Assembly (NCBI GenBank): GCA_902619105.1
Contig: CACNCV010000001.1
Span: 332,706-396,705 of the forward strand
Direction: 5' to 3'
Source: an uncultured Pelagibacteraceae bacterium
GTDB lineage: Bacteria; Pseudomonadota; Alphaproteobacteria; Pelagibacterales; AG-422-B15
DNA: 64,000 nt
The position numbers were made by a program, and so were the translations under genes. The notes below the pieces were generated by a model. It searched no databases and was not told where the DNA came from. It saw only the letters and a program-made list of their open reading frames with translations. Of the stretch, positions 1 to 64,000 are shown piece by piece (the stretch's first letter is position 1; each line of letters opens with the position of its first letter).

Positions 1-902
1 ATACGCCATTATCAGCAATGGTTTATGCCGAAATACTAGATAAAGCTGGTGTCCCTGCAGGTGTTTTCAATTTAGTTCATGGTGATGGCGAGGGTGTGGG
101 CATAGCCATGTCAAGACATCCAGATATTGAGATGATGTCGTTTACCGGCTCTAAAAGAGGCGGAAAGTCGGTTACAATAGAGTCTGCCGAAACTGTCAAA
201 AAAGTTACACTTGAGCTTGGAGGCAAGTCACCAAATTTAGTTTTTGCAGATTGTGATCTTGAGGAAAAAGTAACCGCATCTGTAAATGAATGTATGTTTA
301 ACACCGGACAATCATGTGACGCTCCTACCAGATTACTGGTTGAAAAAAAATGCTACGATGAAGTCGTTACAATTGCAAAAAAGGCGGCTGAAGAAATAAA
401 AGTTGGAGACCCACAAGAGGATGGAGATCATCTAGGACCTTTATTTGATAAAATCCAATTTGATAGAGTCCAAAACATGATTCAGGTAGGAATAGATGAA
501 GGTGCCGAGCTGCTTGTTGGTGGACTGGGTAAACCTGAGGGGTTAGAAAAAGGTTGGTTTACTAAACCAACTATATTCATAAATGTTAATAACAGCATGC
601 GAGTAGCTCAAGAAGAGATTTTTGGCCCCGTACTTGTAATAATTCCATTTGAAGATGAAAAAGAAGCTATTGAAATAGCTAATGACACACCTTACGGACT
701 TGCCGCATATTTACAAACAGGCGACACCGAAAGGGCAGAGAGAGTTTCAAGACAACTTAGAGCTGGCGGTGTACATGTAAACGGAGGCGGTTATAACTAT
801 GGCTCTCCTTTTGGCGGTTATAAAGAGTCTGGAAACGGCCGCGAAGGCGGTGATATGGGGCTTGAAGATTATCTTGAAACAAAAGCATTACATATTGCTT
901 AA
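1..902 (+). CDS. NAD(P)-dependent aldehyde dehydrogenase, C-terminal part (5' end outside window)
   Basis: Aldehyde dehydrogenase superfamily enzyme, oxidizing an aldehyde to the acid with NAD(P). The frame stays open to the window edge (TPLSA precedes the first ATG), so the ORF-track start at 18 is not the true start and roughly the first third of a ~480-aa protein is missing. The catalytic Glu lies in LELGGKSPN and the catalytic Cys in FNTGQSC; EEIFGPVL and the C-terminal PFGGYKESGNGREGG are standard. Substrate cannot be read from the fragment. Because a betaine/phosphonate-type oxygenase pair lies downstream, betaine aldehyde or trimethylaminobutyraldehyde are possible substrates (inference). 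Acetoacetyl-CoA synthetase follows after 25 bp on the same strand. Confidence 0.93.
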   Translation, partial: TPLSAMVYAEILDKAGVPAGVFNLVHGDGEGVGIAMSRHPDIEMMSFTGSKRGGKSVTIESAETVKKVTLELGGKSPNLVFADCDLEEKVTASVNECMFNTGQSCDAPTRLLVEKKCYDEVVTIAKKAAEEIKVGDPQEDGDHLGPLFDKIQFDRVQNMIQVGIDEGAELLVGGLGKPEGLEKGWFTKPTIFINVNNSMRVAQEEIFGPVLVIIPFEDEKEAIEIANDTPYGLAAYLQTGDTERAERVSRQLRAGGVHVNGGGYNYGSPFGGYKESGNGREGGDMGLEDYLETKALHIA

Positions 903-927
903 AATTTAATTCAAAGCAGTAAAATTT

Positions 928-2868
928 ATGGAAAAATTACTGTGGCAAGCCTCCGAAAAAAGACGAAAACAATCGAACTTAGTCAAATACCATTCTTATC
1001 TCAAAAAAAGTTACTCAATAAATTTTGATTATGAATATGACTCCTTATTCAACTGGAGTATAGCAAAGCCTAATTTATTCTGGACGAGTCTTTTGAGTTA
1101 TTTAGATATAAGCTATAGTGGCAATGAAAACCCTGCTATTAGTGAAAGTGAAAATATTTATGACAAGAAATTTTTTCCAAACTTAAAGCTTAGCTATAGT
1201 GAAAATATCATAAATAATTTAAATTCTATTCCTATACTCTATGTAAATGAAATTGGATTTAAAAAATATTACAGCAAAGAAGAAGTTATTCATAAAGTAA
1301 ATTTAGTCGCAAAATATTTGAGATCTATCGGTGTTAAAAAAGGTGATAGAGTTGTAGGCATTGTAACTAATAATGCGGAAACATTGATTTCATTTCTTGC
1401 AGTAAATTCAATTGGTGCGGTATGGTCTTCTTGTTCACCAGATTTTGGTGAACAGGCTATATTAGATAGGTTTAGTCAAATAGAGCCCAAAATTTTATTT
1501 TATTCCAGCAACTATATGTATGGAGGAAAGAAATTTAAAATTTTAGAAAAAATAAAAAATGTTGAGAGTAAGCTTAATACATTGGAAGTATCCATATGCA
1601 TTGATTATTCTCAAAAAGACAAAAGTTTCATCGATGAAAAATTAAATTTTTTTGAAGAAAACAATAGAGAATTGAGTGAGCTCTCTTTTGAAAGATGTCA
1701 GTTTAATGACCCAATGTATATATTGTATTCCAGCGGTACAACTGGAAAACCAAAATGTATTGTGCATAATACAGGAGGTCCATTAATCCAACATTTGAAA
1801 GAACAACAACTTCACTGTGAAATTTGTGAAGACGATAAGCTTTTATATTTTACTACTTGTGGATGGATGATGTGGAATTGGCTTATTTCTGGTCTTGCTT
1901 CTAAGGCAACAGTTGTTCTTTATGAGGGGTCTCCTTTTTTTCCACAACAGGACTCACTTTTTAAGGTGGCGGAAGAAGAGGAAATTACTTGTTTTGGCAC
2001 AAGCGCAAAGTTTATTGATGCGCTAAGAAATAGCCAAATTCAAATTTCAAATAAATATAAACTATCAAAATTAAAAACAATTTTAAGCACTGGATCACCA
2101 CTAGTTAGTGAGAGTTTTAATTATGTTTATAACAATATTAAGCAAGACGTACATTTAGCCTCTATTAGTGGCGGTACTGATATTGTTTCATGTTTTGTTG
2201 GAGGAGACCCAACCGGCGCAGTATTTTCAGGCGAAATTCAATGTGAATGTTTAGGAGTTGATGTAGATATATTTAATGAAGATGGGGTTAGCACTCAGCA
2301 AAAAGGAGAACTCGTCTGCAAATCAGCAATTCCTTCAATGCCAATTGGGTTCTGGGATGATGTTAATAAAGAAAAATATATAAAATCATATTTTTCAAAA
2401 TTTTCCAATATTTGGACACAAGGTGACTATGCAATCAAAACAGCAAATAAGGGTTTCATAATCTTTGGGCGCTCCGACTCAACTCTCAATCCTGGAGGCA
2501 TTAGAATTGGTACTGCAGAAATATATAGGTCTGTTGAAAAACTAGAAGATATCAATGAATCGATTGTGGTTGGGCAAGAATGGAATGATGATGTCAGAAT
2601 TATTTTATTTATAACCCTTAAAGCCAAAAGTCATCTAAATGATAAATTAGTTGCTGATATCAAGGAAAATATTAAAAATTCAACCTCCATCAGACATGTG
2701 CCCGCAAAGATTATTCAAGTTACTGATATTCCAAGAACTCGGAGCGGTAAGATAGCTGAATTGACTGTAAGAGATATTATAAACGGTAAAAAAGTTAAAA
2801 ATTTGGAGGCTCTTGCAAATCCAGAATGTCTTACAGAATATGAAAATATTGAAGAATTAGACTATTAA
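928..2868 (+). CDS. aacS: Acetoacetyl-CoA synthetase
   Basis: ATP-dependent ligase activating acetoacetate to acetoacetyl-CoA, allowing ketone bodies to be used or the unit recycled in the cytosol. 646 aa is the normal size for this branch of the ANL superfamily. The N-terminal ACS-type cap starts at LLWQASEKRRKQSNL; the P-loop is YSSGTTGKPKCIVH; TTCGWMMWNW is the acetoacetyl/acetyl-CoA synthetase signature; the C-terminal lysine lies in RTRSGKIAE. It is 25 bp downstream of the aldehyde dehydrogenase and 16 bp upstream of the 2OG oxygenase, so probably in one transcript. The acetoacetate assignment over acetate or propionate rests on overall resemblance and is fairly secure. Confidence 0.9.
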   Translation: MEKLLWQASEKRRKQSNLVKYHSYLKKSYSINFDYEYDSLFNWSIAKPNLFWTSLLSYLDISYSGNENPAISESENIYDKKFFPNLKLSYSENIINNLNSIPILYVNEIGFKKYYSKEEVIHKVNLVAKYLRSIGVKKGDRVVGIVTNNAETLISFLAVNSIGAVWSSCSPDFGEQAILDRFSQIEPKILFYSSNYMYGGKKFKILEKIKNVESKLNTLEVSICIDYSQKDKSFIDEKLNFFEENNRELSELSFERCQFNDPMYILYSSGTTGKPKCIVHNTGGPLIQHLKEQQLHCEICEDDKLLYFTTCGWMMWNWLISGLASKATVVLYEGSPFFPQQDSLFKVAEEEEITCFGTSAKFIDALRNSQIQISNKYKLSKLKTILSTGSPLVSESFNYVYNNIKQDVHLASISGGTDIVSCFVGGDPTGAVFSGEIQCECLGVDVDIFNEDGVSTQQKGELVCKSAIPSMPIGFWDDVNKEKYIKSYFSKFSNIWTQGDYAIKTANKGFIIFGRSDSTLNPGGIRIGTAEIYRSVEKLEDINESIVVGQEWNDDVRIILFITLKAKSHLNDKLVADIKENIKNSTSIRHVPAKIIQVTDIPRTRSGKIAELTVRDIINGKKVKNLEALANPECLTEYENIEELDY

Positions 2869-2884
2869 TCATATATTTTCAAAT

Positions 2885-3979
2885 ATGAAGCTAGATTTTG
2901 ACTCAAAAGAATTAAGAGTATTTGATAAAGAGGAAATTTTTAAAATACATCCCTTGTGGATACGGGAACGATCAACTGAAAAAGGGGAAGTTGATCAAAA
3001 TTCTTTTCAAAGATTATATGATCCTGAAAAGATTGAGCCAGATTTGCAAATAAAGAATGCTCAGCTACTAGCAGACAACAAAATGCATGTTGAATTTTCT
3101 GATAACCATAGTGCAACTTATTGTTTAGATAAATTAATAACAGAAATTACAAGATCAAATGTCCTACCACCAAAGATTTACTGGGATAAAAATGATGCTG
3201 AGTTAAAAAAATTTAGTTTTGCCTATGGAGCAAACGAAAGTCAGCAATTGTTAGAAATTTTAAAATTTTATCATCAGTATGGTTACGTTGTTGTCGAAGA
3301 TTTGCCAGCTAAGGATGGAGAAGTTATAAAATTTGCTGAAAAAATTGGGTTTATTCGAGAAACTAATTTTGGCAAGCTATTTAATGTGAGGTCACAAAAA
3401 CAACCTAATGACTTGGCTTATACATCCATAGAATTAGAGTCGCATACTGATAATCCCTACAGAAAACCAGTACCATCAATTCAATTTTTATTTTGTATTG
3501 AAAACAGTTGTAAAGGCGGAGACTCCACAGTTGTAGATGGTTTCAAAGTTGCAGAGGATCTAAAAAAAGAAAATCCACAAGCTTTTAATATTCTAGTAAA
3601 CACTCTAATAAATTATAAATTTGAAGATAATGATGCTATTTTAGAAAAAACTGGAAAAATTATAAAATTAAGTGCTAGAGGAGAACTCAAACAAATAAAA
3701 TATAGTAATAGATTAGACTTTGTATTTTACGATGAGCCAAAGGTTTTGGAAGAATTTTATGCTGCTAAAAGAGTTATGCATCAAATGATCAATTCAGATA
3801 AATATATATTACAATTTCATTTAGAGCCTGGTAACTTATTAATTATGAATAATTACAGAACTTTACATGGAAGACGGAGCTACAATACATCTGAAGGAAG
3901 TCGGTGGCTTCAAGGGCTGTATATTGACCATGACTCTGCCGAAAGTAAATATAAACTCCTCTCTAAGGAAGTAGAATGA
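2885..3979 (+). CDS. Gamma-butyrobetaine-hydroxylase-like Fe(II)/2OG dioxygenase, TmpA-like
   Basis: 364-aa TauD-type 2-oxoglutarate oxygenase with the N-terminal DUF971-like domain seen in gamma-butyrobetaine hydroxylase. The iron triad is H187-x-D189 (ESHTDNPYR) and H328 (TLHGRRSY), with the 2OG-binding Arg at about 340 (GSRWLQGLY). The N-terminal domain reads HPLWIRERSTEKGEVDQ and lacks the Cys cluster that binds zinc in animal gamma-butyrobetaine hydroxylase. It overlaps the next gene, an HD-domain oxygenase, by ATGA. In characterized TmpA/TmpB the first enzyme hydroxylates 2-trimethylaminoethylphosphonate and the second cleaves the C-P bond. The pairing suggests that role (inference); carnitine biosynthesis is the alternative. 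Confidence 0.85.
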   Translation: MKLDFDSKELRVFDKEEIFKIHPLWIRERSTEKGEVDQNSFQRLYDPEKIEPDLQIKNAQLLADNKMHVEFSDNHSATYCLDKLITEITRSNVLPPKIYWDKNDAELKKFSFAYGANESQQLLEILKFYHQYGYVVVEDLPAKDGEVIKFAEKIGFIRETNFGKLFNVRSQKQPNDLAYTSIELESHTDNPYRKPVPSIQFLFCIENSCKGGDSTVVDGFKVAEDLKKENPQAFNILVNTLINYKFEDNDAILEKTGKIIKLSARGELKQIKYSNRLDFVFYDEPKVLEEFYAAKRVMHQMINSDKYILQFHLEPGNLLIMNNYRTLHGRRSYNTSEGSRWLQGLYIDHDSAESKYKLLSKEVE

Positions 3980-4527
3980 AGACAGTCAAGTTTACTGAAA
4001 TGAAAAAAGGATCAAAAGAAGATTATGAACTTTTGGCTGAATATGAAAAAAACTACATAAATGAACTTCCTGATCGAATTTTAGAATCATTAAAAAACTT
4101 AGATAATTCAGTGGACGGGTACCAAGTGACAAGACTTGAGCATTCTTTGCAATCAGCAACCAGAGCTGAAAAAGATGGGGCAGATGAAGAAATGATTGTT
4201 GCTACATTGTTGCATGATATAGGAGACAGTCTTGCTCCATACAATCACAGTCAGCTCATAGCTGCTGTTTTAAGACCGTATGTTTCTGAAAAGGTTCATT
4301 GGATTATGTTGCATCATGGGCTTTTTCAAGAATATTATTATGCTCATCATTTAGGTAAAGATAGAAATTCACGAGATAAATTTAAGGATCATCCATACTA
4401 TCAAGATGCAGTCGACTTCTGTGAAAAGTGGGATCAAAAATCTTTTGATCCTAACTATGAATCCTTCCCGTTAGATCATTTCGAACCAATGGTGAGAAGA
4501 TTATTTTCTAAAGAGCCAAATTTTTAA
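3976..4527 (+). CDS. HD-domain mixed-valent diiron oxygenase, TmpB/PhnZ-like
   Basis: 183-aa HD-domain protein commonly labelled 'phosphohydrolase'. The full set of six metal ligands expected of the PhnZ/TmpB/MIOX oxygenases can be placed: H56 (RLEHSL), H80-D81 (LLHDIGD), H91 (YNHSQ), H114 (HHGLFQEYY) and D153 (EKWDQKSFDP). Such enzymes use a Fe(II)/Fe(III) pair to cleave C-P or C-C bonds oxidatively. Translational coupling (ATGA) to the TmpA-like oxygenase suggests the two act in sequence, releasing phosphate and glycine betaine from a hydroxylated phosphonate (inference). The Tyr-x-x-Glu lid pair I recall ten and seven residues before the first His in PhnZ is not in the same register here. 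Its stop shares TTAA with the convergent KAS III gene. Confidence 0.82.
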   Translation: MKTVKFTEMKKGSKEDYELLAEYEKNYINELPDRILESLKNLDNSVDGYQVTRLEHSLQSATRAEKDGADEEMIVATLLHDIGDSLAPYNHSQLIAAVLRPYVSEKVHWIMLHHGLFQEYYYAHHLGKDRNSRDKFKDHPYYQDAVDFCEKWDQKSFDPNYESFPLDHFEPMVRRLFSKEPNF

Positions 4528-5651
4528 GCTATCTTTTTTACAATTACATTTCCAACTGAATAACCTGCTCCAAATGAACATATAATTGCTAAATCATTTT
4601 TATTTAATGATTTATTGTATTTATGAAAGGCAATAATTGAACCAGCTGAACTTGTATTTGCATATTCATCCAAAACTACAGGTGCTAACTCTTTTGGGGC
4701 ATCTTTTCCCAATACATACTTTGAAATTAAAACGTTCATATTCTCGTTTGCTTGATGAAGATACATGCCTTTGAGATCATTGGCCGATAAGTTATTTTCT
4801 TCTAAATGAGATTTAATCAAGTTAGAAACTTCTGGAACAACTTCCTTAAATACTTTTCGTCCATTTTGATGAAATAATTTGTCTGACTGACCAACGCCAT
4901 CAGGCGATGAATTATTTAAAAAGCCATAATTATTTCTTATATTGTTTGAAAACTTAGTCAATAATCTCGTACCAATTATTTCATAAGAGTTTTCTTTGAT
5001 ATTTTCATCATTAAGACGTTCTAAAATAACTGCTGTTGCAACGTCTCCAAAAATAAAATGACAGTCTCGATCTCTGAAATTTAAATGTCCGGTACAAATT
5101 TCAGGATTAATCATGATAGCAGACTTTATACTTCCAGACTTTACCATGTCGAAGATAGTTTGAATTCCAAAAGTTGCTGATGAACATGCAACATTCATAT
5201 CAAACGCAAAACCTTTGATACCCAAAGCATTTTGTATTTCAATTGCAATCGCTGGATAGGCACGCTCAAGATTTGAACAAGCTACAATTACTGCATCAAT
5301 ATCATCTACATCTATATTTGAGTTTTTAATCGCATCTTTAGCTGCAATGACCCCCATTTCAGCTAAATTAGATAATTCTTCTTCTGACCTTTCTCTCAAT
5401 TTAGGCCTCATAAAAGAAGTATCTAGAATTCCTGTTTTATTTTGTACATATCTTGATTTAACACCTGATGCTTTTTCTATGAATTCAGCACTGGATTTTT
5501 CTAATGGTTGGATTTTTCCATTTTTAATATCTTCTGAATTTGTTACATTAAATTCATCAACATACTTATTGAATGATTGTACCAATTCCTCATTAGAGAT
5601 TTTTTCCTTAGGAGTGTATAGGCCGGTCCCAGAAATTTGAACTTTATACAT
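4524..5651 (-). CDS. Beta-ketoacyl-ACP synthase III, long (PA3286-like) subfamily
   Basis: 375-aa thiolase-fold condensing enzyme. The catalytic triad is visible: Cys in NVACSSATF, His in YLHQANENMN and Asn in EYANTSSAGS. It is longer than housekeeping FabH (~320 aa) and resembles the Pseudomonas PA3286 type, which condenses a medium-chain acyl-CoA from beta-oxidation with malonyl-ACP (family knowledge; the substrate here is inferred). ISGTGLYTPKEKISNEELV is the usual subfamily N-terminus, supporting this start. It faces the HD-domain gene and the two stop codons overlap in TTAA, leaving no room for a terminator between them. Confidence 0.88.
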   Translation of the reverse strand: MYKVQISGTGLYTPKEKISNEELVQSFNKYVDEFNVTNSEDIKNGKIQPLEKSSAEFIEKASGVKSRYVQNKTGILDTSFMRPKLRERSEEELSNLAEMGVIAAKDAIKNSNIDVDDIDAVIVACSNLERAYPAIAIEIQNALGIKGFAFDMNVACSSATFGIQTIFDMVKSGSIKSAIMINPEICTGHLNFRDRDCHFIFGDVATAVILERLNDENIKENSYEIIGTRLLTKFSNNIRNNYGFLNNSSPDGVGQSDKLFHQNGRKVFKEVVPEVSNLIKSHLEENNLSANDLKGMYLHQANENMNVLISKYVLGKDAPKELAPVVLDEYANTSSAGSIIAFHKYNKSLNKNDLAIICSFGAGYSVGNVIVKKIA

Positions 5652-5713
5652 ATTGGAAATTATAAAATTTAAGTAGGCGCTTTGACTAATTAACTTTTTT
5701 TTCTAATTATTAC

Positions 5714-5747
5714 AAAAAAAAGAAAACTGACCCTAAGAAAGGGCCAG
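5714..5747 (-). terminator. Rho-independent terminator after the small lipoprotein gene
   Basis: On the minus strand CTGGCCCT, loop TTCTT, AGGGTCAG form an 8-bp stem with one G-T pair, followed by TTTTCTTTTTTTT. It starts about 10 bases after the stop of the 38-aa lipoprotein gene and lies upstream of the KAS III gene. It is the clearest intrinsic terminator in the window. Confidence 0.8.
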
Positions 5748-5757
5748 CTTCTAATAT

Positions 5758-5874
5758 TTATATCCCTGGAATATAAGGAACGCCATCACCTTTAATGGTT
5801 TCATTTATGCTTTGTAATGTAGTACAAGCTGAAATCATAAAACTGAAAGCTAAAACTGTAAGAGTAGTACGCAT
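5758..5874 (-). CDS. Small lipoprotein, 38 aa (entericidin-like size)
   Basis: This gene is too short for the ORF track. It encodes MRTTLTVLAFSFMISAC followed by a 21-residue polar tail ending YIPGI. The N-terminus is a short lipoprotein signal with lipobox I-S-A-C, so cleavage and lipidation at C17 are expected, anchoring a ~22-residue peptide to a membrane. A strong Shine-Dalgarno (AGGAGA, plus 5881-5886) sits 6 bases before the ATG and a terminator follows, which together make a real, separately transcribed gene likely. The function is unknown; size and form resemble entericidin-type or other tiny envelope lipoproteins. Confidence 0.75.
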   Translation of the reverse strand: MRTTLTVLAFSFMISACTTLQSINETIKGDGVPYIPGI

Positions 5875-5945
5875 GCTTTTTCTCCTATTTATTTAAAGAT
5901 ACTATATTTAATTAAGTACTAATTACAATTATTATGTTTAGAATC

Positions 5946-6194
5946 ATGAAATTCTATGTGTATATCATTGGCACAACTAATCCTAAGCCCAGAACATATG
6001 TTGGTTGGACCAATAATATTGATAAAAGAATAAGTGCTCATAACGCCTCAAAAGGTGCAAAATACACTAGAGGCAGCAAATGGAAACTTTTGTATAAAGA
6101 GATTTTTGAGTCTAAATCAGATGCAATGAAAAGGGAAAATGTTTTAAAAAAAGATCGTAAACTCAGAACGCAACTTAGAAAAAAATTAGTTTAA
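5946..6194 (+). CDS. GIY-YIG nuclease-superfamily protein (UPF0213/YhbQ type)
   Basis: About 82 aa when started at MKFYVYII, the usual family N-terminus; the ORF track start at 5934 adds four residues. The GIY-YIG pair appears as YVYII and TYVGWT, with the conserved Arg in DKRISAHN and a Glu in KRENVLKKDRK. Stand-alone proteins of this size are single-domain nuclease-fold members, with DNA-repair roles proposed for some relatives but mostly uncharacterized. It converges on the cupin gene and overlaps its end by 9 bp. No clear ribosome binding site precedes either start. Confidence 0.8.
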   Translation: MKFYVYIIGTTNPKPRTYVGWTNNIDKRISAHNASKGAKYTRGSKWKLLYKEIFESKSDAMKRENVLKKDRKLRTQLRKKLV

Positions 6195-6608
6195 AGTTCC
6201 ATATTCACTTCTTCCTTTTTTTCTTAGTCCGTAAGGACCAGCAATATAAATTGTAATTGGCTTAATGCCAGGCTCTAAGTCAACCCGGTGCAAATTATCA
6301 GCACTTCTGAAGCCTATATAAAATTTTCCACGCCATTTTCTTTCTTCTTTGATGTTTGTCTCCCAGTAACCACCACTTAAAATAATTGTAATATATGGAA
6401 AGGGATGATTGTGAAGCCCAATTCCATGATCATTATCTAAAATATGATGAATAAGTATATTGAAAGGAAACCATTTTGGTCTTTTTCTAAACAGCAAATA
6501 ATACCTGGCTGTCCATGGTTTTGCTAAATGATATTCTGGGTGTGAAGGGCCTCTGTCCATCACAACTTTTTTTCGTCCTAATTTCTCTAGTATCTTAAGA
6601 AAAAGCAT
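6186..6608 (-). CDS. Cupin-like hypothetical protein
   Basis: Started at MLFLKILEKLGRKK, this is 140 aa. The ORF-track version (202 aa) reads back through tRNA-Arg and its extra N-terminus is not credible. The core GLHNHPFPYITIILSGGYWE and the later HRVDLEPGIKPITIYIAGP match the two halves of a cupin barrel with possible metal-binding His residues. I do not recognise a specific family. It runs away from tRNA-Arg, with its start about 23 bp from the tRNA's 5' end. Together with the 2OG oxygenase on the other side of the tRNA it resembles accessory or phage-like cargo rather than core metabolism. Confidence 0.6.
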   Translation of the reverse strand: MLFLKILEKLGRKKVVMDRGPSHPEYHLAKPWTARYYLLFRKRPKWFPFNILIHHILDNDHGIGLHNHPFPYITIILSGGYWETNIKEERKWRGKFYIGFRSADNLHRVDLEPGIKPITIYIAGPYGLRKKGRSEYGTLN

Positions 6609-6619
6609 GGTACGTGAAA

Positions 6620-6625
6620 TATAAT
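6620..6625 (+). promoter_or_regulatory. -10 element of the tRNA-Arg promoter
   Basis: A perfect TATAAT lies 6 bases before the first base of tRNA-Arg, which places the transcription start at or near the mature 5' end. No good -35 hexamer is seen at 16-18 bp. The promoter overlaps the leader of the divergent cupin gene. Confidence 0.5.
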
Positions 6626-6631
6626 ATAGAT

Positions 6632-6708
6632 GCGTCCGTAGCTCAACTGGATAGAGCATCAGACTTCGGATCTGAGGGTTGAGGGTTCGAATCCTTCCGG
6701 GCGCACCA
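6632..6708 (+). tRNA. tRNA-Arg(TCG)
   Basis: 77-nt cloverleaf with CCA encoded. Acceptor GCGTCCG pairs with CGGGCGC (with a wobble); the anticodon stem is TCAGA/TCTGA with loop CTTCGGA, giving anticodon TCG at 6666-6668; the T-loop is GGTTCGAATCC. It reads Arg CGA codons. It is flanked by a divergent cupin gene and a downstream 2OG oxygenase starting 10 bases after CCA. Confidence 0.95.
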
Positions 6709-6717
6709 GAAAAAATT

Positions 6718-7317
6718 ATGAAGATATATAAACCATTTGGACCAACAATAGGCAAAACAAGGCTCTCATCGAGAACAGTTACAAACTTAAACAAGTTTTC
6801 AGATCAAGTGTCAAAAAATAAGTCCTTATCTAAAAAGTATGATTATGATCATAGGCTCATAGGAAGTATGAAACAGCAGTTTAAAATACCAAATAAAATT
6901 TTAAAAGCTGGAATAGAAAAACAGATAATTAATTCAATAAAAGATTATTATAAGCAAACATTAAATATAAAAGTTAAGAAAATTAAAATTGAAAGAGCTT
7001 GGATAGTAAGTCAGTATGCTGGGGATTTTAATCCACCTCATTTACACAGAGGCAACATCAGCGGTGTGGGTTATTTAAAAATTCCCTCGTCTATACGATT
7101 AAATAAAGAAAAAGATTTAGCAGGTTTAATATCATTTTTTGATGGTCGTGTTTCTATGCCCAGGAACAGCCCTCCGCTAGTTAAGCACCGTGAAACATTT
7201 AAGCCTAAGGTAGGAGATTTGTATATTTTCCCCTCTTTTTTAATGCATGATGTCCACCCTTTTAGAGGAGATGGTGAGAGACGGTGTTTTTCTTTTAATG
7301 CATTCGTAGACGCTTAA
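6718..7317 (+). CDS. Putative 2OG-Fe(II) oxygenase (phage-like small family)
   Basis: 199 aa from ATG 6718, just after tRNA-Arg; the ORF-track start at 6679 lies inside the tRNA. The segment NPPHLHRGNISGVGYLK with downstream FPSFLMHDVHPFRGDGERRCFSFNAFV resembles the small 2OG-Fe(II) oxygenases common in marine bacteria and cyanophages (TIGR02466-like), with metal ligands in HLH and the later H-x-x-H region and an Arg for 2OG in RRCFSFN. The substrate is unknown. Position directly behind a tRNA suggests acquired DNA (inference). Its TAA abuts the stop of convergent tsaC with no base between. Confidence 0.7.
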   Translation: MKIYKPFGPTIGKTRLSSRTVTNLNKFSDQVSKNKSLSKKYDYDHRLIGSMKQQFKIPNKILKAGIEKQIINSIKDYYKQTLNIKVKKIKIERAWIVSQYAGDFNPPHLHRGNISGVGYLKIPSSIRLNKEKDLAGLISFFDGRVSMPRNSPPLVKHRETFKPKVGDLYIFPSFLMHDVHPFRGDGERRCFSFNAFVDA

Positions 7318-7953
7318 TTAATGTTTCTTGTTAAAATTTTTAAATTCTTTATTAATTAATTTTTTAGACAAAGAACCTTCGCGTATAATGTTTATTTGAT
7401 TATTTTTAGTTTCAACTAAAGTTGACTCTTTAAAGCTCATTTTCCCTTTTTTTTCGATTGCATAAGCAACATCTTTTGATTTTATTATTCCTAATTGATT
7501 TAAAGATTTTATATTTATTTCTCCATGAATATTAGCGCTTGTAGTTGCAAGTGGCTTTTGAATGTACTCGAGAATTTTTATAACATCTTTATTTTTTGGA
7601 ATGCGTATACCTACCTTAGACAATCTTTTATCCCCATTGTAAAACTTTTTTCCTTTCTTTTTTAATATCAAAGTAAGTGGTCCAGGCCAATATTTTGATG
7701 CCAAATATTCTTCAAAGGGTGAAAATATTGCAAGCTTTTTAGCTTCAGAAATTGAATGAGTAAACAGAATAAGAGGAAATCTTTTGGGTCTTTTTTTAAT
7801 CTTAAATATATTTTCAACGCCTTGAAAACTCTTTGCATCGGCTGCAATACCATAAACGGTATCTGTTGGGATTACTATAGTTTTTCCTATGAGTAGACTT
7901 CTAGTTATAATTTTAATATTATTTGAATTTAGATTTATTATTTTAGATTTCAT
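7318..7953 (-). CDS. tsaC: L-threonylcarbamoyladenylate synthase (Sua5/YrdC/TsaC)
   Basis: Makes threonylcarbamoyl-AMP from Thr, bicarbonate and ATP for the t6A37 modification of ANN-decoding tRNAs. From ATG at 7953 it is 211 aa, beginning MKSKIINLNSNNI. The YrdC core is clear: IPTDTVYGIAADA, IKKRPKRFPLILF, WPGPLTLIL, VGIRIP and ATTSANIHGE. It lacks the long C-terminal domain of eukaryote-type Sua5. The ORF-track start at 8001 would lie inside the divergent HDAC-like gene. With ATG at 7953, the two start codons face apart with only three bases between them. Confidence 0.9.
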   Translation of the reverse strand: MKSKIINLNSNNIKIITRSLLIGKTIVIPTDTVYGIAADAKSFQGVENIFKIKKRPKRFPLILFTHSISEAKKLAIFSPFEEYLASKYWPGPLTLILKKKGKKFYNGDKRLSKVGIRIPKNKDVIKILEYIQKPLATTSANIHGEINIKSLNQLGIIKSKDVAYAIEKKGKMSFKESTLVETKNNQINIIREGSLSKKLINKEFKNFNKKH

Positions 7954-7956
7954 TAA

Positions 7957-8892
7957 ATGACACAAACACAAATATATTTCGATGATAGTTTTAAAGATCA
8001 TGTATCTTCTCTCGATTATCCAGAGAGAACTGATCGAGTAAAAAATATCATCGATTTAATAAATAATGAAGAATTTAAAAATATATCAATAATTAAACCG
8101 AATAAGGTAGATTACTCTCATATTTATGAAGCACATGATAAAAGATTTGTAGATGAAACTCTTGATCGTTTTCCAAAAGATGAACAGATAGTTTTTCTGG
8201 ATCAAGAAACACCTGTTTCTCGTGGTTCTTTTGAGGCAACATTAAAAGCTGCAGGCAGTGGCATAGACGCAGCAGATAACGTTATAAATAAAAAATGTAT
8301 GAATGCGTTCTGTATTGTAAGGCCGCCAGGCCATCATGCATGTTATGACCGTTCAATGGGTTTTTGTGTATTTAATAATGTAGCTATATCTGCAAAGTAC
8401 TTGATTAATCGGTATGGTTTAGAAAATATTGCCATTATTGACTTTGATGTTCATCATGGAAACGGAACGCAAGATATATTCTATGAAAATTCTAAGGTGC
8501 ATTACTATTCAACTCATCAATATCCATTGTATCCTGGAACAGGCGATACAAATGAAAAGGGAGTAGGCAATATTGTTAATGTGCCTCTTCAAGCGGGAAC
8601 AAATTCATCTCAATATCAATCGGCATTTGATGAGATGATTATAAAAAAATTACATGATCAAAAACCAGATTTTTTAATTTTATCAGCGGGTTTCGATGCT
8701 CACAAAAAAGACCCATTGGCATCGTTAGAACTTTTAGAAAATGATTTTAAATTGATTACACAAAAGTTGATGAGTATTGCAGATAAATATTGTGATAATC
8801 GAATTATTTCTATGCTTGAAGGTGGATATGATATACAAGCTTTAGAAAATTCAATGATTACCCATATTAGAGAGTTACAAAATAATGACTAA
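7957..8892 (+). CDS. Histone deacetylase-family amidohydrolase
   Basis: 311-aa zinc deacetylase of the arginase/HDAC fold. Visible motifs: VRPPGHHACYDRSMGFC (His pair), DFDVHHGNGTQD (metal ligands), LSAGFDAHKKDP (Asp ligand) and LEGGYD. Bacterial relatives deacetylate acetylpolyamines, other small acyl-amides or proteins; the substrate here is not determinable. YFDDSFKDHVSSLDYPERTDRV matches the usual N-terminus and supports ATG 7957. It overlaps xseB by 8 bp; HDAC-xseB-ispA is a standard alphaproteobacterial arrangement, so it is a stable chromosomal gene rather than an accessory. Confidence 0.9.
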   Translation: MTQTQIYFDDSFKDHVSSLDYPERTDRVKNIIDLINNEEFKNISIIKPNKVDYSHIYEAHDKRFVDETLDRFPKDEQIVFLDQETPVSRGSFEATLKAAGSGIDAADNVINKKCMNAFCIVRPPGHHACYDRSMGFCVFNNVAISAKYLINRYGLENIAIIDFDVHHGNGTQDIFYENSKVHYYSTHQYPLYPGTGDTNEKGVGNIVNVPLQAGTNSSQYQSAFDEMIIKKLHDQKPDFLILSAGFDAHKKDPLASLELLENDFKLITQKLMSIADKYCDNRIISMLEGGYDIQALENSMITHIRELQNND

Positions 8893-9118
8893 AATACCTG
8901 ATGACATAAAAAAACTTTCTTTTGAAAAAGCTATGGAAGAACTATCTGAGATTGTAGAAAATTTAGAGAGTGGAAATATTGATCTTGAAAAGTCTATTGA
9001 GTATTATACGCGTGGATCGCAATTAAGAGCCCATTGCCAACAAAAATTAGACGATGCAGTTTTAAAACTTGAGGAAATCAAAGTGCTGCCAGATGGTAAA
9101 GTATCTAAAAAAAAGTAA
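8885..9118 (+). CDS. xseB: Exodeoxyribonuclease VII small subunit
   Basis: 77-aa helical subunit of exonuclease VII, which degrades single-stranded DNA with the large XseA subunit (not in this window). The signature LSFEKAMEELSEIVENLESGNIDLEKSIEYYTRG is intact, and the length is normal. It overlaps the HDAC gene by 8 bp and abuts ispA, whose ATG follows the stop directly, so the three genes are co-transcribed and probably translationally coupled. Confidence 0.95.
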   Translation: MTKIPDDIKKLSFEKAMEELSEIVENLESGNIDLEKSIEYYTRGSQLRAHCQQKLDDAVLKLEEIKVLPDGKVSKKK

Positions 9119-9937
9119 ATGAAACATCAAATCATAAATAACGATTTGAAAAAATTTACCATTAAATTCAATAAATTTTTAAAAAAAAAACTTAGTAAAG
9201 ATAAAAATCTATTAAATCAAGCTATCCTGTATTCAATTAATACAGGAGGTAAAAGATTTAGACCATATTTAGTATATATTTTTGGTAAAGAATTGAATTT
9301 ATCAAATAGTGTTATTTTTAATTTAGCTTCAGCAATTGAAATGTTACATAATTATTCTCTTGTGCATGATGATTTACCATCTATGGACAACGATCAATTT
9401 AGAAGAGGAAAAAAAACAACACACTATAAATTCAATGAATATACTGCAATTCTCGCGGGATGTGCTTTATTGACAAAAGCATATCAAATTTTATCTAGTA
9501 GTTCTTTTAAAATATCAGATAAGAAAAAAACAAAGTTGATTGAAGTAATGAGCAAAGTTTCAGGTGAAAAAGGACTTCTTTTAGGGCAATACTATGATTT
9601 GAGTTTAAAATCACCTACTGTAAGTGGGAGATTAGAATTAAACAAATTAAAAACTGCAAGATTAATGTCTTATTGCTGTCAAGCAGTTGCAATTTGTGCA
9701 AACAAAAATAAGAGTTTCGAAGTTAGTATGAAAAAAATTGGAGAGTACATCGGAGAAATTTTTCAAATCAATGATGATTTTGCAGATTTTCCAAGAATGT
9801 CAAAAGTAAATACTGAGTTTTTACTAAATTACAAAAAAAAACTAGCTGAAAAGACTATAAGGAATTTGAAGAAAATTAAATTTGAGAAAACAAAGACTTT
9901 CTTGCTTATTGATTTTTTAGTTGATCTAAAAGTTTAG
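9119..9937 (+). CDS. ispA: Short-chain polyprenyl (farnesyl/geranylgeranyl) diphosphate synthase, shortened
   Basis: Condenses IPP with allylic diphosphates to give FPP or GGPP. Conserved parts: GGKRFRPYL (IPP-binding), first Asp-rich motif [16 protein letters not shown] (about 83-98) and the second, [10 protein letters not shown] (about 216-224). At 272 aa it is shorter than usual (~290-300). The stretch that normally follows DDxxD, carrying GKxxGKDxxxxK(A/T)T, is absent; the chain passes from [11 protein letters not shown] almost directly to the C-terminal helices. The neighbouring xseB supports the ispA assignment. The dxs gene that usually follows is missing. Stop shared (TTAG) with convergent aroC. 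Confidence 0.82.
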
Positions 9938-11019
9938 CCACATTGCGCTCTATTGCGCAATATATGATCTGCTAAAACACACGCCATCATAGCTTCAGCA
10001 ATAGGGACAGCTCTCAAACCTACACATGGATCGTGACGACCTTTGGTTGAAATAGATGTATTTTGAAATTTATTATTAATTGTTTTTTTTGTCTTCAAAA
10101 TTGACGACGTTGGTTTAATCGTTATTGATAAATTTAAATCCTGGCCACTTGATATACCACCTAAGATTCCGCCAGAGTTATTAGAAGAAAAGATAATTTT
10201 TTTATTTTTATTAGCTCTTATTTCGTCAGAGTTTTCATCTCCTGATAATTCAACAGCCTCATTACCAGCTCCTATTTCCACACCTTTAACAGCGTTGATG
10301 CTCATCATTGCACCTGCAAGGTCAGCATCTAATTTACCATATACTGGTTCTCCAAGTCCGGCGGGAACATTTTTAGCATTTACTAATAATTTTGCACCCA
10401 ATGATGATCCTTTTTTTCTAGTTTCATCTAGGTACTCTTCCCAAACTTTAACTATTTTTTTATCAGGACAGAAAAAAGAATTTTTCTTTACGTCATTCCA
10501 ATTGAAATTTCTTTGATTAATTGTGAGCTTTCCAACTTGTGTAACTGCACCTTGAATTAAAATATCTTTTTTTAATATATGTCCAATTACTTTTCTTGCG
10601 ACAGCACCAGCAGCTACTCTACTCGCAGTTTCTCTTGCGGAAGAACGACCTCCACCTCTATAATCCCTTATTCCATATTTCAAAAAATATGTTAGGTCAG
10701 CATGTCCAGGCCTAAATTTATTTTTTATATCGCTGTAGTCTTTTGATTTCTGATCTTTGTTCCAAATTAACAGCATTATCGGAGTTCCAGTTGTTTTTCC
10801 CTCAAATACACCAGACAAAATTGAAACTTTATCATCTTCTCTTCTTTGTGTAACAAATCTATTTTTTCCTGGCTTTCTCATATCTAAATATTTCTGAATA
10901 TCCTTGTCCTTAAGTGGTATTAGAGGAGGGCAACCATCAATTATACATCCAATAGCTTCCCCATGAGATTCCCCCCATGTTGTAAATCGAAAATTTTTTC
11001 CAAAAGTATTAAATGACAT
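9934..11019 (-). CDS. aroC: Chorismate synthase
   Basis: Last step of the shikimate pathway, converting EPSP to chorismate with reduced FMN. 361 aa, normal length. Signatures: [39 protein letters not shown] and [20 protein letters not shown]. It starts 9 bp after the stop of the upstream polyprenyl synthase gene on the same strand, so the two may share a transcript. Its stop overlaps that of ispA in TTAG. Confidence 0.96.
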
Positions 11020-11028
11020 ATTTATTTT

Positions 11029-12009
11029 TTATTTGTCTCTGATTATTAAATGGTCCACCAAATCATCAAGATACACTTTATATTTATTTCCTTCAAATTT
11101 ATTAATCTTAGTTTTGGCTTTTTCTGCATATTTTCCAACAAATTCGATTGAACTTTTATAAGTATTTGTTTTCTTCATCAGATCCAGAATTAGTACCAGA
11201 TCTTTTTTACTTCTTTTTCTCTTAAAAAATAGCTTGGCTATAATTTTTTTTGACTTTTTATCAGATTTTTTGAAACAATGAATGACTGGATATGTTACTT
11301 TACCCTCAAAAAAATCTTTCCCAACACTTTTACCCATTTTGCCTGAGTCACCAAAATAATCTAATACGTCATCAGATAACTGAAAGGCCATGCCAAAATT
11401 AAATCCAAAATCATTAAATATTTTTTGAGTTCTTTTATCTTGGTCAGTAATGATGGTTGGCAAGAAACACGATATCCTAAAAAGCTCAGCAGTTTTAGCA
11501 TCTATGATAGATAAATACTTTTTTTCTGTTAAGTTAACATTTTGATTATTGCCTACGTCTTGTATTTGTCCTCTTGCTAAAATGAGTGATGTTTGGGATA
11601 ATATCTCTAGTAATTTTAATGATTTATTTTTTACCATTAGCTTAAAAGCTCTACTTAACAGGTAATCTCCAACTAAAACACTTACTTTATTCCCCCATAT
11701 TTGATTTGCGCTTAATTTTCCTCTTCTGATCTTTCCTGTATCAATTACATCATCATGCAACAAAGTAGCGTTATGAATAAACTCAATGCAGACAGCAAGT
11801 GTTACATCCGCGTTACCTTTATAATTTAGCATTTTTGATACAATTAATGTAAGAAGGGGCCTTATTTTTTTTCCCTTAGCTTTAATGAGATGGCCTGCTG
11901 TTAAAGTAATTAATTTTTCTTCATCCTTGATGTTCTTAATGATTTCTCTTTCAACTCTCTTCAGAGAGCTTTTAAGTAAATTCGATAATGATTTTACTGG
12001 TGTATTCAC
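11029..12009 (-). CDS. ispB: Long-chain polyprenyl (octa/decaprenyl) diphosphate synthase
   Basis: 326-aa trans-prenyltransferase making the ubiquinone side chain. First Asp-rich motif LLHDDVIDTGKIRRG; second FQLSDDVLDYFGDSGKMGKSVGKDFFEGKVTYP, with the complete GKxxGKD segment that the neighbouring ispA lacks. GKKIRPLLTL is the IPP-binding motif. Small residues before the first DDxxD suggest a long chain, but the exact chain length (Q8 to Q10) cannot be read. Divergent from the S49 peptidase with a 90-bp AT-rich spacer. Confidence 0.9.
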   Translation of the reverse strand: MNTPVKSLSNLLKSSLKRVEREIIKNIKDEEKLITLTAGHLIKAKGKKIRPLLTLIVSKMLNYKGNADVTLAVCIEFIHNATLLHDDVIDTGKIRRGKLSANQIWGNKVSVLVGDYLLSRAFKLMVKNKSLKLLEILSQTSLILARGQIQDVGNNQNVNLTEKKYLSIIDAKTAELFRISCFLPTIITDQDKRTQKIFNDFGFNFGMAFQLSDDVLDYFGDSGKMGKSVGKDFFEGKVTYPVIHCFKKSDKKSKKIIAKLFFKRKRSKKDLVLILDLMKKTNTYKSSIEFVGKYAEKAKTKINKFEGNKYKVYLDDLVDHLIIRDK

Positions 12010-12099
12010 TTATTAATTATGATTTTGTTTTATATTTAGATGTACTTATAATATAGTCTCATATAATTAAAAGTTATTGATTTCAGGCAAAAATTAAAA

Positions 12100-12906
12100 A
12101 TGAGCTTTATATCCTCTAAAACAAGAATAAATATAGTTGGCTTGCGAGGTGTTATTGGAGATCTCGGTAGATTTCAAAAGGGACTGACACTTGAGAATTG
12201 TGCCTCTATTCTAGATAAAGCTTTTAGCTTTAAAAAGCCATCTGTAGTAGTCATTAAGATCAACTCTCCAGGTGGTTCACCGGTTCAATCCGAGCTTATA
12301 CACAACCGTATAAGAAATTTATCGAGGAAAAACAATGTGAAGGTGATTACAATCGCGGAGGATGTTGCTGCCTCAGGAGGTTATATGCTGATGTGTGCAG
12401 GAGATATTTTAATCGCCAATAAAAGTTCAATAGTCGGATCAATAGGAGTAATCAGTGCCTCTTTTGGATTCAAAAAATTAATAGATAAACTAGGCATTAA
12501 AAGGCGAGTTTTTACAAAAGGAGATAGAAAATCGTTTCTAGATCCATTTGAAGAAGTCTCTAAAAAAGACATAGATAAGCTGATCAAAGTTCAGGATAGC
12601 ATATTTGAAAATTTCAAAGATTTAGTCTCAAAAAATAGAAAAAAGAAAATAGACCCAAAAAAAGTTTTTAATGGGGAGTTTTGGACAGGCGAACAAGCAA
12701 AAAAACTTGGTTTAGTAGACTCGAATGAAGAACTAAACTCATACATTGAAAAACATTACGGAAAAAAATTAAAGATTAGGAACATAGAAGAAAAAAAATC
12801 ATTCATTAAAAATATTTTAAATAATCAGATTTCAAATAACGATATTGTTGACCGGCTTACAGAAGCTCTAAGGGAAAATTCATTCTGGAGTCGATATGGC
12901 CTCTAA
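12100..12906 (+). CDS. S49 family serine peptidase (SohB/SppA-like)
   Basis: 268-aa Ser-Lys dyad protease of the signal-peptide-peptidase A group. The nucleophile region is [28 protein letters not shown] shapes the oxyanion site; [16 protein letters not shown] and the Lys-containing [15 protein letters not shown] follow. There is no evident N-terminal membrane anchor or signal, unlike many SppA proteins. It overlaps glycyl-tRNA synthetase by 11 bp. In several alphaproteobacteria an S49 gene sits beside glyQ/glyS (recalled, not checked), which fits the position. Confidence 0.88.
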
Positions 12907-14254
12907 AAACATGGAAGACCTCGTTTCATTATGTAAAAGACGGGGGTTTATTTTTCAATCAAGTGAAATTTATGGTGGCTTGCAAGGAATATATGATTAT
13001 GGTCCACTCGGAGTAGAATTAAAAAACAACCTTAAATCCTCGTGGTGGAAATCAATGATCTATGATCGAGATGACGTTGAAGGACTTGATGCATCTATTT
13101 TAACAAGTAGACACGTATTAAAATATTCAGGCCATGAAGATACTTTCTCTGATCCTTTAGTCGACTGTAGAAATTGCAAAAATAGATTTAGATCTGACCA
13201 GGCTACGGATGAAAAATGTCCAGCATGTGGGTCCAGCGATCTAACTGAACCTCGACCATTTAATCTTATGTTTAAAACCACAGTTGGTCCTGTAGATGAT
13301 GGCAGTAATTATGCTTACCTAAGACCTGAAACCGCACAGCAAATTTTTACAAATTTTAAAAATATATTGGACTCAACAAGTAAGACTATTCCTTTTGGAA
13401 TCGCGCAGATAGGTAAAGCATTTAGAAATGAAGTCACTCCAGGCAAATTTATATTCAGAGTTAGAGAGTTTGAACAAATGGAATTAGAATTTTTTGTTGA
13501 ACCAGGTAAAGATGATGAGTGGCATAAATATTGGGTAGACAAGAGGTATTCATGGTGGATTGATCAAGGCATATCTGAAAAAAGATTAAAAAAGCTAGAT
13601 GTTGAAGATGCTGACCTATCTCACTATTCAAAAGCTACTGTAGATCTTATGTACGAATTTCCACATGGACTTGAAGAGTTAGAAGGTATAGCAAACAGAA
13701 CTGATTTTGATCTTGGCTCTCACACTAAAAATCAAAATGACTTTAAAATATCCGCAGATGTAATGAAAAACAACCATTCAACAACGAAATTGAGTATTCA
13801 AAATTTAGAAAGTAAAGAATGGTACATCCCTTATGTTATAGAACCCTCCGCTGGTGTTGATCGAGGTGTATTTGCTCTACTCAATGAAGCTTACAAGGAG
13901 GAGGATTTAGAAAACGGAAATAAAAGAATTGTGTTAAGTTTGAAACCTCATTTGTCTCCAATTAAAGCGGCCGTAATTCCTCTTAAAAGAAATAATGAGG
14001 ATTTAGTCAATAAAGCAAGCAAGATTAAGAATGATCTTCAAGCACTAGGTATGGGAAGGGTCATTTTAGAAAACTCAGGAAATATTGGAAAAGGTTATAG
14101 ACGTCATGATGAGATTGGCACACCTATTTGTATAACAGTTGATTTTGAAACAATCGAAAATGATACAGTGACTATAAGAGATAGAGATACTATGTCACAA
14201 AAAAGAGTTTCATCTCAAGATTTAAAACACGAATATAAAAAAGTTTTTAATTAA
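12896..14254 (+). CDS. glyQS: Glycine--tRNA ligase, dimeric (alpha2) type
   Basis: 452-aa class II synthetase of the eukaryote/archaea/Gram-positive dimeric kind. [23 protein letters not shown] and FNLMFKT are typical; a zinc-like set of cysteines occurs in CRNCKNRF...CPACGS (C-x2-C ... C-x2-C); class II motif 2 is [29 protein letters not shown]; the HGTP anticodon-binding domain begins at [15 protein letters not shown]. Most Proteobacteria instead use the unrelated tetrameric GlyQ plus GlyS, so this form is notable. It overlaps the S49 peptidase by 11 bp. Stop abuts that of the convergent GNAT gene. Confidence 0.95.
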
Positions 14255-14716
14255 TTATATATTTCTTCTCGGAAATTCTATTTTGCCAAATGGCCAAGAA
14301 TTTTCTAACCATTTTTTAAATGTTTTGCCTAATTCATCCTCTAAGCCGCTATCAAGCAAATCTTGTCTTATCCAATAGTATGCTTGTACCTCATACTCAG
14401 GGTTATCGGAGGGATAAATATAGCAACAACCAATTACATCTTTACCTTCTTTTGTTGATAGAACTGTGTAAGCGAAAGAATGTCTAAGAGAAAATTCCAC
14501 TTCATGCCATCCTAGATCGGCAAGATTTTCATCCAATGTCATTTCTTTTGGCCATTCACTATCGTCCATTAGTTTATATAGATGGTCTACACTTTTCATT
14601 ACTGCCTCATAGTCTTTGTCGACATATTTTATTGTAAGTGGTCTTAAGATAAAATTTTTGGTTACTAATTCTGTAGGAACTTTAAAGCTATTTTTAACTA
14701 TTGGACGGCTGTACAT
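14255..14716 (-). CDS. GNAT-family N-acetyltransferase-like protein
   Basis: 153 aa with an N-terminal RPLTIKYVDKDYEAVMKS and a central beta region SFAYTVLSTKEGKDVIGCCYIYPSDNPEYEVQAYYWIRQD that fits the GNAT fold (VIGxxYI followed by the strand leading to acetyl-CoA binding). The classical Q/RxxGxG/A loop is not evident, so acetyl transfer is uncertain. It abuts nadC on the same strand and is probably the last gene of the nadA-nadB-nadC unit. Acceptor unknown. Confidence 0.7.
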   Translation of the reverse strand: MYSRPIVKNSFKVPTELVTKNFILRPLTIKYVDKDYEAVMKSVDHLYKLMDDSEWPKEMTLDENLADLGWHEVEFSLRHSFAYTVLSTKEGKDVIGCCYIYPSDNPEYEVQAYYWIRQDLLDSGLEDELGKTFKKWLENSWPFGKIEFPRRNI

Positions 14717-15556
14717 TTAAATTTCAAGTCCAAAATCAACGTTTTCAATGCTATGAGTAAGTTGTCCGATTGAAATTCTATCAACTTTTGTTTTCGCATA
14801 GGACTTAATATTTTTTAAATTAATATTTCCAGATGCCTCACAAAGAAACTTTTTTTTAACTATTTTTAAGCACTGAGAAATTTGTTTCTCAGACATATTA
14901 TCGAGAAGTACAATATCTATTTTCTGATTTAAAATTTTTTTTAATTGTTTAATTGTGTCAATTTCTACTGTAATTTTCTTTTTTAATTTTGATCTACTAA
15001 TTTTTTTTATATTCTCAACCAGTCCTTCTTTATTTCCAAGATGGTTATCTTTTATGAAATAAAAATCCGATAAAGAAGCCCTGTTTACATGCGCGCCACC
15101 AATTGTAAGAGCATATTTTTGTACCTGTCTCATCCCGGCAATTGTTTTTCTCGTTGAATAAATTTTAACTCCATAAGGTGCTGCAATATCAACAAATTTT
15201 CTTGTTTTTGTAGCAATACCAGACATGAACCCTAAAAAGTTTAAAGCTGTTCTCTCTGCAATTAATATACTTTGTGCATCACCATTTACGTCAATAATTT
15301 TATTTCCTTTAACTACTTTACTTCCATCTTTCTTTAGAACTTTTATTTTAATTTTACTATTGAGCGCTTTAAATGTCTGAACAGCAAACTCAGTTCCACA
15401 GACAATTGCATTCTCTTTTGCGACTATAGAAGCTTTAAGTTTTGTTTTTTTGGAAATTAAAACTTTTGAGGTTATATCGCCATATTTACCAAAATCTTCT
15501 TTCAAAGCAATTTTGATTTTTTTCTTTATATCTTTTTTAGCTAACAAGTTTTTCAT
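14717..15556 (-). CDS. nadC: Quinolinate phosphoribosyltransferase
   Basis: Third enzyme of de novo NAD synthesis, converting quinolinate and PRPP to nicotinate mononucleotide. From ATG 15556 it is 279 aa, starting MKNLLAKKDIKKKIKIALKEDFG, the family N-terminus; the ORF-track start (15601) adds 15 unlikely residues. Motifs: ALKEDFGKYGDIT, ERTALNFLGFMSGIAT, STRKTIAGMRQVQKYA, GGAHVNRASLSDFYFIKDNH and EASGNINLKNI. It overlaps nadB by 20 bp. Strongly Lys-rich, in line with the AT-rich genome. Confidence 0.93.
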   Translation of the reverse strand: MKNLLAKKDIKKKIKIALKEDFGKYGDITSKVLISKKTKLKASIVAKENAIVCGTEFAVQTFKALNSKIKIKVLKKDGSKVVKGNKIIDVNGDAQSILIAERTALNFLGFMSGIATKTRKFVDIAAPYGVKIYSTRKTIAGMRQVQKYALTIGGAHVNRASLSDFYFIKDNHLGNKEGLVENIKKISRSKLKKKITVEIDTIKQLKKILNQKIDIVLLDNMSEKQISQCLKIVKKKFLCEASGNINLKNIKSYAKTKVDRISIGQLTHSIENVDFGLEI

Positions 15557-17150
15557 CAACTTCTGATATAGTAGAATCCAAGATAGTTTTGATATAACCA
15601 TCTATTTCTGAATATTTAATATCAAAATGCTTAATAAAATCTTCATCAGTATCTTGGTAATCAGATCTTAAATGACAACCTCGACTTTCTCTTCTTAAAT
15701 AAGCGCCTATGATAATAAATTTGCTAACCAAAATCATATCATTAAGTTTAGCTGAAAGGCCTTTTGACTCTCTCTCAATTTTTAGTACATCATTTAGACC
15801 CCTAATAATAGAATCCTTATTTCTAACAATTCCTAAATTTCTCATCATTGAAGACCTTAATTGCCATATATATTTTTTTGCTCTTATTTTATTTTTAGTT
15901 TTCTCTTTAAAAATTTTAATAAATTTAGAGCTAATATGAATATCCTTTTTAATATTCTTTTTATTTATTTCATTTGCAACAATCTTAGCAAATACAAGAG
16001 ACTCTAATAGTGAATTTGATGCAAGTCGATTTGCTCCATGAATACCAGTTGCAGCGACCTCTCCGCAGCACCAGAGCCCTTCAACAGAAGTCTGTCCTTT
16101 CAGATCAGTTTTTACTCCACCTATATGATAATGAGCGACAGGAATTATTGGCAGTAGGTCTCTTTCAGGATCTAAGTCTGCATTTTTACAATAGGACGAA
16201 ACTTGAGGAAAACGAGCATTAAAATTACTACCCATATGCCTGCAATCTAAAAATACTGAATTTCCTTTTTCAATTTGTTTGAATATATTTTGAGCAATAA
16301 GATCTCGTGGTGCCAACTCATTATCAGGATGAATACCAAACATAAACCTTTCTTCATCTTGATTTACAAGGTAAGCCCCTTCACCTCTAATCGCCTCAGT
16401 AGCCAAAGGAGTAGGGTCTAGGCCAAAATCAAGACCTGTTGGGTGAAATTGTACGAACTCCATGTCAGTAAGTGTCGCACCAGCATGAGATGCCAACGCC
16501 ACGCCCTCTCCATAAGAACTTCGTGGGTTGGTCGTATTTGCAAAAATACCTCCTAAACCACCTGTCGCTAAAACTACATGTGAACTTTGGATAATTACAT
16601 TACTGTCAGGAACATTATCGTCAGTAAATCTTCCAATTACTCCATAAATAGTATTTTTTTCAGTCATAATTCGATCAATTGAAACATTTTCTAAAACTGT
16701 TATGTGATCACTTTTTTTTACTTTTTCAATTAAGCCGCGCATAATTTCAAGACCAGAACTATCACCTTTTGACCTTATGATTCTATTAAAGCTATGGGCA
16801 CCTTCTAGTCCTAGGTTAAATGAACCATCTTCATTTTTATCAAAATTAACTCCGTATCCCTCTAAATCATCAATGATGCCTTTTGCATTATTTATAACTT
16901 CTTTAATCGCATCGATATTCGCCAAGCCTTTTGCTGTGGTCAAAGTATCATTAATATGACTTTCATTACTGTCATCCTTTGAAACTGCCGCGGCAATCCC
17001 TCCTTGTGCCCAACTACTTGAGGTGTTAATTCCAAGTGAACTTTTAGTAATTACGCATACTTTTCTTGGCGCTAAATTGAGTGCAACAGTTAATCCCGCT
17101 ACACCACCACCCACTATTACAACATCAGGGCTATAAATAGAATCAGACAT
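15537..17150 (-). CDS. nadB: L-aspartate oxidase
   Basis: 537-aa FAD enzyme oxidizing L-aspartate to iminoaspartate, first step of de novo NAD synthesis. The dinucleotide motif VVIVGGGVAGLTVALNLAP is at the N-terminus; STSSSWAQGGIAAA, GLEGAHSFNRI, HPTGL, TEAIRGEGAYLVN, CGEVAATGIHGANRLASNSLLE and the C-terminal ESRGCHLRSDYQD are all present. Its ATG overlaps the nadA stop (TAATG), implying translational coupling. Complete and normal length. Confidence 0.95.
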   Translation of the reverse strand: MSDSIYSPDVVIVGGGVAGLTVALNLAPRKVCVITKSSLGINTSSSWAQGGIAAAVSKDDSNESHINDTLTTAKGLANIDAIKEVINNAKGIIDDLEGYGVNFDKNEDGSFNLGLEGAHSFNRIIRSKGDSSGLEIMRGLIEKVKKSDHITVLENVSIDRIMTEKNTIYGVIGRFTDDNVPDSNVIIQSSHVVLATGGLGGIFANTTNPRSSYGEGVALASHAGATLTDMEFVQFHPTGLDFGLDPTPLATEAIRGEGAYLVNQDEERFMFGIHPDNELAPRDLIAQNIFKQIEKGNSVFLDCRHMGSNFNARFPQVSSYCKNADLDPERDLLPIIPVAHYHIGGVKTDLKGQTSVEGLWCCGEVAATGIHGANRLASNSLLESLVFAKIVANEINKKNIKKDIHISSKFIKIFKEKTKNKIRAKKYIWQLRSSMMRNLGIVRNKDSIIRGLNDVLKIERESKGLSAKLNDMILVSKFIIIGAYLRRESRGCHLRSDYQDTDEDFIKHFDIKYSEIDGYIKTILDSTISEVDEKLVS

Positions 17151-18172
17151 TAGCTGCTTCTGCCAATTTCAAGCATACGATCAATGGAAAGACGGGCCTT
17201 ATCAATAATTGCCTTATCGACTAAAATTTGATGCTGGTTAAATCGTATTGCATCATAAATTTTTTTTAGAGAAATTCTTTTCATATGAGGACATAGATTA
17301 CAAGGTCTGATAAATTCGACATTAGGATTTTCTATGGCAACATTGTCACTCATCGAGCATTCCGTAACCATAATTACCTTTCCAGGTTGATTGTCTTTTA
17401 CATAATTACTCATTCCAGCCGTTGAGCCAGCGAAGTCACTTACCGCAATTACTTCAGGAGAACATTCAGGGTGAGCTAATACAACAATATCTTTGTGTTG
17501 TTTTTTATATGCCATTATTTCATCGGCAGTAAATCTCTCATGAACCTCACATCGCCCTTTCCAAGAAATAATTTTCACATCTGTTTGAGCTGCGATATTT
17601 TTTGCAAGGTATTCATCAGGTAGAAATATAACTTTATCAACACCTAAAGATTCTACTACATGTTTTGCATTTCCTGATGTACAGCACACATCTGTCTCTG
17701 CTTTTACATCAGCTGATGTGTTTACATATGTAACAACTGGTACACCAGGATATTTTTGTTTTAATAATCTTATGTCTTCTGCGGTTATTGACTCAGATAA
17801 AGAACATCCTGCACGCGTATCTGGAATTAAAACATTTTTGTTTGGACTAAGAATTTTTGCTGTTTCAGCCATAAAATGAACGCCACAAACTATTATTGTA
17901 TCTGCTTCAGAGTCTCTTGCCTCATAAGCCAATTTTAATGAGTCACCAACGATGTCAGATACACAGTGAAAGATTTCAGGTGTCTGGTAATTGTGAGTTA
18001 AAATTGCAATATTTTTTTCTTTTTTTAGTTTATTTATTTCATGTATGAGTGGAGCATGAAATGGCCACTCAACTTCAGGTATTATTTTCTCTACACCCTT
18101 ATATAGATGAGCTGTTGCATCTTTCACTTCAGAATTAAAATCTGATGGATATTGCAAATTTTCATTCAACAT
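17150..18172 (-). CDS. nadA: Quinolinate synthase A
   Basis: 340-aa [4Fe-4S] enzyme condensing iminoaspartate with dihydroxyacetone phosphate to quinolinate. Candidate cluster cysteines lie in [17 protein letters not shown] and [34 protein letters not shown] and VTYVNTSA are family hallmarks. It is the first gene of the nadA-nadB-nadC unit. Upstream 90 bp to tRNA-Leu are AT-rich, with no NadR/NrtR-type operator that I can recognise. Confidence 0.95.
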
Positions 18173-18262
18173 AATTATTTTTTAATATAGTTTAATATTA
18201 CAATTATAGTTAAATGTATATATTTCAACATATCAACAATTATAGGAAAAACATGGAAATCT

Positions 18263-18348
18263 GCCGTCGTGCTGGAATTGGTAGACAGGCTGGTTTGAGG
18301 GATCAGTGAACATAGTTCGTGAGAGTTCGAGTCTCTCCGACGGCACCA
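18263..18348 (+). tRNA. tRNA-Leu(GAG)
   Basis: 86-nt class II tRNA with long variable arm and encoded CCA. Acceptor GCCGTCG pairs with CGACGGC; anticodon stem CTGGT/ATCAG with loop TTGAGGG gives anticodon GAG at 18297-18299; T-loop GAGTTCGAGTCTC. It reads Leu CTC/CTT codons. It is divergent from nadA and 23 bp upstream of a glycosyltransferase gene. Confidence 0.95.
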
Positions 18349-18371
18349 TATGGTAAAAGGTACAGAATAAG

Positions 18372-19259
18372 ATGAAAATCCTTTTTATAGGACCCACGAG
18401 AGTCGGGGATACCATTCTTTCCACATCAATAATAAATTTCTATTTACAGAAATATGATGATTGTAGTTTTTCTGTAATCACGAGTCCATTTGCTAAAGAC
18501 ATATACGTCAATATGCCAAGACTATCTAAAATTTTAGTTGTTAATAAAAAAAGATATGGTTTGCATTGGTTAGATATAATTAGATTCTCTTTTTTTAAAA
18601 GGTGGGATCTTGTGATCGATTTAAGATCTTCAATTACATCTTATTTACTTGCTACCCGGACTAGGAAAATATTCAAAGGTAACAACAATTTTCATAAACT
18701 TATACAGTTTAAAAAATTCTTAAATACTGATAAAGCAATAGTTCCAAAAGTTTGGTATGACACTGAAGTTAGCTCAAAAAGCTTAGTAAAAATTTCTAAT
18801 AATCAACGCATGATTGCTGTTGCACCTTATTCAAACTGGTCAAAAAAAGATTGGTCAATAAAAAAATACAAGACTTTACTTGAAAATGAATTTTTTAAAA
18901 ATTACACAATAATTTTAACTGGTATTTCGAATGACATTCGAAATAAAGAAGAGTTTGACGATTTCTTAAATTCATCAAGCCTTAAAATCATAAATTTGTT
19001 TGACTGGGGTAATCTTAGACATATGGTGCCAATATTTGAAAAATGTGATTTTTTTATTGGCAGTGATAGTGGACTAATGCATCTATCTGCATCAGCTGGA
19101 TGTAAAACTTTTGCCCTTTTTGGACCTACAAACGACTTAGTGTATGGGCCATGGGGAAATAATACTGTGATTAAATCAAATAATGGTATGCTGGATCATG
19201 GACTTGAAAATTTATCTGTTGAGAAAGTTATAAATAGCATAAAAGAAACTCTGTCATGA
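18372..19259 (+). CDS. Glycosyltransferase family 9 (LPS heptosyltransferase-like)
   Basis: 295-aa GT9 protein. Start MKILFIGPTRVGDTILSTSIINF is the usual GT9 N-terminus (G-x-GD) and the C-terminal donor-binding part is FIGSDSGLMHLSASAGCKTFALFGPTNDLVYGPWG. Members transfer heptose from ADP-heptose to the LPS core at the inner membrane; others use different sugars, so the donor is inferred. The first coding bases follow tRNA-Leu closely. It overlaps pyrC by ATGA. Shorter than WaaF (~350 aa), as in other streamlined genomes. Confidence 0.85.
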   Translation: MKILFIGPTRVGDTILSTSIINFYLQKYDDCSFSVITSPFAKDIYVNMPRLSKILVVNKKRYGLHWLDIIRFSFFKRWDLVIDLRSSITSYLLATRTRKIFKGNNNFHKLIQFKKFLNTDKAIVPKVWYDTEVSSKSLVKISNNQRMIAVAPYSNWSKKDWSIKKYKTLLENEFFKNYTIILTGISNDIRNKEEFDDFLNSSSLKIINLFDWGNLRHMVPIFEKCDFFIGSDSGLMHLSASAGCKTFALFGPTNDLVYGPWGNNTVIKSNNGMLDHGLENLSVEKVINSIKETLS

Positions 19260-20566
19260 TTGATTTAATTATAAGAAACGGAAAGATTGTAACTCATAAC
19301 AATGAGAGATTAGCTGATATTGCCATTAAAAATGGAAAAATATTTAAAATTGGCAAACTATCTAATCTGAAATCAAAAAAAACTATTGATGCTAAAGGTT
19401 TACATGTTCTGCCAGGTGCTTTTGATACACAAGTTCACTTTAGAGAGCCGGGCAATACTAAAAAAGAGAACCTCAAAACGGGTAGCTTAGCTGCTGTTGC
19501 AGGAGGGATAACTTCAGTTTTTGATATGCCTAATAACAAACCTAGCATCACAACAAAAAAGCTTTTTATGAAGAAATTGCAGACTGCAAAAAAGAGAATG
19601 CATTGCAATTACGCTTTTTATTTTGGAGCTGAGAAAGATAACATTAAAGAAATTAAGAAAGTTGAGAAAGTAAAGGGTTGTTGTGGTGTAAAGGTTTTTG
19701 TTGGTTCCTCAACAGGTACATTACTTGTCTCGAACCATAATGATATTGAAAAAATTATGAGATCAACAAATAAAATGATCTCATTCCATTCTGAAAATGA
19801 AGATATGCTAATCACAAGAAAAAAATACGCTAAAAAAGGAAATCCGTTAAGTCATCAAGTATGGCGAAATGTAGACACAGCCTTAAGTTCTACAAGAAAG
19901 CTGATCAGATCAGCTAATAGAAGTAAGAAAAAAATACATGTTCTTCATATAACTACTGCAGAAGAAATAAAATTGCTTCTTAGAAACAGAAAATATGTCT
20001 CATTTGAAGTGACACCTCAGCACCTAATATTGGCATCACCAGATTGTTATAAAAAACTGGGTACATACGCTCAAATGAATCCACCTATTAGAGGCACTAG
20101 ACACAGAAATGTTCTTAGAAAAACTTTACAAAAAGGCCAAATCGATATTATTGGATCAGATCACGCTCCTCATTTAAAATCTGAAAAAAATCAAATTTAT
20201 CCAAATAGTCCATCAGGAATGCCGGGAGTTCAAACTCTACTTCCTATTCTATTAAATGAGGTTACAAAAAAAACAATTTCACTCAATGAAGTAGTAAAAC
20301 TAACAAGCTTTAATCCAAAAAAAATTTTTAAGATTAAAAATAAGGGATTAATTAAAGTTGGTTATGACGCAGATCTAACAATTGTTGATATGAATAAAAC
20401 TAAAAAAGTATTGAATAAAGATATGAAAACAAAGTGTGGATGGACACCTTTCAATGGCATAAACCTTAAAGGTTGGCCTGTTGGAACAATAATAAATGGT
20501 AAAGCAGCATTTTGGAAAAATAAGATTAATAAGTCAGTATTTGGTAATCCAATAATTTTTAATTAG
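19256..20566 (+). CDS. pyrC: Dihydroorotase, class I, Gln-variant metal motif
   Basis: 436-aa cyclic amidohydrolase converting carbamoyl-aspartate to dihydroorotate. The usual HxH metal motif reads DTQVHFREPG, so the first metal His is replaced by Gln (Q59). I recall the same variant in Bacteroidetes and some alphaproteobacterial dihydroorotases (PRK09060-like), so it is likely an active subfamily. Further motifs: GGITSVFDMPNNKP, GVKVFVGSSTGTLLV, FHSENEDM, VLHITTAEE and GSDHAPH. Overlaps the glycosyltransferase stop (ATGA); its own stop shares TTAG with convergent cysQ. Confidence 0.9.
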   Translation: MIDLIIRNGKIVTHNNERLADIAIKNGKIFKIGKLSNLKSKKTIDAKGLHVLPGAFDTQVHFREPGNTKKENLKTGSLAAVAGGITSVFDMPNNKPSITTKKLFMKKLQTAKKRMHCNYAFYFGAEKDNIKEIKKVEKVKGCCGVKVFVGSSTGTLLVSNHNDIEKIMRSTNKMISFHSENEDMLITRKKYAKKGNPLSHQVWRNVDTALSSTRKLIRSANRSKKKIHVLHITTAEEIKLLLRNRKYVSFEVTPQHLILASPDCYKKLGTYAQMNPPIRGTRHRNVLRKTLQKGQIDIIGSDHAPHLKSEKNQIYPNSPSGMPGVQTLLPILLNEVTKKTISLNEVVKLTSFNPKKIFKIKNKGLIKVGYDADLTIVDMNKTKKVLNKDMKTKCGWTPFNGINLKGWPVGTIINGKAAFWKNKINKSVFGNPIIFN

Positions 20567-21336
20567 CTGCGAGCAATAAAAGAAGAGTTTCTAAAATTAC
20601 GCTTACCATAACGCAAAATTTTGCGATCTAAAGTTCTTATTCTGCCACCCGCAAATCTCAATATAGCATCTCCAGCCGCCGTATCCCATTCCATTGTAGT
20701 CCCAAACCGAGGGTATACATTTGCTATACCATGTGCGATGTAACATAACTTTATTGAACTTCCTGAACGGATTATTTTGTTAGCATTGAATCTCTGAAAA
20801 ATCATTTTTTTTGCCTTTTCTATTTCACTTTTAGCAAGTGAGTGAGATCTACTTAAAATAACAATATTTTTATTTCTTTTTTTAACTTTAATTTTTCTTA
20901 TATTTGAAAGCTGTCCTTTTTTACTTAATTTTGAGAAATAAGATTTTTTATCTTTTGTAAAATAAAGCTTATTTTTAGTAGGCATATAAATAATCCCAAA
21001 AACTGGTTTTTTATTTTCAATAAGCCCAATATTTACGGTAAATTCACCATTACCTTTTAAAAATTCTTTTGTCCCATCTAATGGGTCTACCAACCAAAAT
21101 TTTTTTGCAGCTTTACCTTTTTTAACTTGTTCTTCAGAAACAATAGAAACTTCAGGAAAATGAAGTTTTAAGCCCTTACAAATTATATTATTCGCCCTGA
21201 TATCTGCATTTGTTACAGGCGTATTATCAGACTTGTATTTTTTAGTTACCTTTTTCTTATAGATTTTGATGATTTCAATACCAGCAAGATGAACGATTTT
21301 AATTAATTCATCTAGTTTTTCAGGTGATATCTTCAT
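20563..21336 (-). CDS. cysQ: 3'(2'),5'-bisphosphate nucleotidase CysQ
   Basis: 257-aa lithium-sensitive phosphatase of the FIG superfamily that removes the 3'-phosphate of PAP/PAPS during sulfur assimilation. Metal-binding motifs are SEEQ, DPLDGTKEFLKGNGEFTVNIGLI and WDTAAGDAILRFAGG. Very basic overall (many Lys). It stands alone on the minus strand, convergent with pyrC (stops overlap in TTAG) and divergent from mnmA. An inositol monophosphatase function is possible, but FLKGNGEFTVN favours CysQ. Confidence 0.9.
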   Translation of the reverse strand: MKISPEKLDELIKIVHLAGIEIIKIYKKKVTKKYKSDNTPVTNADIRANNIICKGLKLHFPEVSIVSEEQVKKGKAAKKFWLVDPLDGTKEFLKGNGEFTVNIGLIENKKPVFGIIYMPTKNKLYFTKDKKSYFSKLSKKGQLSNIRKIKVKKRNKNIVILSRSHSLAKSEIEKAKKMIFQRFNANKIIRSGSSIKLCYIAHGIANVYPRFGTTMEWDTAAGDAILRFAGGRIRTLDRKILRYGKRNFRNSSFIARS

Positions 21337-21410
21337 ATAAGGAGTAAAGCTTGTAAAATAGACAATAAGACAAATATATTATACATACCAGAGCAAAATT
21401 ATTAAATCTT

Positions 21411-22505
21411 ATGGAAAACAATTTGAACAGCATAAAGGGAAATAATCCTATTGTAGTAGCTATGTCAGGTGGTGTTGACTCTTCTGTAGCTGCTGCACTC
21501 ATGAATAAGGATTATGAAGATGTAATAGGTGTTACTCTAAGACTATATGATGAAAAAAAAGTAGCAAACTCTAAAACATGTTGTTCGGGTGCGGATATAA
21601 TGGATGCAAAAAAAATAGCTAACACCATAACTATACCTCATTACGTTTTTGACTATGAGGAAATTTTTAGAAAAAATGTTATTGAGCCTTTTATTAACGA
21701 GTATAAATCAGGGAGAACCCCCATACCTTGCATAAATTGCAATGAAAAAGTAAAATTTCTTGATTTACTGTCTTTTGCAAAAGAAATTAATGCGAAATCA
21801 TTAGTAACAGGTCACTATATAAAAAAAATAAAGATTGATAACGAGTGGCGATTGTATGTTCCGCAAGATAAAAACCGAGATCAGTCCTATTTTCTTTTTA
21901 CAATGAAAAAAGACGATCTGGATCTCATCGAATTTCCTCTGGGTGATTACAAAAAAGATGAGATTAGGGATTTGGCTTTAAAACTAAACTTACATGTGTT
22001 TGATAAAAGTGATAGTCAAGATATATGTTTTATACCTGATGGAGATTATAAAAAATTTATAAATAAGAATATTGAAAGTAATGAAGGTGAAGTTATAGAT
22101 TTAGATGGAAATGTACTTAATAAACATCAAGGTATTCAAAACTTCACAATAGGACAAAGAAGAGGTTTAGGAGTTTCACAGAATGAGCCGCTTTATGTAA
22201 AAAAAATTGATAAAGACAAAAACCGAGTCATCGTGGCAAATAAAGATAATGTTAGCTCCTCAATTATATATGTTGAAAATGTAAATCTAATTACGAAAAA
22301 TTTACCAAAAGATCTATATGTAAGAGTTAGATCAACTGGAAAATTATTAGATGCAAAAATAGAAATTAATAAGAAGAACGAAGCAAAAATTTCTCTCGCA
22401 ACACCCGAAACAGCTGTATCACCAGGTCAGGCCTGTGTTTTTTATTGTAAAGATGAAATAGGTACAAGACTTTTGGGAGGCGGTTGGATCCATTCGACAA
22501 ATTAG
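21411..22505 (+). CDS. mnmA: tRNA-specific 2-thiouridylase MnmA
   Basis: 364-aa ATP-pyrophosphatase that thiolates U34 in Lys, Glu and Gln tRNAs. The PP-loop is AMSGGVDSSVAAALM; catalytic cysteines lie in TPIPCINCNEKVKF and SQDICFIPDG; DQSYFLF, FTIGQRRGLG and VSPGQACVFY complete the signature. Normal length and isolated promoter region upstream (74 bp). tRNA-Met follows 27 bp downstream. Confidence 0.96.
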   Translation: MENNLNSIKGNNPIVVAMSGGVDSSVAAALMNKDYEDVIGVTLRLYDEKKVANSKTCCSGADIMDAKKIANTITIPHYVFDYEEIFRKNVIEPFINEYKSGRTPIPCINCNEKVKFLDLLSFAKEINAKSLVTGHYIKKIKIDNEWRLYVPQDKNRDQSYFLFTMKKDDLDLIEFPLGDYKKDEIRDLALKLNLHVFDKSDSQDICFIPDGDYKKFINKNIESNEGEVIDLDGNVLNKHQGIQNFTIGQRRGLGVSQNEPLYVKKIDKDKNRVIVANKDNVSSSIIYVENVNLITKNLPKDLYVRVRSTGKLLDAKIEINKKNEAKISLATPETAVSPGQACVFYCKDEIGTRLLGGGWIHSTN

Positions 22506-22532
22506 TAATATTGTTTATTATGGCTCATCTTT

Positions 22533-22609
22533 GGCGGGGTAGCTCAGTTGGTTAGAGCGGAGGAATCATAATCCTTAGGTCGGGGGTTCAAATCCCTCTC
22601 CCGCTACCA
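22533..22609 (+). tRNA. tRNA-Met(CAT), elongator type
   Basis: 77-nt cloverleaf with encoded CCA. Acceptor GGCGGGG pairs with TCCCGCT using G-T wobble at both ends; anticodon stem GAGGA/TCCTT with loop ATCATAA gives CAT at 22567-22569. A paired 1-72 position and overall resemblance to alphaproteobacterial elongator tRNA-Met argue against initiator; tRNA-Ile2 with lysidine is less likely but not excluded. A T-rich stretch follows. Confidence 0.92.
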
Positions 22610-22630
22610 TAAATTTTTTCTTAAGTTTAC

Positions 22631-23785
22631 CTAGTTAGATGCATCAAGATATTCAATAATTTTTTTATCCCATGCATAGTTTTCAATAGCTCTTAACTTT
22701 CCATTTTCTCCCATACTTTCTCTCAGCTTTTTATTTTCAAGTAAGAGCAATATTTTTTCTGTAATCATTTTCTGATTACCAGACTCACAAATTATTCCTG
22801 TCTCATTGTCTAAAATTGCGTCGCTTACGCCACCGCTATCACTTCCGATAGATGCAACACCATGAAATGAAGCATCAATGTATGCCATGCCAAAACCTTC
22901 AACTGACTCTCCCACAGTTGTCGGTGTCATAACAAATAAATCAGATTGTTTTAGAATTAATGATTTTTCTGGTTCAGTTATCCATCCTAGAAACTTTACA
23001 TTATTCTCTAAATTCATTTCTTTAGTTGTTAGTTTAATATTTTCTAGATTCGGACCTTTACCTGCTATCAAATATAATACTTTTGGAAATTTTTCTCTAA
23101 TCTTAGGCAAGGCGTTTAAAATAAATATATGACCTTTTCTCTCTTCAACTCTAGCAAGAGTTGTTATCACAGGAGTGTTTTTACCAATAATATCGGACAC
23201 ATTTTTTTTATCTTCCTCCGTAATAAAATCATCGTATACATCTATGCCAGGATGTATGATTTTTATAAGATTGGTGTCTATTTTAAGAGAAGCTTGCATT
23301 AAATCCTTCGTGTAAGAGGAATTTGCCAAAATCTTATAGACATCTTTATAAGAATTTATAATTCTATTTTTTTTAAATCTCATTAAATCAAGCATTATAG
23401 TCCAATACTGTTTTGGAATTTCAGTACCATGAGCAAGTACCAAAACTTTTTTCCTGTATTTTTTTAAATACTCAATGCTTTTCCAAGAATCAGCGTATAT
23501 TGCGTTTACTTTTTTATTGCTGCATATTTTTTCTAAGTACTTTGCTTTAGCCAATCTTCTCAGAGGTTTCCACCCAGTGAATCTTTTAATTTTATATTTT
23601 TGTTTATGATCAGATTCATGAGTTTTGCCGTCAGCTAAAACGAGAACCTCAATGCCACGTTTTGCCATAGCTTCTGCCATTCCTGTCATTAGAGACTCAA
23701 TGCCTCCAATTTTTGGTGCAAAGCATTGAGTTGTGATAATTATCACTTGAATTTCTTTATTCTTTCCACTTAATCGAACATCCAA
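22631..23785 (-). CDS. Glycosyltransferase family 4
   Basis: Up to 384 aa, GT-B fold. N-terminal IIITTQCFAPKIGGIESLMTGMAEAMAKRG is the acceptor-domain start; the donor domain carries VITTLARVEERKGHIFILNALP, YLIAGKGPNLENIK and ESVEGFGMAYIDASFHGVASIGSDSGGVSDAI (EX7E-type Glu residues). The acceptor and donor are unknown; cell-surface glycan assembly is likely. The listed start overlaps the upstream gene by 29 bp; a GTG at 23743, just before IIITTQ, fits the family N-terminus better and may be the real start. Converges on tRNA-Met. Confidence 0.87.
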   Translation of the reverse strand: MDVRLSGKNKEIQVIIITTQCFAPKIGGIESLMTGMAEAMAKRGIEVLVLADGKTHESDHKQKYKIKRFTGWKPLRRLAKAKYLEKICSNKKVNAIYADSWKSIEYLKKYRKKVLVLAHGTEIPKQYWTIMLDLMRFKKNRIINSYKDVYKILANSSYTKDLMQASLKIDTNLIKIIHPGIDVYDDFITEEDKKNVSDIIGKNTPVITTLARVEERKGHIFILNALPKIREKFPKVLYLIAGKGPNLENIKLTTKEMNLENNVKFLGWITEPEKSLILKQSDLFVMTPTTVGESVEGFGMAYIDASFHGVASIGSDSGGVSDAILDNETGIICESGNQKMITEKILLLLENKKLRESMGENGKLRAIENYAWDKKIIEYLDASN

Positions 23786-24317
23786 TACTTGGGATCTGGT
23801 CCTTTGGACCTGATCCTGTTTCTGAAACTTGTATCATTGCTTCTAAAAGTTCCTTTCTAGCATTTGGAATTATCTCCATTTTAGACTCTTCAAGCCTGCC
23901 TCTGTACTGAAGCTCATTATTTTGATTAAATCCAAAAAAATCAGGAGTGCACACAGCATTATATTTCCGTCCAATTATTTGCGTCTCATCATAGACGTAA
24001 GGAAATACAAAACTATTTTTCTCAGAAAATAATTTCATGTTATCAAACGAGTCTTCTTCACCATACTTTGGATCATTTACGTCATTAGACATTATTGCGA
24101 TTACACCAATACCTTTTTCTTTTAATAATTTTACATCTTCTACAATTCGATGTATTACTGATTTCACGTATGGACAATGATTGCATATGAACATCACCAG
24201 CGTTCCTTTAGGACCTTTAACATCTTGAAATGAATAGTATTTGTTATCGATGCCAATAAGATTAAATTCTGGAGCCTTCCATCCAAAATCACAAACCGGG
24301 GTTTCTAATGCAACCAT
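23757..24317 (-). CDS. Thioredoxin/peroxiredoxin-like protein (PRX_like1 type)
   Basis: 186-aa AhpC/TSA-like thioredoxin-fold protein. The redox centre is LVMFICNHCPYVK, a C-x2-C motif at the end of the first strand, which makes it more thioredoxin-like than a one-Cys peroxiredoxin. Later VIAIMSNDVNDPKYGEEDSFDNMK and AVCTPDFFGF (cis-Pro region) fit the family. No signal peptide, so cytosolic. Role unproven; thiol redox control or peroxide removal. It is divergent from the gamma carbonic anhydrase gene and runs into the GT4 gene. Confidence 0.82.
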   Translation of the reverse strand: MVALETPVCDFGWKAPEFNLIGIDNKYYSFQDVKGPKGTLVMFICNHCPYVKSVIHRIVEDVKLLKEKGIGVIAIMSNDVNDPKYGEEDSFDNMKLFSEKNSFVFPYVYDETQIIGRKYNAVCTPDFFGFNQNNELQYRGRLEESKMEIIPNARKELLEAMIQVSETGSGPKDQIPSIGCSIKWKE

Positions 24318-24386
24318 AATTTACTTTCTATTGTCTAAATATCTAATTATCTTTACTATATTTCTTACTTAACTAAATAACAAGAT

Positions 24387-24917
24387 ATGATCTATTCACT
24401 CGGAGATAAAAAAATAAATCGAGATAATGGAGACTTCTGGGTTGCCCCAAGTGCTTCAGTGATAGGAGATATTACACTGAAAAAAAATGCAAGTGTATGG
24501 TTTGGAGCTGTTTTAAGGGGTGACAATGACCCAATAATTGTTGGTACAAATTCTAATATTCAAGATAATTCTGTTTGTCATACGGATGATGGAATGCCAT
24601 TAATTATAGGGGATAACGTCACAGTAGGTCATAAAGTGATCTTGCATAGCTGTTCAGTGGGCAATAATTCCCTAATAGGAATGGGCTCAACAGTTTTAAA
24701 TAAGGCAAAAATAGGTAATAATTGTTTAGTTGGCGCCAATACTCTAATAACTGAAGGAAAAGAATTTCCTGATAATAGCCTTATAGTTGGATCCCCTGGA
24801 AGTGTTAAAAGAGAATTGACAGATATGGAAAAAAAGATAATTGAACTTAGTGCTTTCCACTACGTTGAAAATATGAAAAAATTTAGAGATAATTTAAAAG
24901 AAGAAAATATTGAATGA
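24387..24917 (+). CDS. Gamma-carbonic-anhydrase-family hexapeptide protein
   Basis: 176-aa left-handed beta-helix protein. The three zinc His positions are present in SVCHTDDG and VGHKVILHSC, with the usual VWFGAVLRGDNDPI and IGMGSTVLNKAKIG. Many members hydrate CO2; others (PaaY, CaiE) act as thioesterases or accessory proteins. It overlaps the GMC oxidoreductase by ATGA, so it is the first gene of a likely catabolic unit (24387-30357), which may favour a PaaY/CaiE-like role (inference). Confidence 0.88.
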   Translation: MIYSLGDKKINRDNGDFWVAPSASVIGDITLKKNASVWFGAVLRGDNDPIIVGTNSNIQDNSVCHTDDGMPLIIGDNVTVGHKVILHSCSVGNNSLIGMGSTVLNKAKIGNNCLVGANTLITEGKEFPDNSLIVGSPGSVKRELTDMEKKIIELSAFHYVENMKKFRDNLKEENIE

Positions 24918-26575
24918 ATATGTTTGACTACATAATCGCTGGAGCAGGTTCAGCAGGTTGCGTTTTAGCAAATCGACTCTCTAAAGATCCTGGTACAAAG
25001 GTTCTTCTAATCGAAGCGGGTGGAACTACGTGGCATCCATTTGTTAAAATGCCAGCAGGTGTACTTGAGCTTATTTCTGGTGAAGGTGCCGGTAAATTTT
25101 ATAATTATGGTTATTGGACAGAGGGTCAACCACATTTAAATAATAGAAAACTTTTCTTTCCTCGAGGTAAAGGTTTGGGTGGCTCAAGCAATATTAATGG
25201 AATGCTTTACGTGAGAGGTCACTCACGTGATTATGATATATGGAGACAGCTTGGCAATGAAGGATGGTCTTATGAGGAAGTGTTGCCTTATTTTAAAAGA
25301 GCTGAAAAAAATGAAAATGGATCATCGGAGTTTCATGGAAGTGATGGAGAATTAAGTGTTCAAAACCCAGTGTTTACAAATAACCCTCTACATAGATGTT
25401 TTTTAAATGCCGGTAAAGAGGCAGGCTATAAATACATTGAAGACATCAATCAATACGATAATGAGGGTTTTGGACCATGTCCTCAAACGATTTCAAAAGG
25501 CTATAGAGCAAGTACAAGTTTTTCATTTTTAAATCCTATTAAAGACAGAAAAAATTTAACGATTGCAACTAATTCAACAACCAATAAACTTATATTTGAG
25601 GGTACAAAATGCGTTGGGCTTGAGTATTTAAAAGGAAAAGAAGTTATAAAAGCTTACGCTGAAAGGGAAGTAATTGTATGTGGAGGTGCTATTAACTCAC
25701 CTCAGATATTGCAACTTTCAGGAATAGGTAAAGGAGATTACATAAAAAAATGGGGATTGAAAGTTGTAGCCGACCTTCCGGGAGTTGGTGAAAACTTACA
25801 AGATCATTTAGATGTATTATCTCACTACGAGTGCACGCAGCCAGTAACGGAAGCAAAATATACAGCGGGTGGACTTGCAGTATTTAGGATGGCGGCCATC
25901 TTGGCTCAATGGATGATAACAAAAAAAGGCCCTGGAAATGATATCGGTTTGTCTGGTGTATCATTTTTAAAGACAGATGACACACTTGATCTTCCTGACA
26001 TACAAATGCATTTTGTTGGTTCACTTTTAAAAGATCATGGAAAAACAAGACCCGACTCTCATGCGTTTAGTAATCATGTTTGTCAGCTCAGACCTGAGAG
26101 TAGAGGCTATATTGCACTTAAATCATTGGATCCTTCGGTACCTCCAATTATACAACCAAACTATTTCGCAACTCAAAAAGATCGAGATACTCTTATTAAA
26201 GGTGTGAAAATGTCGCGAGAAATAGTGAACCAGTCTGCTTTTGATGAATACCGAGGTAAAGAAATTACTCCAGGTATTCATGTTCAAACAAATGAGGAAA
26301 TAGAGGAATTCATTAGAAACGCTGCTGAAACGATTTATCATCCAGTTGGCACTTGTAAAATGGGAAATGATGAATTTGCAGTTGTAGATGATAAATTAAG
26401 AGTAAGAGGTGTCGAAAATTTAAGAGTGGTTGATGCGTCTGTAATGCCAACTCTAATTGGTGGAAACACCAACGCACCTACAATTATGATAGCTGATAAA
26501 ATTTCTGATCATATTCTTGGCAATGAATTCCTTCCAGCACAGCATGTGAGCTACAAAGACAAAACCGCTGCATAA
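24914..26575 (+). CDS. GMC-family FAD oxidoreductase (choline dehydrogenase-like)
   Basis: 553-aa flavoprotein alcohol dehydrogenase. FAD motif FDYIIAGAGSAGCVLANRLS at the N-terminus, FPRGKGLGGSSNINGMLYVRG and CGGAINSPQILQLSGIG (GMC signatures 1 and 2), and catalytic His in IYHPVGTCKMG with the second catalytic position in GGNTNAPTIMIAD (Asn in place of the His/Asn seen across GMC). Electrons probably go to quinone. Choline is only one possible substrate; many marine paralogs oxidize other alcohols. The start at 24914 or at the second Met (24920) are both reasonable. Confidence 0.9.
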   Translation: MNMFDYIIAGAGSAGCVLANRLSKDPGTKVLLIEAGGTTWHPFVKMPAGVLELISGEGAGKFYNYGYWTEGQPHLNNRKLFFPRGKGLGGSSNINGMLYVRGHSRDYDIWRQLGNEGWSYEEVLPYFKRAEKNENGSSEFHGSDGELSVQNPVFTNNPLHRCFLNAGKEAGYKYIEDINQYDNEGFGPCPQTISKGYRASTSFSFLNPIKDRKNLTIATNSTTNKLIFEGTKCVGLEYLKGKEVIKAYAEREVIVCGGAINSPQILQLSGIGKGDYIKKWGLKVVADLPGVGENLQDHLDVLSHYECTQPVTEAKYTAGGLAVFRMAAILAQWMITKKGPGNDIGLSGVSFLKTDDTLDLPDIQMHFVGSLLKDHGKTRPDSHAFSNHVCQLRPESRGYIALKSLDPSVPPIIQPNYFATQKDRDTLIKGVKMSREIVNQSAFDEYRGKEITPGIHVQTNEEIEEFIRNAAETIYHPVGTCKMGNDEFAVVDDKLRVRGVENLRVVDASVMPTLIGGNTNAPTIMIADKISDHILGNEFLPAQHVSYKDKTAA

Positions 26576-26577
26576 TT

Positions 26578-28755
26578 TTGAATAAATTATTATTTTCAAT
26601 TCTTGGAGTAGCCCTAGTTTTTGTCACAGCAGTGATAATAGTCAATCAATATAATACTAAAAATTTTGCACAAACTAGTTTTTTAGAAATAGAAAAAAAA
26701 TACTCTTACAAGATTAAACGAGACCAGTTTGGAGTGCCACATGTATATGGCGATACTGATAAAGATGCGGCATTCGGATTTGCTTATGCACAAGCAGAGG
26801 ATGATTTAAAACATGTAGAGATGATGATTAAAATGTCTCGTGGGGAGCTCTCAAATTTAAATTTTAATTCGAAAACATTTGCAGCTATTTATTCATTGAT
26901 TACTGGTGATGGTGACATAATGGAAAACTTAGATGCAATTGAAGGAGTAGAGTTAGATTTTTTATTTAAGTTTTTTAATGTTCATGAAACTGTTAATAAA
27001 AAAATTTCAGAAATTCCTGAGGAGACAATTAATTATATAAAAGGTTATGCAGATGGACTTAATTATTATGCTGCAAAAAATCCACACTTAGTTGATCAAT
27101 CTTTATATCCAGCTACTGCATATGATTTGGTTGCTGGTATGACATTTCGAATGCCGTTATTTTATGGCATTGATCATTCAATTGCTGAACTCATCAATTT
27201 AATGGATGATCAAGAAGAGAAAGTTGCAATGAACATGAATGCTCTATCCGATAATCCAATAGTCGCAAGCATAAATACTTACTTTAAACCATCAGGTTCA
27301 AACGCATTTGCTGTTTCCAAAAGTAGATCACAAGACAATGAGACAATGCTTGTCATTAATTCACACCAGCCATTAACGGGTCCAGTTGCTTGGTATGAAA
27401 TTCATATAAAAAGTGGGGAAGGTTTAAATATCATGGGTGGTACTTTTCCAGGATCCCCATTTGTGCATGTTGGCTTTAATGAAAATCTTGGGTGGGGAGC
27501 AACTGTGAATCAGCCAGATTTATCCGATATTTATGAATTAAAACTTAACCCAGAGAATAATGATCAGTATGAACTTGATGGTGCATGGGTTAATTTCACC
27601 GAAACGGATCAAGAATTTAGAGTTAAACTGTTTGGCCCTTTCAGTATTACATATCCTATACAAATGTATCATTCAGCACATGGGCCTGTTCTGAAAGATG
27701 ACAATAAAGCCTATGCCCTAAGGTTTGTAGGAATGAATGATGTCAATCACTCAACTGCTTGGCTCAAAATGAATAAATCAAAAAATATTGATGAATGGCT
27801 TGATGCCTTAAGAATGGAACAGCTAGCTAGTTTAAATTTAGTTTACGCCGATAAAGAAGATAATATCTTTTTTGTTCATAATGTTAAATCGCCAGTAAGA
27901 GACCCAAACTATAATTGGATGCAAGTGGTACCCGGAAATAAGAGTGATTTAATTTGGAATAAATTTCATCCTTTTGAAAGCGTGCCTCAGATCTTAAACC
28001 CTAGCTCTGGATATTTATTTAGTACTAATCAAAATCCTTTTTTTGTTACAGCTAAGGAAGATAACTTATCTTTATCTAACTTTAATCCAACAATGGGATT
28101 TCAAACACGAACAACGAATAGGGCATATAGAGCTTACGAACTTCTTGATCCTGATAAATCAATATCATTTGGTGAACTTGATAAATACAAACACGATAAT
28201 AAGTTTTCTTATAATTCAAGACAATACAAGTTTATGAAAGAAATTTTTAATCATGAATTTTCAGAAAATAAATTAAAAAATGCTCAAGAGTTTTTGAGAG
28301 ATTGGGATCTAGGAACTGACTCTGATAATTTACATGCTGCTTTTGGAGTTTGTATCTTGTCTCCTGAATGGTTGGCAGAAATAACAAGAAAGCCACGCCC
28401 AGATCCTATCGAAATCTTTATTAATTGTGTTGATGAGTTTGAGAAAAACTTTGGGACATTAAGCGTTAAATGGAGTGATGTTAATTTCTTGGAGAGAGGG
28501 TCAAACTTAGTGCACATTCAAGGAGGGCCTGATGTTTTAAGGGCAATTTACGCCCCTCGAAGCGATGATGGTATTCTCAAAGCTGTTGCTGGAGACGGCC
28601 TATATATCTATGTAAAATGGGATAAAAATAAAAAACAGGTGTCAAAAAGTATTCACCAATTTGGAAGCGCTACAATAAACATGGGTTCTCCGCACTACGA
28701 TGATCAAATTATTTTATTTGCGAGCGAAAAGCTTAAAGATACGTTCTTTAATTGA
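26578..28755 (+). CDS. Penicillin-acylase-family Ntn hydrolase
   Basis: 725-aa precursor starting at TTG with a hydrophobic N-terminal segment (LLFSILGVALVFVTAVIIV), so exported or membrane-anchored. It should self-cleave before the nucleophile Ser at about 241 in KPSGSNAFAVSKSRS. HQPLTGPVAWYEIHI, GGTFPGSPFVHVGFNENLGWGATVN and HSAHGPVL are standard for the acylase beta chain. Relatives hydrolyse N-acyl amides such as acyl-homoserine lactones, penicillins or acyl-peptides. The gene lies 2 bp after the GMC oxidoreductase and 36 bp before an acyl-CoA ligase, so the released acid could be activated next (inference). Confidence 0.88.
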   Translation: MNKLLFSILGVALVFVTAVIIVNQYNTKNFAQTSFLEIEKKYSYKIKRDQFGVPHVYGDTDKDAAFGFAYAQAEDDLKHVEMMIKMSRGELSNLNFNSKTFAAIYSLITGDGDIMENLDAIEGVELDFLFKFFNVHETVNKKISEIPEETINYIKGYADGLNYYAAKNPHLVDQSLYPATAYDLVAGMTFRMPLFYGIDHSIAELINLMDDQEEKVAMNMNALSDNPIVASINTYFKPSGSNAFAVSKSRSQDNETMLVINSHQPLTGPVAWYEIHIKSGEGLNIMGGTFPGSPFVHVGFNENLGWGATVNQPDLSDIYELKLNPENNDQYELDGAWVNFTETDQEFRVKLFGPFSITYPIQMYHSAHGPVLKDDNKAYALRFVGMNDVNHSTAWLKMNKSKNIDEWLDALRMEQLASLNLVYADKEDNIFFVHNVKSPVRDPNYNWMQVVPGNKSDLIWNKFHPFESVPQILNPSSGYLFSTNQNPFFVTAKEDNLSLSNFNPTMGFQTRTTNRAYRAYELLDPDKSISFGELDKYKHDNKFSYNSRQYKFMKEIFNHEFSENKLKNAQEFLRDWDLGTDSDNLHAAFGVCILSPEWLAEITRKPRPDPIEIFINCVDEFEKNFGTLSVKWSDVNFLERGSNLVHIQGGPDVLRAIYAPRSDDGILKAVAGDGLYIYVKWDKNKKQVSKSIHQFGSATINMGSPHYDDQIILFASEKLKDTFFN

Positions 28756-28791
28756 GCTTGTAGAATAAAAATAATTATATAAAATTTTCTC

Positions 28792-30357
28792 ATGTTATTG
28801 CATGAATATTTAGAAAATGGAGCGGAAAAAAATCCTAATTTTCCTTTCTCTGAATTTGAAGGAAATTCACTTTCTTATCAAGAAGCAAATTTATTAAGCA
28901 ATCAATTAGCAAATAAATTAGTTTATGAGGGTTTAGAAGTTGGAGATAGATTTGCATTTCTTGCAAAAAATTGCACTGAAATGGCAATTATGTATTACGC
29001 AGCATCAAAAGTTGGCGCTGTACCTGTTCCACTGAATTATCGTTTAGCGGACCAAGAGTGGGCATACATAATCAATGATTCTGAAGCCAAACTTATAATA
29101 GTCAAAGGTAATGAATATTCGGATAGAATAAATCAAATTGCATCAGAGTTAAAAAATGTAAAAAAATATATTTCTATATCGCTTGATAATAGTCTCGACA
29201 AATTTCAGGATTTTTACGATTGGCTTTCAGATAGTTCGAATGAAAAACCAACTTCAAAAACCCATGAAAATGATGACGTATATCAAATGTACACTAGTGG
29301 CACTACAGGCCATCCAAAAGGCGCAGTTCTTTTACAAAGAAATGTTGCTGCTAACATAAGACAGTATTTAAATAGTTTAACTTTACCAAGGCCTTCGAGA
29401 ACTCTTTTGGTGGCACCAATGTATCATGCTGCAGCGATGATTAATATGTGTGGATGCATTGCAATAGGTGGAACAATAGTTATTCAAGAGGATTTTATTC
29501 CGCAAGATGTAGTAGACTGTCTAGCAAATGAAAAAATTACGCATACAGTTTTAGTCCCTGCAATGATTCAAGCTTGCTTAGTATCAGTGCCAAATGTTGC
29601 GAGTAAAGAATATAATGATTTAGATCAGATACATTATGGAGCCTCGCCAATCGCTCCAGAAACTCTCAAAAAGGCAATGGATGTTTTTAAATGTAAATTT
29701 GGACAAGGTTTTGGAATGACAGAGACCGTCGCTGTTATTTGTCTAATGACTCCAGAAGAACATATTCGTGCGCTTAATGAAAAACCTGAACTATTAAAAT
29801 CATGCGGCAGACCTGCAATCGATACACAAGTTGAAATAAGAGATGAAAATGATAACCCTCTTCCCATTGGAGAAATAGGTCAGATCTGTGCTAAGGGACC
29901 TCAAATCATGAGAGGTTATTGGAATAAAAAAGAGGAAAGTGAGAAAGCGCTTAAAGGTGGGTGGATGCATACAGGTGATGCAGGTCGAATGGACGAAGAA
30001 GGATTTGTATTTATACAAGATAGAATAAAAGACATGATTGTGTCTGGAGGTGAGAACATTTACTCAACCGAAGTTGAAGCAGCTTTATTTGCACACCCTG
30101 ATGTTGTTGATGCCGCGGTTATTGGTGTTCCGGACGAAAAATATGGTGAGGTAGTTAAAGCTTGTATTGTGAAAAAGGAAGGTTCAAATGTAACTGAGGA
30201 TGATTTGATAAGCTTCTGTAAAGACAGAATTGCAAGTTATAAAAAACCCCAATCAGTAGATTTTATCGATGAAGTTCCAAGAAATGCTAGTGGAAAAGTT
30301 TTAAAAAAAGTATTGAGAGAACCGTATTGGAAGGATCAAGAAAGACAAGTAAGCTAA
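28792..30357 (+). CDS. Acyl-CoA synthetase (AMP-forming), class I ANL
   Basis: 521-aa fatty-acid-type CoA ligase. P-loop YTSGTTGHPKGAVL; GQGFGMTETVAV; GWMHTGDAGRMDEEGFVFIQDRIKDMIVSGGENIYSTEVE; catalytic Lys in PRNASGKVLKK. The acid chain length cannot be read. As the last gene of the carbonic anhydrase / GMC / acylase unit, it may activate the acid freed by the acylase. Its stop shares CTAA with convergent tldD. Confidence 0.92.
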   Translation: MLLHEYLENGAEKNPNFPFSEFEGNSLSYQEANLLSNQLANKLVYEGLEVGDRFAFLAKNCTEMAIMYYAASKVGAVPVPLNYRLADQEWAYIINDSEAKLIIVKGNEYSDRINQIASELKNVKKYISISLDNSLDKFQDFYDWLSDSSNEKPTSKTHENDDVYQMYTSGTTGHPKGAVLLQRNVAANIRQYLNSLTLPRPSRTLLVAPMYHAAAMINMCGCIAIGGTIVIQEDFIPQDVVDCLANEKITHTVLVPAMIQACLVSVPNVASKEYNDLDQIHYGASPIAPETLKKAMDVFKCKFGQGFGMTETVAVICLMTPEEHIRALNEKPELLKSCGRPAIDTQVEIRDENDNPLPIGEIGQICAKGPQIMRGYWNKKEESEKALKGGWMHTGDAGRMDEEGFVFIQDRIKDMIVSGGENIYSTEVEAALFAHPDVVDAAVIGVPDEKYGEVVKACIVKKEGSNVTEDDLISFCKDRIASYKKPQSVDFIDEVPRNASGKVLKKVLREPYWKDQERQVS

Positions 30358-31802
30358 GCTGTCGCCGTACCTCCAACAGTAAGATTTTCAATCAACATCG
30401 TAGGCTGCCCTACTCCAACAGGAACACTTTGCCCATCTTTACCGCACGTTCCAATTCCAGTATCCATTTTTGAGTCGTTACCAACCATTTTAACTCGTTT
30501 TAAAACATCAGGACCGTTACCGATGAGCGTCGCACCTTTTACAGGGTTTGTGACTTTACCATTTTCTATTTTGTAAGCTTCAGTACAAGTGAATACAAAC
30601 TTACCACTTGTTATATCAACCTGGCCACCGCCAAAATCCACAGCGTATAGGCCATTCTTAACTGATTTTAGAATTTCTTCGGGATGGCGATTACCCGATA
30701 ACATATATGTATTTGTCATACGAGGCATGGGTAAGTGAGCATAACTTTCTCTTCTGCCATTTCCTGTAGGATTAACTCCCATTAGTTTTGAGTTTAATCT
30801 GTCCTGCATGTATCCAGTTAAAATTCCATTTTCAATTAACGTTGTACAGTTAGTTGGTGTACCCTCGTCATCAACACTTAGAGATCCTCGACGAGAGTCA
30901 ATCGTTCCATCGTCAACAACTGTCACTGACTCGTCAGCAATTTTTTCTCCCATAAGGTTAGAGAATGCAGAAGTTTTTTTTCTATTAAAATCACCCTCAA
31001 GCCCATGTCCTATTGCTTCATGTAGCAGTACACCCGGGTAACCCGGTCCAAGAACTACATCCATTTCACCTGCAGGCGTGTCAACAGAAGTAAGATTTAT
31101 TTCAGCCTGATTGATTGCTTCATCTACCTGATTTTGCCAATGTGAGGAATTTAAGAAAGTTGAGTAATCTACTCTACCGCCTGAACCTCTACTGCCATTT
31201 TCCTGACGTCCATCCTTTTCGAGAACGATTGATACATAAAGTCTTACAAGAGGGCGAAGATCCTCAATCATAATTCCACCAGGCCTGTAAATTCTCACAG
31301 CCTGCCATTCACCGTTTAGTGATGCTGAAACTTGCTTAACATTTGGATTTTTTGATCTAGCGTATTCATCAATTTTTTTCAGAGTTTCTACTTTTTCTGA
31401 GAATTCAGTTTCATTAATTGGATTGATCTCATTGTAAAGTTTTCTGTTGGTTTTTGAAAAATTAGCGTTGAAATTTGCATTATGGTCTTTTGTGATAAAA
31501 TTTACTGTTTCACTTGCTTTTTTTAGAGCGTTCTCATCAATATCGGATGAATGAGCGTAGCCTGAACTTTCGCCAGCTATAGCTCTTAATCCAAAACCCT
31601 TTGATGTATCAAATGAAGCACTCTTTAACCTTTGATCATCGTATACAAAGCTCTCACTTTCACAGAATTCCATGAAAAGCTCTCCGTCGTCTGCTTTGTG
31701 CAGAGCATCTGATACAATTTTATCAACTTTTGAGTTATCTAAATTACTTCTGGTGAAAAAGAGGCTGTCATTGGACTGATTCTCTATTTTTTTGTTAATC
31801 AT
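30354..31802 (-). CDS. tldD: Metalloprotease TldD
   Basis: 482-aa TldD/PmbA family protease. The active site is LLHEAIGHGLEGDFNRKKTS, with HExxxH zinc ligands. FETAL, typical 'GSRGSGGRVDYS' and C-terminal GTCGKDGQSVPVGVGQPTMLIENLTVGGTA are characteristic. TldD works with TldE/PmbA (not in this window) in peptide maturation or degradation. Divergent from coxB with a 163-bp shared upstream region, as in many alphaproteobacteria. No signal peptide. Confidence 0.95.
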   Translation of the reverse strand: MINKKIENQSNDSLFFTRSNLDNSKVDKIVSDALHKADDGELFMEFCESESFVYDDQRLKSASFDTSKGFGLRAIAGESSGYAHSSDIDENALKKASETVNFITKDHNANFNANFSKTNRKLYNEINPINETEFSEKVETLKKIDEYARSKNPNVKQVSASLNGEWQAVRIYRPGGIMIEDLRPLVRLYVSIVLEKDGRQENGSRGSGGRVDYSTFLNSSHWQNQVDEAINQAEINLTSVDTPAGEMDVVLGPGYPGVLLHEAIGHGLEGDFNRKKTSAFSNLMGEKIADESVTVVDDGTIDSRRGSLSVDDEGTPTNCTTLIENGILTGYMQDRLNSKLMGVNPTGNGRRESYAHLPMPRMTNTYMLSGNRHPEEILKSVKNGLYAVDFGGGQVDITSGKFVFTCTEAYKIENGKVTNPVKGATLIGNGPDVLKRVKMVGNDSKMDTGIGTCGKDGQSVPVGVGQPTMLIENLTVGGTATA

Positions 31803-31870
31803 CTCGTATTGTTCTGAATAAAAAATATCTTTATAAAATATATTAAAAAAACCCTAAAAACTAGCAAAAA

Positions 31871-31889
31871 TTGCGTCAAACTGTCGCGA
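31871..31889 (+). promoter_or_regulatory. Candidate redox-regulator box upstream of coxB
   Basis: TTGCGTC-AAACT-GTCGCGA contains GCGTC and GTCGC half-sites 5 bp apart, a local GC-rich island in an otherwise AT-rich spacer. Spacing and half-sites resemble the RegA/PrrA/RegR box (recalled consensus GNGRC-RTTNN-GNCGC, imperfect match). A similar element lies upstream of petA. It is 77 bp before the coxB start. Confidence 0.4.
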
Positions 31890-31924
31890 AATAATGAGTA
31901 GTTTAATGCAAATTAAGCAGTATA

Positions 31925-31936
31925 TATTACGTAATA
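31925..31936. promoter_or_regulatory. 12-bp perfect palindrome in the tldD-coxB spacer
   Basis: TATTACGTAATA is a perfect inverted repeat located 30 bp upstream of the coxB ATG, in the divergent tldD/coxB region. It could be an operator or a chance AT-rich palindrome; no other copy was noticed. Confidence 0.3.
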
Positions 31937-31965
31937 GTTCAAAACATTAAATCAATAATTTCTCT

Positions 31966-32793
31966 ATGAAAAATATTACTAAGATATTATTTTTTCTGCT
32001 AATACCGTCCTTTTCTCTGGCAAATGAAGGCATTTCTGAAAATTGGCAGCTAAGCTTTCAACAGCCTGCAACTGATTTAATGTCTGACATTATATCATTT
32101 CATAGTTATATCTTAATGCCTATCATTACAGGCATATCACTTTTAGTACTTGGTCTTCTGCTATATATCATGTTCAGATTTAATAGCAGCCGCAATCATG
32201 TTGCTTCCACTACAACACATAACACAACAATTGAAATATTGTGGACTGTAATTCCAGTAATATTGTTAATTATTATTGCTATTCCATCTTTTAGATTACT
32301 ATATGTTTCTGAAACAATACCAAAGGCAGATATAACAATTAAGGCCATCGGCAATCAATGGTATTGGACTTACGAGTACCCTGATTTCGATGATATCTCT
32401 TTTGATGCCAACATGCTTGCTGATCATGAGCTATCAGATCCAAAGTTAAGATTGTTAGAGACTGATACTCAAATTGTTGTACCAGTAGATAAAGTGGTCA
32501 AGCTTCAGTTAACTTCAGCAGATGTACTGCACGCTTGGACAATTCCAGCATTTGGTGTCAAGATGGATGCTGTACCGGGAAGATTAAATGAAACATGGTT
32601 TAAGGCTAATAAAGAAGGGATCTATTATGGCCAGTGCTCAGAGCTTTGTGGTCCAAAACATGCATTTATGCCCATTAATGTTAAAGTTGTTTCAAATAAA
32701 GAATTTGAAGAGTGGATCGAATTTGCTAAATCTGAGTATGCATCTTTAGAGATTAATTACAGTGACGATACATTTGAAATGGCTAAAAAATAA
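31966..32793 (+). CDS. coxB: Cytochrome c oxidase subunit II
   Basis: 275-aa CuA subunit of the aa3 oxidase. A signal peptide (MKNITKILFFLLIPSFSLANEG) precedes two membrane helices (about 45-70 and 90-110) and the periplasmic cupredoxin domain. CuA ligands are seen in DVLHAWTIPAFGVKMDAVPG and YYGQCSELCGPKHAFMPINV (C-x3-C-x3-H-x2-M). It begins the operon coxB-coxA-ctaB-small ORF-ctaG-coxC-surf1, and a possible redox-regulator box lies upstream. Confidence 0.97.
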   Translation: MKNITKILFFLLIPSFSLANEGISENWQLSFQQPATDLMSDIISFHSYILMPIITGISLLVLGLLLYIMFRFNSSRNHVASTTTHNTTIEILWTVIPVILLIIIAIPSFRLLYVSETIPKADITIKAIGNQWYWTYEYPDFDDISFDANMLADHELSDPKLRLLETDTQIVVPVDKVVKLQLTSADVLHAWTIPAFGVKMDAVPGRLNETWFKANKEGIYYGQCSELCGPKHAFMPINVKVVSNKEFEEWIEFAKSEYASLEINYSDDTFEMAKK

Positions 32794-32806
32794 AATATTT
32801 TACTTA

Positions 32807-32812
32807 GAGGAG
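32807..32812 (+). promoter_or_regulatory. Shine-Dalgarno of coxA
   Basis: GAGGAG lies 10 bases before the coxA ATG. Strong SD sequences are uncommon in this window, so high translation of subunit I is likely. Confidence 0.6.
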
Positions 32813-32822
32813 AAATATATAA

Positions 32823-34433
<1,611 letters not shown>

Positions 34434-34441
34434 AAATTACA

Positions 34442-35371
34442 ATGGCAAATATTACCTCAGTTTCTAACAAACAGGAATTTGGGCTAGGTTCTATTGCGAC
34501 GAAACTAGTTCTATACATCTCCTTGCTTAAACCAAGGGTCATGTCACTTTCTATATTTACAAGCTTTGTAGGAATGATAATCGCACCTGGAAGTTTAAGT
34601 TTTACTACAGGTTTGCTCGCAATTCTTGCTATCTCAATTGGTTCTGGCGCGTCAGGAGCACTAAACATGTGGTATGAGAGAGATACTGACAAATTAATGA
34701 ATAGAACAAAAGATCGAGCTTTGCCAACAAACCAAATAAGCGCTAATGGGGCACTCATCTACGGCATAACACTCTCAATAATTGCTGTCTCAATGCTTTA
34801 CTTAGTTTCAAATTTAGCTGCTGCAGGATTACTTTTAATGACAATTTGTTTTTATATATTTGTTTACACAATATGGCTTAAAAAGAGGACACCTCAAAAT
34901 ATTGTGATAGGAGGTGCAGCGGGAGCCTTTCCTCCGATGATCGGTTGGGCAGTTGTGACAGGAGGAGTCTCAACTGAGATTTGCCTTCTTTTCATGTTAA
35001 TTTTTCTATGGACGCCTCCTCATTTCTGGGCTCTTGCACTTTATAAATCTGATGATTACAAAAAGGCTGGAATTCCAATGATGCCACTGATTGTTGGTGA
35101 GCGTAAAACGATAAATTTAATTATCGCATATTCGATTACCTTATTGCCACTTACTTTAATTATGAGTTCATACTATTCTTTGTTCTTTGGAGTTTCGTCA
35201 ACAGCTCTAAGTATTTTTTTCATTTATTTGGCATTTGATCTCAAAAGATCGTGGTTGAAAGATGGCTTGCTTGAGCGAAAAGCTCAAATGCTATTTTATT
35301 TTTCAATTATTTATCTGTTTAATATTTTCTCAATTCTATTAATCGATAATTTACTATGGAATATTTACTGA
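34442..35371 (+). CDS. ctaB: Protoheme IX farnesyltransferase (heme O synthase)
   Basis: 309-aa polytopic prenyltransferase that adds farnesyl to heme b, giving heme O for the oxidase. Asp-rich prenyl-PP motif NMWYERDTDKLMNRTKDRALP and second motif YKSDDYKKAGIPMMPLIVG are present, with GGAAGAFPPMIGW and WTPPHFWALAL. Nine membrane segments are expected. Its TGA overlaps the ATG of the small membrane ORF (TGATG), inside the cox operon. It consumes farnesyl diphosphate, the usual product of IspA-type synthases. Confidence 0.96.
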   Translation: MANITSVSNKQEFGLGSIATKLVLYISLLKPRVMSLSIFTSFVGMIIAPGSLSFTTGLLAILAISIGSGASGALNMWYERDTDKLMNRTKDRALPTNQISANGALIYGITLSIIAVSMLYLVSNLAAAGLLLMTICFYIFVYTIWLKKRTPQNIVIGGAAGAFPPMIGWAVVTGGVSTEICLLFMLIFLWTPPHFWALALYKSDDYKKAGIPMMPLIVGERKTINLIIAYSITLLPLTLIMSSYYSLFFGVSSTALSIFFIYLAFDLKRSWLKDGLLERKAQMLFYFSIIYLFNIFSILLIDNLLWNIY

Positions 35372-35475
35372 TGGATAAAAAAATAAAAAAAAGAAATATA
35401 ATAACTGCCCTCGTACTAGTTTTCTTTGTGGCTTTATTTTTCTCTTATACTGTTTATAAGTTGGGAACTATTTAA
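35371..35475 (+). CDS. Small single-span membrane protein, CoxF-like (34 aa)
   Basis: Not in the ORF track. It encodes MDKKIKKRNIITALVLVFFVALFFSYTVYKLGTI: a basic cytoplasmic start, then one transmembrane helix. Its ATG overlaps the ctaB stop and its TAA directly abuts the ctaG ATG, so it is embedded by translational coupling. Alphaproteobacteria commonly carry a small CoxF-type ORF between ctaB and ctaG, usually longer; position and layout match. Presumably it helps oxidase assembly (inference). Confidence 0.75.
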   Translation: MDKKIKKRNIITALVLVFFVALFFSYTVYKLGTI

Positions 35476-36012
35476 ATGAATTTTATCAGGTCAAACAACA
35501 GTATCACCGCGATTGGACTAATAGGAATAGTTATCACCATGATCGCTTTAGCCTATGCGTCAGTGCCTCTATACAACTATTTTTGTAAAGTTACAGGATT
35601 TGGGGGTACTCCAAATGTGTATTCTTCTGAAAGCATTTATTCTATCGATAAAACTATCAATGTTAGATTAGACTCCAACGTTGGTTCTACCCTCGATTGG
35701 GAATTCTATCCTGAGCAAAGAATTCATCAATTAAAGATAGGTGAAAATAAACTGATTAATTATGTGATAGAGAATAATACAAACCAAACTCTAAGCGGTA
35801 CAGCTGTTTATAACGTATCACCAACTGAGGCAGGCAAGTACTTTAATAAAATTGAATGCTTTTGTTTTCAAGAAACGGAGCTCATGGCTAACGAAACTAA
35901 AATTATGCCAGTTTCATTTTTTATAGATCCTGAAATTGAAAATGATAAATACATTTCTGATTTATCAGAAGTTACTTTGTCCTATACCTTTTATGAAAAC
36001 AGTGATACATAA
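35476..36012 (+). CDS. ctaG: Cytochrome c oxidase assembly protein CtaG/Cox11
   Basis: 178-aa copper chaperone that delivers Cu to CuB of subunit I. N-terminal anchor ITAIGLIGIVITMIALAYASVPLYNYFCKVTGFGG, then a periplasmic immunoglobulin-like domain with the copper motif IECFCFQE and PVSFFIDPEI. Normal length. Lies between the small membrane ORF and coxC in the cox operon. Confidence 0.95.
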   Translation: MNFIRSNNSITAIGLIGIVITMIALAYASVPLYNYFCKVTGFGGTPNVYSSESIYSIDKTINVRLDSNVGSTLDWEFYPEQRIHQLKIGENKLINYVIENNTNQTLSGTAVYNVSPTEAGKYFNKIECFCFQETELMANETKIMPVSFFIDPEIENDKYISDLSEVTLSYTFYENSDT

Positions 36013-36018
36013 TTAGAT

Positions 36019-36819
36019 ATGAGTTCAGAAAATACAAAAAGAACACATGAATACCATTTAGTTGATCCAAGTCCTTGGCCCCTTCTTGCATCGATTGGAG
36101 CTTTAATCGCATGCGTTGGTGCGGTTGTTTATTTTAGGACCGATGACATGTGGACAATGATAATTGGTTTAGCAATTGTTATCTATGTCTCATACATGTG
36201 GTTTAGAGATGTGATTATAGAGGGCGAACATCAAGGTCATCACACCCCAGTTGTTCAAATTGGCCTTAGATACGGCATGACTTTATTTATTGCGTCAGAA
36301 GTTATGTTCTTTGTTGCTTGGTTTTGGGCATATTTCAACGCAAGTTTATTCCCTACAGAACAAATAGGAGCTATTTGGCCCCCACCAGATATTCATTTAA
36401 TGGATCCATGGCATATACCTCTAATCAACACGTTAATCTTACTTTTATCAGGAACAACAGTTACTTGGGCTCATCATGCATTACTAGAAGGCAATAGAAA
36501 AGAGCTAATACAGGGACTATGGTGCACGGTAGGACTTGGTGTCGTATTCACTGGTTTTCAGGTTTATGAATACATGCATGCTGATTTTTCATTTTCTGGG
36601 CATATCTATGGTGCAACTTTTTATATGGCTACTGGCTTTCATGGCTTTCATGTTCTAATTGGAACAATATTCTTAATTGTTTGCCTTGGAAGATCGATTG
36701 CTGGCCATTTTAAATCTGACCATCATTTTGGGTTTGAGGCTGCTGCTTGGTATTGGCATTTTGTTGATGTAGTTTGGTTATTTTTATTTGCAGCAATTTA
36801 TGTTTGGGGCTCATATTAA
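36019..36819 (+). CDS. coxC: Cytochrome c oxidase subunit III
   Basis: 266-aa, seven-helix subunit. EYHLVDPSPWPLLASIGAL, EVMFFVAWFWAYFNASLFP, NTLILLLSGTTVTWAHHALLEG, TGFHGFHVLIGTIFL and the C-terminal YWHFVDVVWLFLFAAIYVWGS are hallmark sequences. Six bp after ctaG and followed by surf1. Confidence 0.97.
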   Translation: MSSENTKRTHEYHLVDPSPWPLLASIGALIACVGAVVYFRTDDMWTMIIGLAIVIYVSYMWFRDVIIEGEHQGHHTPVVQIGLRYGMTLFIASEVMFFVAWFWAYFNASLFPTEQIGAIWPPPDIHLMDPWHIPLINTLILLLSGTTVTWAHHALLEGNRKELIQGLWCTVGLGVVFTGFQVYEYMHADFSFSGHIYGATFYMATGFHGFHVLIGTIFLIVCLGRSIAGHFKSDHHFGFEAAAWYWHFVDVVWLFLFAAIYVWGSY

Positions 36820-36831
36820 TAAATACTTTAA

Positions 36832-37527
36832 TTGATAAAAAATCTTCTTTTCCACTTAATATTTATTTCAACAATTGTCCTGCTCCTTTTGCTTTGTTTT
36901 TGGCAAACACAAAGGCTCGAATGGAAAAATAATTTAATAGAGTCAATTAATTCTAATTATAATTCTGTGATAGATGAATTTCCGTCAAACGACGAGAACT
37001 CTCAATATGAATTCATGAATACTTCGGTAAAAGGACAACTATTAACTGGTAAAAAAATGTTTTTTTATAAATTTAATCTTAAAGGAGAGTCTGGTTACGA
37101 AATTGTCTTGCCAATGGAAATGATTAGCAAAAAATTTATTTATGTAATACTTGGCTGGATACCGTTTTATTCAAAAGATAATTTTGAATTAGATGAAGTT
37201 TTCAAAAATAGTGAGATAGAAATCAGAGGAGCTTTAATCTATTCGAAGGATCGAAAGCCACTTATTCCAGAAAATGATACAATTGCAAATACCTGGTATT
37301 TGCTCAATACAAGTGAAATGGATAAGTATCATAAATTAAATTCTAGTAAGTATATGATTAAATTAATAGACCAAAGCTATTCTGATAATGTTCTGATTGA
37401 ATTTGAGCCATCTAATATAACAAATAATCATCTCCAGTATGCTGTCACCTGGTTTTTGTTGTCTTTTGTAATTATGATAATGTATATCTACTATATTAGA
37501 CAAAAGGTGCAAAAAAATGAGGTATAG
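36832..37527 (+). CDS. surf1: SURF1 family oxidase assembly protein
   Basis: 231 aa from a TTG start. Two terminal membrane helices (LLFHLIFISTIVLLLLLCFWQTQRLEWK and YAVTWFLLSFVIMIMYIYYI) flank a periplasmic domain, the SURF1 topology. WQTQRLEWKNNLI and VILGWIPF are family signatures. Assists heme a insertion into subunit I. Overlaps thrC by 11 bp, linking the cox operon to threonine synthesis. Confidence 0.88.
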   Translation: MIKNLLFHLIFISTIVLLLLLCFWQTQRLEWKNNLIESINSNYNSVIDEFPSNDENSQYEFMNTSVKGQLLTGKKMFFYKFNLKGESGYEIVLPMEMISKKFIYVILGWIPFYSKDNFELDEVFKNSEIEIRGALIYSKDRKPLIPENDTIANTWYLLNTSEMDKYHKLNSSKYMIKLIDQSYSDNVLIEFEPSNITNNHLQYAVTWFLLSFVIMIMYIYYIRQKVQKNEV

Positions 37528-38902
37528 AAGCACAAGGGGCAGCAATTACTTTGGGTTTAGAGAAGTTTTATTTGCTGGTTTAGCAAATGATGGAGGCCTA
37601 TTTATTCCAGAAAATTGGCCAAATATAAATCATAAAGATATTAATCGAAATGTAAGTTATGAGGACTTAACAGAAATTATTTTGTCTCCATTTATTGGTG
37701 ACGAAATAGAGTCTGATCAATTAAAGAGGATTATTAAAGAAGCGTATTCAAATAACTTTACAGAAAGTGGCTGTGTATCATTCAAGGAGCTTAATACAAA
37801 CGAAATAATCGTGGAGCTATTCAATGGTCCAACTTTAGCCTTCAAAGACTTCGCAATGCAATTACTTATCCCTCTTTTTGATTATTTTTTAGAAAAAGAA
37901 AAGAAAAGAATAAATCTTATAGTAGCAACATCAGGTGATACAGGATCAGCTGCTATAAATGCTGTAAAAAAAAGTAAAAATATAAATATTTTCTGTTTAT
38001 ATCCTAAGGGTAGAATTTCAGAATTTCAGAGAAGACAGATGTCTACTGTTAATCAAGAAAATATTTTTCTTTGTGAAGTAGAAGGAACTTTTGATGACTG
38101 TCAAAAAATTGTTAAAGATATTTTGAAAGATACAGATTATAGTATGCATAATAATATATCAGCAGTTAATTCAATTAATTGGGCAAGAATTATCATTCAA
38201 TCAGTATATTACTTTTATACATTCATTAATTTTACAGAAAGAGCATCCAATAAAGTTAATTTTTCTGTTCCTACTGGTAACTTCGGAGATATTTATGCTG
38301 GTTATGTTTCATATAAAATGGGATTACCTATCAATAAATTAATAGTGGCTACTAACGAAAACGACATTTTAAATAGATTTATGAAGTCAGGAGTATATGA
38401 GTCTAAAACAGTCATAAAAACATCAAGTCCAAGTATGGATATTCAGGTAGCAAGTAATTTTGAAAGATTACTTTTTGATATACTTAATCAATCAAATACT
38501 GAAACAAAAGCATCAATGGAACATTTTGAAGCAAGTAGAAAAATATCAATATCTGAGGAAAATTTAGAAAAAGTTAGAGAGGTATTTAGCTCGAATAGTT
38601 CTTCGATGGATATCGTTCGAAACACAATCAAATCTGTGAAAGATAATTTTTCATATGTTATAGACCCCCACACCGCAACAGGAATTGATGCATCGAGATT
38701 TGAAAAAGATATGGATAGGCTTAATTTTGTTTTGGCTACAGCTCACCCTGTAAAATTTTCTGAGGTTGTTGAAAAATCAATAGGTGAAGATTTAAATTTA
38801 ATGAGTAAATACAATTACTTATTTGATGCAGAAGAAAAAATGTATAAAATGGAAAATAACACAAATCGAATTAAAGAATTCATTAGGGAGCAGATAAGCT
38901 AG
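37517..38902 (+). CDS. thrC: Threonine synthase
   Basis: 461-aa PLP enzyme forming Thr from phosphohomoserine, of the long (class I, E. coli/yeast-like) type. PLP Lys lies in GPTLAFKDFAMQ; IVATSGDTGSAAINAV binds phosphate; VPTGNFGDIYAGYVSYKMGLPI and DPHTATGI follow. YRSTRGSNYFGFREVLFAGLANDGGLFIPENWP is the typical N-terminus. The start overlaps surf1, and the TAG overlaps the GTG start of the next gene (TAGTG). Its partner thrB lies 1.5 kb downstream on the other strand. Confidence 0.96.
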   Translation: MRYRSTRGSNYFGFREVLFAGLANDGGLFIPENWPNINHKDINRNVSYEDLTEIILSPFIGDEIESDQLKRIIKEAYSNNFTESGCVSFKELNTNEIIVELFNGPTLAFKDFAMQLLIPLFDYFLEKEKKRINLIVATSGDTGSAAINAVKKSKNINIFCLYPKGRISEFQRRQMSTVNQENIFLCEVEGTFDDCQKIVKDILKDTDYSMHNNISAVNSINWARIIIQSVYYFYTFINFTERASNKVNFSVPTGNFGDIYAGYVSYKMGLPINKLIVATNENDILNRFMKSGVYESKTVIKTSSPSMDIQVASNFERLLFDILNQSNTETKASMEHFEASRKISISEENLEKVREVFSSNSSSMDIVRNTIKSVKDNFSYVIDPHTATGIDASRFEKDMDRLNFVLATAHPVKFSEVVEKSIGEDLNLMSKYNYLFDAEEKMYKMENNTNRIKEFIREQIS

Positions 38903-39477
38903 TGTCATTTTTAACAACTTATTATCCAAAAAAGATGACATTTGAGAGGAGAGGTGAAAACGTGATCCTTAGACCTCCTGATTATAAAGATTGGAAATCA
39001 TGGTCTTCATTAAAAGGAAAAAATAAAAGATATTTAAAACCGTGGGAACCTACATGGTCACCAAATGAGCTTGAAAGAAGCTCATTTGTAAAAAGAGTAA
39101 GATATTTTGAAAAACTGGCTTTAGATGACAATGCATATTCCTTTCTGATATTTGAAAAAAAAAATAATAATTTGATTGGCGAAATTAATATAAATAATGT
39201 TCAAAGAGGTGTAGTTCAATCCTGCTCAATTGGGTATTGGATTTGTGAAACTAAGATGGGTAAAGGTTTAATGAGTGAGTCAATAAAGCTTATCAAAGAA
39301 TTTATTTTTTATGAATTGAATTTACATAGAGTAGAGGCAGCGTGTCTACCAAGGAATGAGCGTTCTTTAAAGACACTTGAAAAAAATAATTTTTGCATTG
39401 AAGGATTAGTAAGACAGTATTTGAAAATCAATGGCAAGTGGGAGGACCACTTACTTTTGTCTTGTATTAAAGAATAA
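38902..39477 (+). CDS. RimJ/RimL-type GNAT acetyltransferase
   Basis: 191 aa from GTG overlapping the thrC stop. FERRGENVILRPPDYKDWKSW, CSIGYWICETKMGKGLMSESIKLIKEF (acetyl-CoA loop, here KMGKGLM) and NLHRVEAACLPRNERSLKTLEKNNFCIEGLVRQYLKINGKWEDHLL are typical of RimJ, which acetylates the N-terminus of ribosomal protein S5. The thrC-GNAT neighbourhood is common in alphaproteobacteria, though a pitrilysin gene often lies between them; it is absent here. Confidence 0.88.
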   Translation: MSFLTTYYPKKMTFERRGENVILRPPDYKDWKSWSSLKGKNKRYLKPWEPTWSPNELERSSFVKRVRYFEKLALDDNAYSFLIFEKKNNNLIGEININNVQRGVVQSCSIGYWICETKMGKGLMSESIKLIKEFIFYELNLHRVEAACLPRNERSLKTLEKNNFCIEGLVRQYLKINGKWEDHLLLSCIKE

Positions 39478-39495
39478 ATTTAGTATGGTCGTCAA

Positions 39496-39981
39496 ATGTC
39501 AGATTTAATTGGAAATGAATTACCAGATGAAACTTTAGTTTTTATGGACAAGGAGAAAGGTCCACAACCATTAAAGATATTAGATTTCTGCAAAGGGAAA
39601 AAAATAGTAATCTTTGGTGTACCAGGTGCATTTACACCAACATGTGCTCGAAATCATTTACCTGGCTTCATAGAGAATGCTGACAAAATTAAAGAAAAAG
39701 CTATTGATGAAATTATATGTTTTGCAACTAATGACATATTTACTATGTCGGCATGGGAGGAAATGTCTGGATCAAATGGAAAAATAAAATTTTTATCAGA
39801 TAGTAAGGCTGAGTTTGCAAAATCATTAGGCACAGACTACCCCGACACATTTGGAACATCGATCAAGACGAAAAGATGCTCATTACTTGTTAATGATGGA
39901 ATTATTGAGAAATTTTTTGTCGAAGTTGATGGTGGTAAAGTTGATGTTAGTGGAGCAAATAAAATGTTGGATTTACTATAA
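39496..39981 (+). CDS. Peroxiredoxin, Prx5 type
   Basis: 161-aa thiol peroxidase. Peroxidatic Cys is in GVPGAFTPTCARNHLPGFI, the Prx5 active-site pattern; ICFATNDIFTMSAWEE and EVDGGKVDVSGANKML complete the family profile. Reduces H2O2 and organic peroxides in the cytosol using thioredoxin or glutaredoxin. Ends 1 bp before the convergent rnhA stop. Association with rnhA and thrB is usual in this class. Confidence 0.93.
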   Translation: MSDLIGNELPDETLVFMDKEKGPQPLKILDFCKGKKIVIFGVPGAFTPTCARNHLPGFIENADKIKEKAIDEIICFATNDIFTMSAWEEMSGSNGKIKFLSDSKAEFAKSLGTDYPDTFGTSIKTKRCSLLVNDGIIEKFFVEVDGGKVDVSGANKMLDLL

Positions 39982-39982
39982 C

Positions 39983-40417
39983 TTATCTTTTTATCTGGGC
40001 GACAGCTAGTTTATCAGCAATTTCATTTCCGTAATCACCTGAATGACCTTTTACCCACTCCCATTTAATCGAGTGTTTGTCGGTCAGATTGTCTAATTCA
40101 ACCCAAAGATCTTTATTTTTTACGTCTTTTTTTTGTGCGGTCTTCCAATTATTGGTTTTCCAATTTTTTATCCACTCCTGAATACCTTGCATGACATACT
40201 TTGAGTCCGTGAAAATTATTATGTCTCTTTTTTCATTAAGATAATCTAAAGCATAAATAACTGCTTTTAATTCCATTCTGTTGTTTGTGGTGTTGTTTTC
40301 AGATCCACTTAACTCAATTTTCTTATCATCAATTTCAATGTAAGCTCCCCAACCTCCATTGCCCGGATTGCCTGAGCAAGCTCCATCGGTGTACATAACA
40401 ACCTTTTTAGAGGCCAT
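39983..40417 (-). CDS. rnhA: Ribonuclease HI
   Basis: 144-aa nuclease removing RNA from RNA-DNA hybrids. Catalytic DEDD: Asp in MYTDGACSGNPGNGGW, Glu in NNRMELKAVIYAL, Asp in IFTDSKYVMQGI and Asp in GNEIADKLA; the handle region WKTAQKKDVKNKDLW is present. Overlaps thrB by 11 bp on the same strand. Confidence 0.97.
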   Translation of the reverse strand: MASKKVVMYTDGACSGNPGNGGWGAYIEIDDKKIELSGSENNTTNNRMELKAVIYALDYLNEKRDIIIFTDSKYVMQGIQEWIKNWKTNNWKTAQKKDVKNKDLWVELDNLTDKHSIKWEWVKGHSGDYGNEIADKLAVAQIKR

Positions 40418-41369
40418 ATTCGCCTACTTTTTTAACGGATTGGTGAAATTGAAGTTTAGTGAGATACTCATTAGGGTCCTTTCTAAGAATAAGTTCATTA
40501 TCATCATGCGAATAGTAGTCGATTAAACGAGTTAGTAGATACCTTAGAGATGATGCTCTTGTAAGAAGAGGTAAAGCTTTCTTTTCTTCCTCTGAAAATT
40601 CTCGCAAATGATTGTAACTGCCCAATAAATGTTTTGCTTTTGTTGGATTGAATTCGTTATTATTTGGCTCAAAACACCATGCATTTAGACAGATTGCAAT
40701 TTCGTAAGCATAATAATCGGTGCATGCAAAATAAAAATCTATGATACCTGTAACCTCATTACCATCAAAAAAAATATTATCTGGAAAAAGATCTGCATGA
40801 ATTATACCTGAAGGTAAACCATGACCAAGGTTTCCAGACAGAAAAGCATATTCTTCATTGATTAAATCAATTACTTGCGCGTCTATTTTATCGTCAAAAT
40901 TTTTTAAAGCTTGAATTAAGCTGTTGAGGTTTGCAAATCCAAGCTCATTTTCTCTATTCATTTCAAGTCTAGCTGATTCTTTATGCATTCTTGCGATAGT
41001 GGAACCCAAAGATGCACAGTGTATTGGTTTAATTTGATCTATTGACCTGCCTTTTAAGAACGATGTGATCACAGCTTTCTTATTTTGAATTGAGTTCGAA
41101 TAATTTCCTTTTTTATCTTGTATTACCTCAGGGCACTTTACATTGTTTTTATTCAAATGATTCATTAGATCAAAAAAGAATTGAAGATTATCCTGATTTG
41201 TTCTTTCTTCAAAAATTGTAAGTATGTAATTTTTTTCTAGAGTCTTTAGTAAATAATTTGAATTAGAAGTTCCACCTTTTATACCTGAAAATTCAAGAAT
41301 ATTTTCAATACTATATTGATCAGTAAATAGATCCAATTCTTCTCTAGATATGTGCGTATAGACTGCCAT
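40407..41369 (-). CDS. thrB: Homoserine kinase (ThrB, aminoglycoside-phosphotransferase fold)
   Basis: 320-aa kinase of the alphaproteobacterial/Pseudomonas type, unrelated to the GHMP-type E. coli ThrB. AVYTHISREELDLFTDQYSIENIL is the family N-terminus; catalytic HGLPSGIIHADLFPDNIFFDGNEVTGIIDFYFAC has the Brenner HxD and the DFY metal motif. Supplies phosphohomoserine to ThrC encoded nearby. thrB-rnhA form one minus-strand unit. Confidence 0.95.
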   Translation of the reverse strand: MAVYTHISREELDLFTDQYSIENILEFSGIKGGTSNSNYLLKTLEKNYILTIFEERTNQDNLQFFFDLMNHLNKNNVKCPEVIQDKKGNYSNSIQNKKAVITSFLKGRSIDQIKPIHCASLGSTIARMHKESARLEMNRENELGFANLNSLIQALKNFDDKIDAQVIDLINEEYAFLSGNLGHGLPSGIIHADLFPDNIFFDGNEVTGIIDFYFACTDYYAYEIAICLNAWCFEPNNNEFNPTKAKHLLGSYNHLREFSEEEKKALPLLTRASSLRYLLTRLIDYYSHDDNELILRKDPNEYLTKLQFHQSVKKVGEYGL

Positions 41370-41409
41370 AATTTATTTATAGCTTAGAAAGAGAGATATA
41401 AATAATAAA

Positions 41410-41904
41410 TTATACCTTAAGTTTATTTATTTGATCTATTGATTGTTTTACAAGCTTATCTGCACTTTGGTCGTTGATGTTTTCCGAGATAATTTTCTCA
41501 GCAATATTTACTGAGTTATTTACAATCTCATCATTAACTTTTGATATAGCCATTTTTTCAGCCCTTGATATCTTTTCTATGGCTTGTTGTTCGGCTCTTT
41601 TAATAAATTCTTCTGCTTTTAACTTTGATTCTTCTTCGTGATTCTTTGCAATTTCCTTTGCTTGATCAATAATTGCCTTTGCTTCCTCATCAGCAGACTG
41701 AACCTTTCTCTCGTAATCAGCTAAAAGAGAATTTGCTTCTTCTTTTAATTTTCGGGCATTATCTAACTCAGATTTGATTTTATCAATTTCACCATCAAGC
41801 AGTTTCGCGATCATTGATGGCGCTTTGATTACAAGCGCAATTATGACAAATATTATAAAGGCTACTAATACCCAAGACGATGGATCTGAAAAGAATGATG
41901 ACAT
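41410..41904 (-). CDS. atpF: ATP synthase F0 subunit b
   Basis: 164-aa peripheral stalk subunit: one N-terminal membrane helix (SWVLVAFIIFVIIALVIKAPSMI) followed by a long charged coiled coil. PSMIAKLLDGEIDKIKSELDNARKLKEEANSLLADYERK is the normal b-subunit sequence in alphaproteobacteria. It lies last in the F0 cluster, 16 bp after b'. F1 genes are not in this window, as expected for the split F0/F1 arrangement of this class. Confidence 0.94.
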   Translation of the reverse strand: MSSFFSDPSSWVLVAFIIFVIIALVIKAPSMIAKLLDGEIDKIKSELDNARKLKEEANSLLADYERKVQSADEEAKAIIDQAKEIAKNHEEESKLKAEEFIKRAEQQAIEKISRAEKMAISKVNDEIVNNSVNIAEKIISENINDQSADKLVKQSIDQINKLKV

Positions 41905-41920
41905 TAAATACTTCCTAGCA

Positions 41921-42472
41921 TTAGTTTAATTTCTTATTTATCTCCTCATCTGAAGGAATATTTTCAATATATCTTGATACTATAGCTTTAACGGTATCTA
42001 ACGTTGCATTTCTTATTTCAATCTTCGATTTTTCTTCTTGAGCTTTTATTTTAGCTTGAGACTCAGAGATTAGGGAGTTTACTTTTTCTTCATTTTCTTT
42101 TTTAAGCATTTCTAAATGATCAAGCATTGCTTTTTTAGAATTAGTAATAATCTCATTTGATTCCTGTGATGCACTTGCCATTTGCTCATCATATTTTTTT
42201 AATATATCAGTTGCTTCTGTATTAAGATTATCAGCATCATTGATATCATTTGAAATCTTATCTCTTCTTTCTTCAATTGTTGCACCTAACCTTGGTATTA
42301 CAAATTTCCACATGAACAGGTATAAAAGTGAAAACGTAATTACAAGCCAAAATAATTGAGATGGAAATGTAGCAATATCCATCTGCGGAAGACCAGCAGA
42401 TTTCTGGCCCTCTGCAGCATATGCAAAATTAATTGGCGCAGTTAATAGAAAAGCTTTTAATAAGATTTTCAC
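41921..42472 (-). CDS. atpG: ATP synthase F0 subunit b'
   Basis: 183-aa second stalk subunit. A signal-like N-terminus (MKILLKAFLLTAPINFAYAAEG) precedes LPQMDIATFPSQLFWLVITFSLLYLFMWKFVIPRLG and a coiled coil beginning ATIEERRDKISNDINDADNL. This longer N-terminus before the membrane helix distinguishes b' from b. The pair of b-type subunits suits alphaproteobacteria. Located between atpE and atpF. Confidence 0.93.
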   Translation of the reverse strand: MKILLKAFLLTAPINFAYAAEGQKSAGLPQMDIATFPSQLFWLVITFSLLYLFMWKFVIPRLGATIEERRDKISNDINDADNLNTEATDILKKYDEQMASASQESNEIITNSKKAMLDHLEMLKKENEEKVNSLISESQAKIKAQEEKSKIEIRNATLDTVKAIVSRYIENIPSDEEINKKLN

Positions 42473-42477
42473 TTTTC

Positions 42478-43469
<992 letters not shown>

Positions 43470-43480
43470 CGATATATTTT

Positions 43481-43780
43481 TTAGTTATTTTGTAGACTTT
43501 TTGCAACCCTAAAAACGTTAAGAATTCCTGCTGCACTACCTAAGAGAAAGAAAATTAATGTGAAGATGGGTCTTGTATTAAAATAATTGTCAATCAGCAA
43601 ACCAATTCCTAGTCCAACAGCCATTGCTGCGACAATTTCAACCACTACTTTCATGATTTTACCGAATGGTTTGGGGGCTCTAGCTTCTTTAATAGACTGG
43701 CCCTCTTTTGCTTTTTTTATTCTATTTTCAAGAGAATTAGCATCATTATTCATCTTCAATAAACTAGGCAACGGCTCCAA
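43481..43780 (-). CDS. atpI: ATP synthase protein I
   Basis: 99-aa small membrane protein with two helices (VVVEIVAAMAVGLGIGLLID and PIFTLIFFLLGSAAGILNVFRVAKSL), matching AtpI/AtpQ of alphaproteobacteria, involved in c-ring assembly or Mg uptake. Its start overlaps the end of smc by 17 bp, so the F0 genes appear to be continued from smc rather than having a separate intergenic promoter. Confidence 0.9.
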   Translation of the reverse strand: MEPLPSLLKMNNDANSLENRIKKAKEGQSIKEARAPKPFGKIMKVVVEIVAAMAVGLGIGLLIDNYFNTRPIFTLIFFLLGSAAGILNVFRVAKSLQNN

Positions 43781-46355
43781 TCTCTTCAGCTTTCTTAAGA
43801 TCTACAGAGACAATTTGACTGACACCTCGTTCAGCCATAGTTACTCCAAATAATCTATCCATTCTCGACATTGTAAGCGCGTGGTGAGTTATAATTAAGA
43901 ACTTGGTATTCGTTTTTTCTGTAATGTCATCTAAAAGACCACAAAATCTATCGACGTTTGCATCATCCAGTGGCGCATCAACCTCATCAAGCACACAAAT
44001 TGGCGAAGGATTTGTTAAAAATACAGCAAAGATCAGAGATAATGCTGTTAGTGCCTGTTCCCCACCAGATAACAATGACATTGATTGAAGTTTTTTACCT
44101 GGTGGACTTACCATCATTTCAAGCCCCGCTTCAAGCGGATCATCAGAGTCTATAAGTTCAAGGTGCGCTTTTCCACCGTTAAATAATTTTACAAAAACTT
44201 CTTTGAAATGTGTGTTTACAGTTTTAAACGCTCCAAGCAGTCTTGTTCTACCTTCTTTATTTAAATCTTCTATAGACTCCCTCATTTTTTTGATTGCGTT
44301 TTCTAAATCTTCTTTTTCAGTCGTCATTTTTTCAAGTTCTTGATCTATTTCTTTTGTTTCCAAATCTGCCCTTAGATTCACAGCACCCATTGTTTCACGC
44401 TGCTGCTTAAGTCGATCAAGTCTCATTTCAGTTCTTTCGAGGTTAGCTCTCATAGTTTCAAGATCATCTGATATAGAGAGAGAATTTACAATTTCACTAG
44501 GAATACAGTTAAATTTCTCTTTTGACTCGTATTCTAATTCTTTTAATCTTGATTCAGCTAATTCTTTTGTAGCTTCTGTTCTTCCTTTAGACTCTCTTAT
44601 GTTAGCGAGATCATTTTGGGCTTTTCTTAAATTAGTCTCAATTTTTTTTAATTCATTATCAGCCTCAGCTAAACGATCAGCAGCAAACTGCCTTTCTGTC
44701 TCTGCAAAGCCTTTTGTTTCAATTAATTGACCTCTTCTCTGGGCAATTTCTTCTGGACGATTAGAGATTTTCTCTAGCTCTTGCTCAGTTTTTATTTTTC
44801 TTTTTTGTAATATTTCGATTTGTTCCTGAGATGACTTAATTGTTTTATTCAATCTCTGAAATTCATATGTCCAATCACTTTGTTTTTGTTCAACGTCTTT
44901 TTGTCTGAGTTTTTCTCTTAATTCCATTGATAATGTTGCTGCATTTTTTGCCTCATTACTTGCTCTATCATAATTTGCCTTAGCTTCGTCCGAAATATTG
45001 CTTGCTTGATCCACTTTCTCACTGATTTCACCAAGATCATTGTAAAATCTTTCTTTAAATATATTTGTCCATTTCTCAGGATCATCATAACCTTCTACGT
45101 CTTTTAAAGTTGATTGCCTTGATTTCAAATTTTCTGCTTTAATCAAAGTGTCTTGCCAATCATCTCTTTTAGAATTTTTAATCTGATTATATTGTTCTAT
45201 TTGTTGCTCAAGATTTGAAATCTCTGTTTCCAAAGTATCCTTTTCTGACTTAAGCTGATCAATTGTTTCATTGTTTATTTCTTGAAACTCTTCGTTATTA
45301 GAGAGATCTCTTCTTGCATTAAGTAAATCAAGGTCTTTTTTAGCATCTTCCAGTTGAAACTGCTCCCTCTCACTATCACTGATTATTTGTTGAATCACGT
45401 TTTCAAGATTTCTTTTTTCTTCTTTTATTCGTTCTTCCTCATGATCCAATGACTCTCTCTCGAGATTAATGCGATTTAATTTTGCCGCAGACTCAATCTC
45501 TTTATCTCTTAAAGGCTTAATTTTCTCATTGGCTCTTAATTGTTCATTCGTAGCCTGAGTTACCTGCAACGTAAATTTTTGGATTTGAGACTCACTTGAT
45601 CTTAAATTCTCATCTGACTTTTCATAAGATTCTTTTAAAGATGTCCACTTTAGGAATAAAACGATACCCTCTAATTTGTTAATTTCAGACGATACTGAGC
45701 GGTAGGTTTCAGCTTGTTCAGCTTGTTTTTTAAGACTATTGATTTGATTATTTAATTGTTTCATCAAATCCTTAACCCTTTGAAGATTAGTTTCTGCGCC
45801 TTTCAATTTTAGCTCTGCTTCATGTCTTCGCGAATGTAACCCAGATATTCCTGCCGCTTCTTCTAATACCGAGCGTCTATCTATAGGTTTAGCATTTATT
45901 AATGAACCTACGCGTCCTTGGCTGATCAAGGATGGAGAATGAGCTCCTGTAGATAAATCCGCAAATAATCTTTGTACATCTCTGGCTCTAACGTCTTTAC
46001 CGTTAATTTTATAATCTGATCCCTTTTCAACTTCTATTTTTCTTTTAACTTGAATTTCAGTTTGATCATTAAATTCAGACGGCGCGTTTCTTTCCTCATT
46101 ATCAAGATAGATTGTTACTTCAGCATTATTTCTTGCTGGTCTATCTGATGTACCAGAAAAAATTACATCTTCCATTCCTGAACCCCTCATGCTTTTTGCA
46201 GAGGTTTCTCCCATGCACCATCTTAGGGACTCAACAACATTTGATTTACCACATCCATTAGGACCAACTATGCCTGTTAATCCCTCATCGATGTCTAATT
46301 CAGTAGGATCAACAAATGATTTAAAACCTAAAATTTTTATTTTTTTAAATTTCAT
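43764..46355 (-). CDS. smc: Chromosome partition protein SMC, short form lacking a recognisable hinge
   Basis: 863-aa SMC ATPase; typical bacterial SMC is ~1150-1200 aa. The head is complete: Walker A GPNGCGKSN (31-39), LISQGRV, signature SLLSGGEQALTALSL (~760), Walker B PICVLDEVDAPLDDANVDRF, and D/H-loop IITHHALTMSRMDRLFGVTM. Between the two arms, where a ~150-aa hinge with a GYE-AL-type domain should lie, there is only a short non-coil stretch around residues 417-440 (DVEGYDDPEKWTNIFKERF), then coil resumes. No CxxC zinc hook is present. It overlaps atpI by 17 bp and follows dsbA by 1 bp overlap. Confidence 0.9.
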   Translation of the reverse strand: MKFKKIKILGFKSFVDPTELDIDEGLTGIVGPNGCGKSNVVESLRWCMGETSAKSMRGSGMEDVIFSGTSDRPARNNAEVTIYLDNEERNAPSEFNDQTEIQVKRKIEVEKGSDYKINGKDVRARDVQRLFADLSTGAHSPSLISQGRVGSLINAKPIDRRSVLEEAAGISGLHSRRHEAELKLKGAETNLQRVKDLMKQLNNQINSLKKQAEQAETYRSVSSEINKLEGIVLFLKWTSLKESYEKSDENLRSSESQIQKFTLQVTQATNEQLRANEKIKPLRDKEIESAAKLNRINLERESLDHEEERIKEEKRNLENVIQQIISDSEREQFQLEDAKKDLDLLNARRDLSNNEEFQEINNETIDQLKSEKDTLETEISNLEQQIEQYNQIKNSKRDDWQDTLIKAENLKSRQSTLKDVEGYDDPEKWTNIFKERFYNDLGEISEKVDQASNISDEAKANYDRASNEAKNAATLSMELREKLRQKDVEQKQSDWTYEFQRLNKTIKSSQEQIEILQKRKIKTEQELEKISNRPEEIAQRRGQLIETKGFAETERQFAADRLAEADNELKKIETNLRKAQNDLANIRESKGRTEATKELAESRLKELEYESKEKFNCIPSEIVNSLSISDDLETMRANLERTEMRLDRLKQQRETMGAVNLRADLETKEIDQELEKMTTEKEDLENAIKKMRESIEDLNKEGRTRLLGAFKTVNTHFKEVFVKLFNGGKAHLELIDSDDPLEAGLEMMVSPPGKKLQSMSLLSGGEQALTALSLIFAVFLTNPSPICVLDEVDAPLDDANVDRFCGLLDDITEKTNTKFLIITHHALTMSRMDRLFGVTMAERGVSQIVSVDLKKAEEIGAVA

Positions 46356-46984
46356 TAATTAATTTCTTTTTCAATTATTTCATCAAATTCATTAATCGAC
46401 ATATTACCTGCATAAATTTCACCATTGATTATGAAAGTTGGAGTTGAAGATATATCATACTCCTCAACACCCTCTATGCGCTGCTCCAGTATAAAATCAG
46501 TAATATTCTCATTTTCCATACAGCTATTAAACGCCTCCTCAGATACGCCGAATAGGGCCCCGTAATTCTTAAGTGCATTAGTGCTGTTTTCTAGTACTTT
46601 ATCGCTCTGACTAGTTACAATCCATTTTTTTTGATCTTTAAACAAAATTTTGTCCATTGCAAAAAAATCATTTTCATCAACACAATGAAGTAATTTAAAA
46701 GCGTTAAGATCAATCGCATTGAGAGCGAAAGGTCTCAATTCAAAATTCACTTTACCTTTATCGATATAATTTTCTTTAATTTCTGCAAAGGTGTCATTAC
46801 TAAAGTCTGCGCAATGACTGCAAGTGAGCGATCTATATTCAATAATTTTCACTGGTGCGTCGCTATCACCTAACTGCATACCCTTTAATGTACTGCTGGC
46901 ATACAATCCATTAATTGGAAACATCAACGCAAATAGAAAGACAATAAAACTAGTACTGAATAAAAAATTAGATTTAAAACCCAT
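46355..46984 (-). CDS. DsbA-family periplasmic thiol oxidoreductase
   Basis: 209 aa with a signal peptide (FLFSTSFIVFLFALMFPINGLYAS) and a thioredoxin-fold domain with active site SLTCSHCADFSNDTF (CSHC) and cis-Pro region ISSTPTFIINGEIYAG. It probably introduces or isomerizes disulfides in the periplasm; a DsbG/BdbD-like role is possible. It sits between DUF721 and smc, the standard alphaproteobacterial order. A putative promoter with palindrome lies just upstream. One-base stop-start overlap with smc. Confidence 0.88.
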   Translation of the reverse strand: MGFKSNFLFSTSFIVFLFALMFPINGLYASSTLKGMQLGDSDAPVKIIEYRSLTCSHCADFSNDTFAEIKENYIDKGKVNFELRPFALNAIDLNAFKLLHCVDENDFFAMDKILFKDQKKWIVTSQSDKVLENSTNALKNYGALFGVSEEAFNSCMENENITDFILEQRIEGVEEYDISSTPTFIINGEIYAGNMSINEFDEIIEKEIN

Positions 46985-47003
46985 ATTTTGCTTGTTTTTT
47001 TTT

Positions 47004-47032
47004 TATATATACAACATGTTGAATATACTCAA
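47004..47032 (-). promoter_or_regulatory. Putative promoter with palindromic spacer upstream of dsbA
   Basis: On the minus strand TTGAGT and TATATA are separated by 17 bp; inside the spacer lies the perfect palindrome CAACATGTTG (47012-47021). The -10 is about 20 bp before the dsbA ATG, so the leader is short. The layout suits an operator overlapping a sigma70-type promoter, but no regulator is identified. Confidence 0.4.
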
Positions 47033-47092
47033 TTTTTCCTTATTTTAATAGGATTTATTACTCTGTTGGAGTAGCAGAAAATTTTGTTTGAA

Positions 47093-47560
47093 TTAGGACT
47101 TTAAAATTTTTGAAGCGATTTTTTCAAAGTTTCTTCTAAGATCAGGATATTTTTTTAGTTCATCATAATTCTTACTTTGGCTCTTAATATCACTTTCTAA
47201 TTTATTGATTTTAATTGTTTTTTTAACCTTAATTGATGCTTGTATTATTTCAACTTTGTTGATCACTTCATAGCCAAAAAAAAGATTAATTTTTTTAATT
47301 ATTTTCTCTCGCTCGTGCTCAAACGCAAAAGCCACACTTCTATCAATTTTAACAATTAATTTACCATTATTTTTTTCACTACTCTTTCCTATTTTAAGCC
47401 TTAAAGGGACAGTTAATTTTGCAAATTTTTTGCCTACAATTCTCTCCCAATTTGCTAAGAGTTCTAACTCTGAAAAACCTCTTGATTTAAGAATTTTCTT
47501 TGCTTCTTCTGGAAGAAGATTTGATAATATTTGAGGGCCGCTTAATTTCTTTTGAAACAT
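47093..47560 (-). CDS. DUF721 (DciA-like) protein
   Basis: 155-aa DUF721 protein. The core LLPEEAKKILKSRGFSELELLANWERIVGKKFAKLTVPLRLKIG...LIVKIDRSVAFAFEHEREKIIKKINLFFGYEVINKVEIIQ matches the family. DciA-type members load or support replicative helicase DnaB in bacteria lacking DnaC; this shorter alphaproteobacterial kind is uncharacterized, so function is inferred. Divergent from mutY across 21 bp and upstream of dsbA. Confidence 0.82.
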   Translation of the reverse strand: MFQKKLSGPQILSNLLPEEAKKILKSRGFSELELLANWERIVGKKFAKLTVPLRLKIGKSSEKNNGKLIVKIDRSVAFAFEHEREKIIKKINLFFGYEVINKVEIIQASIKVKKTIKINKLESDIKSQSKNYDELKKYPDLRRNFEKIASKILKS

Positions 47561-47581
47561 AAAAAATAAAGTAACACGAAA

Positions 47582-49777
<2,196 letters not shown>

Positions 49778-49796
49778 AATGACTTAATTTATTTTC

Positions 49797-50411
49797 TTAA
49801 TTCAATATATTGTAGATTGGTTTGAAACTTTTTCGATGGATAGGGGTAATTCCATGAGACTTCAGAGCCAAAAGGTGCTCTTTTGTTCCGTACCCTGCAT
49901 TTTTTTCAAATGAATATTCAGGATATTTGTCAGCAAGATTGGTCATAATCTTATCTCTGTAAACTTTGGCTAGAATTGAAGCTGCAGCAATTGAAATTGA
50001 TTTACTGTCACCTTTAACAATTGGTTTACATTTTAAATCAACTTTAGGCGTATATATTCCATCAATAAGAGACATTGATGGTACTATTTTTAGAGACTCA
50101 ATAGCTCTTTTCATTGCAAGTAACGAAGCTTGTAAAATATTTAAATTATCAATTTCTTCTACTGACGCCTCTCCATATGCATAATGACTGTTTAATCTAA
50201 TTTTTTCTGCAATTATTTCTCTTTTATTTTTTGATATTTTTTTTGAATCTCTAATACCTGCAGGAAGGTTGTTTTTATCCAAAATTACTGCTGCTGCCAC
50301 TACTGGTCCCGCTAAAGGACCACGTCCTACCTCATCAACACCAGCAACTGGATAATTAAAATTTTTTTCAAAATCCAACAAATTGATTTGATCGTTAAAA
50401 TTATGATTCAA
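49797..50411 (-). CDS. rnhB: Ribonuclease HII
   Basis: 204-aa RNase excising ribonucleotides from DNA. Catalytic residues in VAGVDEVGRGPLAGPVVAAAVIL (DE) and later SLIDGIY and SIAAASILAKVYRDKIM; GYGTKEHLLALKSHGITPIHRKSF is the conserved C-terminus. Upstream of ccrM on the same strand, a standard alphaproteobacterial pair. Start overlaps the glycosylase gene by 11 bp. Confidence 0.96.
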   Translation of the reverse strand: MNHNFNDQINLLDFEKNFNYPVAGVDEVGRGPLAGPVVAAAVILDKNNLPAGIRDSKKISKNKREIIAEKIRLNSHYAYGEASVEEIDNLNILQASLLAMKRAIESLKIVPSMSLIDGIYTPKVDLKCKPIVKGDSKSISIAAASILAKVYRDKIMTNLADKYPEYSFEKNAGYGTKEHLLALKSHGITPIHRKSFKPIYNILN

Positions 50412-51156
50412 CTTTTTTCTTAAGACTTTTTAAGTCCTCCCACGAATATTTTTTTTGTCCAGGTTGCCTTAATAAAAAAGCAGGGTGGAAAGTGGGTAGG
50501 GTGGGATATTTTTTTTTATTAATTTCAATATCTACCCATTTACCCCTAATCTTTGTTATACCTTCAGTATTTCTAATAAGTGCATAAGTCGCTGTTGATC
50601 CTAATAGCAATATTGCTTTAGGATTAATCAACTCTATGTGTTTCTTAATCATTGGCAGACACATATCTATTTCTTCGTCAGTGGGCCGTCTGTTATTAGG
50701 AGGTCTCCAAGGTACAATATTTGCAATATATACCTTTTCTCGATTAAGGTTTATCGCCTCAAGCATTTTATCTAAGAGTTTGCCGCTTCTACCAACAAAG
50801 GGTTTTCCTTGAATATCCTCATCATGGCCAGGAGCTTCACCAATAAGCATAATTTCTGATTTTGGGTTTCCATCAGAAAACACCATATTTGTTGCACTTT
50901 CGTGAAGCTTACATTTGTCATAATTTGCCATGAAGTCTTTTAATGAATCTAATGATTCTAGTGAGTTGATAGTTTTTTGATCCTCAATCGATGAGTTATT
51001 AACAGATATAGAGCTGTCACTAGTTTTTGATTTCGATGATTTTTTATTTCCGTAGCGATTTTTTGGCTTATTTCCAATGTTTTCATTCACTCCACTCATC
51101 TTTAATTGGTTGAGCTGCTTCAGTGTGTTTTGAGCTTTTGCGTTGGTCATAAACAA
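50401..51156 (-). CDS. Uracil-DNA glycosylase, family 4-like
   Basis: 251-aa enzyme with a low-complexity Ser/Lys/Asn-rich N-terminal ~70 residues and a UDG domain: IMLIGEAPGHDEDIQGKPFVGRSGKLLDKML (motif A), VYIANIVPWRPPNNRRPT, LLLGSTATYALI and TFHPAFLLRQP (motif B). Classical family 4 has four Fe-S cysteines; only C82 (KCKLHE) and one in DMCLPMI are seen, and the usual KCRPP is VPWRPP, so a normal cluster is unlikely. Removes uracil from deaminated cytosine. Upstream of rnhB with 11 bp overlap. Confidence 0.9.
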   Translation of the reverse strand: MFMTNAKAQNTLKQLNQLKMSGVNENIGNKPKNRYGNKKSSKSKTSDSSISVNNSSIEDQKTINSLESLDSLKDFMANYDKCKLHESATNMVFSDGNPKSEIMLIGEAPGHDEDIQGKPFVGRSGKLLDKMLEAINLNREKVYIANIVPWRPPNNRRPTDEEIDMCLPMIKKHIELINPKAILLLGSTATYALIRNTEGITKIRGKWVDIEINKKKYPTLPTFHPAFLLRQPGQKKYSWEDLKSLKKKVES

Positions 51157-51196
51157 ATTGAATTATAATACCTATAAACTAAATATATAGTTAATA

Positions 51197-52843
51197 ATGG
51201 ATACTATTCAGCAAAGAGAATCAATGGAGTACGATGTTGTAATCGTGGGTGCAGGTCCCTCGGGCCTTTCAACCGCGATAAAACTCAAGCAAATAAACCC
51301 AGAAATTAATGTCTGCATTGTAGAGAAAGCATCTGAGGTTGGCGCTCATATATTAAGTGGAAATGTATTTGAAACAAGAGCTCTTGATGAGCTACTTCCA
51401 GATTGGAAAACTCTAGACGGCTGTCCTCTGAAAACAAAAGTTACAAAAGAAAAGTTTTTATTTCTTTTTGAAAAGTCTCACTTTACTGTTCCCTCGTTTT
51501 TATTACCACCTGTTCAACATAATAAAGGAAACTACATTGCTAGCCTTGCGAATATGTGTAGATGGCTTGGACAAATCGCTGAAAACTTAGGAGTTGAAAT
51601 ATATCCTGGTTTTGCAGCTTCTGAAATTTTGTACGATGAAGATGGAAAAGTAAGAGGAGTGGCCACAAATGACATGGGACTGGACGTAAATAATGAAAAA
51701 AAAGATTCCTATGAGCCTGGTATTGAGCTACACGCAAAAACAACAGTATTTGCTGAAGGGTGTAGAGGCCATCTAGGTAAGCAATTAATAGAGAAGTTTG
51801 AACTCGCAAAAAATTCAGACCCACAACAGTACGGAATTGGTTTGAAAGAAATATGGGAGGTACCTGAAGAAAATCATGATGAAGGCTTAGTCTTTCATTC
51901 AACCGGTTGGCCCTTAGACAATAAAACCTATGGAGGAAGTTTTGTTTACCATGCAGAAAATAATCAAATATTTTTGGGATATGTAGTTGGACTTGATTAT
52001 AAGAACCCGTATTTGTCACCTTTTGAAGAGTTTCAAAGGTTTAAAACACATCCTGCAATAAAAAAAATGTTAAGTGGCGGAAAAAGAGTTTCCTATGGTG
52101 CTAGAGCATTGATTGAGGGTGGCATACAAAGTCTGCCTCAGATGCACATGCCTGGCGCATTATTAATTGGCTGTGATGCCGGTACGTTAAATATGCCAAA
52201 AATAAAAGGAACTCATACTGCCATGAAAAGTGGAATGATTGCTGCTGAAGCTATTAATGAATTCCTTTCGGGTAAGTCCAATGATCTATCTTGTTACGAG
52301 GCTTTATTCAAAAAAAGTTGGGTTTATAGCGAATTAAAATCTGCTAGGAATGTTAAACCTTTCTTTACAAGGTTTGGAAATATCCTTGGTATTTTACTTA
52401 CAGGAATCGATCAGTGGTTATTTATGGGAAAGCTTCCTTTTACTCTATCGCATAAACATGCTGATCATGAAACGTTAGAAGATGCAAAAGAAGCAAATAA
52501 AATAAATTATCCAAAACCAGATGGCGTTTTAACTTTTGATAGGGCTAGTTCGGTATTTCTTACTGGAACTTATCATACTGAAAATCAACCTGTTCACCTT
52601 CAATTGAAGGATAAAGAATTACCAATTAGTTACACGTTGGAAAAGTTTGATGAGCCTTCTCAAAGGTACTGTCCAGTAGGTGTTTATGAAGTTCATAGAA
52701 ATGATGATGGTTCAGATCCAAAATTTGTAATTAATAGTCAGAACTGCATACACTGCAAAACATGCGATATTAAAGAACCGTCTCAAAACATAAATTGGGT
52801 AACACCAGAGGGTGGTGGTGGCCCAAAATATGCGAATATGTAA
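51197..52843 (+). CDS. etfD: Electron transfer flavoprotein-ubiquinone oxidoreductase
   Basis: 548-aa FAD/4Fe-4S protein passing electrons from ETF to ubiquinone on the inner membrane face. N-terminal VVIVGAGPSGLSTAIKLKQI; HILSGNVFETRALDELLPDW; GCDAGTLNMPKIKGTHTAMKSG; ferredoxin domain CPVGVYEVH...NSQNCIHCKTCDIKEPSQNINWVTPEGGGGP. It links acyl-CoA and amine (e.g. dimethylglycine, sarcosine) dehydrogenases to the respiratory chain, which also fits the betaine-type genes at the window start. Confidence 0.97.
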   Translation: MDTIQQRESMEYDVVIVGAGPSGLSTAIKLKQINPEINVCIVEKASEVGAHILSGNVFETRALDELLPDWKTLDGCPLKTKVTKEKFLFLFEKSHFTVPSFLLPPVQHNKGNYIASLANMCRWLGQIAENLGVEIYPGFAASEILYDEDGKVRGVATNDMGLDVNNEKKDSYEPGIELHAKTTVFAEGCRGHLGKQLIEKFELAKNSDPQQYGIGLKEIWEVPEENHDEGLVFHSTGWPLDNKTYGGSFVYHAENNQIFLGYVVGLDYKNPYLSPFEEFQRFKTHPAIKKMLSGGKRVSYGARALIEGGIQSLPQMHMPGALLIGCDAGTLNMPKIKGTHTAMKSGMIAAEAINEFLSGKSNDLSCYEALFKKSWVYSELKSARNVKPFFTRFGNILGILLTGIDQWLFMGKLPFTLSHKHADHETLEDAKEANKINYPKPDGVLTFDRASSVFLTGTYHTENQPVHLQLKDKELPISYTLEKFDEPSQRYCPVGVYEVHRNDDGSDPKFVINSQNCIHCKTCDIKEPSQNINWVTPEGGGGPKYANM

Positions 52844-52854
52844 AGCATAAGTCT

Positions 52855-54513
52855 ATGCTTATAAGAACAATTATATTTTTACTAATATTTAACATCTCAA
52901 GCATTAATCTTCATGCAGCACAATTTATTCCGCCTCAGGTGGGCGATTACTTGGTTGCAAAAATTTCTAGTGACTCAAATGACTACAGCACAACTAAGAG
53001 ATATTATCAAAGGTTGCACAGATCGAATCCAAACGATTTACTTGCTTTAGATAGACTATTGTTGCTTAGTATCTTGGATGGAGATTTGCTTAGTGCAAAT
53101 AACTACTCTTTCAAACTTGCAAAAGCAGGCTGTGATAAAAATGTGAATTCATGTTGTATGAATAATCAATCACCACAAGGTCATCTTGTTAATGGGATTT
53201 CTTACTTAAACTCTTATAAGCCAGGTTTTGCTGATCAAAGTTTTGCAAGTATTTGGAGAGGGAATTTATCTGATAGCACGTTTGTAAGACTGCTTAGAGC
53301 TTGGGTATGGGCCGATAGTAACACAATAGATAAAAGTATGGCGCTAATCGATTTAATTTCCACAGGCGAACATCAACACCTAACACTTGTGCATAAAGCA
53401 CTAATTTATGACTATGCTGATGAGATTGAATTAGCGGAGGTTTTTTATGACCAATCTTTATCAGTACAAAGAGATTTATACGTTTTACGTCTATATTATA
53501 ATTTTCTACATCGAAATAATTTGACTGAGAAGAAAGATGCTTTTGCAGATGAGTTTTTGTCTTCATATGATGAAGAATTTCAAAATAAATTTTTAACTTC
53601 AAATAAAAATAGGATTATTCAAAACCCTCTTCAAGGAATAGGAGTGGTTTTATTTAATTCACAGCTTTTGATTGAGGATTTAAATGAAGAACTCGCACAT
53701 ATGTTATATCAACTAGCAATTGACACCTCTCCTAATTTACATGAGATCAAGTATATATTTGCCTCTTTTCTTAATCAGTTGGAAAATCATGATAAAGCAA
53801 GAGAGGTGCTGAGTTATATTCCAAAGAAGCATTATCTCGGTAATTTTGCCGCAATTCAAATTTCAGATGCATATAGCTACGAGGGCAACAATGAAAAAGC
53901 AATTCAAAATTTAAATACCTTTGTGGAGGTTGATGATAGCTTTGAAGTTTACCTTTCACTTGGAAATTATCACCGCTATGAGAAGAATTGGTCTGATGCA
54001 ATTGATAACTATGATCATGCATTAAAGCTTGGTAAAAAATTTGATAAAGAAAACATTTGGGAAGTTTACTTTAATATTGGAATTGTTCATGAACGTTCTA
54101 AAAATTGGAAGTTAGCTGAAAAGAATTTAAAAAGATCATTGAAACTATCTGAAGATCAAGCAGATGTTCTCAATTATTTAGGATATTCTTATATCGATAT
54201 GGATCAAAATATATCCGAGGCTAAAGTCATGATAGAACAAGCAATGGAATTGAAACCAAACGATCCATACATAGTTGATAGCCTTGCATGGTATTATTTT
54301 AAAGTTGGTAAGTATAATGAAGCTCTATCTTTGTTGGAGTTTTCTCTAGATATGATGCCATACGATCCAACTGTAAATGATCATTATGGTGATGTGCTCT
54401 GGAAGCTGGGAAATGAACTTGAAGCACGTTTTTATTGGCAGAAAGCCATAGATTTAGATCAGGAAAATATATTTGAGGACAAAGTTAAAATCAAACTACT
54501 TAAAGGAATCTAA
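52855..54513 (+). CDS. Exported tetratricopeptide-repeat protein
   Basis: 552 aa from ATG 52855, which gives a clean signal peptide (MLIRTIIFLLIFNISSINLHAAQF); the ORF-track start at 52795 lies inside etfD. The C-terminal half has several TPR units (e.g. FEVYLSLGNYHRYEKNWSDAIDNYDHALKLGKK, NIGIVHERSKNWKLAEKNLKRSLKLSED, DSLAWYYFKVGKYNEALSLLEFSLDMMPYDP). Such proteins are scaffolds, possibly in the periplasm or at the outer membrane. ETF-QO / TPR / ispE is a common alphaproteobacterial order. Partner unknown. Confidence 0.85.
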   Translation: MLIRTIIFLLIFNISSINLHAAQFIPPQVGDYLVAKISSDSNDYSTTKRYYQRLHRSNPNDLLALDRLLLLSILDGDLLSANNYSFKLAKAGCDKNVNSCCMNNQSPQGHLVNGISYLNSYKPGFADQSFASIWRGNLSDSTFVRLLRAWVWADSNTIDKSMALIDLISTGEHQHLTLVHKALIYDYADEIELAEVFYDQSLSVQRDLYVLRLYYNFLHRNNLTEKKDAFADEFLSSYDEEFQNKFLTSNKNRIIQNPLQGIGVVLFNSQLLIEDLNEELAHMLYQLAIDTSPNLHEIKYIFASFLNQLENHDKAREVLSYIPKKHYLGNFAAIQISDAYSYEGNNEKAIQNLNTFVEVDDSFEVYLSLGNYHRYEKNWSDAIDNYDHALKLGKKFDKENIWEVYFNIGIVHERSKNWKLAEKNLKRSLKLSEDQADVLNYLGYSYIDMDQNISEAKVMIEQAMELKPNDPYIVDSLAWYYFKVGKYNEALSLLEFSLDMMPYDPTVNDHYGDVLWKLGNELEARFYWQKAIDLDQENIFEDKVKIKLLKGI

Positions 54514-54518
54514 GTACG

Positions 54519-55352
54519 TTGTTAAATACCATAAAATCCTACGCAAAAATAAATCTTTTCTTAAATGTAGTAGACAAACTTGATACTGGTTTTCACGAAT
54601 TAAACTCAGTGTTATCAAGGATCGATCTTTATGATGAGATAAGAATAAAAGATGAAAGCTCATTTAGTATCTCATATAATGGCCCTTTTGGAGACCAAGT
54701 GGGATCCAATGATCATATTTCTAAATTATTTAATTATTTAATTGATAAGAATTATTTAAAGCAGAAATCATTTGCTATTCATATTGTAAAAAATATACCA
54801 GTGGGATCGGGTTTAGGTGGCGGTTCATCAAATGTCGCAGAAATAATTAAATATTTAATAAGATCCAATTTGTTAGATAATTCAAGCTCAACTGAAATTG
54901 CAAGAGATCTTGGGTCAGACATTGAATTTTTTATTGATGAGGGATCTGCACTTATTTCTGGAAAAGGGAATGTTGATCAAAGGTTAAAAATCAATTCGGA
55001 TAAGCATTTTCTAATTGTATTTCCAAATGTTCAAAATAGTACTAAGGATATTTTTAATAAACATTCTAATTTAAGTGGAGAAAAATTCTCATACAATAAA
55101 GATACTAACTTAGATGGAATTCTAAAAGGTACATCAAATGAATTGGAAAAAACCGCACTTCTTGCTAATCAAGAAATGAAAAAAATAAGAGAATATTTAG
55201 ATAATGATATAAATTGTAAGTATGAACGAATGACAGGAAGTGGCTCTGCATATTTTACTGTTTATGAAGATAAACAAAAGGCGGAGGAAGCAATACAGAG
55301 GATATCTGAAGAACACCCCAATTGGTGGACATATTTAACGAGGTTAATATAA
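54519..55352 (+). CDS. ispE: 4-diphosphocytidyl-2-C-methyl-D-erythritol kinase
   Basis: 277-aa GHMP kinase of the MEP isoprenoid pathway. From a TTG start (54519), the N-terminus is MLNTIKSYAKINLFLNVVDKLDTGFHELNSVL; ATP loop VGSGLGGGSSNVAEIIKYL; SDIEFFIDEGSALISGKG and MTGSGSAYFTVYE follow. Six bp after the TPR gene. Supplies precursors for the prenyl synthases encoded near 9-12 kb. Confidence 0.94.
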   Translation: MLNTIKSYAKINLFLNVVDKLDTGFHELNSVLSRIDLYDEIRIKDESSFSISYNGPFGDQVGSNDHISKLFNYLIDKNYLKQKSFAIHIVKNIPVGSGLGGGSSNVAEIIKYLIRSNLLDNSSSTEIARDLGSDIEFFIDEGSALISGKGNVDQRLKINSDKHFLIVFPNVQNSTKDIFNKHSNLSGEKFSYNKDTNLDGILKGTSNELEKTALLANQEMKKIREYLDNDINCKYERMTGSGSAYFTVYEDKQKAEEAIQRISEEHPNWWTYLTRLI

Positions 55353-55371
55353 AGATTGCAAAATCTTTTTC
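55351..55371 (+). terminator. Possible intrinsic terminator after ispE
   Basis: AAAGATT-GCAA-AATCTTT is a 7-bp AT-rich inverted repeat followed by further T residues, beginning at the ispE stop. The stem is weak in GC, so this is tentative. Confidence 0.4.
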
Positions 55372-55395
55372 TTAAATTAAATAATTATATAGCGT

Positions 55396-55470
55396 TGGGG
55401 CGTGGCCAAGCGGTAAGGCACCGCTTTTTGGTAGCGGCATTCGGAGGTTCGAATCCTCCCGCCCCAGCCA
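55396..55470 (+). tRNA. tRNA-Gln(TTG)
   Basis: 75-nt cloverleaf with encoded CCA. Acceptor TGGGGCG pairs with CGCCCCA; anticodon stem CCGCT/AGCGG with loop TTTTGGT gives TTG at 55428-55430; T-arm GGAGGTTCGAATCCTCC. Reads Gln CAA/CAG codons. The U1-A72 start is typical for tRNA-Gln. Confidence 0.96.
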
Positions 55471-55485
55471 ATTAGGATCAAAAAT

Positions 55486-56037
55486 ATGAGTAATTTTTTA
55501 AGTAAGTATAAATCAGTATATGATGTCTTTTTAGATAACTGGGGCTATCAGAAACATTATGTGGCTTATTTAGAGTCTCTAATGAGACAAGAAACACTAT
55601 TACCAACACATATTAAAGAGATGATATTCGCCTATGTCTCAGGATTAAACGGCTGTGGGTACTGCAAGAATATTCATGTTGAAATATCAAAGAAAATTTT
55701 AAGAGACAAGAATGACCTAGATTTTATGAATGATATTGAACAATCACAAATAGAAGCTAAGTATAAGCCAATTCTAAAATTATCTCACAAAGTAAATGAA
55801 GACATTCGCTCAATTAATGAAGAAGATGTAGCTGCTATATTAGAATATGGCTTTGATGAAAAAGTTATATCCGAAATTATCTCCATTTGTTCTGCTGCAC
55901 AATTTATGAATACCACAGTTGTTGCTCATCAAATAAAGCCTCTTGATCAAGTTCAAAATGTTGCATCAGCGAAAATGATGATTGAGAAAGGTTACGATGG
56001 GCTTGCTGAATTTATGTTAAGAAGACGTAATAAATAA
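55486..56037 (+). CDS. AhpD-like carboxymuconolactone decarboxylase-family protein
   Basis: 183-aa all-helical protein. The redox motif is YVSGLNGCGYCKNIHVEIS, with C-x2-C followed by His as in AhpD-type alkylhydroperoxidases and peroxidase-related enzymes. LMRQETLLPTHIKEMIFAYVS is the usual preceding helix. Probably a cytosolic peroxidase/thiol reductase partner; electron donor unknown. Starts 16 bp after tRNA-Gln and ends 1 bp before convergent crcB. Confidence 0.85.
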   Translation: MSNFLSKYKSVYDVFLDNWGYQKHYVAYLESLMRQETLLPTHIKEMIFAYVSGLNGCGYCKNIHVEISKKILRDKNDLDFMNDIEQSQIEAKYKPILKLSHKVNEDIRSINEEDVAAILEYGFDEKVISEIISICSAAQFMNTTVVAHQIKPLDQVQNVASAKMMIEKGYDGLAEFMLRRRNK

Positions 56038-56038
56038 T

Positions 56039-56413
56039 TTAAAGAAATTTGAATAAACTTAGCCCAAGATAAAAAGCTATAACTGTAAATGTGAATGTCA
56101 CAAACAGATATAAAAGCGAGGCTAAAATTTCTCCGTTGCTGAATAATTGATAAAAATCCAAATTAAAAGTTGAAAAGGTCGTGAAACCTCCGAGGAAACC
56201 AATAGTTAAAAACATTTTTATATTTTGAGATATATTAACTTTATCTGCAAAATAACTAACGACTAATCCCATCAAAAATGCCCCAAGAACATTGACAACT
56301 ATTGTTCCAAATGGAAATGAACTTAAAAATAATCGATCAGTCTGTTCACTTATAAGAAAACGCAATAAAGCTCCAACGCCTCCACCTAAAAAAATGGATA
56401 ACAAAATACTCAT
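56039..56413 (-). CDS. crcB: Fluoride channel CrcB/Fluc
   Basis: 124-aa four-helix protein, functional as a dual-topology dimer exporting fluoride. GGGVGALLRFLIS, FPFGTIVVNVLGAFLMGLV (conserved Asn) and TIGFLGGFTTFSTFNLDF (Phe box and Na-binding region) are present. No fluoride riboswitch lies upstream, since its start overlaps the preceding EEP hydrolase gene (TGATG). Confidence 0.95.
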   Translation of the reverse strand: MSILLSIFLGGGVGALLRFLISEQTDRLFLSSFPFGTIVVNVLGAFLMGLVVSYFADKVNISQNIKMFLTIGFLGGFTTFSTFNLDFYQLFSNGEILASLLYLFVTFTFTVIAFYLGLSLFKFL

Positions 56414-57255
56414 CAGTTCATACCGACCAAATGAGCCAGTAATCCAAAGTGATCACTTGGAAAAAATTTATTTTTTTCTGTGCCGACAAGGTTGCACTCA
56501 ATTGGATGACCCAGACCATTAGGTCCAGGTTTACCTAAAAATATGTAATCAATTCGTCGATTATATTCTAAAGTTTTTTTTGCCCAATCATTGCTGTTTG
56601 ACCAAGTGTAACCAGGATCATTTCTATTTGTTAATTTCCATACATCTCTTAAAACGATATCGTTTACTGGCTTAGTTAAACCAGTAATCTTTCTAATTTC
56701 ATCACTTTCTGGATCCGCATTGAAATCTCCACACAAAATTATAGGGAATTTTGATTGTTCTAATTTACTAATGTATTCTATTATTTGATTTACTTGACCT
56801 TCTCTTACTTGCTGATGTTCATATTTATAATTAAGGTGAGTGCAAATAACGTTTATTGTCTCACTTTTATATTTTAATGAAAGATGAAGCAAAAATCTTT
56901 TTTCATCTTTCTCTGCTTCAGTCTCAAACATTACGGTATGGTGAGAATTGATTGGGAATTTAGTAATGATTGCATTTCCAAACGCAACACCATCAAATTC
57001 AAATGATTTTTCAAAGATATAGTTATACCCAAGTTGATCTGCGATTATTTTGGCCTGACTTTCATCAGTTTCTTCCCACACTTCTTGTAGACACAAAATA
57101 TCTGGACAAGAATTATTGATTTCAGAAATGATTAGATTTTCTCGTTCCTTATAGTTTTCAAATTTCCACCATACGTTCCAGGTTAAAAGCTTAATTATCT
57201 CAGTGTTTAAATTAATTGAACTTGCATCTGGATCAGGAAAAGATTTATCACTCAT
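56413..57255 (-). CDS. Endonuclease/exonuclease/phosphatase-family hydrolase
   Basis: 280-aa metal-dependent phosphodiesterase of the DNase I/exonuclease III fold. LLTWNVWWKFENYKERENLIISEINNSCPDILCLQEVWEE (Asn and Glu ligands), ICTHLNY, CGDFNADPESDEI and FFPSDHFGLLAHL (DH pair) mark the active site. No signal peptide. The substrate may be nucleic acid, phospholipid or a phosphoinositide; not determinable. Between maoC and crcB in a minus-strand unit. Confidence 0.87.
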   Translation of the reverse strand: MSDKSFPDPDASSINLNTEIIKLLTWNVWWKFENYKERENLIISEINNSCPDILCLQEVWEETDESQAKIIADQLGYNYIFEKSFEFDGVAFGNAIITKFPINSHHTVMFETEAEKDEKRFLLHLSLKYKSETINVICTHLNYKYEHQQVREGQVNQIIEYISKLEQSKFPIILCGDFNADPESDEIRKITGLTKPVNDIVLRDVWKLTNRNDPGYTWSNSNDWAKKTLEYNRRIDYIFLGKPGPNGLGHPIECNLVGTEKNKFFPSDHFGLLAHLVGMN

Positions 57256-57257
57256 TT

Positions 57258-57713
57258 TTAAGGAAATGCTACCATGATTTGTTCTGCAACATACGCTGGT
57301 TTGTCTTGTCCTTCAATTTCGAGAGTAGCCTCACTGATTACCTGCGTTCCGTCGTTATCCAATTTGTTTACCTCTTTAATTTTTATTCCCATTCTCACAC
57401 GGGAATTAACTGGAACCATATTAATAAATCTTACTTTATTTAAGCCATAATTAATCATCATTTTGGCCCCTGTAACTGTCCAGATTTTACTAGCCAACGG
57501 TACTGATAGAGAAAGGCTTAAGAAACCATGTGCAATTGTGCTTTTAGTAGGAAGTTCTTTTTGGGCTTTTTCTTCATTAACATGAATCCACTGATGATCA
57601 TCAGTTGCATCTGCGAATAAATTTATTCTATTTTGATCAATTGACATCCAATCTGAATGTCCCATATCTTTACCTTTATAATTTTCTAAATCCTTTACAT
57701 CCACACTTTGCAT
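57258..57713 (-). CDS. MaoC-like (R)-specific enoyl-CoA hydratase
   Basis: 151-aa hot-dog-fold hydratase. Active-site FADATDDHQWIHVNEEKAQ (Asp and His) and PTKSTIAHGFLSLSLSVPL are clear. Hydrates trans-2-enoyl-CoA to (R)-3-hydroxyacyl-CoA in fatty acid or polyester metabolism; the exact substrate is unknown. The gene has a strong Shine-Dalgarno and leads a unit with the EEP hydrolase and crcB. Confidence 0.92.
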   Translation of the reverse strand: MQSVDVKDLENYKGKDMGHSDWMSIDQNRINLFADATDDHQWIHVNEEKAQKELPTKSTIAHGFLSLSLSVPLASKIWTVTGAKMMINYGLNKVRFINMVPVNSRVRMGIKIKEVNKLDNDGTQVISEATLEIEGQDKPAYVAEQIMVAFP

Positions 57714-57719
57714 AGTATA

Positions 57720-57724
57720 CCTCC
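57720..57724 (-). promoter_or_regulatory. Shine-Dalgarno of the maoC-like gene
   Basis: GGAGG on the minus strand, 6 bases before the ATG at 57713; one of the few full SD sequences in this window and confirms the start. Confidence 0.7.
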
Positions 57725-57780
57725 AAAATTATTAATTATATCTTGAGAATATTATCTAATTAAAAAGATTATTGAAGTTT

Positions 57781-57786
57781 TATAAT
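57781..57786 (+). promoter_or_regulatory. Possible -10 element for the DUF1285-NUDIX-cca unit
   Basis: A perfect TATAAT lies 43 bp before the ATG of the DUF1285 gene in the 116-bp divergent spacer. No convincing -35 is found, so the call is weak in this AT-rich sequence. Confidence 0.3.
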
Positions 57787-57829
57787 GAAAAATATTGATA
57801 AATCCATTAATTATAAATTCAAGTGAAGC

Positions 57830-58411
57830 ATGAACGATAATCCAGTAAATTTAAAAGGACTAGAAACAATTTATAGTTTCAGCAAAAAAAATAAGCAATC
57901 ACTGCCGCCTGTAGAAAAATGGAACCCACCATTTTGTGGTGATATTGACATGAAGATTTTACGAAATGGAAAATGGTTTTACATGGGCTCTGAAATAAAA
58001 AGACCTGCGATGGTTAAACTTTTCTCAAGCATATTAAGATTAGATGAAGATGCATGTTACTACTTAGTTACACCCGTTGAGAAAGTTAGAATTCAGGTTG
58101 AAGATGCACCGTTTGTTGCTGTGTCCCTTAATAAAGTTGAGATAAGTAGTAAAACTGGTTATCTATTTAAAACAAATCTCAATGAAGAAATTCTTCTCTC
58201 TAAAGAGAATCCATTAACAATTAAAATTGGAGAAAATTCAGAACCGTCACCTTATATCCTGATCAGAAAAAATCTCCATGCACTTTTATCTAGATCAGTT
58301 TTTTATGAATTAGTGGATCTTGCAGAGGAGAAGATAGTTGATGATAAAAAATGCTTAGTTATAGAAAGTATGGGTGAATGTTTCAACATTCATGAAGTTG
58401 AAAAAGAATGA
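57830..58411 (+). CDS. DUF1285 family protein
   Basis: 193-aa conserved protein. PPVEKWNPPFCGDIDMKILRNGKWFYMGSEIKRPAMVKLFSSILRLDEDACYYLVTPVEKVRIQVEDAPFVAV is the DUF1285 core. The function is not established. It overlaps the NUDIX gene by ATGA, and DUF1285-NUDIX-CCA transferase is a widespread alphaproteobacterial trio, which points to a housekeeping role. Confidence 0.9.
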   Translation: MNDNPVNLKGLETIYSFSKKNKQSLPPVEKWNPPFCGDIDMKILRNGKWFYMGSEIKRPAMVKLFSSILRLDEDACYYLVTPVEKVRIQVEDAPFVAVSLNKVEISSKTGYLFKTNLNEEILLSKENPLTIKIGENSEPSPYILIRKNLHALLSRSVFYELVDLAEEKIVDDKKCLVIESMGECFNIHEVEKE

Positions 58412-59046
58412 TGCCTTTAGATAAATTGAGGGGTTTATTTGATGGTCCAGAGAAGATATCTCATGAGTATTTTGAAATACTTACGAATGATTTTTTAACA
58501 AGACATCATCACCCTCTAGCAGAAGCTGAAAAAGATAAAGCTAAACTAAATCCATCAGCTGTACTTGTACCCATATGTTATTCAAATAATGAAGTAAAAA
58601 TATTATTAACTAAAAGACTGGATAATTTAAAAGATCATGCAGGACAAATTAGTTTTCCTGGAGGTAAAATTGAAAAAAATGATATGTCTCCAATAGAAAC
58701 AGCTTTACGAGAGGCTAACGAAGAAGTTGGTTTAAGGTCTGATGATGTAAATGTGTTAGGAAATCTTGATGTATATATAACTGGCACAGGATTTAGGATC
58801 ATGCCAATTGTATCTATAGTATCTGATTACTCCTATTTACGGGCAAATCAAAATGAAGTGGATGAAATATTTTTTCTTCCCTTAGAATTCCTAATGGACT
58901 CAAACAATCATAAGAAAGAAAGTGCCACATATGAGGTAAACAATAAAAAATATGAATATGACTATTACGTTTTACCTTATAAAGATTACAATATCTGGGG
59001 AGCAACTGCTGGAATGTTGATTAATCTTTATCAAATTCTAAAATAA
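58408..59046 (+). CDS. NUDIX hydrolase, CoA pyrophosphatase type
   Basis: 212-aa hydrolase with NUDIX box GGKIEKNDMSPIETALREANEEVGL, preceded by the LKDHAGQISFPGGK segment characteristic of CoA pyrophosphatases (NudL/Pcd1). It probably cleaves CoA or its oxidized derivatives to phosphopantetheine and adenosine bisphosphate. Coupled to DUF1285 by ATGA and 17 bp before the CCA transferase. Confidence 0.9.
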   Translation: MMPLDKLRGLFDGPEKISHEYFEILTNDFLTRHHHPLAEAEKDKAKLNPSAVLVPICYSNNEVKILLTKRLDNLKDHAGQISFPGGKIEKNDMSPIETALREANEEVGLRSDDVNVLGNLDVYITGTGFRIMPIVSIVSDYSYLRANQNEVDEIFFLPLEFLMDSNNHKKESATYEVNNKKYEYDYYVLPYKDYNIWGATAGMLINLYQILK

Positions 59047-59063
59047 TATAAATAATCTTTCTT

Positions 59064-60296
59064 ATGAGTAGATTTTCATCAATCCTAGAACAAAACGATG
59101 TTGCGCAAGTTTTTGATCTTTTTGAAACCTATCAAAAAAATAGTATTTATGTTGTAGGGGGCTCTATCAGAGACGCACTTTTAAATAGGGAAATCACAGA
59201 TATTGATTTTGCTACTTCTTTGAAACCAAAGACTATTACCGAAATACTCAATAAAGAAAATATTAAATTTATTGATGTAGGAATAGATCATGGAACGGTT
59301 ACAGCAATAATTAATGAAAGAAAGTTTGAAATTACAACTTTTAGAAATGATATTTTTACTGATGGAAGACATGCTCAAGTCTCATTCTCAAATAGTTTAG
59401 AGGAAGATGCTTTAAGGAGAGATTTTACCATAAATGCAATGTATTTAGATAAGGGTGGAAATTTAATAGACCCTAAAGATGGTAAAACAGATTTAGAAAA
59501 CAGAGTCGTTCGTTTCATTGGAAATCCAGATGAAAGAATAAAAGAAGATTACCTTAGAATACTAAGGTATTTTCGTTTTTTAGCATTATTTGGCGATATA
59601 TCTCCTGACGCAGAGGTGATGAAAACAATAAAAGCAAATCTTGATAAGTTATCAGTTGTTTCTAAGGAAAGGCAATGGAATGAACTAAAGTCAATTCTAA
59701 GTCTAAATGCTCCAAATCATGCAATATCTGCAATGAGTGAAATAGGTTTGCTTGATGTTTATTTTGATGGCACTAGCATAAATGATGCATTTGTAAATTT
59801 AATTGAAATAGAAAGTAAAATATCCCTTTCAATTGATCCAATATTGAGATTAAGTACTCTAATTGAAAACTCGTTGGATAAAGCAAATACTCTCATAAAA
59901 AAATTACCTTTATCAAAATCAGACTCTACTGACTTATTGAAATTAAGCACACTGAATAAAAAAATAGTTTCTTACATGTCAATGAAAGAAGTTAGATATT
60001 TACTTTATCTATTAGGTCGTGACGGTTTTCAAAAACAAATAATTGTTAATTGGGCTAAGGATACAAATAATAAAAATGAAGTAAATTGGAGATCTCTATA
60101 TGAAGTTGCTCAAAGCTGGGAGAAGCCATCTTTTGCTCTAACAGCCAAAGATGTAATAAACATGGGAATATCTCAAGGCCCAGTGGTTGGAGATATCTTA
60201 AAAGAGGTTGAAGAATGGTGGGCAGAAAATGATTTTATTGAGGATAAGTTTTCATTAATTGAGAGGCTTAAAGCAATCGTTCAATCAAAAAAATAA
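59064..60296 (+). CDS. cca: CCA tRNA nucleotidyltransferase
   Basis: 410-aa class II nucleotidyltransferase. YVVGGSIRDALLNREITDIDFATSL (GGS and DxD), RKFEITTFRNDIFTDGRHAQVSF, EEDALRRDFTINAMYLD (RRDF) and EDYLRILRYFRFLALFG are the core. It repairs or builds 3' CCA ends. All four tRNA genes in this window already encode CCA, so here repair is the likelier main job. Confidence 0.95.
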   Translation: MSRFSSILEQNDVAQVFDLFETYQKNSIYVVGGSIRDALLNREITDIDFATSLKPKTITEILNKENIKFIDVGIDHGTVTAIINERKFEITTFRNDIFTDGRHAQVSFSNSLEEDALRRDFTINAMYLDKGGNLIDPKDGKTDLENRVVRFIGNPDERIKEDYLRILRYFRFLALFGDISPDAEVMKTIKANLDKLSVVSKERQWNELKSILSLNAPNHAISAMSEIGLLDVYFDGTSINDAFVNLIEIESKISLSIDPILRLSTLIENSLDKANTLIKKLPLSKSDSTDLLKLSTLNKKIVSYMSMKEVRYLLYLLGRDGFQKQIIVNWAKDTNNKNEVNWRSLYEVAQSWEKPSFALTAKDVINMGISQGPVVGDILKEVEEWWAENDFIEDKFSLIERLKAIVQSKK

Positions 60297-60302
60297 TTTT
60301 TT

Positions 60303-60782
60303 TTATTTATATAAAATTTTCTTAATCTCGTAGTTTTTCTCTCCTTTTGGCGTTGATACTGATACGAAATCGCCTTTTTCTTTTCCAATTAATGCTTTAG
60401 CAACAGGTGATCTGTAAGATAGCAGGCCCGATTCAATATCTGCTTCATCATCACCAACAATTTGAAACTTTGTCTTTGTATCATTATCTATATCTTCAAC
60501 TTCAACAGTTGCACCAAAGACTACAGTTTTTTGATTTTTAGGAATATTTGAAATATCAATGATTTCTGCATTAGCTAACAGTAATTGAATTTCCTGAATA
60601 CGACCTTCAATGTGACCTTGCTCCTCTTTTGCCGCATGGTACTCTGCGTTTTCCTTTAAATCACCGTGCTCTCTCGCCTCCGCAATGGCTTGAATTACTT
60701 TTTGTCTTTTATTGTTTATCAAATCGCTTAATTCATCTTGAAGTTTTTTTGCGCCATTTGATGTAATTGGTTCAGTTTCCAT
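60303..60782 (-). CDS. greA: Transcription elongation factor GreA
   Basis: 159 aa from the second Met ([18 protein letters not shown]), close to the usual 157-158 and lying 2 bp after the hemF stop; the longer ORF-track start (60794) overlaps hemF by 10 bp. The N-terminal coiled coil contains [31 protein letters not shown] with the tip acidic residues, and the C-terminal FKBP-like domain ends [29 protein letters not shown]. Rescues backtracked RNA polymerase. Confidence 0.96.
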
Positions 60783-60784
60783 TT

Positions 60785-61588
60785 TTATTTCCATTTAGCA
60801 TTAGGAGGCATTGACATTAAAATTGCATCAATATTACCACCGGTGTTTAAGCCAAATTTTGTTCCTCGATCGTATAAAAGATTATATTCCACGTACCTCC
60901 CACGTTTCAATAACTGAATTTCTTTATCTTTTTTTGTGAACTTTTCATTCATTTTTTGGCTTATTATGTCTCTTACAATATCATTAAAAGTTAAGCCAAC
61001 GTCCTTAACAAAATCAAAATCTTTTTTCCAATCATCCATTTTATAGTCAAAAAATATTCCGCCAATTCCTCTTATTTCTTTTCTGTGGGGTAAATAGAAA
61101 TATTCATCACACCATTTTTTATAATTTTTGTAATAAGATTTATTATGATTTTCACACATTGTTTTTAATTTATTATGAAATTGTTTCTTTAATTTAGCGT
61201 CTTTAAAACATGGAGTGGCGTCAATACCGCCACCAAACCAATTTTTACCCGTTATTATGTGCCGAGTATTAAAATGTAATGCAGGAACCTTTGGATTTGC
61301 TGGGTGAAGTACTACAGATACCCCTGTGGACCAAAATTTTTTATTCTTTTCAGTTCCTGGAATTTGTTTTGCAAATTCTTTTGGAAAGGTACCTGTTACA
61401 TTTGAAAATGCTATACCGCCTTTTTCGATTACATTTCCCTTAATTATTCTATATTCACCTTTTTTCCATTTATTAGTTTTGAACCTTGCTTTTGATCCAC
61501 TTTTTTTCTCGAGTTCAAGTACAGTCTCACAGATTAGATCCTGCAATCCCTTGAACCATGCTTTAGTTATCTTTTTTTTATTTAACAT
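60785..61588 (-). CDS. hemF: Oxygen-dependent coproporphyrinogen III oxidase
   Basis: 267-aa aerobic enzyme of heme synthesis. [73 protein letters not shown] and [37 protein letters not shown] are complete. Shows dependence on oxygen for heme, matching the aa3 oxidase. Its ATG overlaps no other gene; it starts 1 bp before the trmL stop and leads into greA. Confidence 0.97.
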
Positions 61589-61589
61589 T

Positions 61590-62033
61590 TCAAAATAGTT
61601 TTAACTGTCTGTTTGCCTCAGAAATAACTATAGCTGAAGACACGGCAACATTTAAAGATCTTGCAGAACTTTTCATTGGTATTTTTATTATTTGGTCAGA
61701 TTGTTTGTGAACGTAATCTGGTACTCCCGCACTTTCTCTTCCAACAATTAAATTATCAGTTTCCTTAAATTCAAAATCATAGTGACAAAGTTTACCTTTT
61801 GTAGACAATAGTATTTTTCTTCCTTTTCTATTTTTCTCATAATGCTTCCAATCGTCAAACTCTGTTAAATTAATATTTTTACCATAGTCCATTGCAACTC
61901 TGCTTAGAGATTTTTCCGACATTGCAAATGAAGCTGGATGAATGATATCAATATTGACGCTGAAACAAGAGCAAATCCTCACCATTGCTCCAGTATTTTG
62001 AGGTATATCAGGTTCAAAAATTGCTAAGTTCAT
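61590..62033 (-). CDS. trmL: tRNA (cytidine/uridine-34-2'-O)-methyltransferase TrmL
   Basis: 147-aa SPOUT methyltransferase modifying the wobble nucleotide of Leu tRNAs. FEPDIPQNTGAMVRICSCF, LIVGRESAGVPDYV (SPOUT knot) and IPMKSSARSLNVAVSSAIVISEANRQL are conserved. Minimal single-domain form. Divergent from petA across 136 bp. Confidence 0.94.
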   Translation of the reverse strand: MNLAIFEPDIPQNTGAMVRICSCFSVNIDIIHPASFAMSEKSLSRVAMDYGKNINLTEFDDWKHYEKNRKGRKILLSTKGKLCHYDFEFKETDNLIVGRESAGVPDYVHKQSDQIIKIPMKSSARSLNVAVSSAIVISEANRQLKLF

Positions 62034-62069
62034 CTAATTAATATTTTATAACTTTTTAATCCTAATATA

Positions 62070-62086
62070 TGCGTCATCATGACACA
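62070..62086 (+). promoter_or_regulatory. Candidate redox-regulator box upstream of petA
   Basis: TGCGTC-ATCAT-GACACA contains GCGTC and GACAC half-sites 5 bp apart, in the same orientation and spacing as the element upstream of coxB (GCGTC-AAACT-GTCGC). It is 84 bp before the petA start in the divergent trmL/petA region. Part of it (TCATGA) is palindromic. Confidence 0.35.
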
Positions 62087-62169
62087 ATTTTTAGCTCTTC
62101 AGATTGTCTTTTTCCCTTAAAAAAGGACGATTTACAAGTATATTAGCAATATAACTCTAGGATATTAAG

Positions 62170-62679
62170 TTGTCAGAAAAACAAGTTACGAGAAGAAATT
62201 TTCTTTATGTCACTACAGGTGCATTTGCAGCTGCAGGAGCGGCTTCATTGGCATGGCCTTTCGTTGATCAAATGAATCCTGATGCATCAGTCAAAGCGTT
62301 AGCGTCTACTGAAATTGATCTCAGACCTATAATACCTGGGCAGAGCATCACTGTAATGTGGAGGGGTAAACCCGTATTTATTCGAAGGCGGACACAGGCT
62401 GAAATTGATGAAGCGAAGAAAGTTAATTTAGCTGATTTGCCCCACCCAGAAGCCGATAGTGATCGAGCACAAAATCCTGAATGGCTTGTTATGGTTGGTA
62501 TTTGTACCCATCTTGGTTGTGTTCCACTTGGACAGAAAGGTGATTACAATGGATGGTTCTGTCCATGCCATGGTTCTCATTATGATACATCAGGTAGGAT
62601 AAGAAAGGGACCTGCACCTACAAATCTTGAGATTCCGAATTATGTATTCTTAAACGAAACTACTATAAAAATTGGATAA
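62170..62679 (+). CDS. petA: Ubiquinol-cytochrome c reductase Rieske iron-sulfur subunit
   Basis: 169-aa [2Fe-2S] subunit of the bc1 complex from a TTG start. A Tat-type N-terminus ([26 protein letters not shown]) provides export and the membrane anchor. The cluster ligands are [10 protein letters not shown] and [13 protein letters not shown], with the disulfide cysteines included. Six bp before petB. Confidence 0.96.
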
Positions 62680-62685
62680 AAAAGT

Positions 62686-63945
62686 ATGAGCGAAAATTAT
62701 GCACCTAAATCAGCAGTTGGAAGATGGTTTAATGACCGTCTACCACTTTTAAACTTAATTTATGGACATTTACTTCCATATCCAACGCCAAAAAATTTAA
62801 ATTATTGGTGGACATTTGGTGGAATTTTAACTTTTTGTCTTGTTACCCAAATAATTACAGGACTTGTCCTAGCAATGCACTATGTTGCTGACGCCGACTT
62901 AGCTTTTGCAAGTGTAGAGCATATTATGAGAGATGTTAATTATGGGTGGTTATTAAGATACATACATGCAAACGGTGCATCACTATTTTTTATGGCGGTA
63001 TATATTCATATGGCAAGATCGCTATTTTACGGCTCATATAAAGAACCAAGAGAATTAATCTGGATTATTGGTGTGTTTATATTTTTACTCATGATTGCTA
63101 CTGCCTTTATGGGGTATGTGCTTCCGTGGGGCCAAATGAGTTTCTGGGGAGCTACGGTTATAACAAATTTATTCAGTGCAATTCCTTTGGTAGGTGAGTC
63201 AGTAACTAACTGGTTGTGGGGAGGTTATGCTGTTGGTAGCCCACTTTTAACTAGGTTTTTCACATTACATTACCTGATGCCTTTCCTGATTTTTGCCCTC
63301 GTTATACTTCATGTCTGGGCACTACATGTACCTGGTAATAATAATCCTGAGGGTATTAATGTTGTTCAAGGTTCTCAAGATACAGTTCCTTTCCATCCTC
63401 ATTACGTTGTAAAAGATATGTTTGCACTTGTTGTGTTCTTAGTTGTATTCGCGGGCTTTGTATTCTTTGTCCCTAATTTACTTGGACATACTGACAATTA
63501 TATTGAAGCTAATCCTTTACAAACTCCGGAACATATTGTCCCAGAATGGTATTTTCTTCCATTCTATGCAATCTTAAGATCTGTACCAGATAAACTCGGC
63601 GGAGTAATTTTAATGGTTTCTGCAATTGCTATTTTAGCATTCTTACCTTGGCTGGATACTTCAAAAGTTAGGTCAGCAAAATACAGACCTCTCTATAGAC
63701 AGTTTGTATGGCTTTTCTTTGCTAATGTAATATTGCTTGGTTATCTAGGGGCTCAGACTGCTGATGGTCTATTTCTAATTATTGGACGAATTGCTACCGC
63801 TTATTATTTTGCTCATTTTATAATTATTTTACCTCTACTTGGCTATATTGAAAAAACCAAACCTTTGCCTAAGAGCTTGAGTGAACCTGTTCTTTCTCCC
63901 GAGGAAAGACAGATGAAGGCCGCTGCCTCTGGAGCCAGTGCATAG
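62686..63945 (+). CDS. petB: Cytochrome b of the bc1 complex
   Basis: 419-aa polytopic subunit with eight helices and two b hemes. Heme ligands occur in [22 protein letters not shown] and [23 protein letters not shown]; the Qo site has [49 protein letters not shown] begins helix A. It lies between petA and petC in the standard fbc operon. Confidence 0.97.
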
Positions 63946-63955
63946 CTATTGATAT

Positions 63956-64000
63956 ATGAGATTTATTATAAATTTATTTGTATCTTTCTCATTGCTACTG
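63956..64000 (+). CDS. petC: Cytochrome c1 (petC), first 15 codons only
   Basis: An ATG at 63956, 10 bp after petB, opens a frame reading MRFIINLFVSFSLLL, a signal-peptide-like start, cut by the window end. The position after petA-petB makes cytochrome c1 the expected product; no heme motif is visible in this fragment. Confidence 0.65.
   Translation, partial: MRFIINLFVSFSLLL

Follow-up and report, generated by a model that had tools for sequence, protein, structure and literature searches.

The question raised by this locus is whether the chromosome of SAR11 bacteria is served by an SMC protein devoid of a hinge. The hinge is regarded as a core and almost universal element of SMC proteins, required to close the ring and to admit DNA, and has lately been proposed as a gate for the bypass of obstacles; the SAR11 SMC may represent a natural test of whether the SMC motor needs it. 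The window (i.e., the whole stretch of 64,000 nucleotides analysed here, from an uncultured Pelagibacteraceae bacterium) harbors on its minus strand (43764..46355) an smc gene encoding 863 aa, with an ATG start and 0 internal stops. Its product is assigned to the NCBIfam equivalog TIGR02168 (SMC_prok_B), with a score of 728.3 bits that exceeds the curated cut-off of 567.35, and it matches Pfam SMC_N; in its own genome, 1 SMC match was retrieved at E<=1e-3.

The N-terminal ATPase half-head (residues 1-165; 45861..46355, minus strand) contains the Walker A motif GPNGCGKSN (residues 31-39), and the C-terminal half-head (residues 700-863; 43764..44258, minus strand) contains the signature LSGGEQ (762-767) and the Walker B motif CVLDEVDAP (787-795). 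The columns of the three motifs are invariant or almost so in alignments of 12-40 relatives, and the complete split ABC ATPase head by which a bacterial SMC is recognized is present. The original prediction of an intact, 863-aa ORF with both head halves complete agrees with the ORF check, with these columns and with the heads folded in an AlphaFold2 model. The solved structures nearest by sequence are Smc heads (e.g., 5xg3, 3zgx, and 5h68); when the predicted model was used with Foldseek, 5xei (Smc head-and-coil) ranked first, and most of the other top matches were SMC proteins. Non-synonymous differences in the gene amount to about 0.09 per site versus 0.77 for synonymous ones, the synonymous sites being near saturation, a pattern that indicates strong purifying selection. 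Since the central hinge expected of a canonical SMC was not found, the sequence data place the window protein as an orthologue and a structural variant of bacterial SMC.

The absence of the hinge was assessed with two profiles of different sensitivity. Pfam SMC_hinge (PF06470) gave no match in the window protein even at E<=10, nor anywhere in its own genome. This model is, per se, too insensitive to serve as the sole hinge test in the class Alphaproteobacteria, where it scores above its cut-off in only 63/192 genomes; for this reason, a custom profile (A1) was built from 24 alphaproteobacterial hinges. A1 matches 131/192 genomes of the class, some of them very small and some from two families whose SMC proteins are short, and this result represents a positive control; the Pfam model thus misses about half of the alphaproteobacterial hinges. 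Among the class genomes listed as negative for A1, those compared with the survey of SMC have an SMC that is either broken at contig ends or undetectable (41 others lie outside the comparison); in many small-genome members of the class, SMC is undetectable altogether. In the window's order, by contrast, A1 has no match in any of 297 genomes (150 are of high quality), a result that also speaks against a hinge encoded by a separate gene in these genomes. With all filters off, A1 scores 0.7 bits on the window protein. It had been proposed that the string VEGYDDPEKW at the arm tip recalls the beginning of a hinge; this suggestion finds no support, as the hinge profile scores 0.7 bits on the window protein and <=3.5 bits on the relatives of the same family with hmmsearch, and the profile-profile comparison (hhalign) assigned a remnant a probability of 0.1%. 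Lastly, no CxxC motif was found in the 30 short SMCs examined. Both the lack of a hinge and the lack of a Rad50-type hook had been anticipated from the letters of the window, and both hold on the strength of the Pfam search, of A1 (0/297) and of the CxxC search.

The structural model points in the same direction. AlphaFold2, run as a monomer on an input of 40 sequences (mean pLDDT 78; 8 close sequences had left the heads unfolded), predicted folded heads and helices spanning residues 171-352, 362-414, and 426-531, connected at the tip by a loop (415-425) rather than by a globular domain. A globular fold at this point had been named beforehand as the finding that would speak against a missing hinge. 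The N-terminal coiled-coil arm (residues 166-414; 45114..45860, minus strand), composed of predicted helices with a low-confidence break at 353-361, and the C-terminal arm (residues 426-699; 44259..45080, minus strand), which contains the conserved anchor W495, are therefore predicted to end in a simple turn of ~11 residues (415-425; 45081..45113, minus strand) of low pLDDT, located at the hinge site and devoid of any hinge profile match. The span from anchor to anchor is ~494 residues in the hinge-bearing Alphaproteobacteria, ~136 of which belong to the hinge, versus 196 in the window protein; on this basis, we estimate that, besides the hinge, ~85 residues were lost from each arm, in a symmetric fashion.

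The tip itself is not the same in both families of the order. In the family of the window (f1) it consists of an aromatic turn, STLKDVEGYDDPEKW, while in the second family (f2), whose SMC occurs in discrete forms of 798, 809, 814, 857, and 880 aa, it is a plain helical hairpin, as judged by sequence. In neither family does the tip contain CxxC, and the conservation of the f1 tip (0.70-0.76) is not above that of the adjacent arm segments. Since an aromatic turn in one family corresponds to a hairpin in the other, no single new dimerization motif appears to be conserved across the order. In the 857- and 798-aa forms, a cysteine outside any CxxC recurs near the tip, as C432 in L122, L124, L134, L135, and L139 and as C403 in L129, L131, and L136. 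A match between the arm lengths and the functional windows of Bacillus subtilis Smc was also considered: a rough estimate gives values near 253-267 for f1 and for the 857-aa form, whereas the forms of 798, 814, and 880 aa do not fit, so no claim concerning arm windows is made.

The analysis of the distribution of smc revealed that the gene is present in 57/58 genomes of the order, single-contig and closed ones included, and that its intact copies measure 863-868 codons in f1 and about 798-891 in f2. The named relatives are Pelagibacteraceae single-cell genomes, AG-896-A02 and AG-404-P01 showing 99% identity. On the evidence of the profile searches (0/297), the loss of the hinge is a trait of the whole order, as had been supposed for this lineage; a deletion due to an assembly error, which would have undermined that supposition, is excluded by the occurrence of the same gene in 57/58 genomes, closed ones among them. 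The other named Alphaproteobacteria with a full-length SMC in the same scan possess a hinge, with the only exception of MarineAlpha6/SP38.

In a phylogenetic tree of the heads, f1 and f2 group together (100/99) inside the class. Shortening of SMC has followed more than one route. Two streamlined genomes, G082 and G191 (L137 and L138; families f27 and f122), harbor at the same locus an SMC whose total length (865-882 aa) is similar to that of SAR11; unlike the latter, it retains a complete hinge and has instead lost ~135 residues per arm. A clade joining these SMCs with those of SAR11 was rejected (p-AU 0.009, MarineAlpha6 being left out), and so was a common origin of all the short SMCs of the class (p-AU 0.03, or 0.009 without MarineAlpha6). 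The MarineAlpha6_Bin4 and SP38 MAGs (L183:3501-5951 and L184:3501-5951) share with SAR11 a hinge-less SMC, of 817 aa, in the same locus, and their genomes encode ScpA; the head tree, in contrast, places their sequences beside a hinge-bearing one (89/71), even though long branches and an unusual composition limit the tree. A single loss shared by MarineAlpha6/SP38 and SAR11 is not rejected (p-AU 0.21), and the loss in the former is possibly independent, judging from the position of their heads. The opposite trend is observed in G078 and G188, whose very long SMC frames (1523-1531 aa) contain a hinge.

The organization of the locus is ordinary. The order mutY-dciA-dsbA-smc-atpI is common to the hinge-bearing Alphaproteobacteria, and in the window smc is preceded by dciA (47093..47560, minus strand; Pfam DciA) and by a dsbA-like thioredoxin gene (46355..46984, minus strand; Pfam Thioredoxin_4), its upstream neighbor, and followed by atpI (43481..43768, minus strand; Pfam ATPase_gene1), all of them supported by synteny. 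A gene located not far from smc (48630-49727, minus strand) resembles, by sequence, a CcrM-type adenine DNA methyltransferase. It might be argued that the protein is an artefact of assembly, frameshift, or gene calling, or a misread Rad50/RecN-like protein. Rad50/SbcC likewise combines ABC heads and a coiled coil with the lack of an SMC hinge; nonetheless, the zinc hook formed by CxxC belongs to Rad50, and the window protein, devoid of CxxC, is an SMC by both profile and synteny, with SMC_prok_B as the best match and the Rad50 models far below their cut-offs, so that an identity with Rad50/SbcC was discarded. The same structure recurs in dozens of independent assemblies, closed genomes included; no point in support of an artefact or of a misreading was found, and this explanation is hardly conceivable.

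The partners of Smc are retained as well. ScpA and ScpB are each encoded, in tandem, in 51/58 genomes of the order; the search for the two genes suggested along with the original prediction thus gave a positive outcome also in the window's own genome, with ScpA of 265 aa and ScpB of 227 aa (G000:C7 799-1596 and 1604-2287). ParB is present in 55/58 genomes and a canonical parS (<=1 mismatch) in 52/58, 50 of which possess a single site; parS lies ~1.5-2 kb from parB, and a reversed parS pattern used as a control matched in just one genome. In the window's own genome, a perfect parS palindrome (G000:C1:34437-34452; L334:1438-1453) is located in the rsmG-parA-parB region, with parB at G000:C1:35903. 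The idea that this lineage might load SMC in a different way finds no counterpart in these data, ScpA, ScpB, ParB, and canonical parS being all retained. The possibility that a single parS goes specifically with the loss of the hinge was also considered, an idea weakened by the hinge-bearing streamlined genome G082, which likewise has one; for this reason, the single site is permissive at most.

The retention of these partners bears on a further possibility, namely that in slow-growing cells with a small chromosome SMC has become largely dispensable and that the hinge was lost on the way to the loss of the gene. The streamlining of these genomes and the small-genome members of the class with no detectable SMC would fit such a scenario, but smc persists in 57/58 genomes with intact motifs and under strong purifying selection, and ScpA/ScpB/ParB/parS persist alongside it, making a relic improbable. 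Since ScpA-ScpB, ParB, and canonical parS are retained, gene content indicates a hinge-less Smc-ScpAB, neither a relic nor a Rad50.

How such a complex might close its ring is suggested by experiments on other systems. It is known that in B. subtilis Smc becomes non-functional once hinge dimerization is lost, and that a Rad50 zinc hook can substitute for the Smc hinge (PMC5344682); a hinge-less result of Minnen et al. 2016 is cited here through PMC5526789. Moreover, the core Wadjet complex fails when its ring is opened, a closed ring being needed (PMC12647877). Given that dimerization is indispensable for B. subtilis Smc, and ring closure for the core of Wadjet, a real substitute for the hinge must exist. 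On the basis of these published results, we infer an assembled and active Smc-ScpAB that would be loaded at parS and closed by its arms and tips. We consider it somewhat probable that this complex is a loop extruder that has permanently lost the hinge, with a ring closed by arm/tip pairing together with ScpAB, and that it is poor in bypass. According to this scheme, ParB would load the hinge-less Smc-ScpAB at the canonical parS near parAB, and the heads, with the ScpA kleisin and the dimer of ScpB holding them, would drive a DNA-translocating (loop-extruding) cycle; in place of hinge-hinge dimerization, the two coiled-coil arms would pair side by side, together with their hairpin tips. The original suggestion that this lineage may pair SMC in a different way is, in this respect, a reasonable one. 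The single-strand gate of the hinge being missing, large obstacles would be poorly bypassed, a defect that might be tolerable where the chromosome is small and has a single site of loading. In B. subtilis, the chromosome folding of arm-modified Smc was rescued by removing all but one parS (PMC8357415), and, by analogy with this rescue, one loading site may make the missing gate affordable.

Two other arrangements should be taken into account. The SMC proteins might lack any distal dimer and be joined only at the heads, through ScpA/ScpB and ATP engagement; such an open clamp would bridge or hold DNA, without forming a closed, loop-extruding ring. This would accord with the failure to find a dimerization domain or a hook, with the retained heads and ScpAB partners, and with a tip motif not conserved across the order; against it, the core Wadjet complex stops when the ring is opened (PMC12647877), and long paired arms (roughly 230-275 residues) are retained, a feature superfluous for a clamp made by the heads alone, so that we regard the clamp as unlikely. 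Alternatively, another protein could dimerize the arm tips in trans in place of the hinge, as might be expected from the need for ring closure in the systems studied and from the lack of an intrinsic substitute among the features found. No hinge-like sequence was detected in the 297 genomes of the order, though, and the neighbors of smc are ordinary conserved genes that also flank hinge-bearing smc; such a partner appears very improbable. We retain, as the preferred reading, a ring closed by the arms, the tips, and ScpAB.

Compared with the canonical Smc of Smc-ScpAB (TIGR02168; B. subtilis and Caulobacter), the SAR11 system is alike in heads, arms, ScpA/ScpB, ParB/parS loading, and alphaproteobacterial locus, and differs in the missing hinge, in arms ~85 residues shorter each, and in the simple helical turn at their end. 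Another parallel is the engineered JetC core of Wadjet, from which the segment from elbow to hinge has been removed and whose arms are joined by a short linker, as in SAR11; it is a loop extruder without bypass (PMC12647877), a behavior that for SAR11 is only predicted. There, an introduced disulfide is required, while closure in SAR11 would be natural and the family is Smc-ScpAB, not Wadjet.

Hinge-less SMC proteins were published in 2025 as an abundant ocean-metagenome clade, annotated as Actinomycetes and near the actinobacterial SMCs (Sussfeld et al., PMC12153180). As far as the passages available from that paper describe it, the clade is similar to the SAR11 protein in having SMC heads and a coiled coil, in lacking a hinge and a CxxC hook, and in being marine and present in one copy; the same passages do not describe its partner genes or genome, and their description of the clade sets it apart from the SAR11 protein, which is alphaproteobacterial and whose genomes and partner genes are known. 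The alphaproteobacterial affiliation of the window SMC emerges from the head tree, from synteny, and from the named relatives, and no actinobacterial affiliation was encountered. In the literature searched, no report of a hinge-less SMC in SAR11 was found. This kind of protein is therefore not wholly new, and the SAR11 case adds evidence at the genome level: as far as genome searches can tell, its smc is the sole detected, orthologous SMC within a complete Smc-ScpAB-ParB-parS set.

It is conceivable, although we lean slightly against it, that the SAR11 chromosome is run by a natural "core-only" loop-extruding Smc-ScpAB with hinge-less ring closure, the hinge being dispensable in nature and its loss having occurred repeatedly among marine bacteria with streamlined genomes. 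An order that lacks the hinge and retains heads, ScpAB, ParB, and parS, and that is very abundant and partly culturable, makes the roles of the hinge directly testable; these include the necessity of a ring, the element that closes it, the dispensability of obstacle bypass, and the dependence of the arm-length rule on the hinge. As a minor observation, a record titled Mesoflavibacter (Bacteroidota; L202) carries an alphaproteobacterial SMC, and the genome is probably mislabelled.
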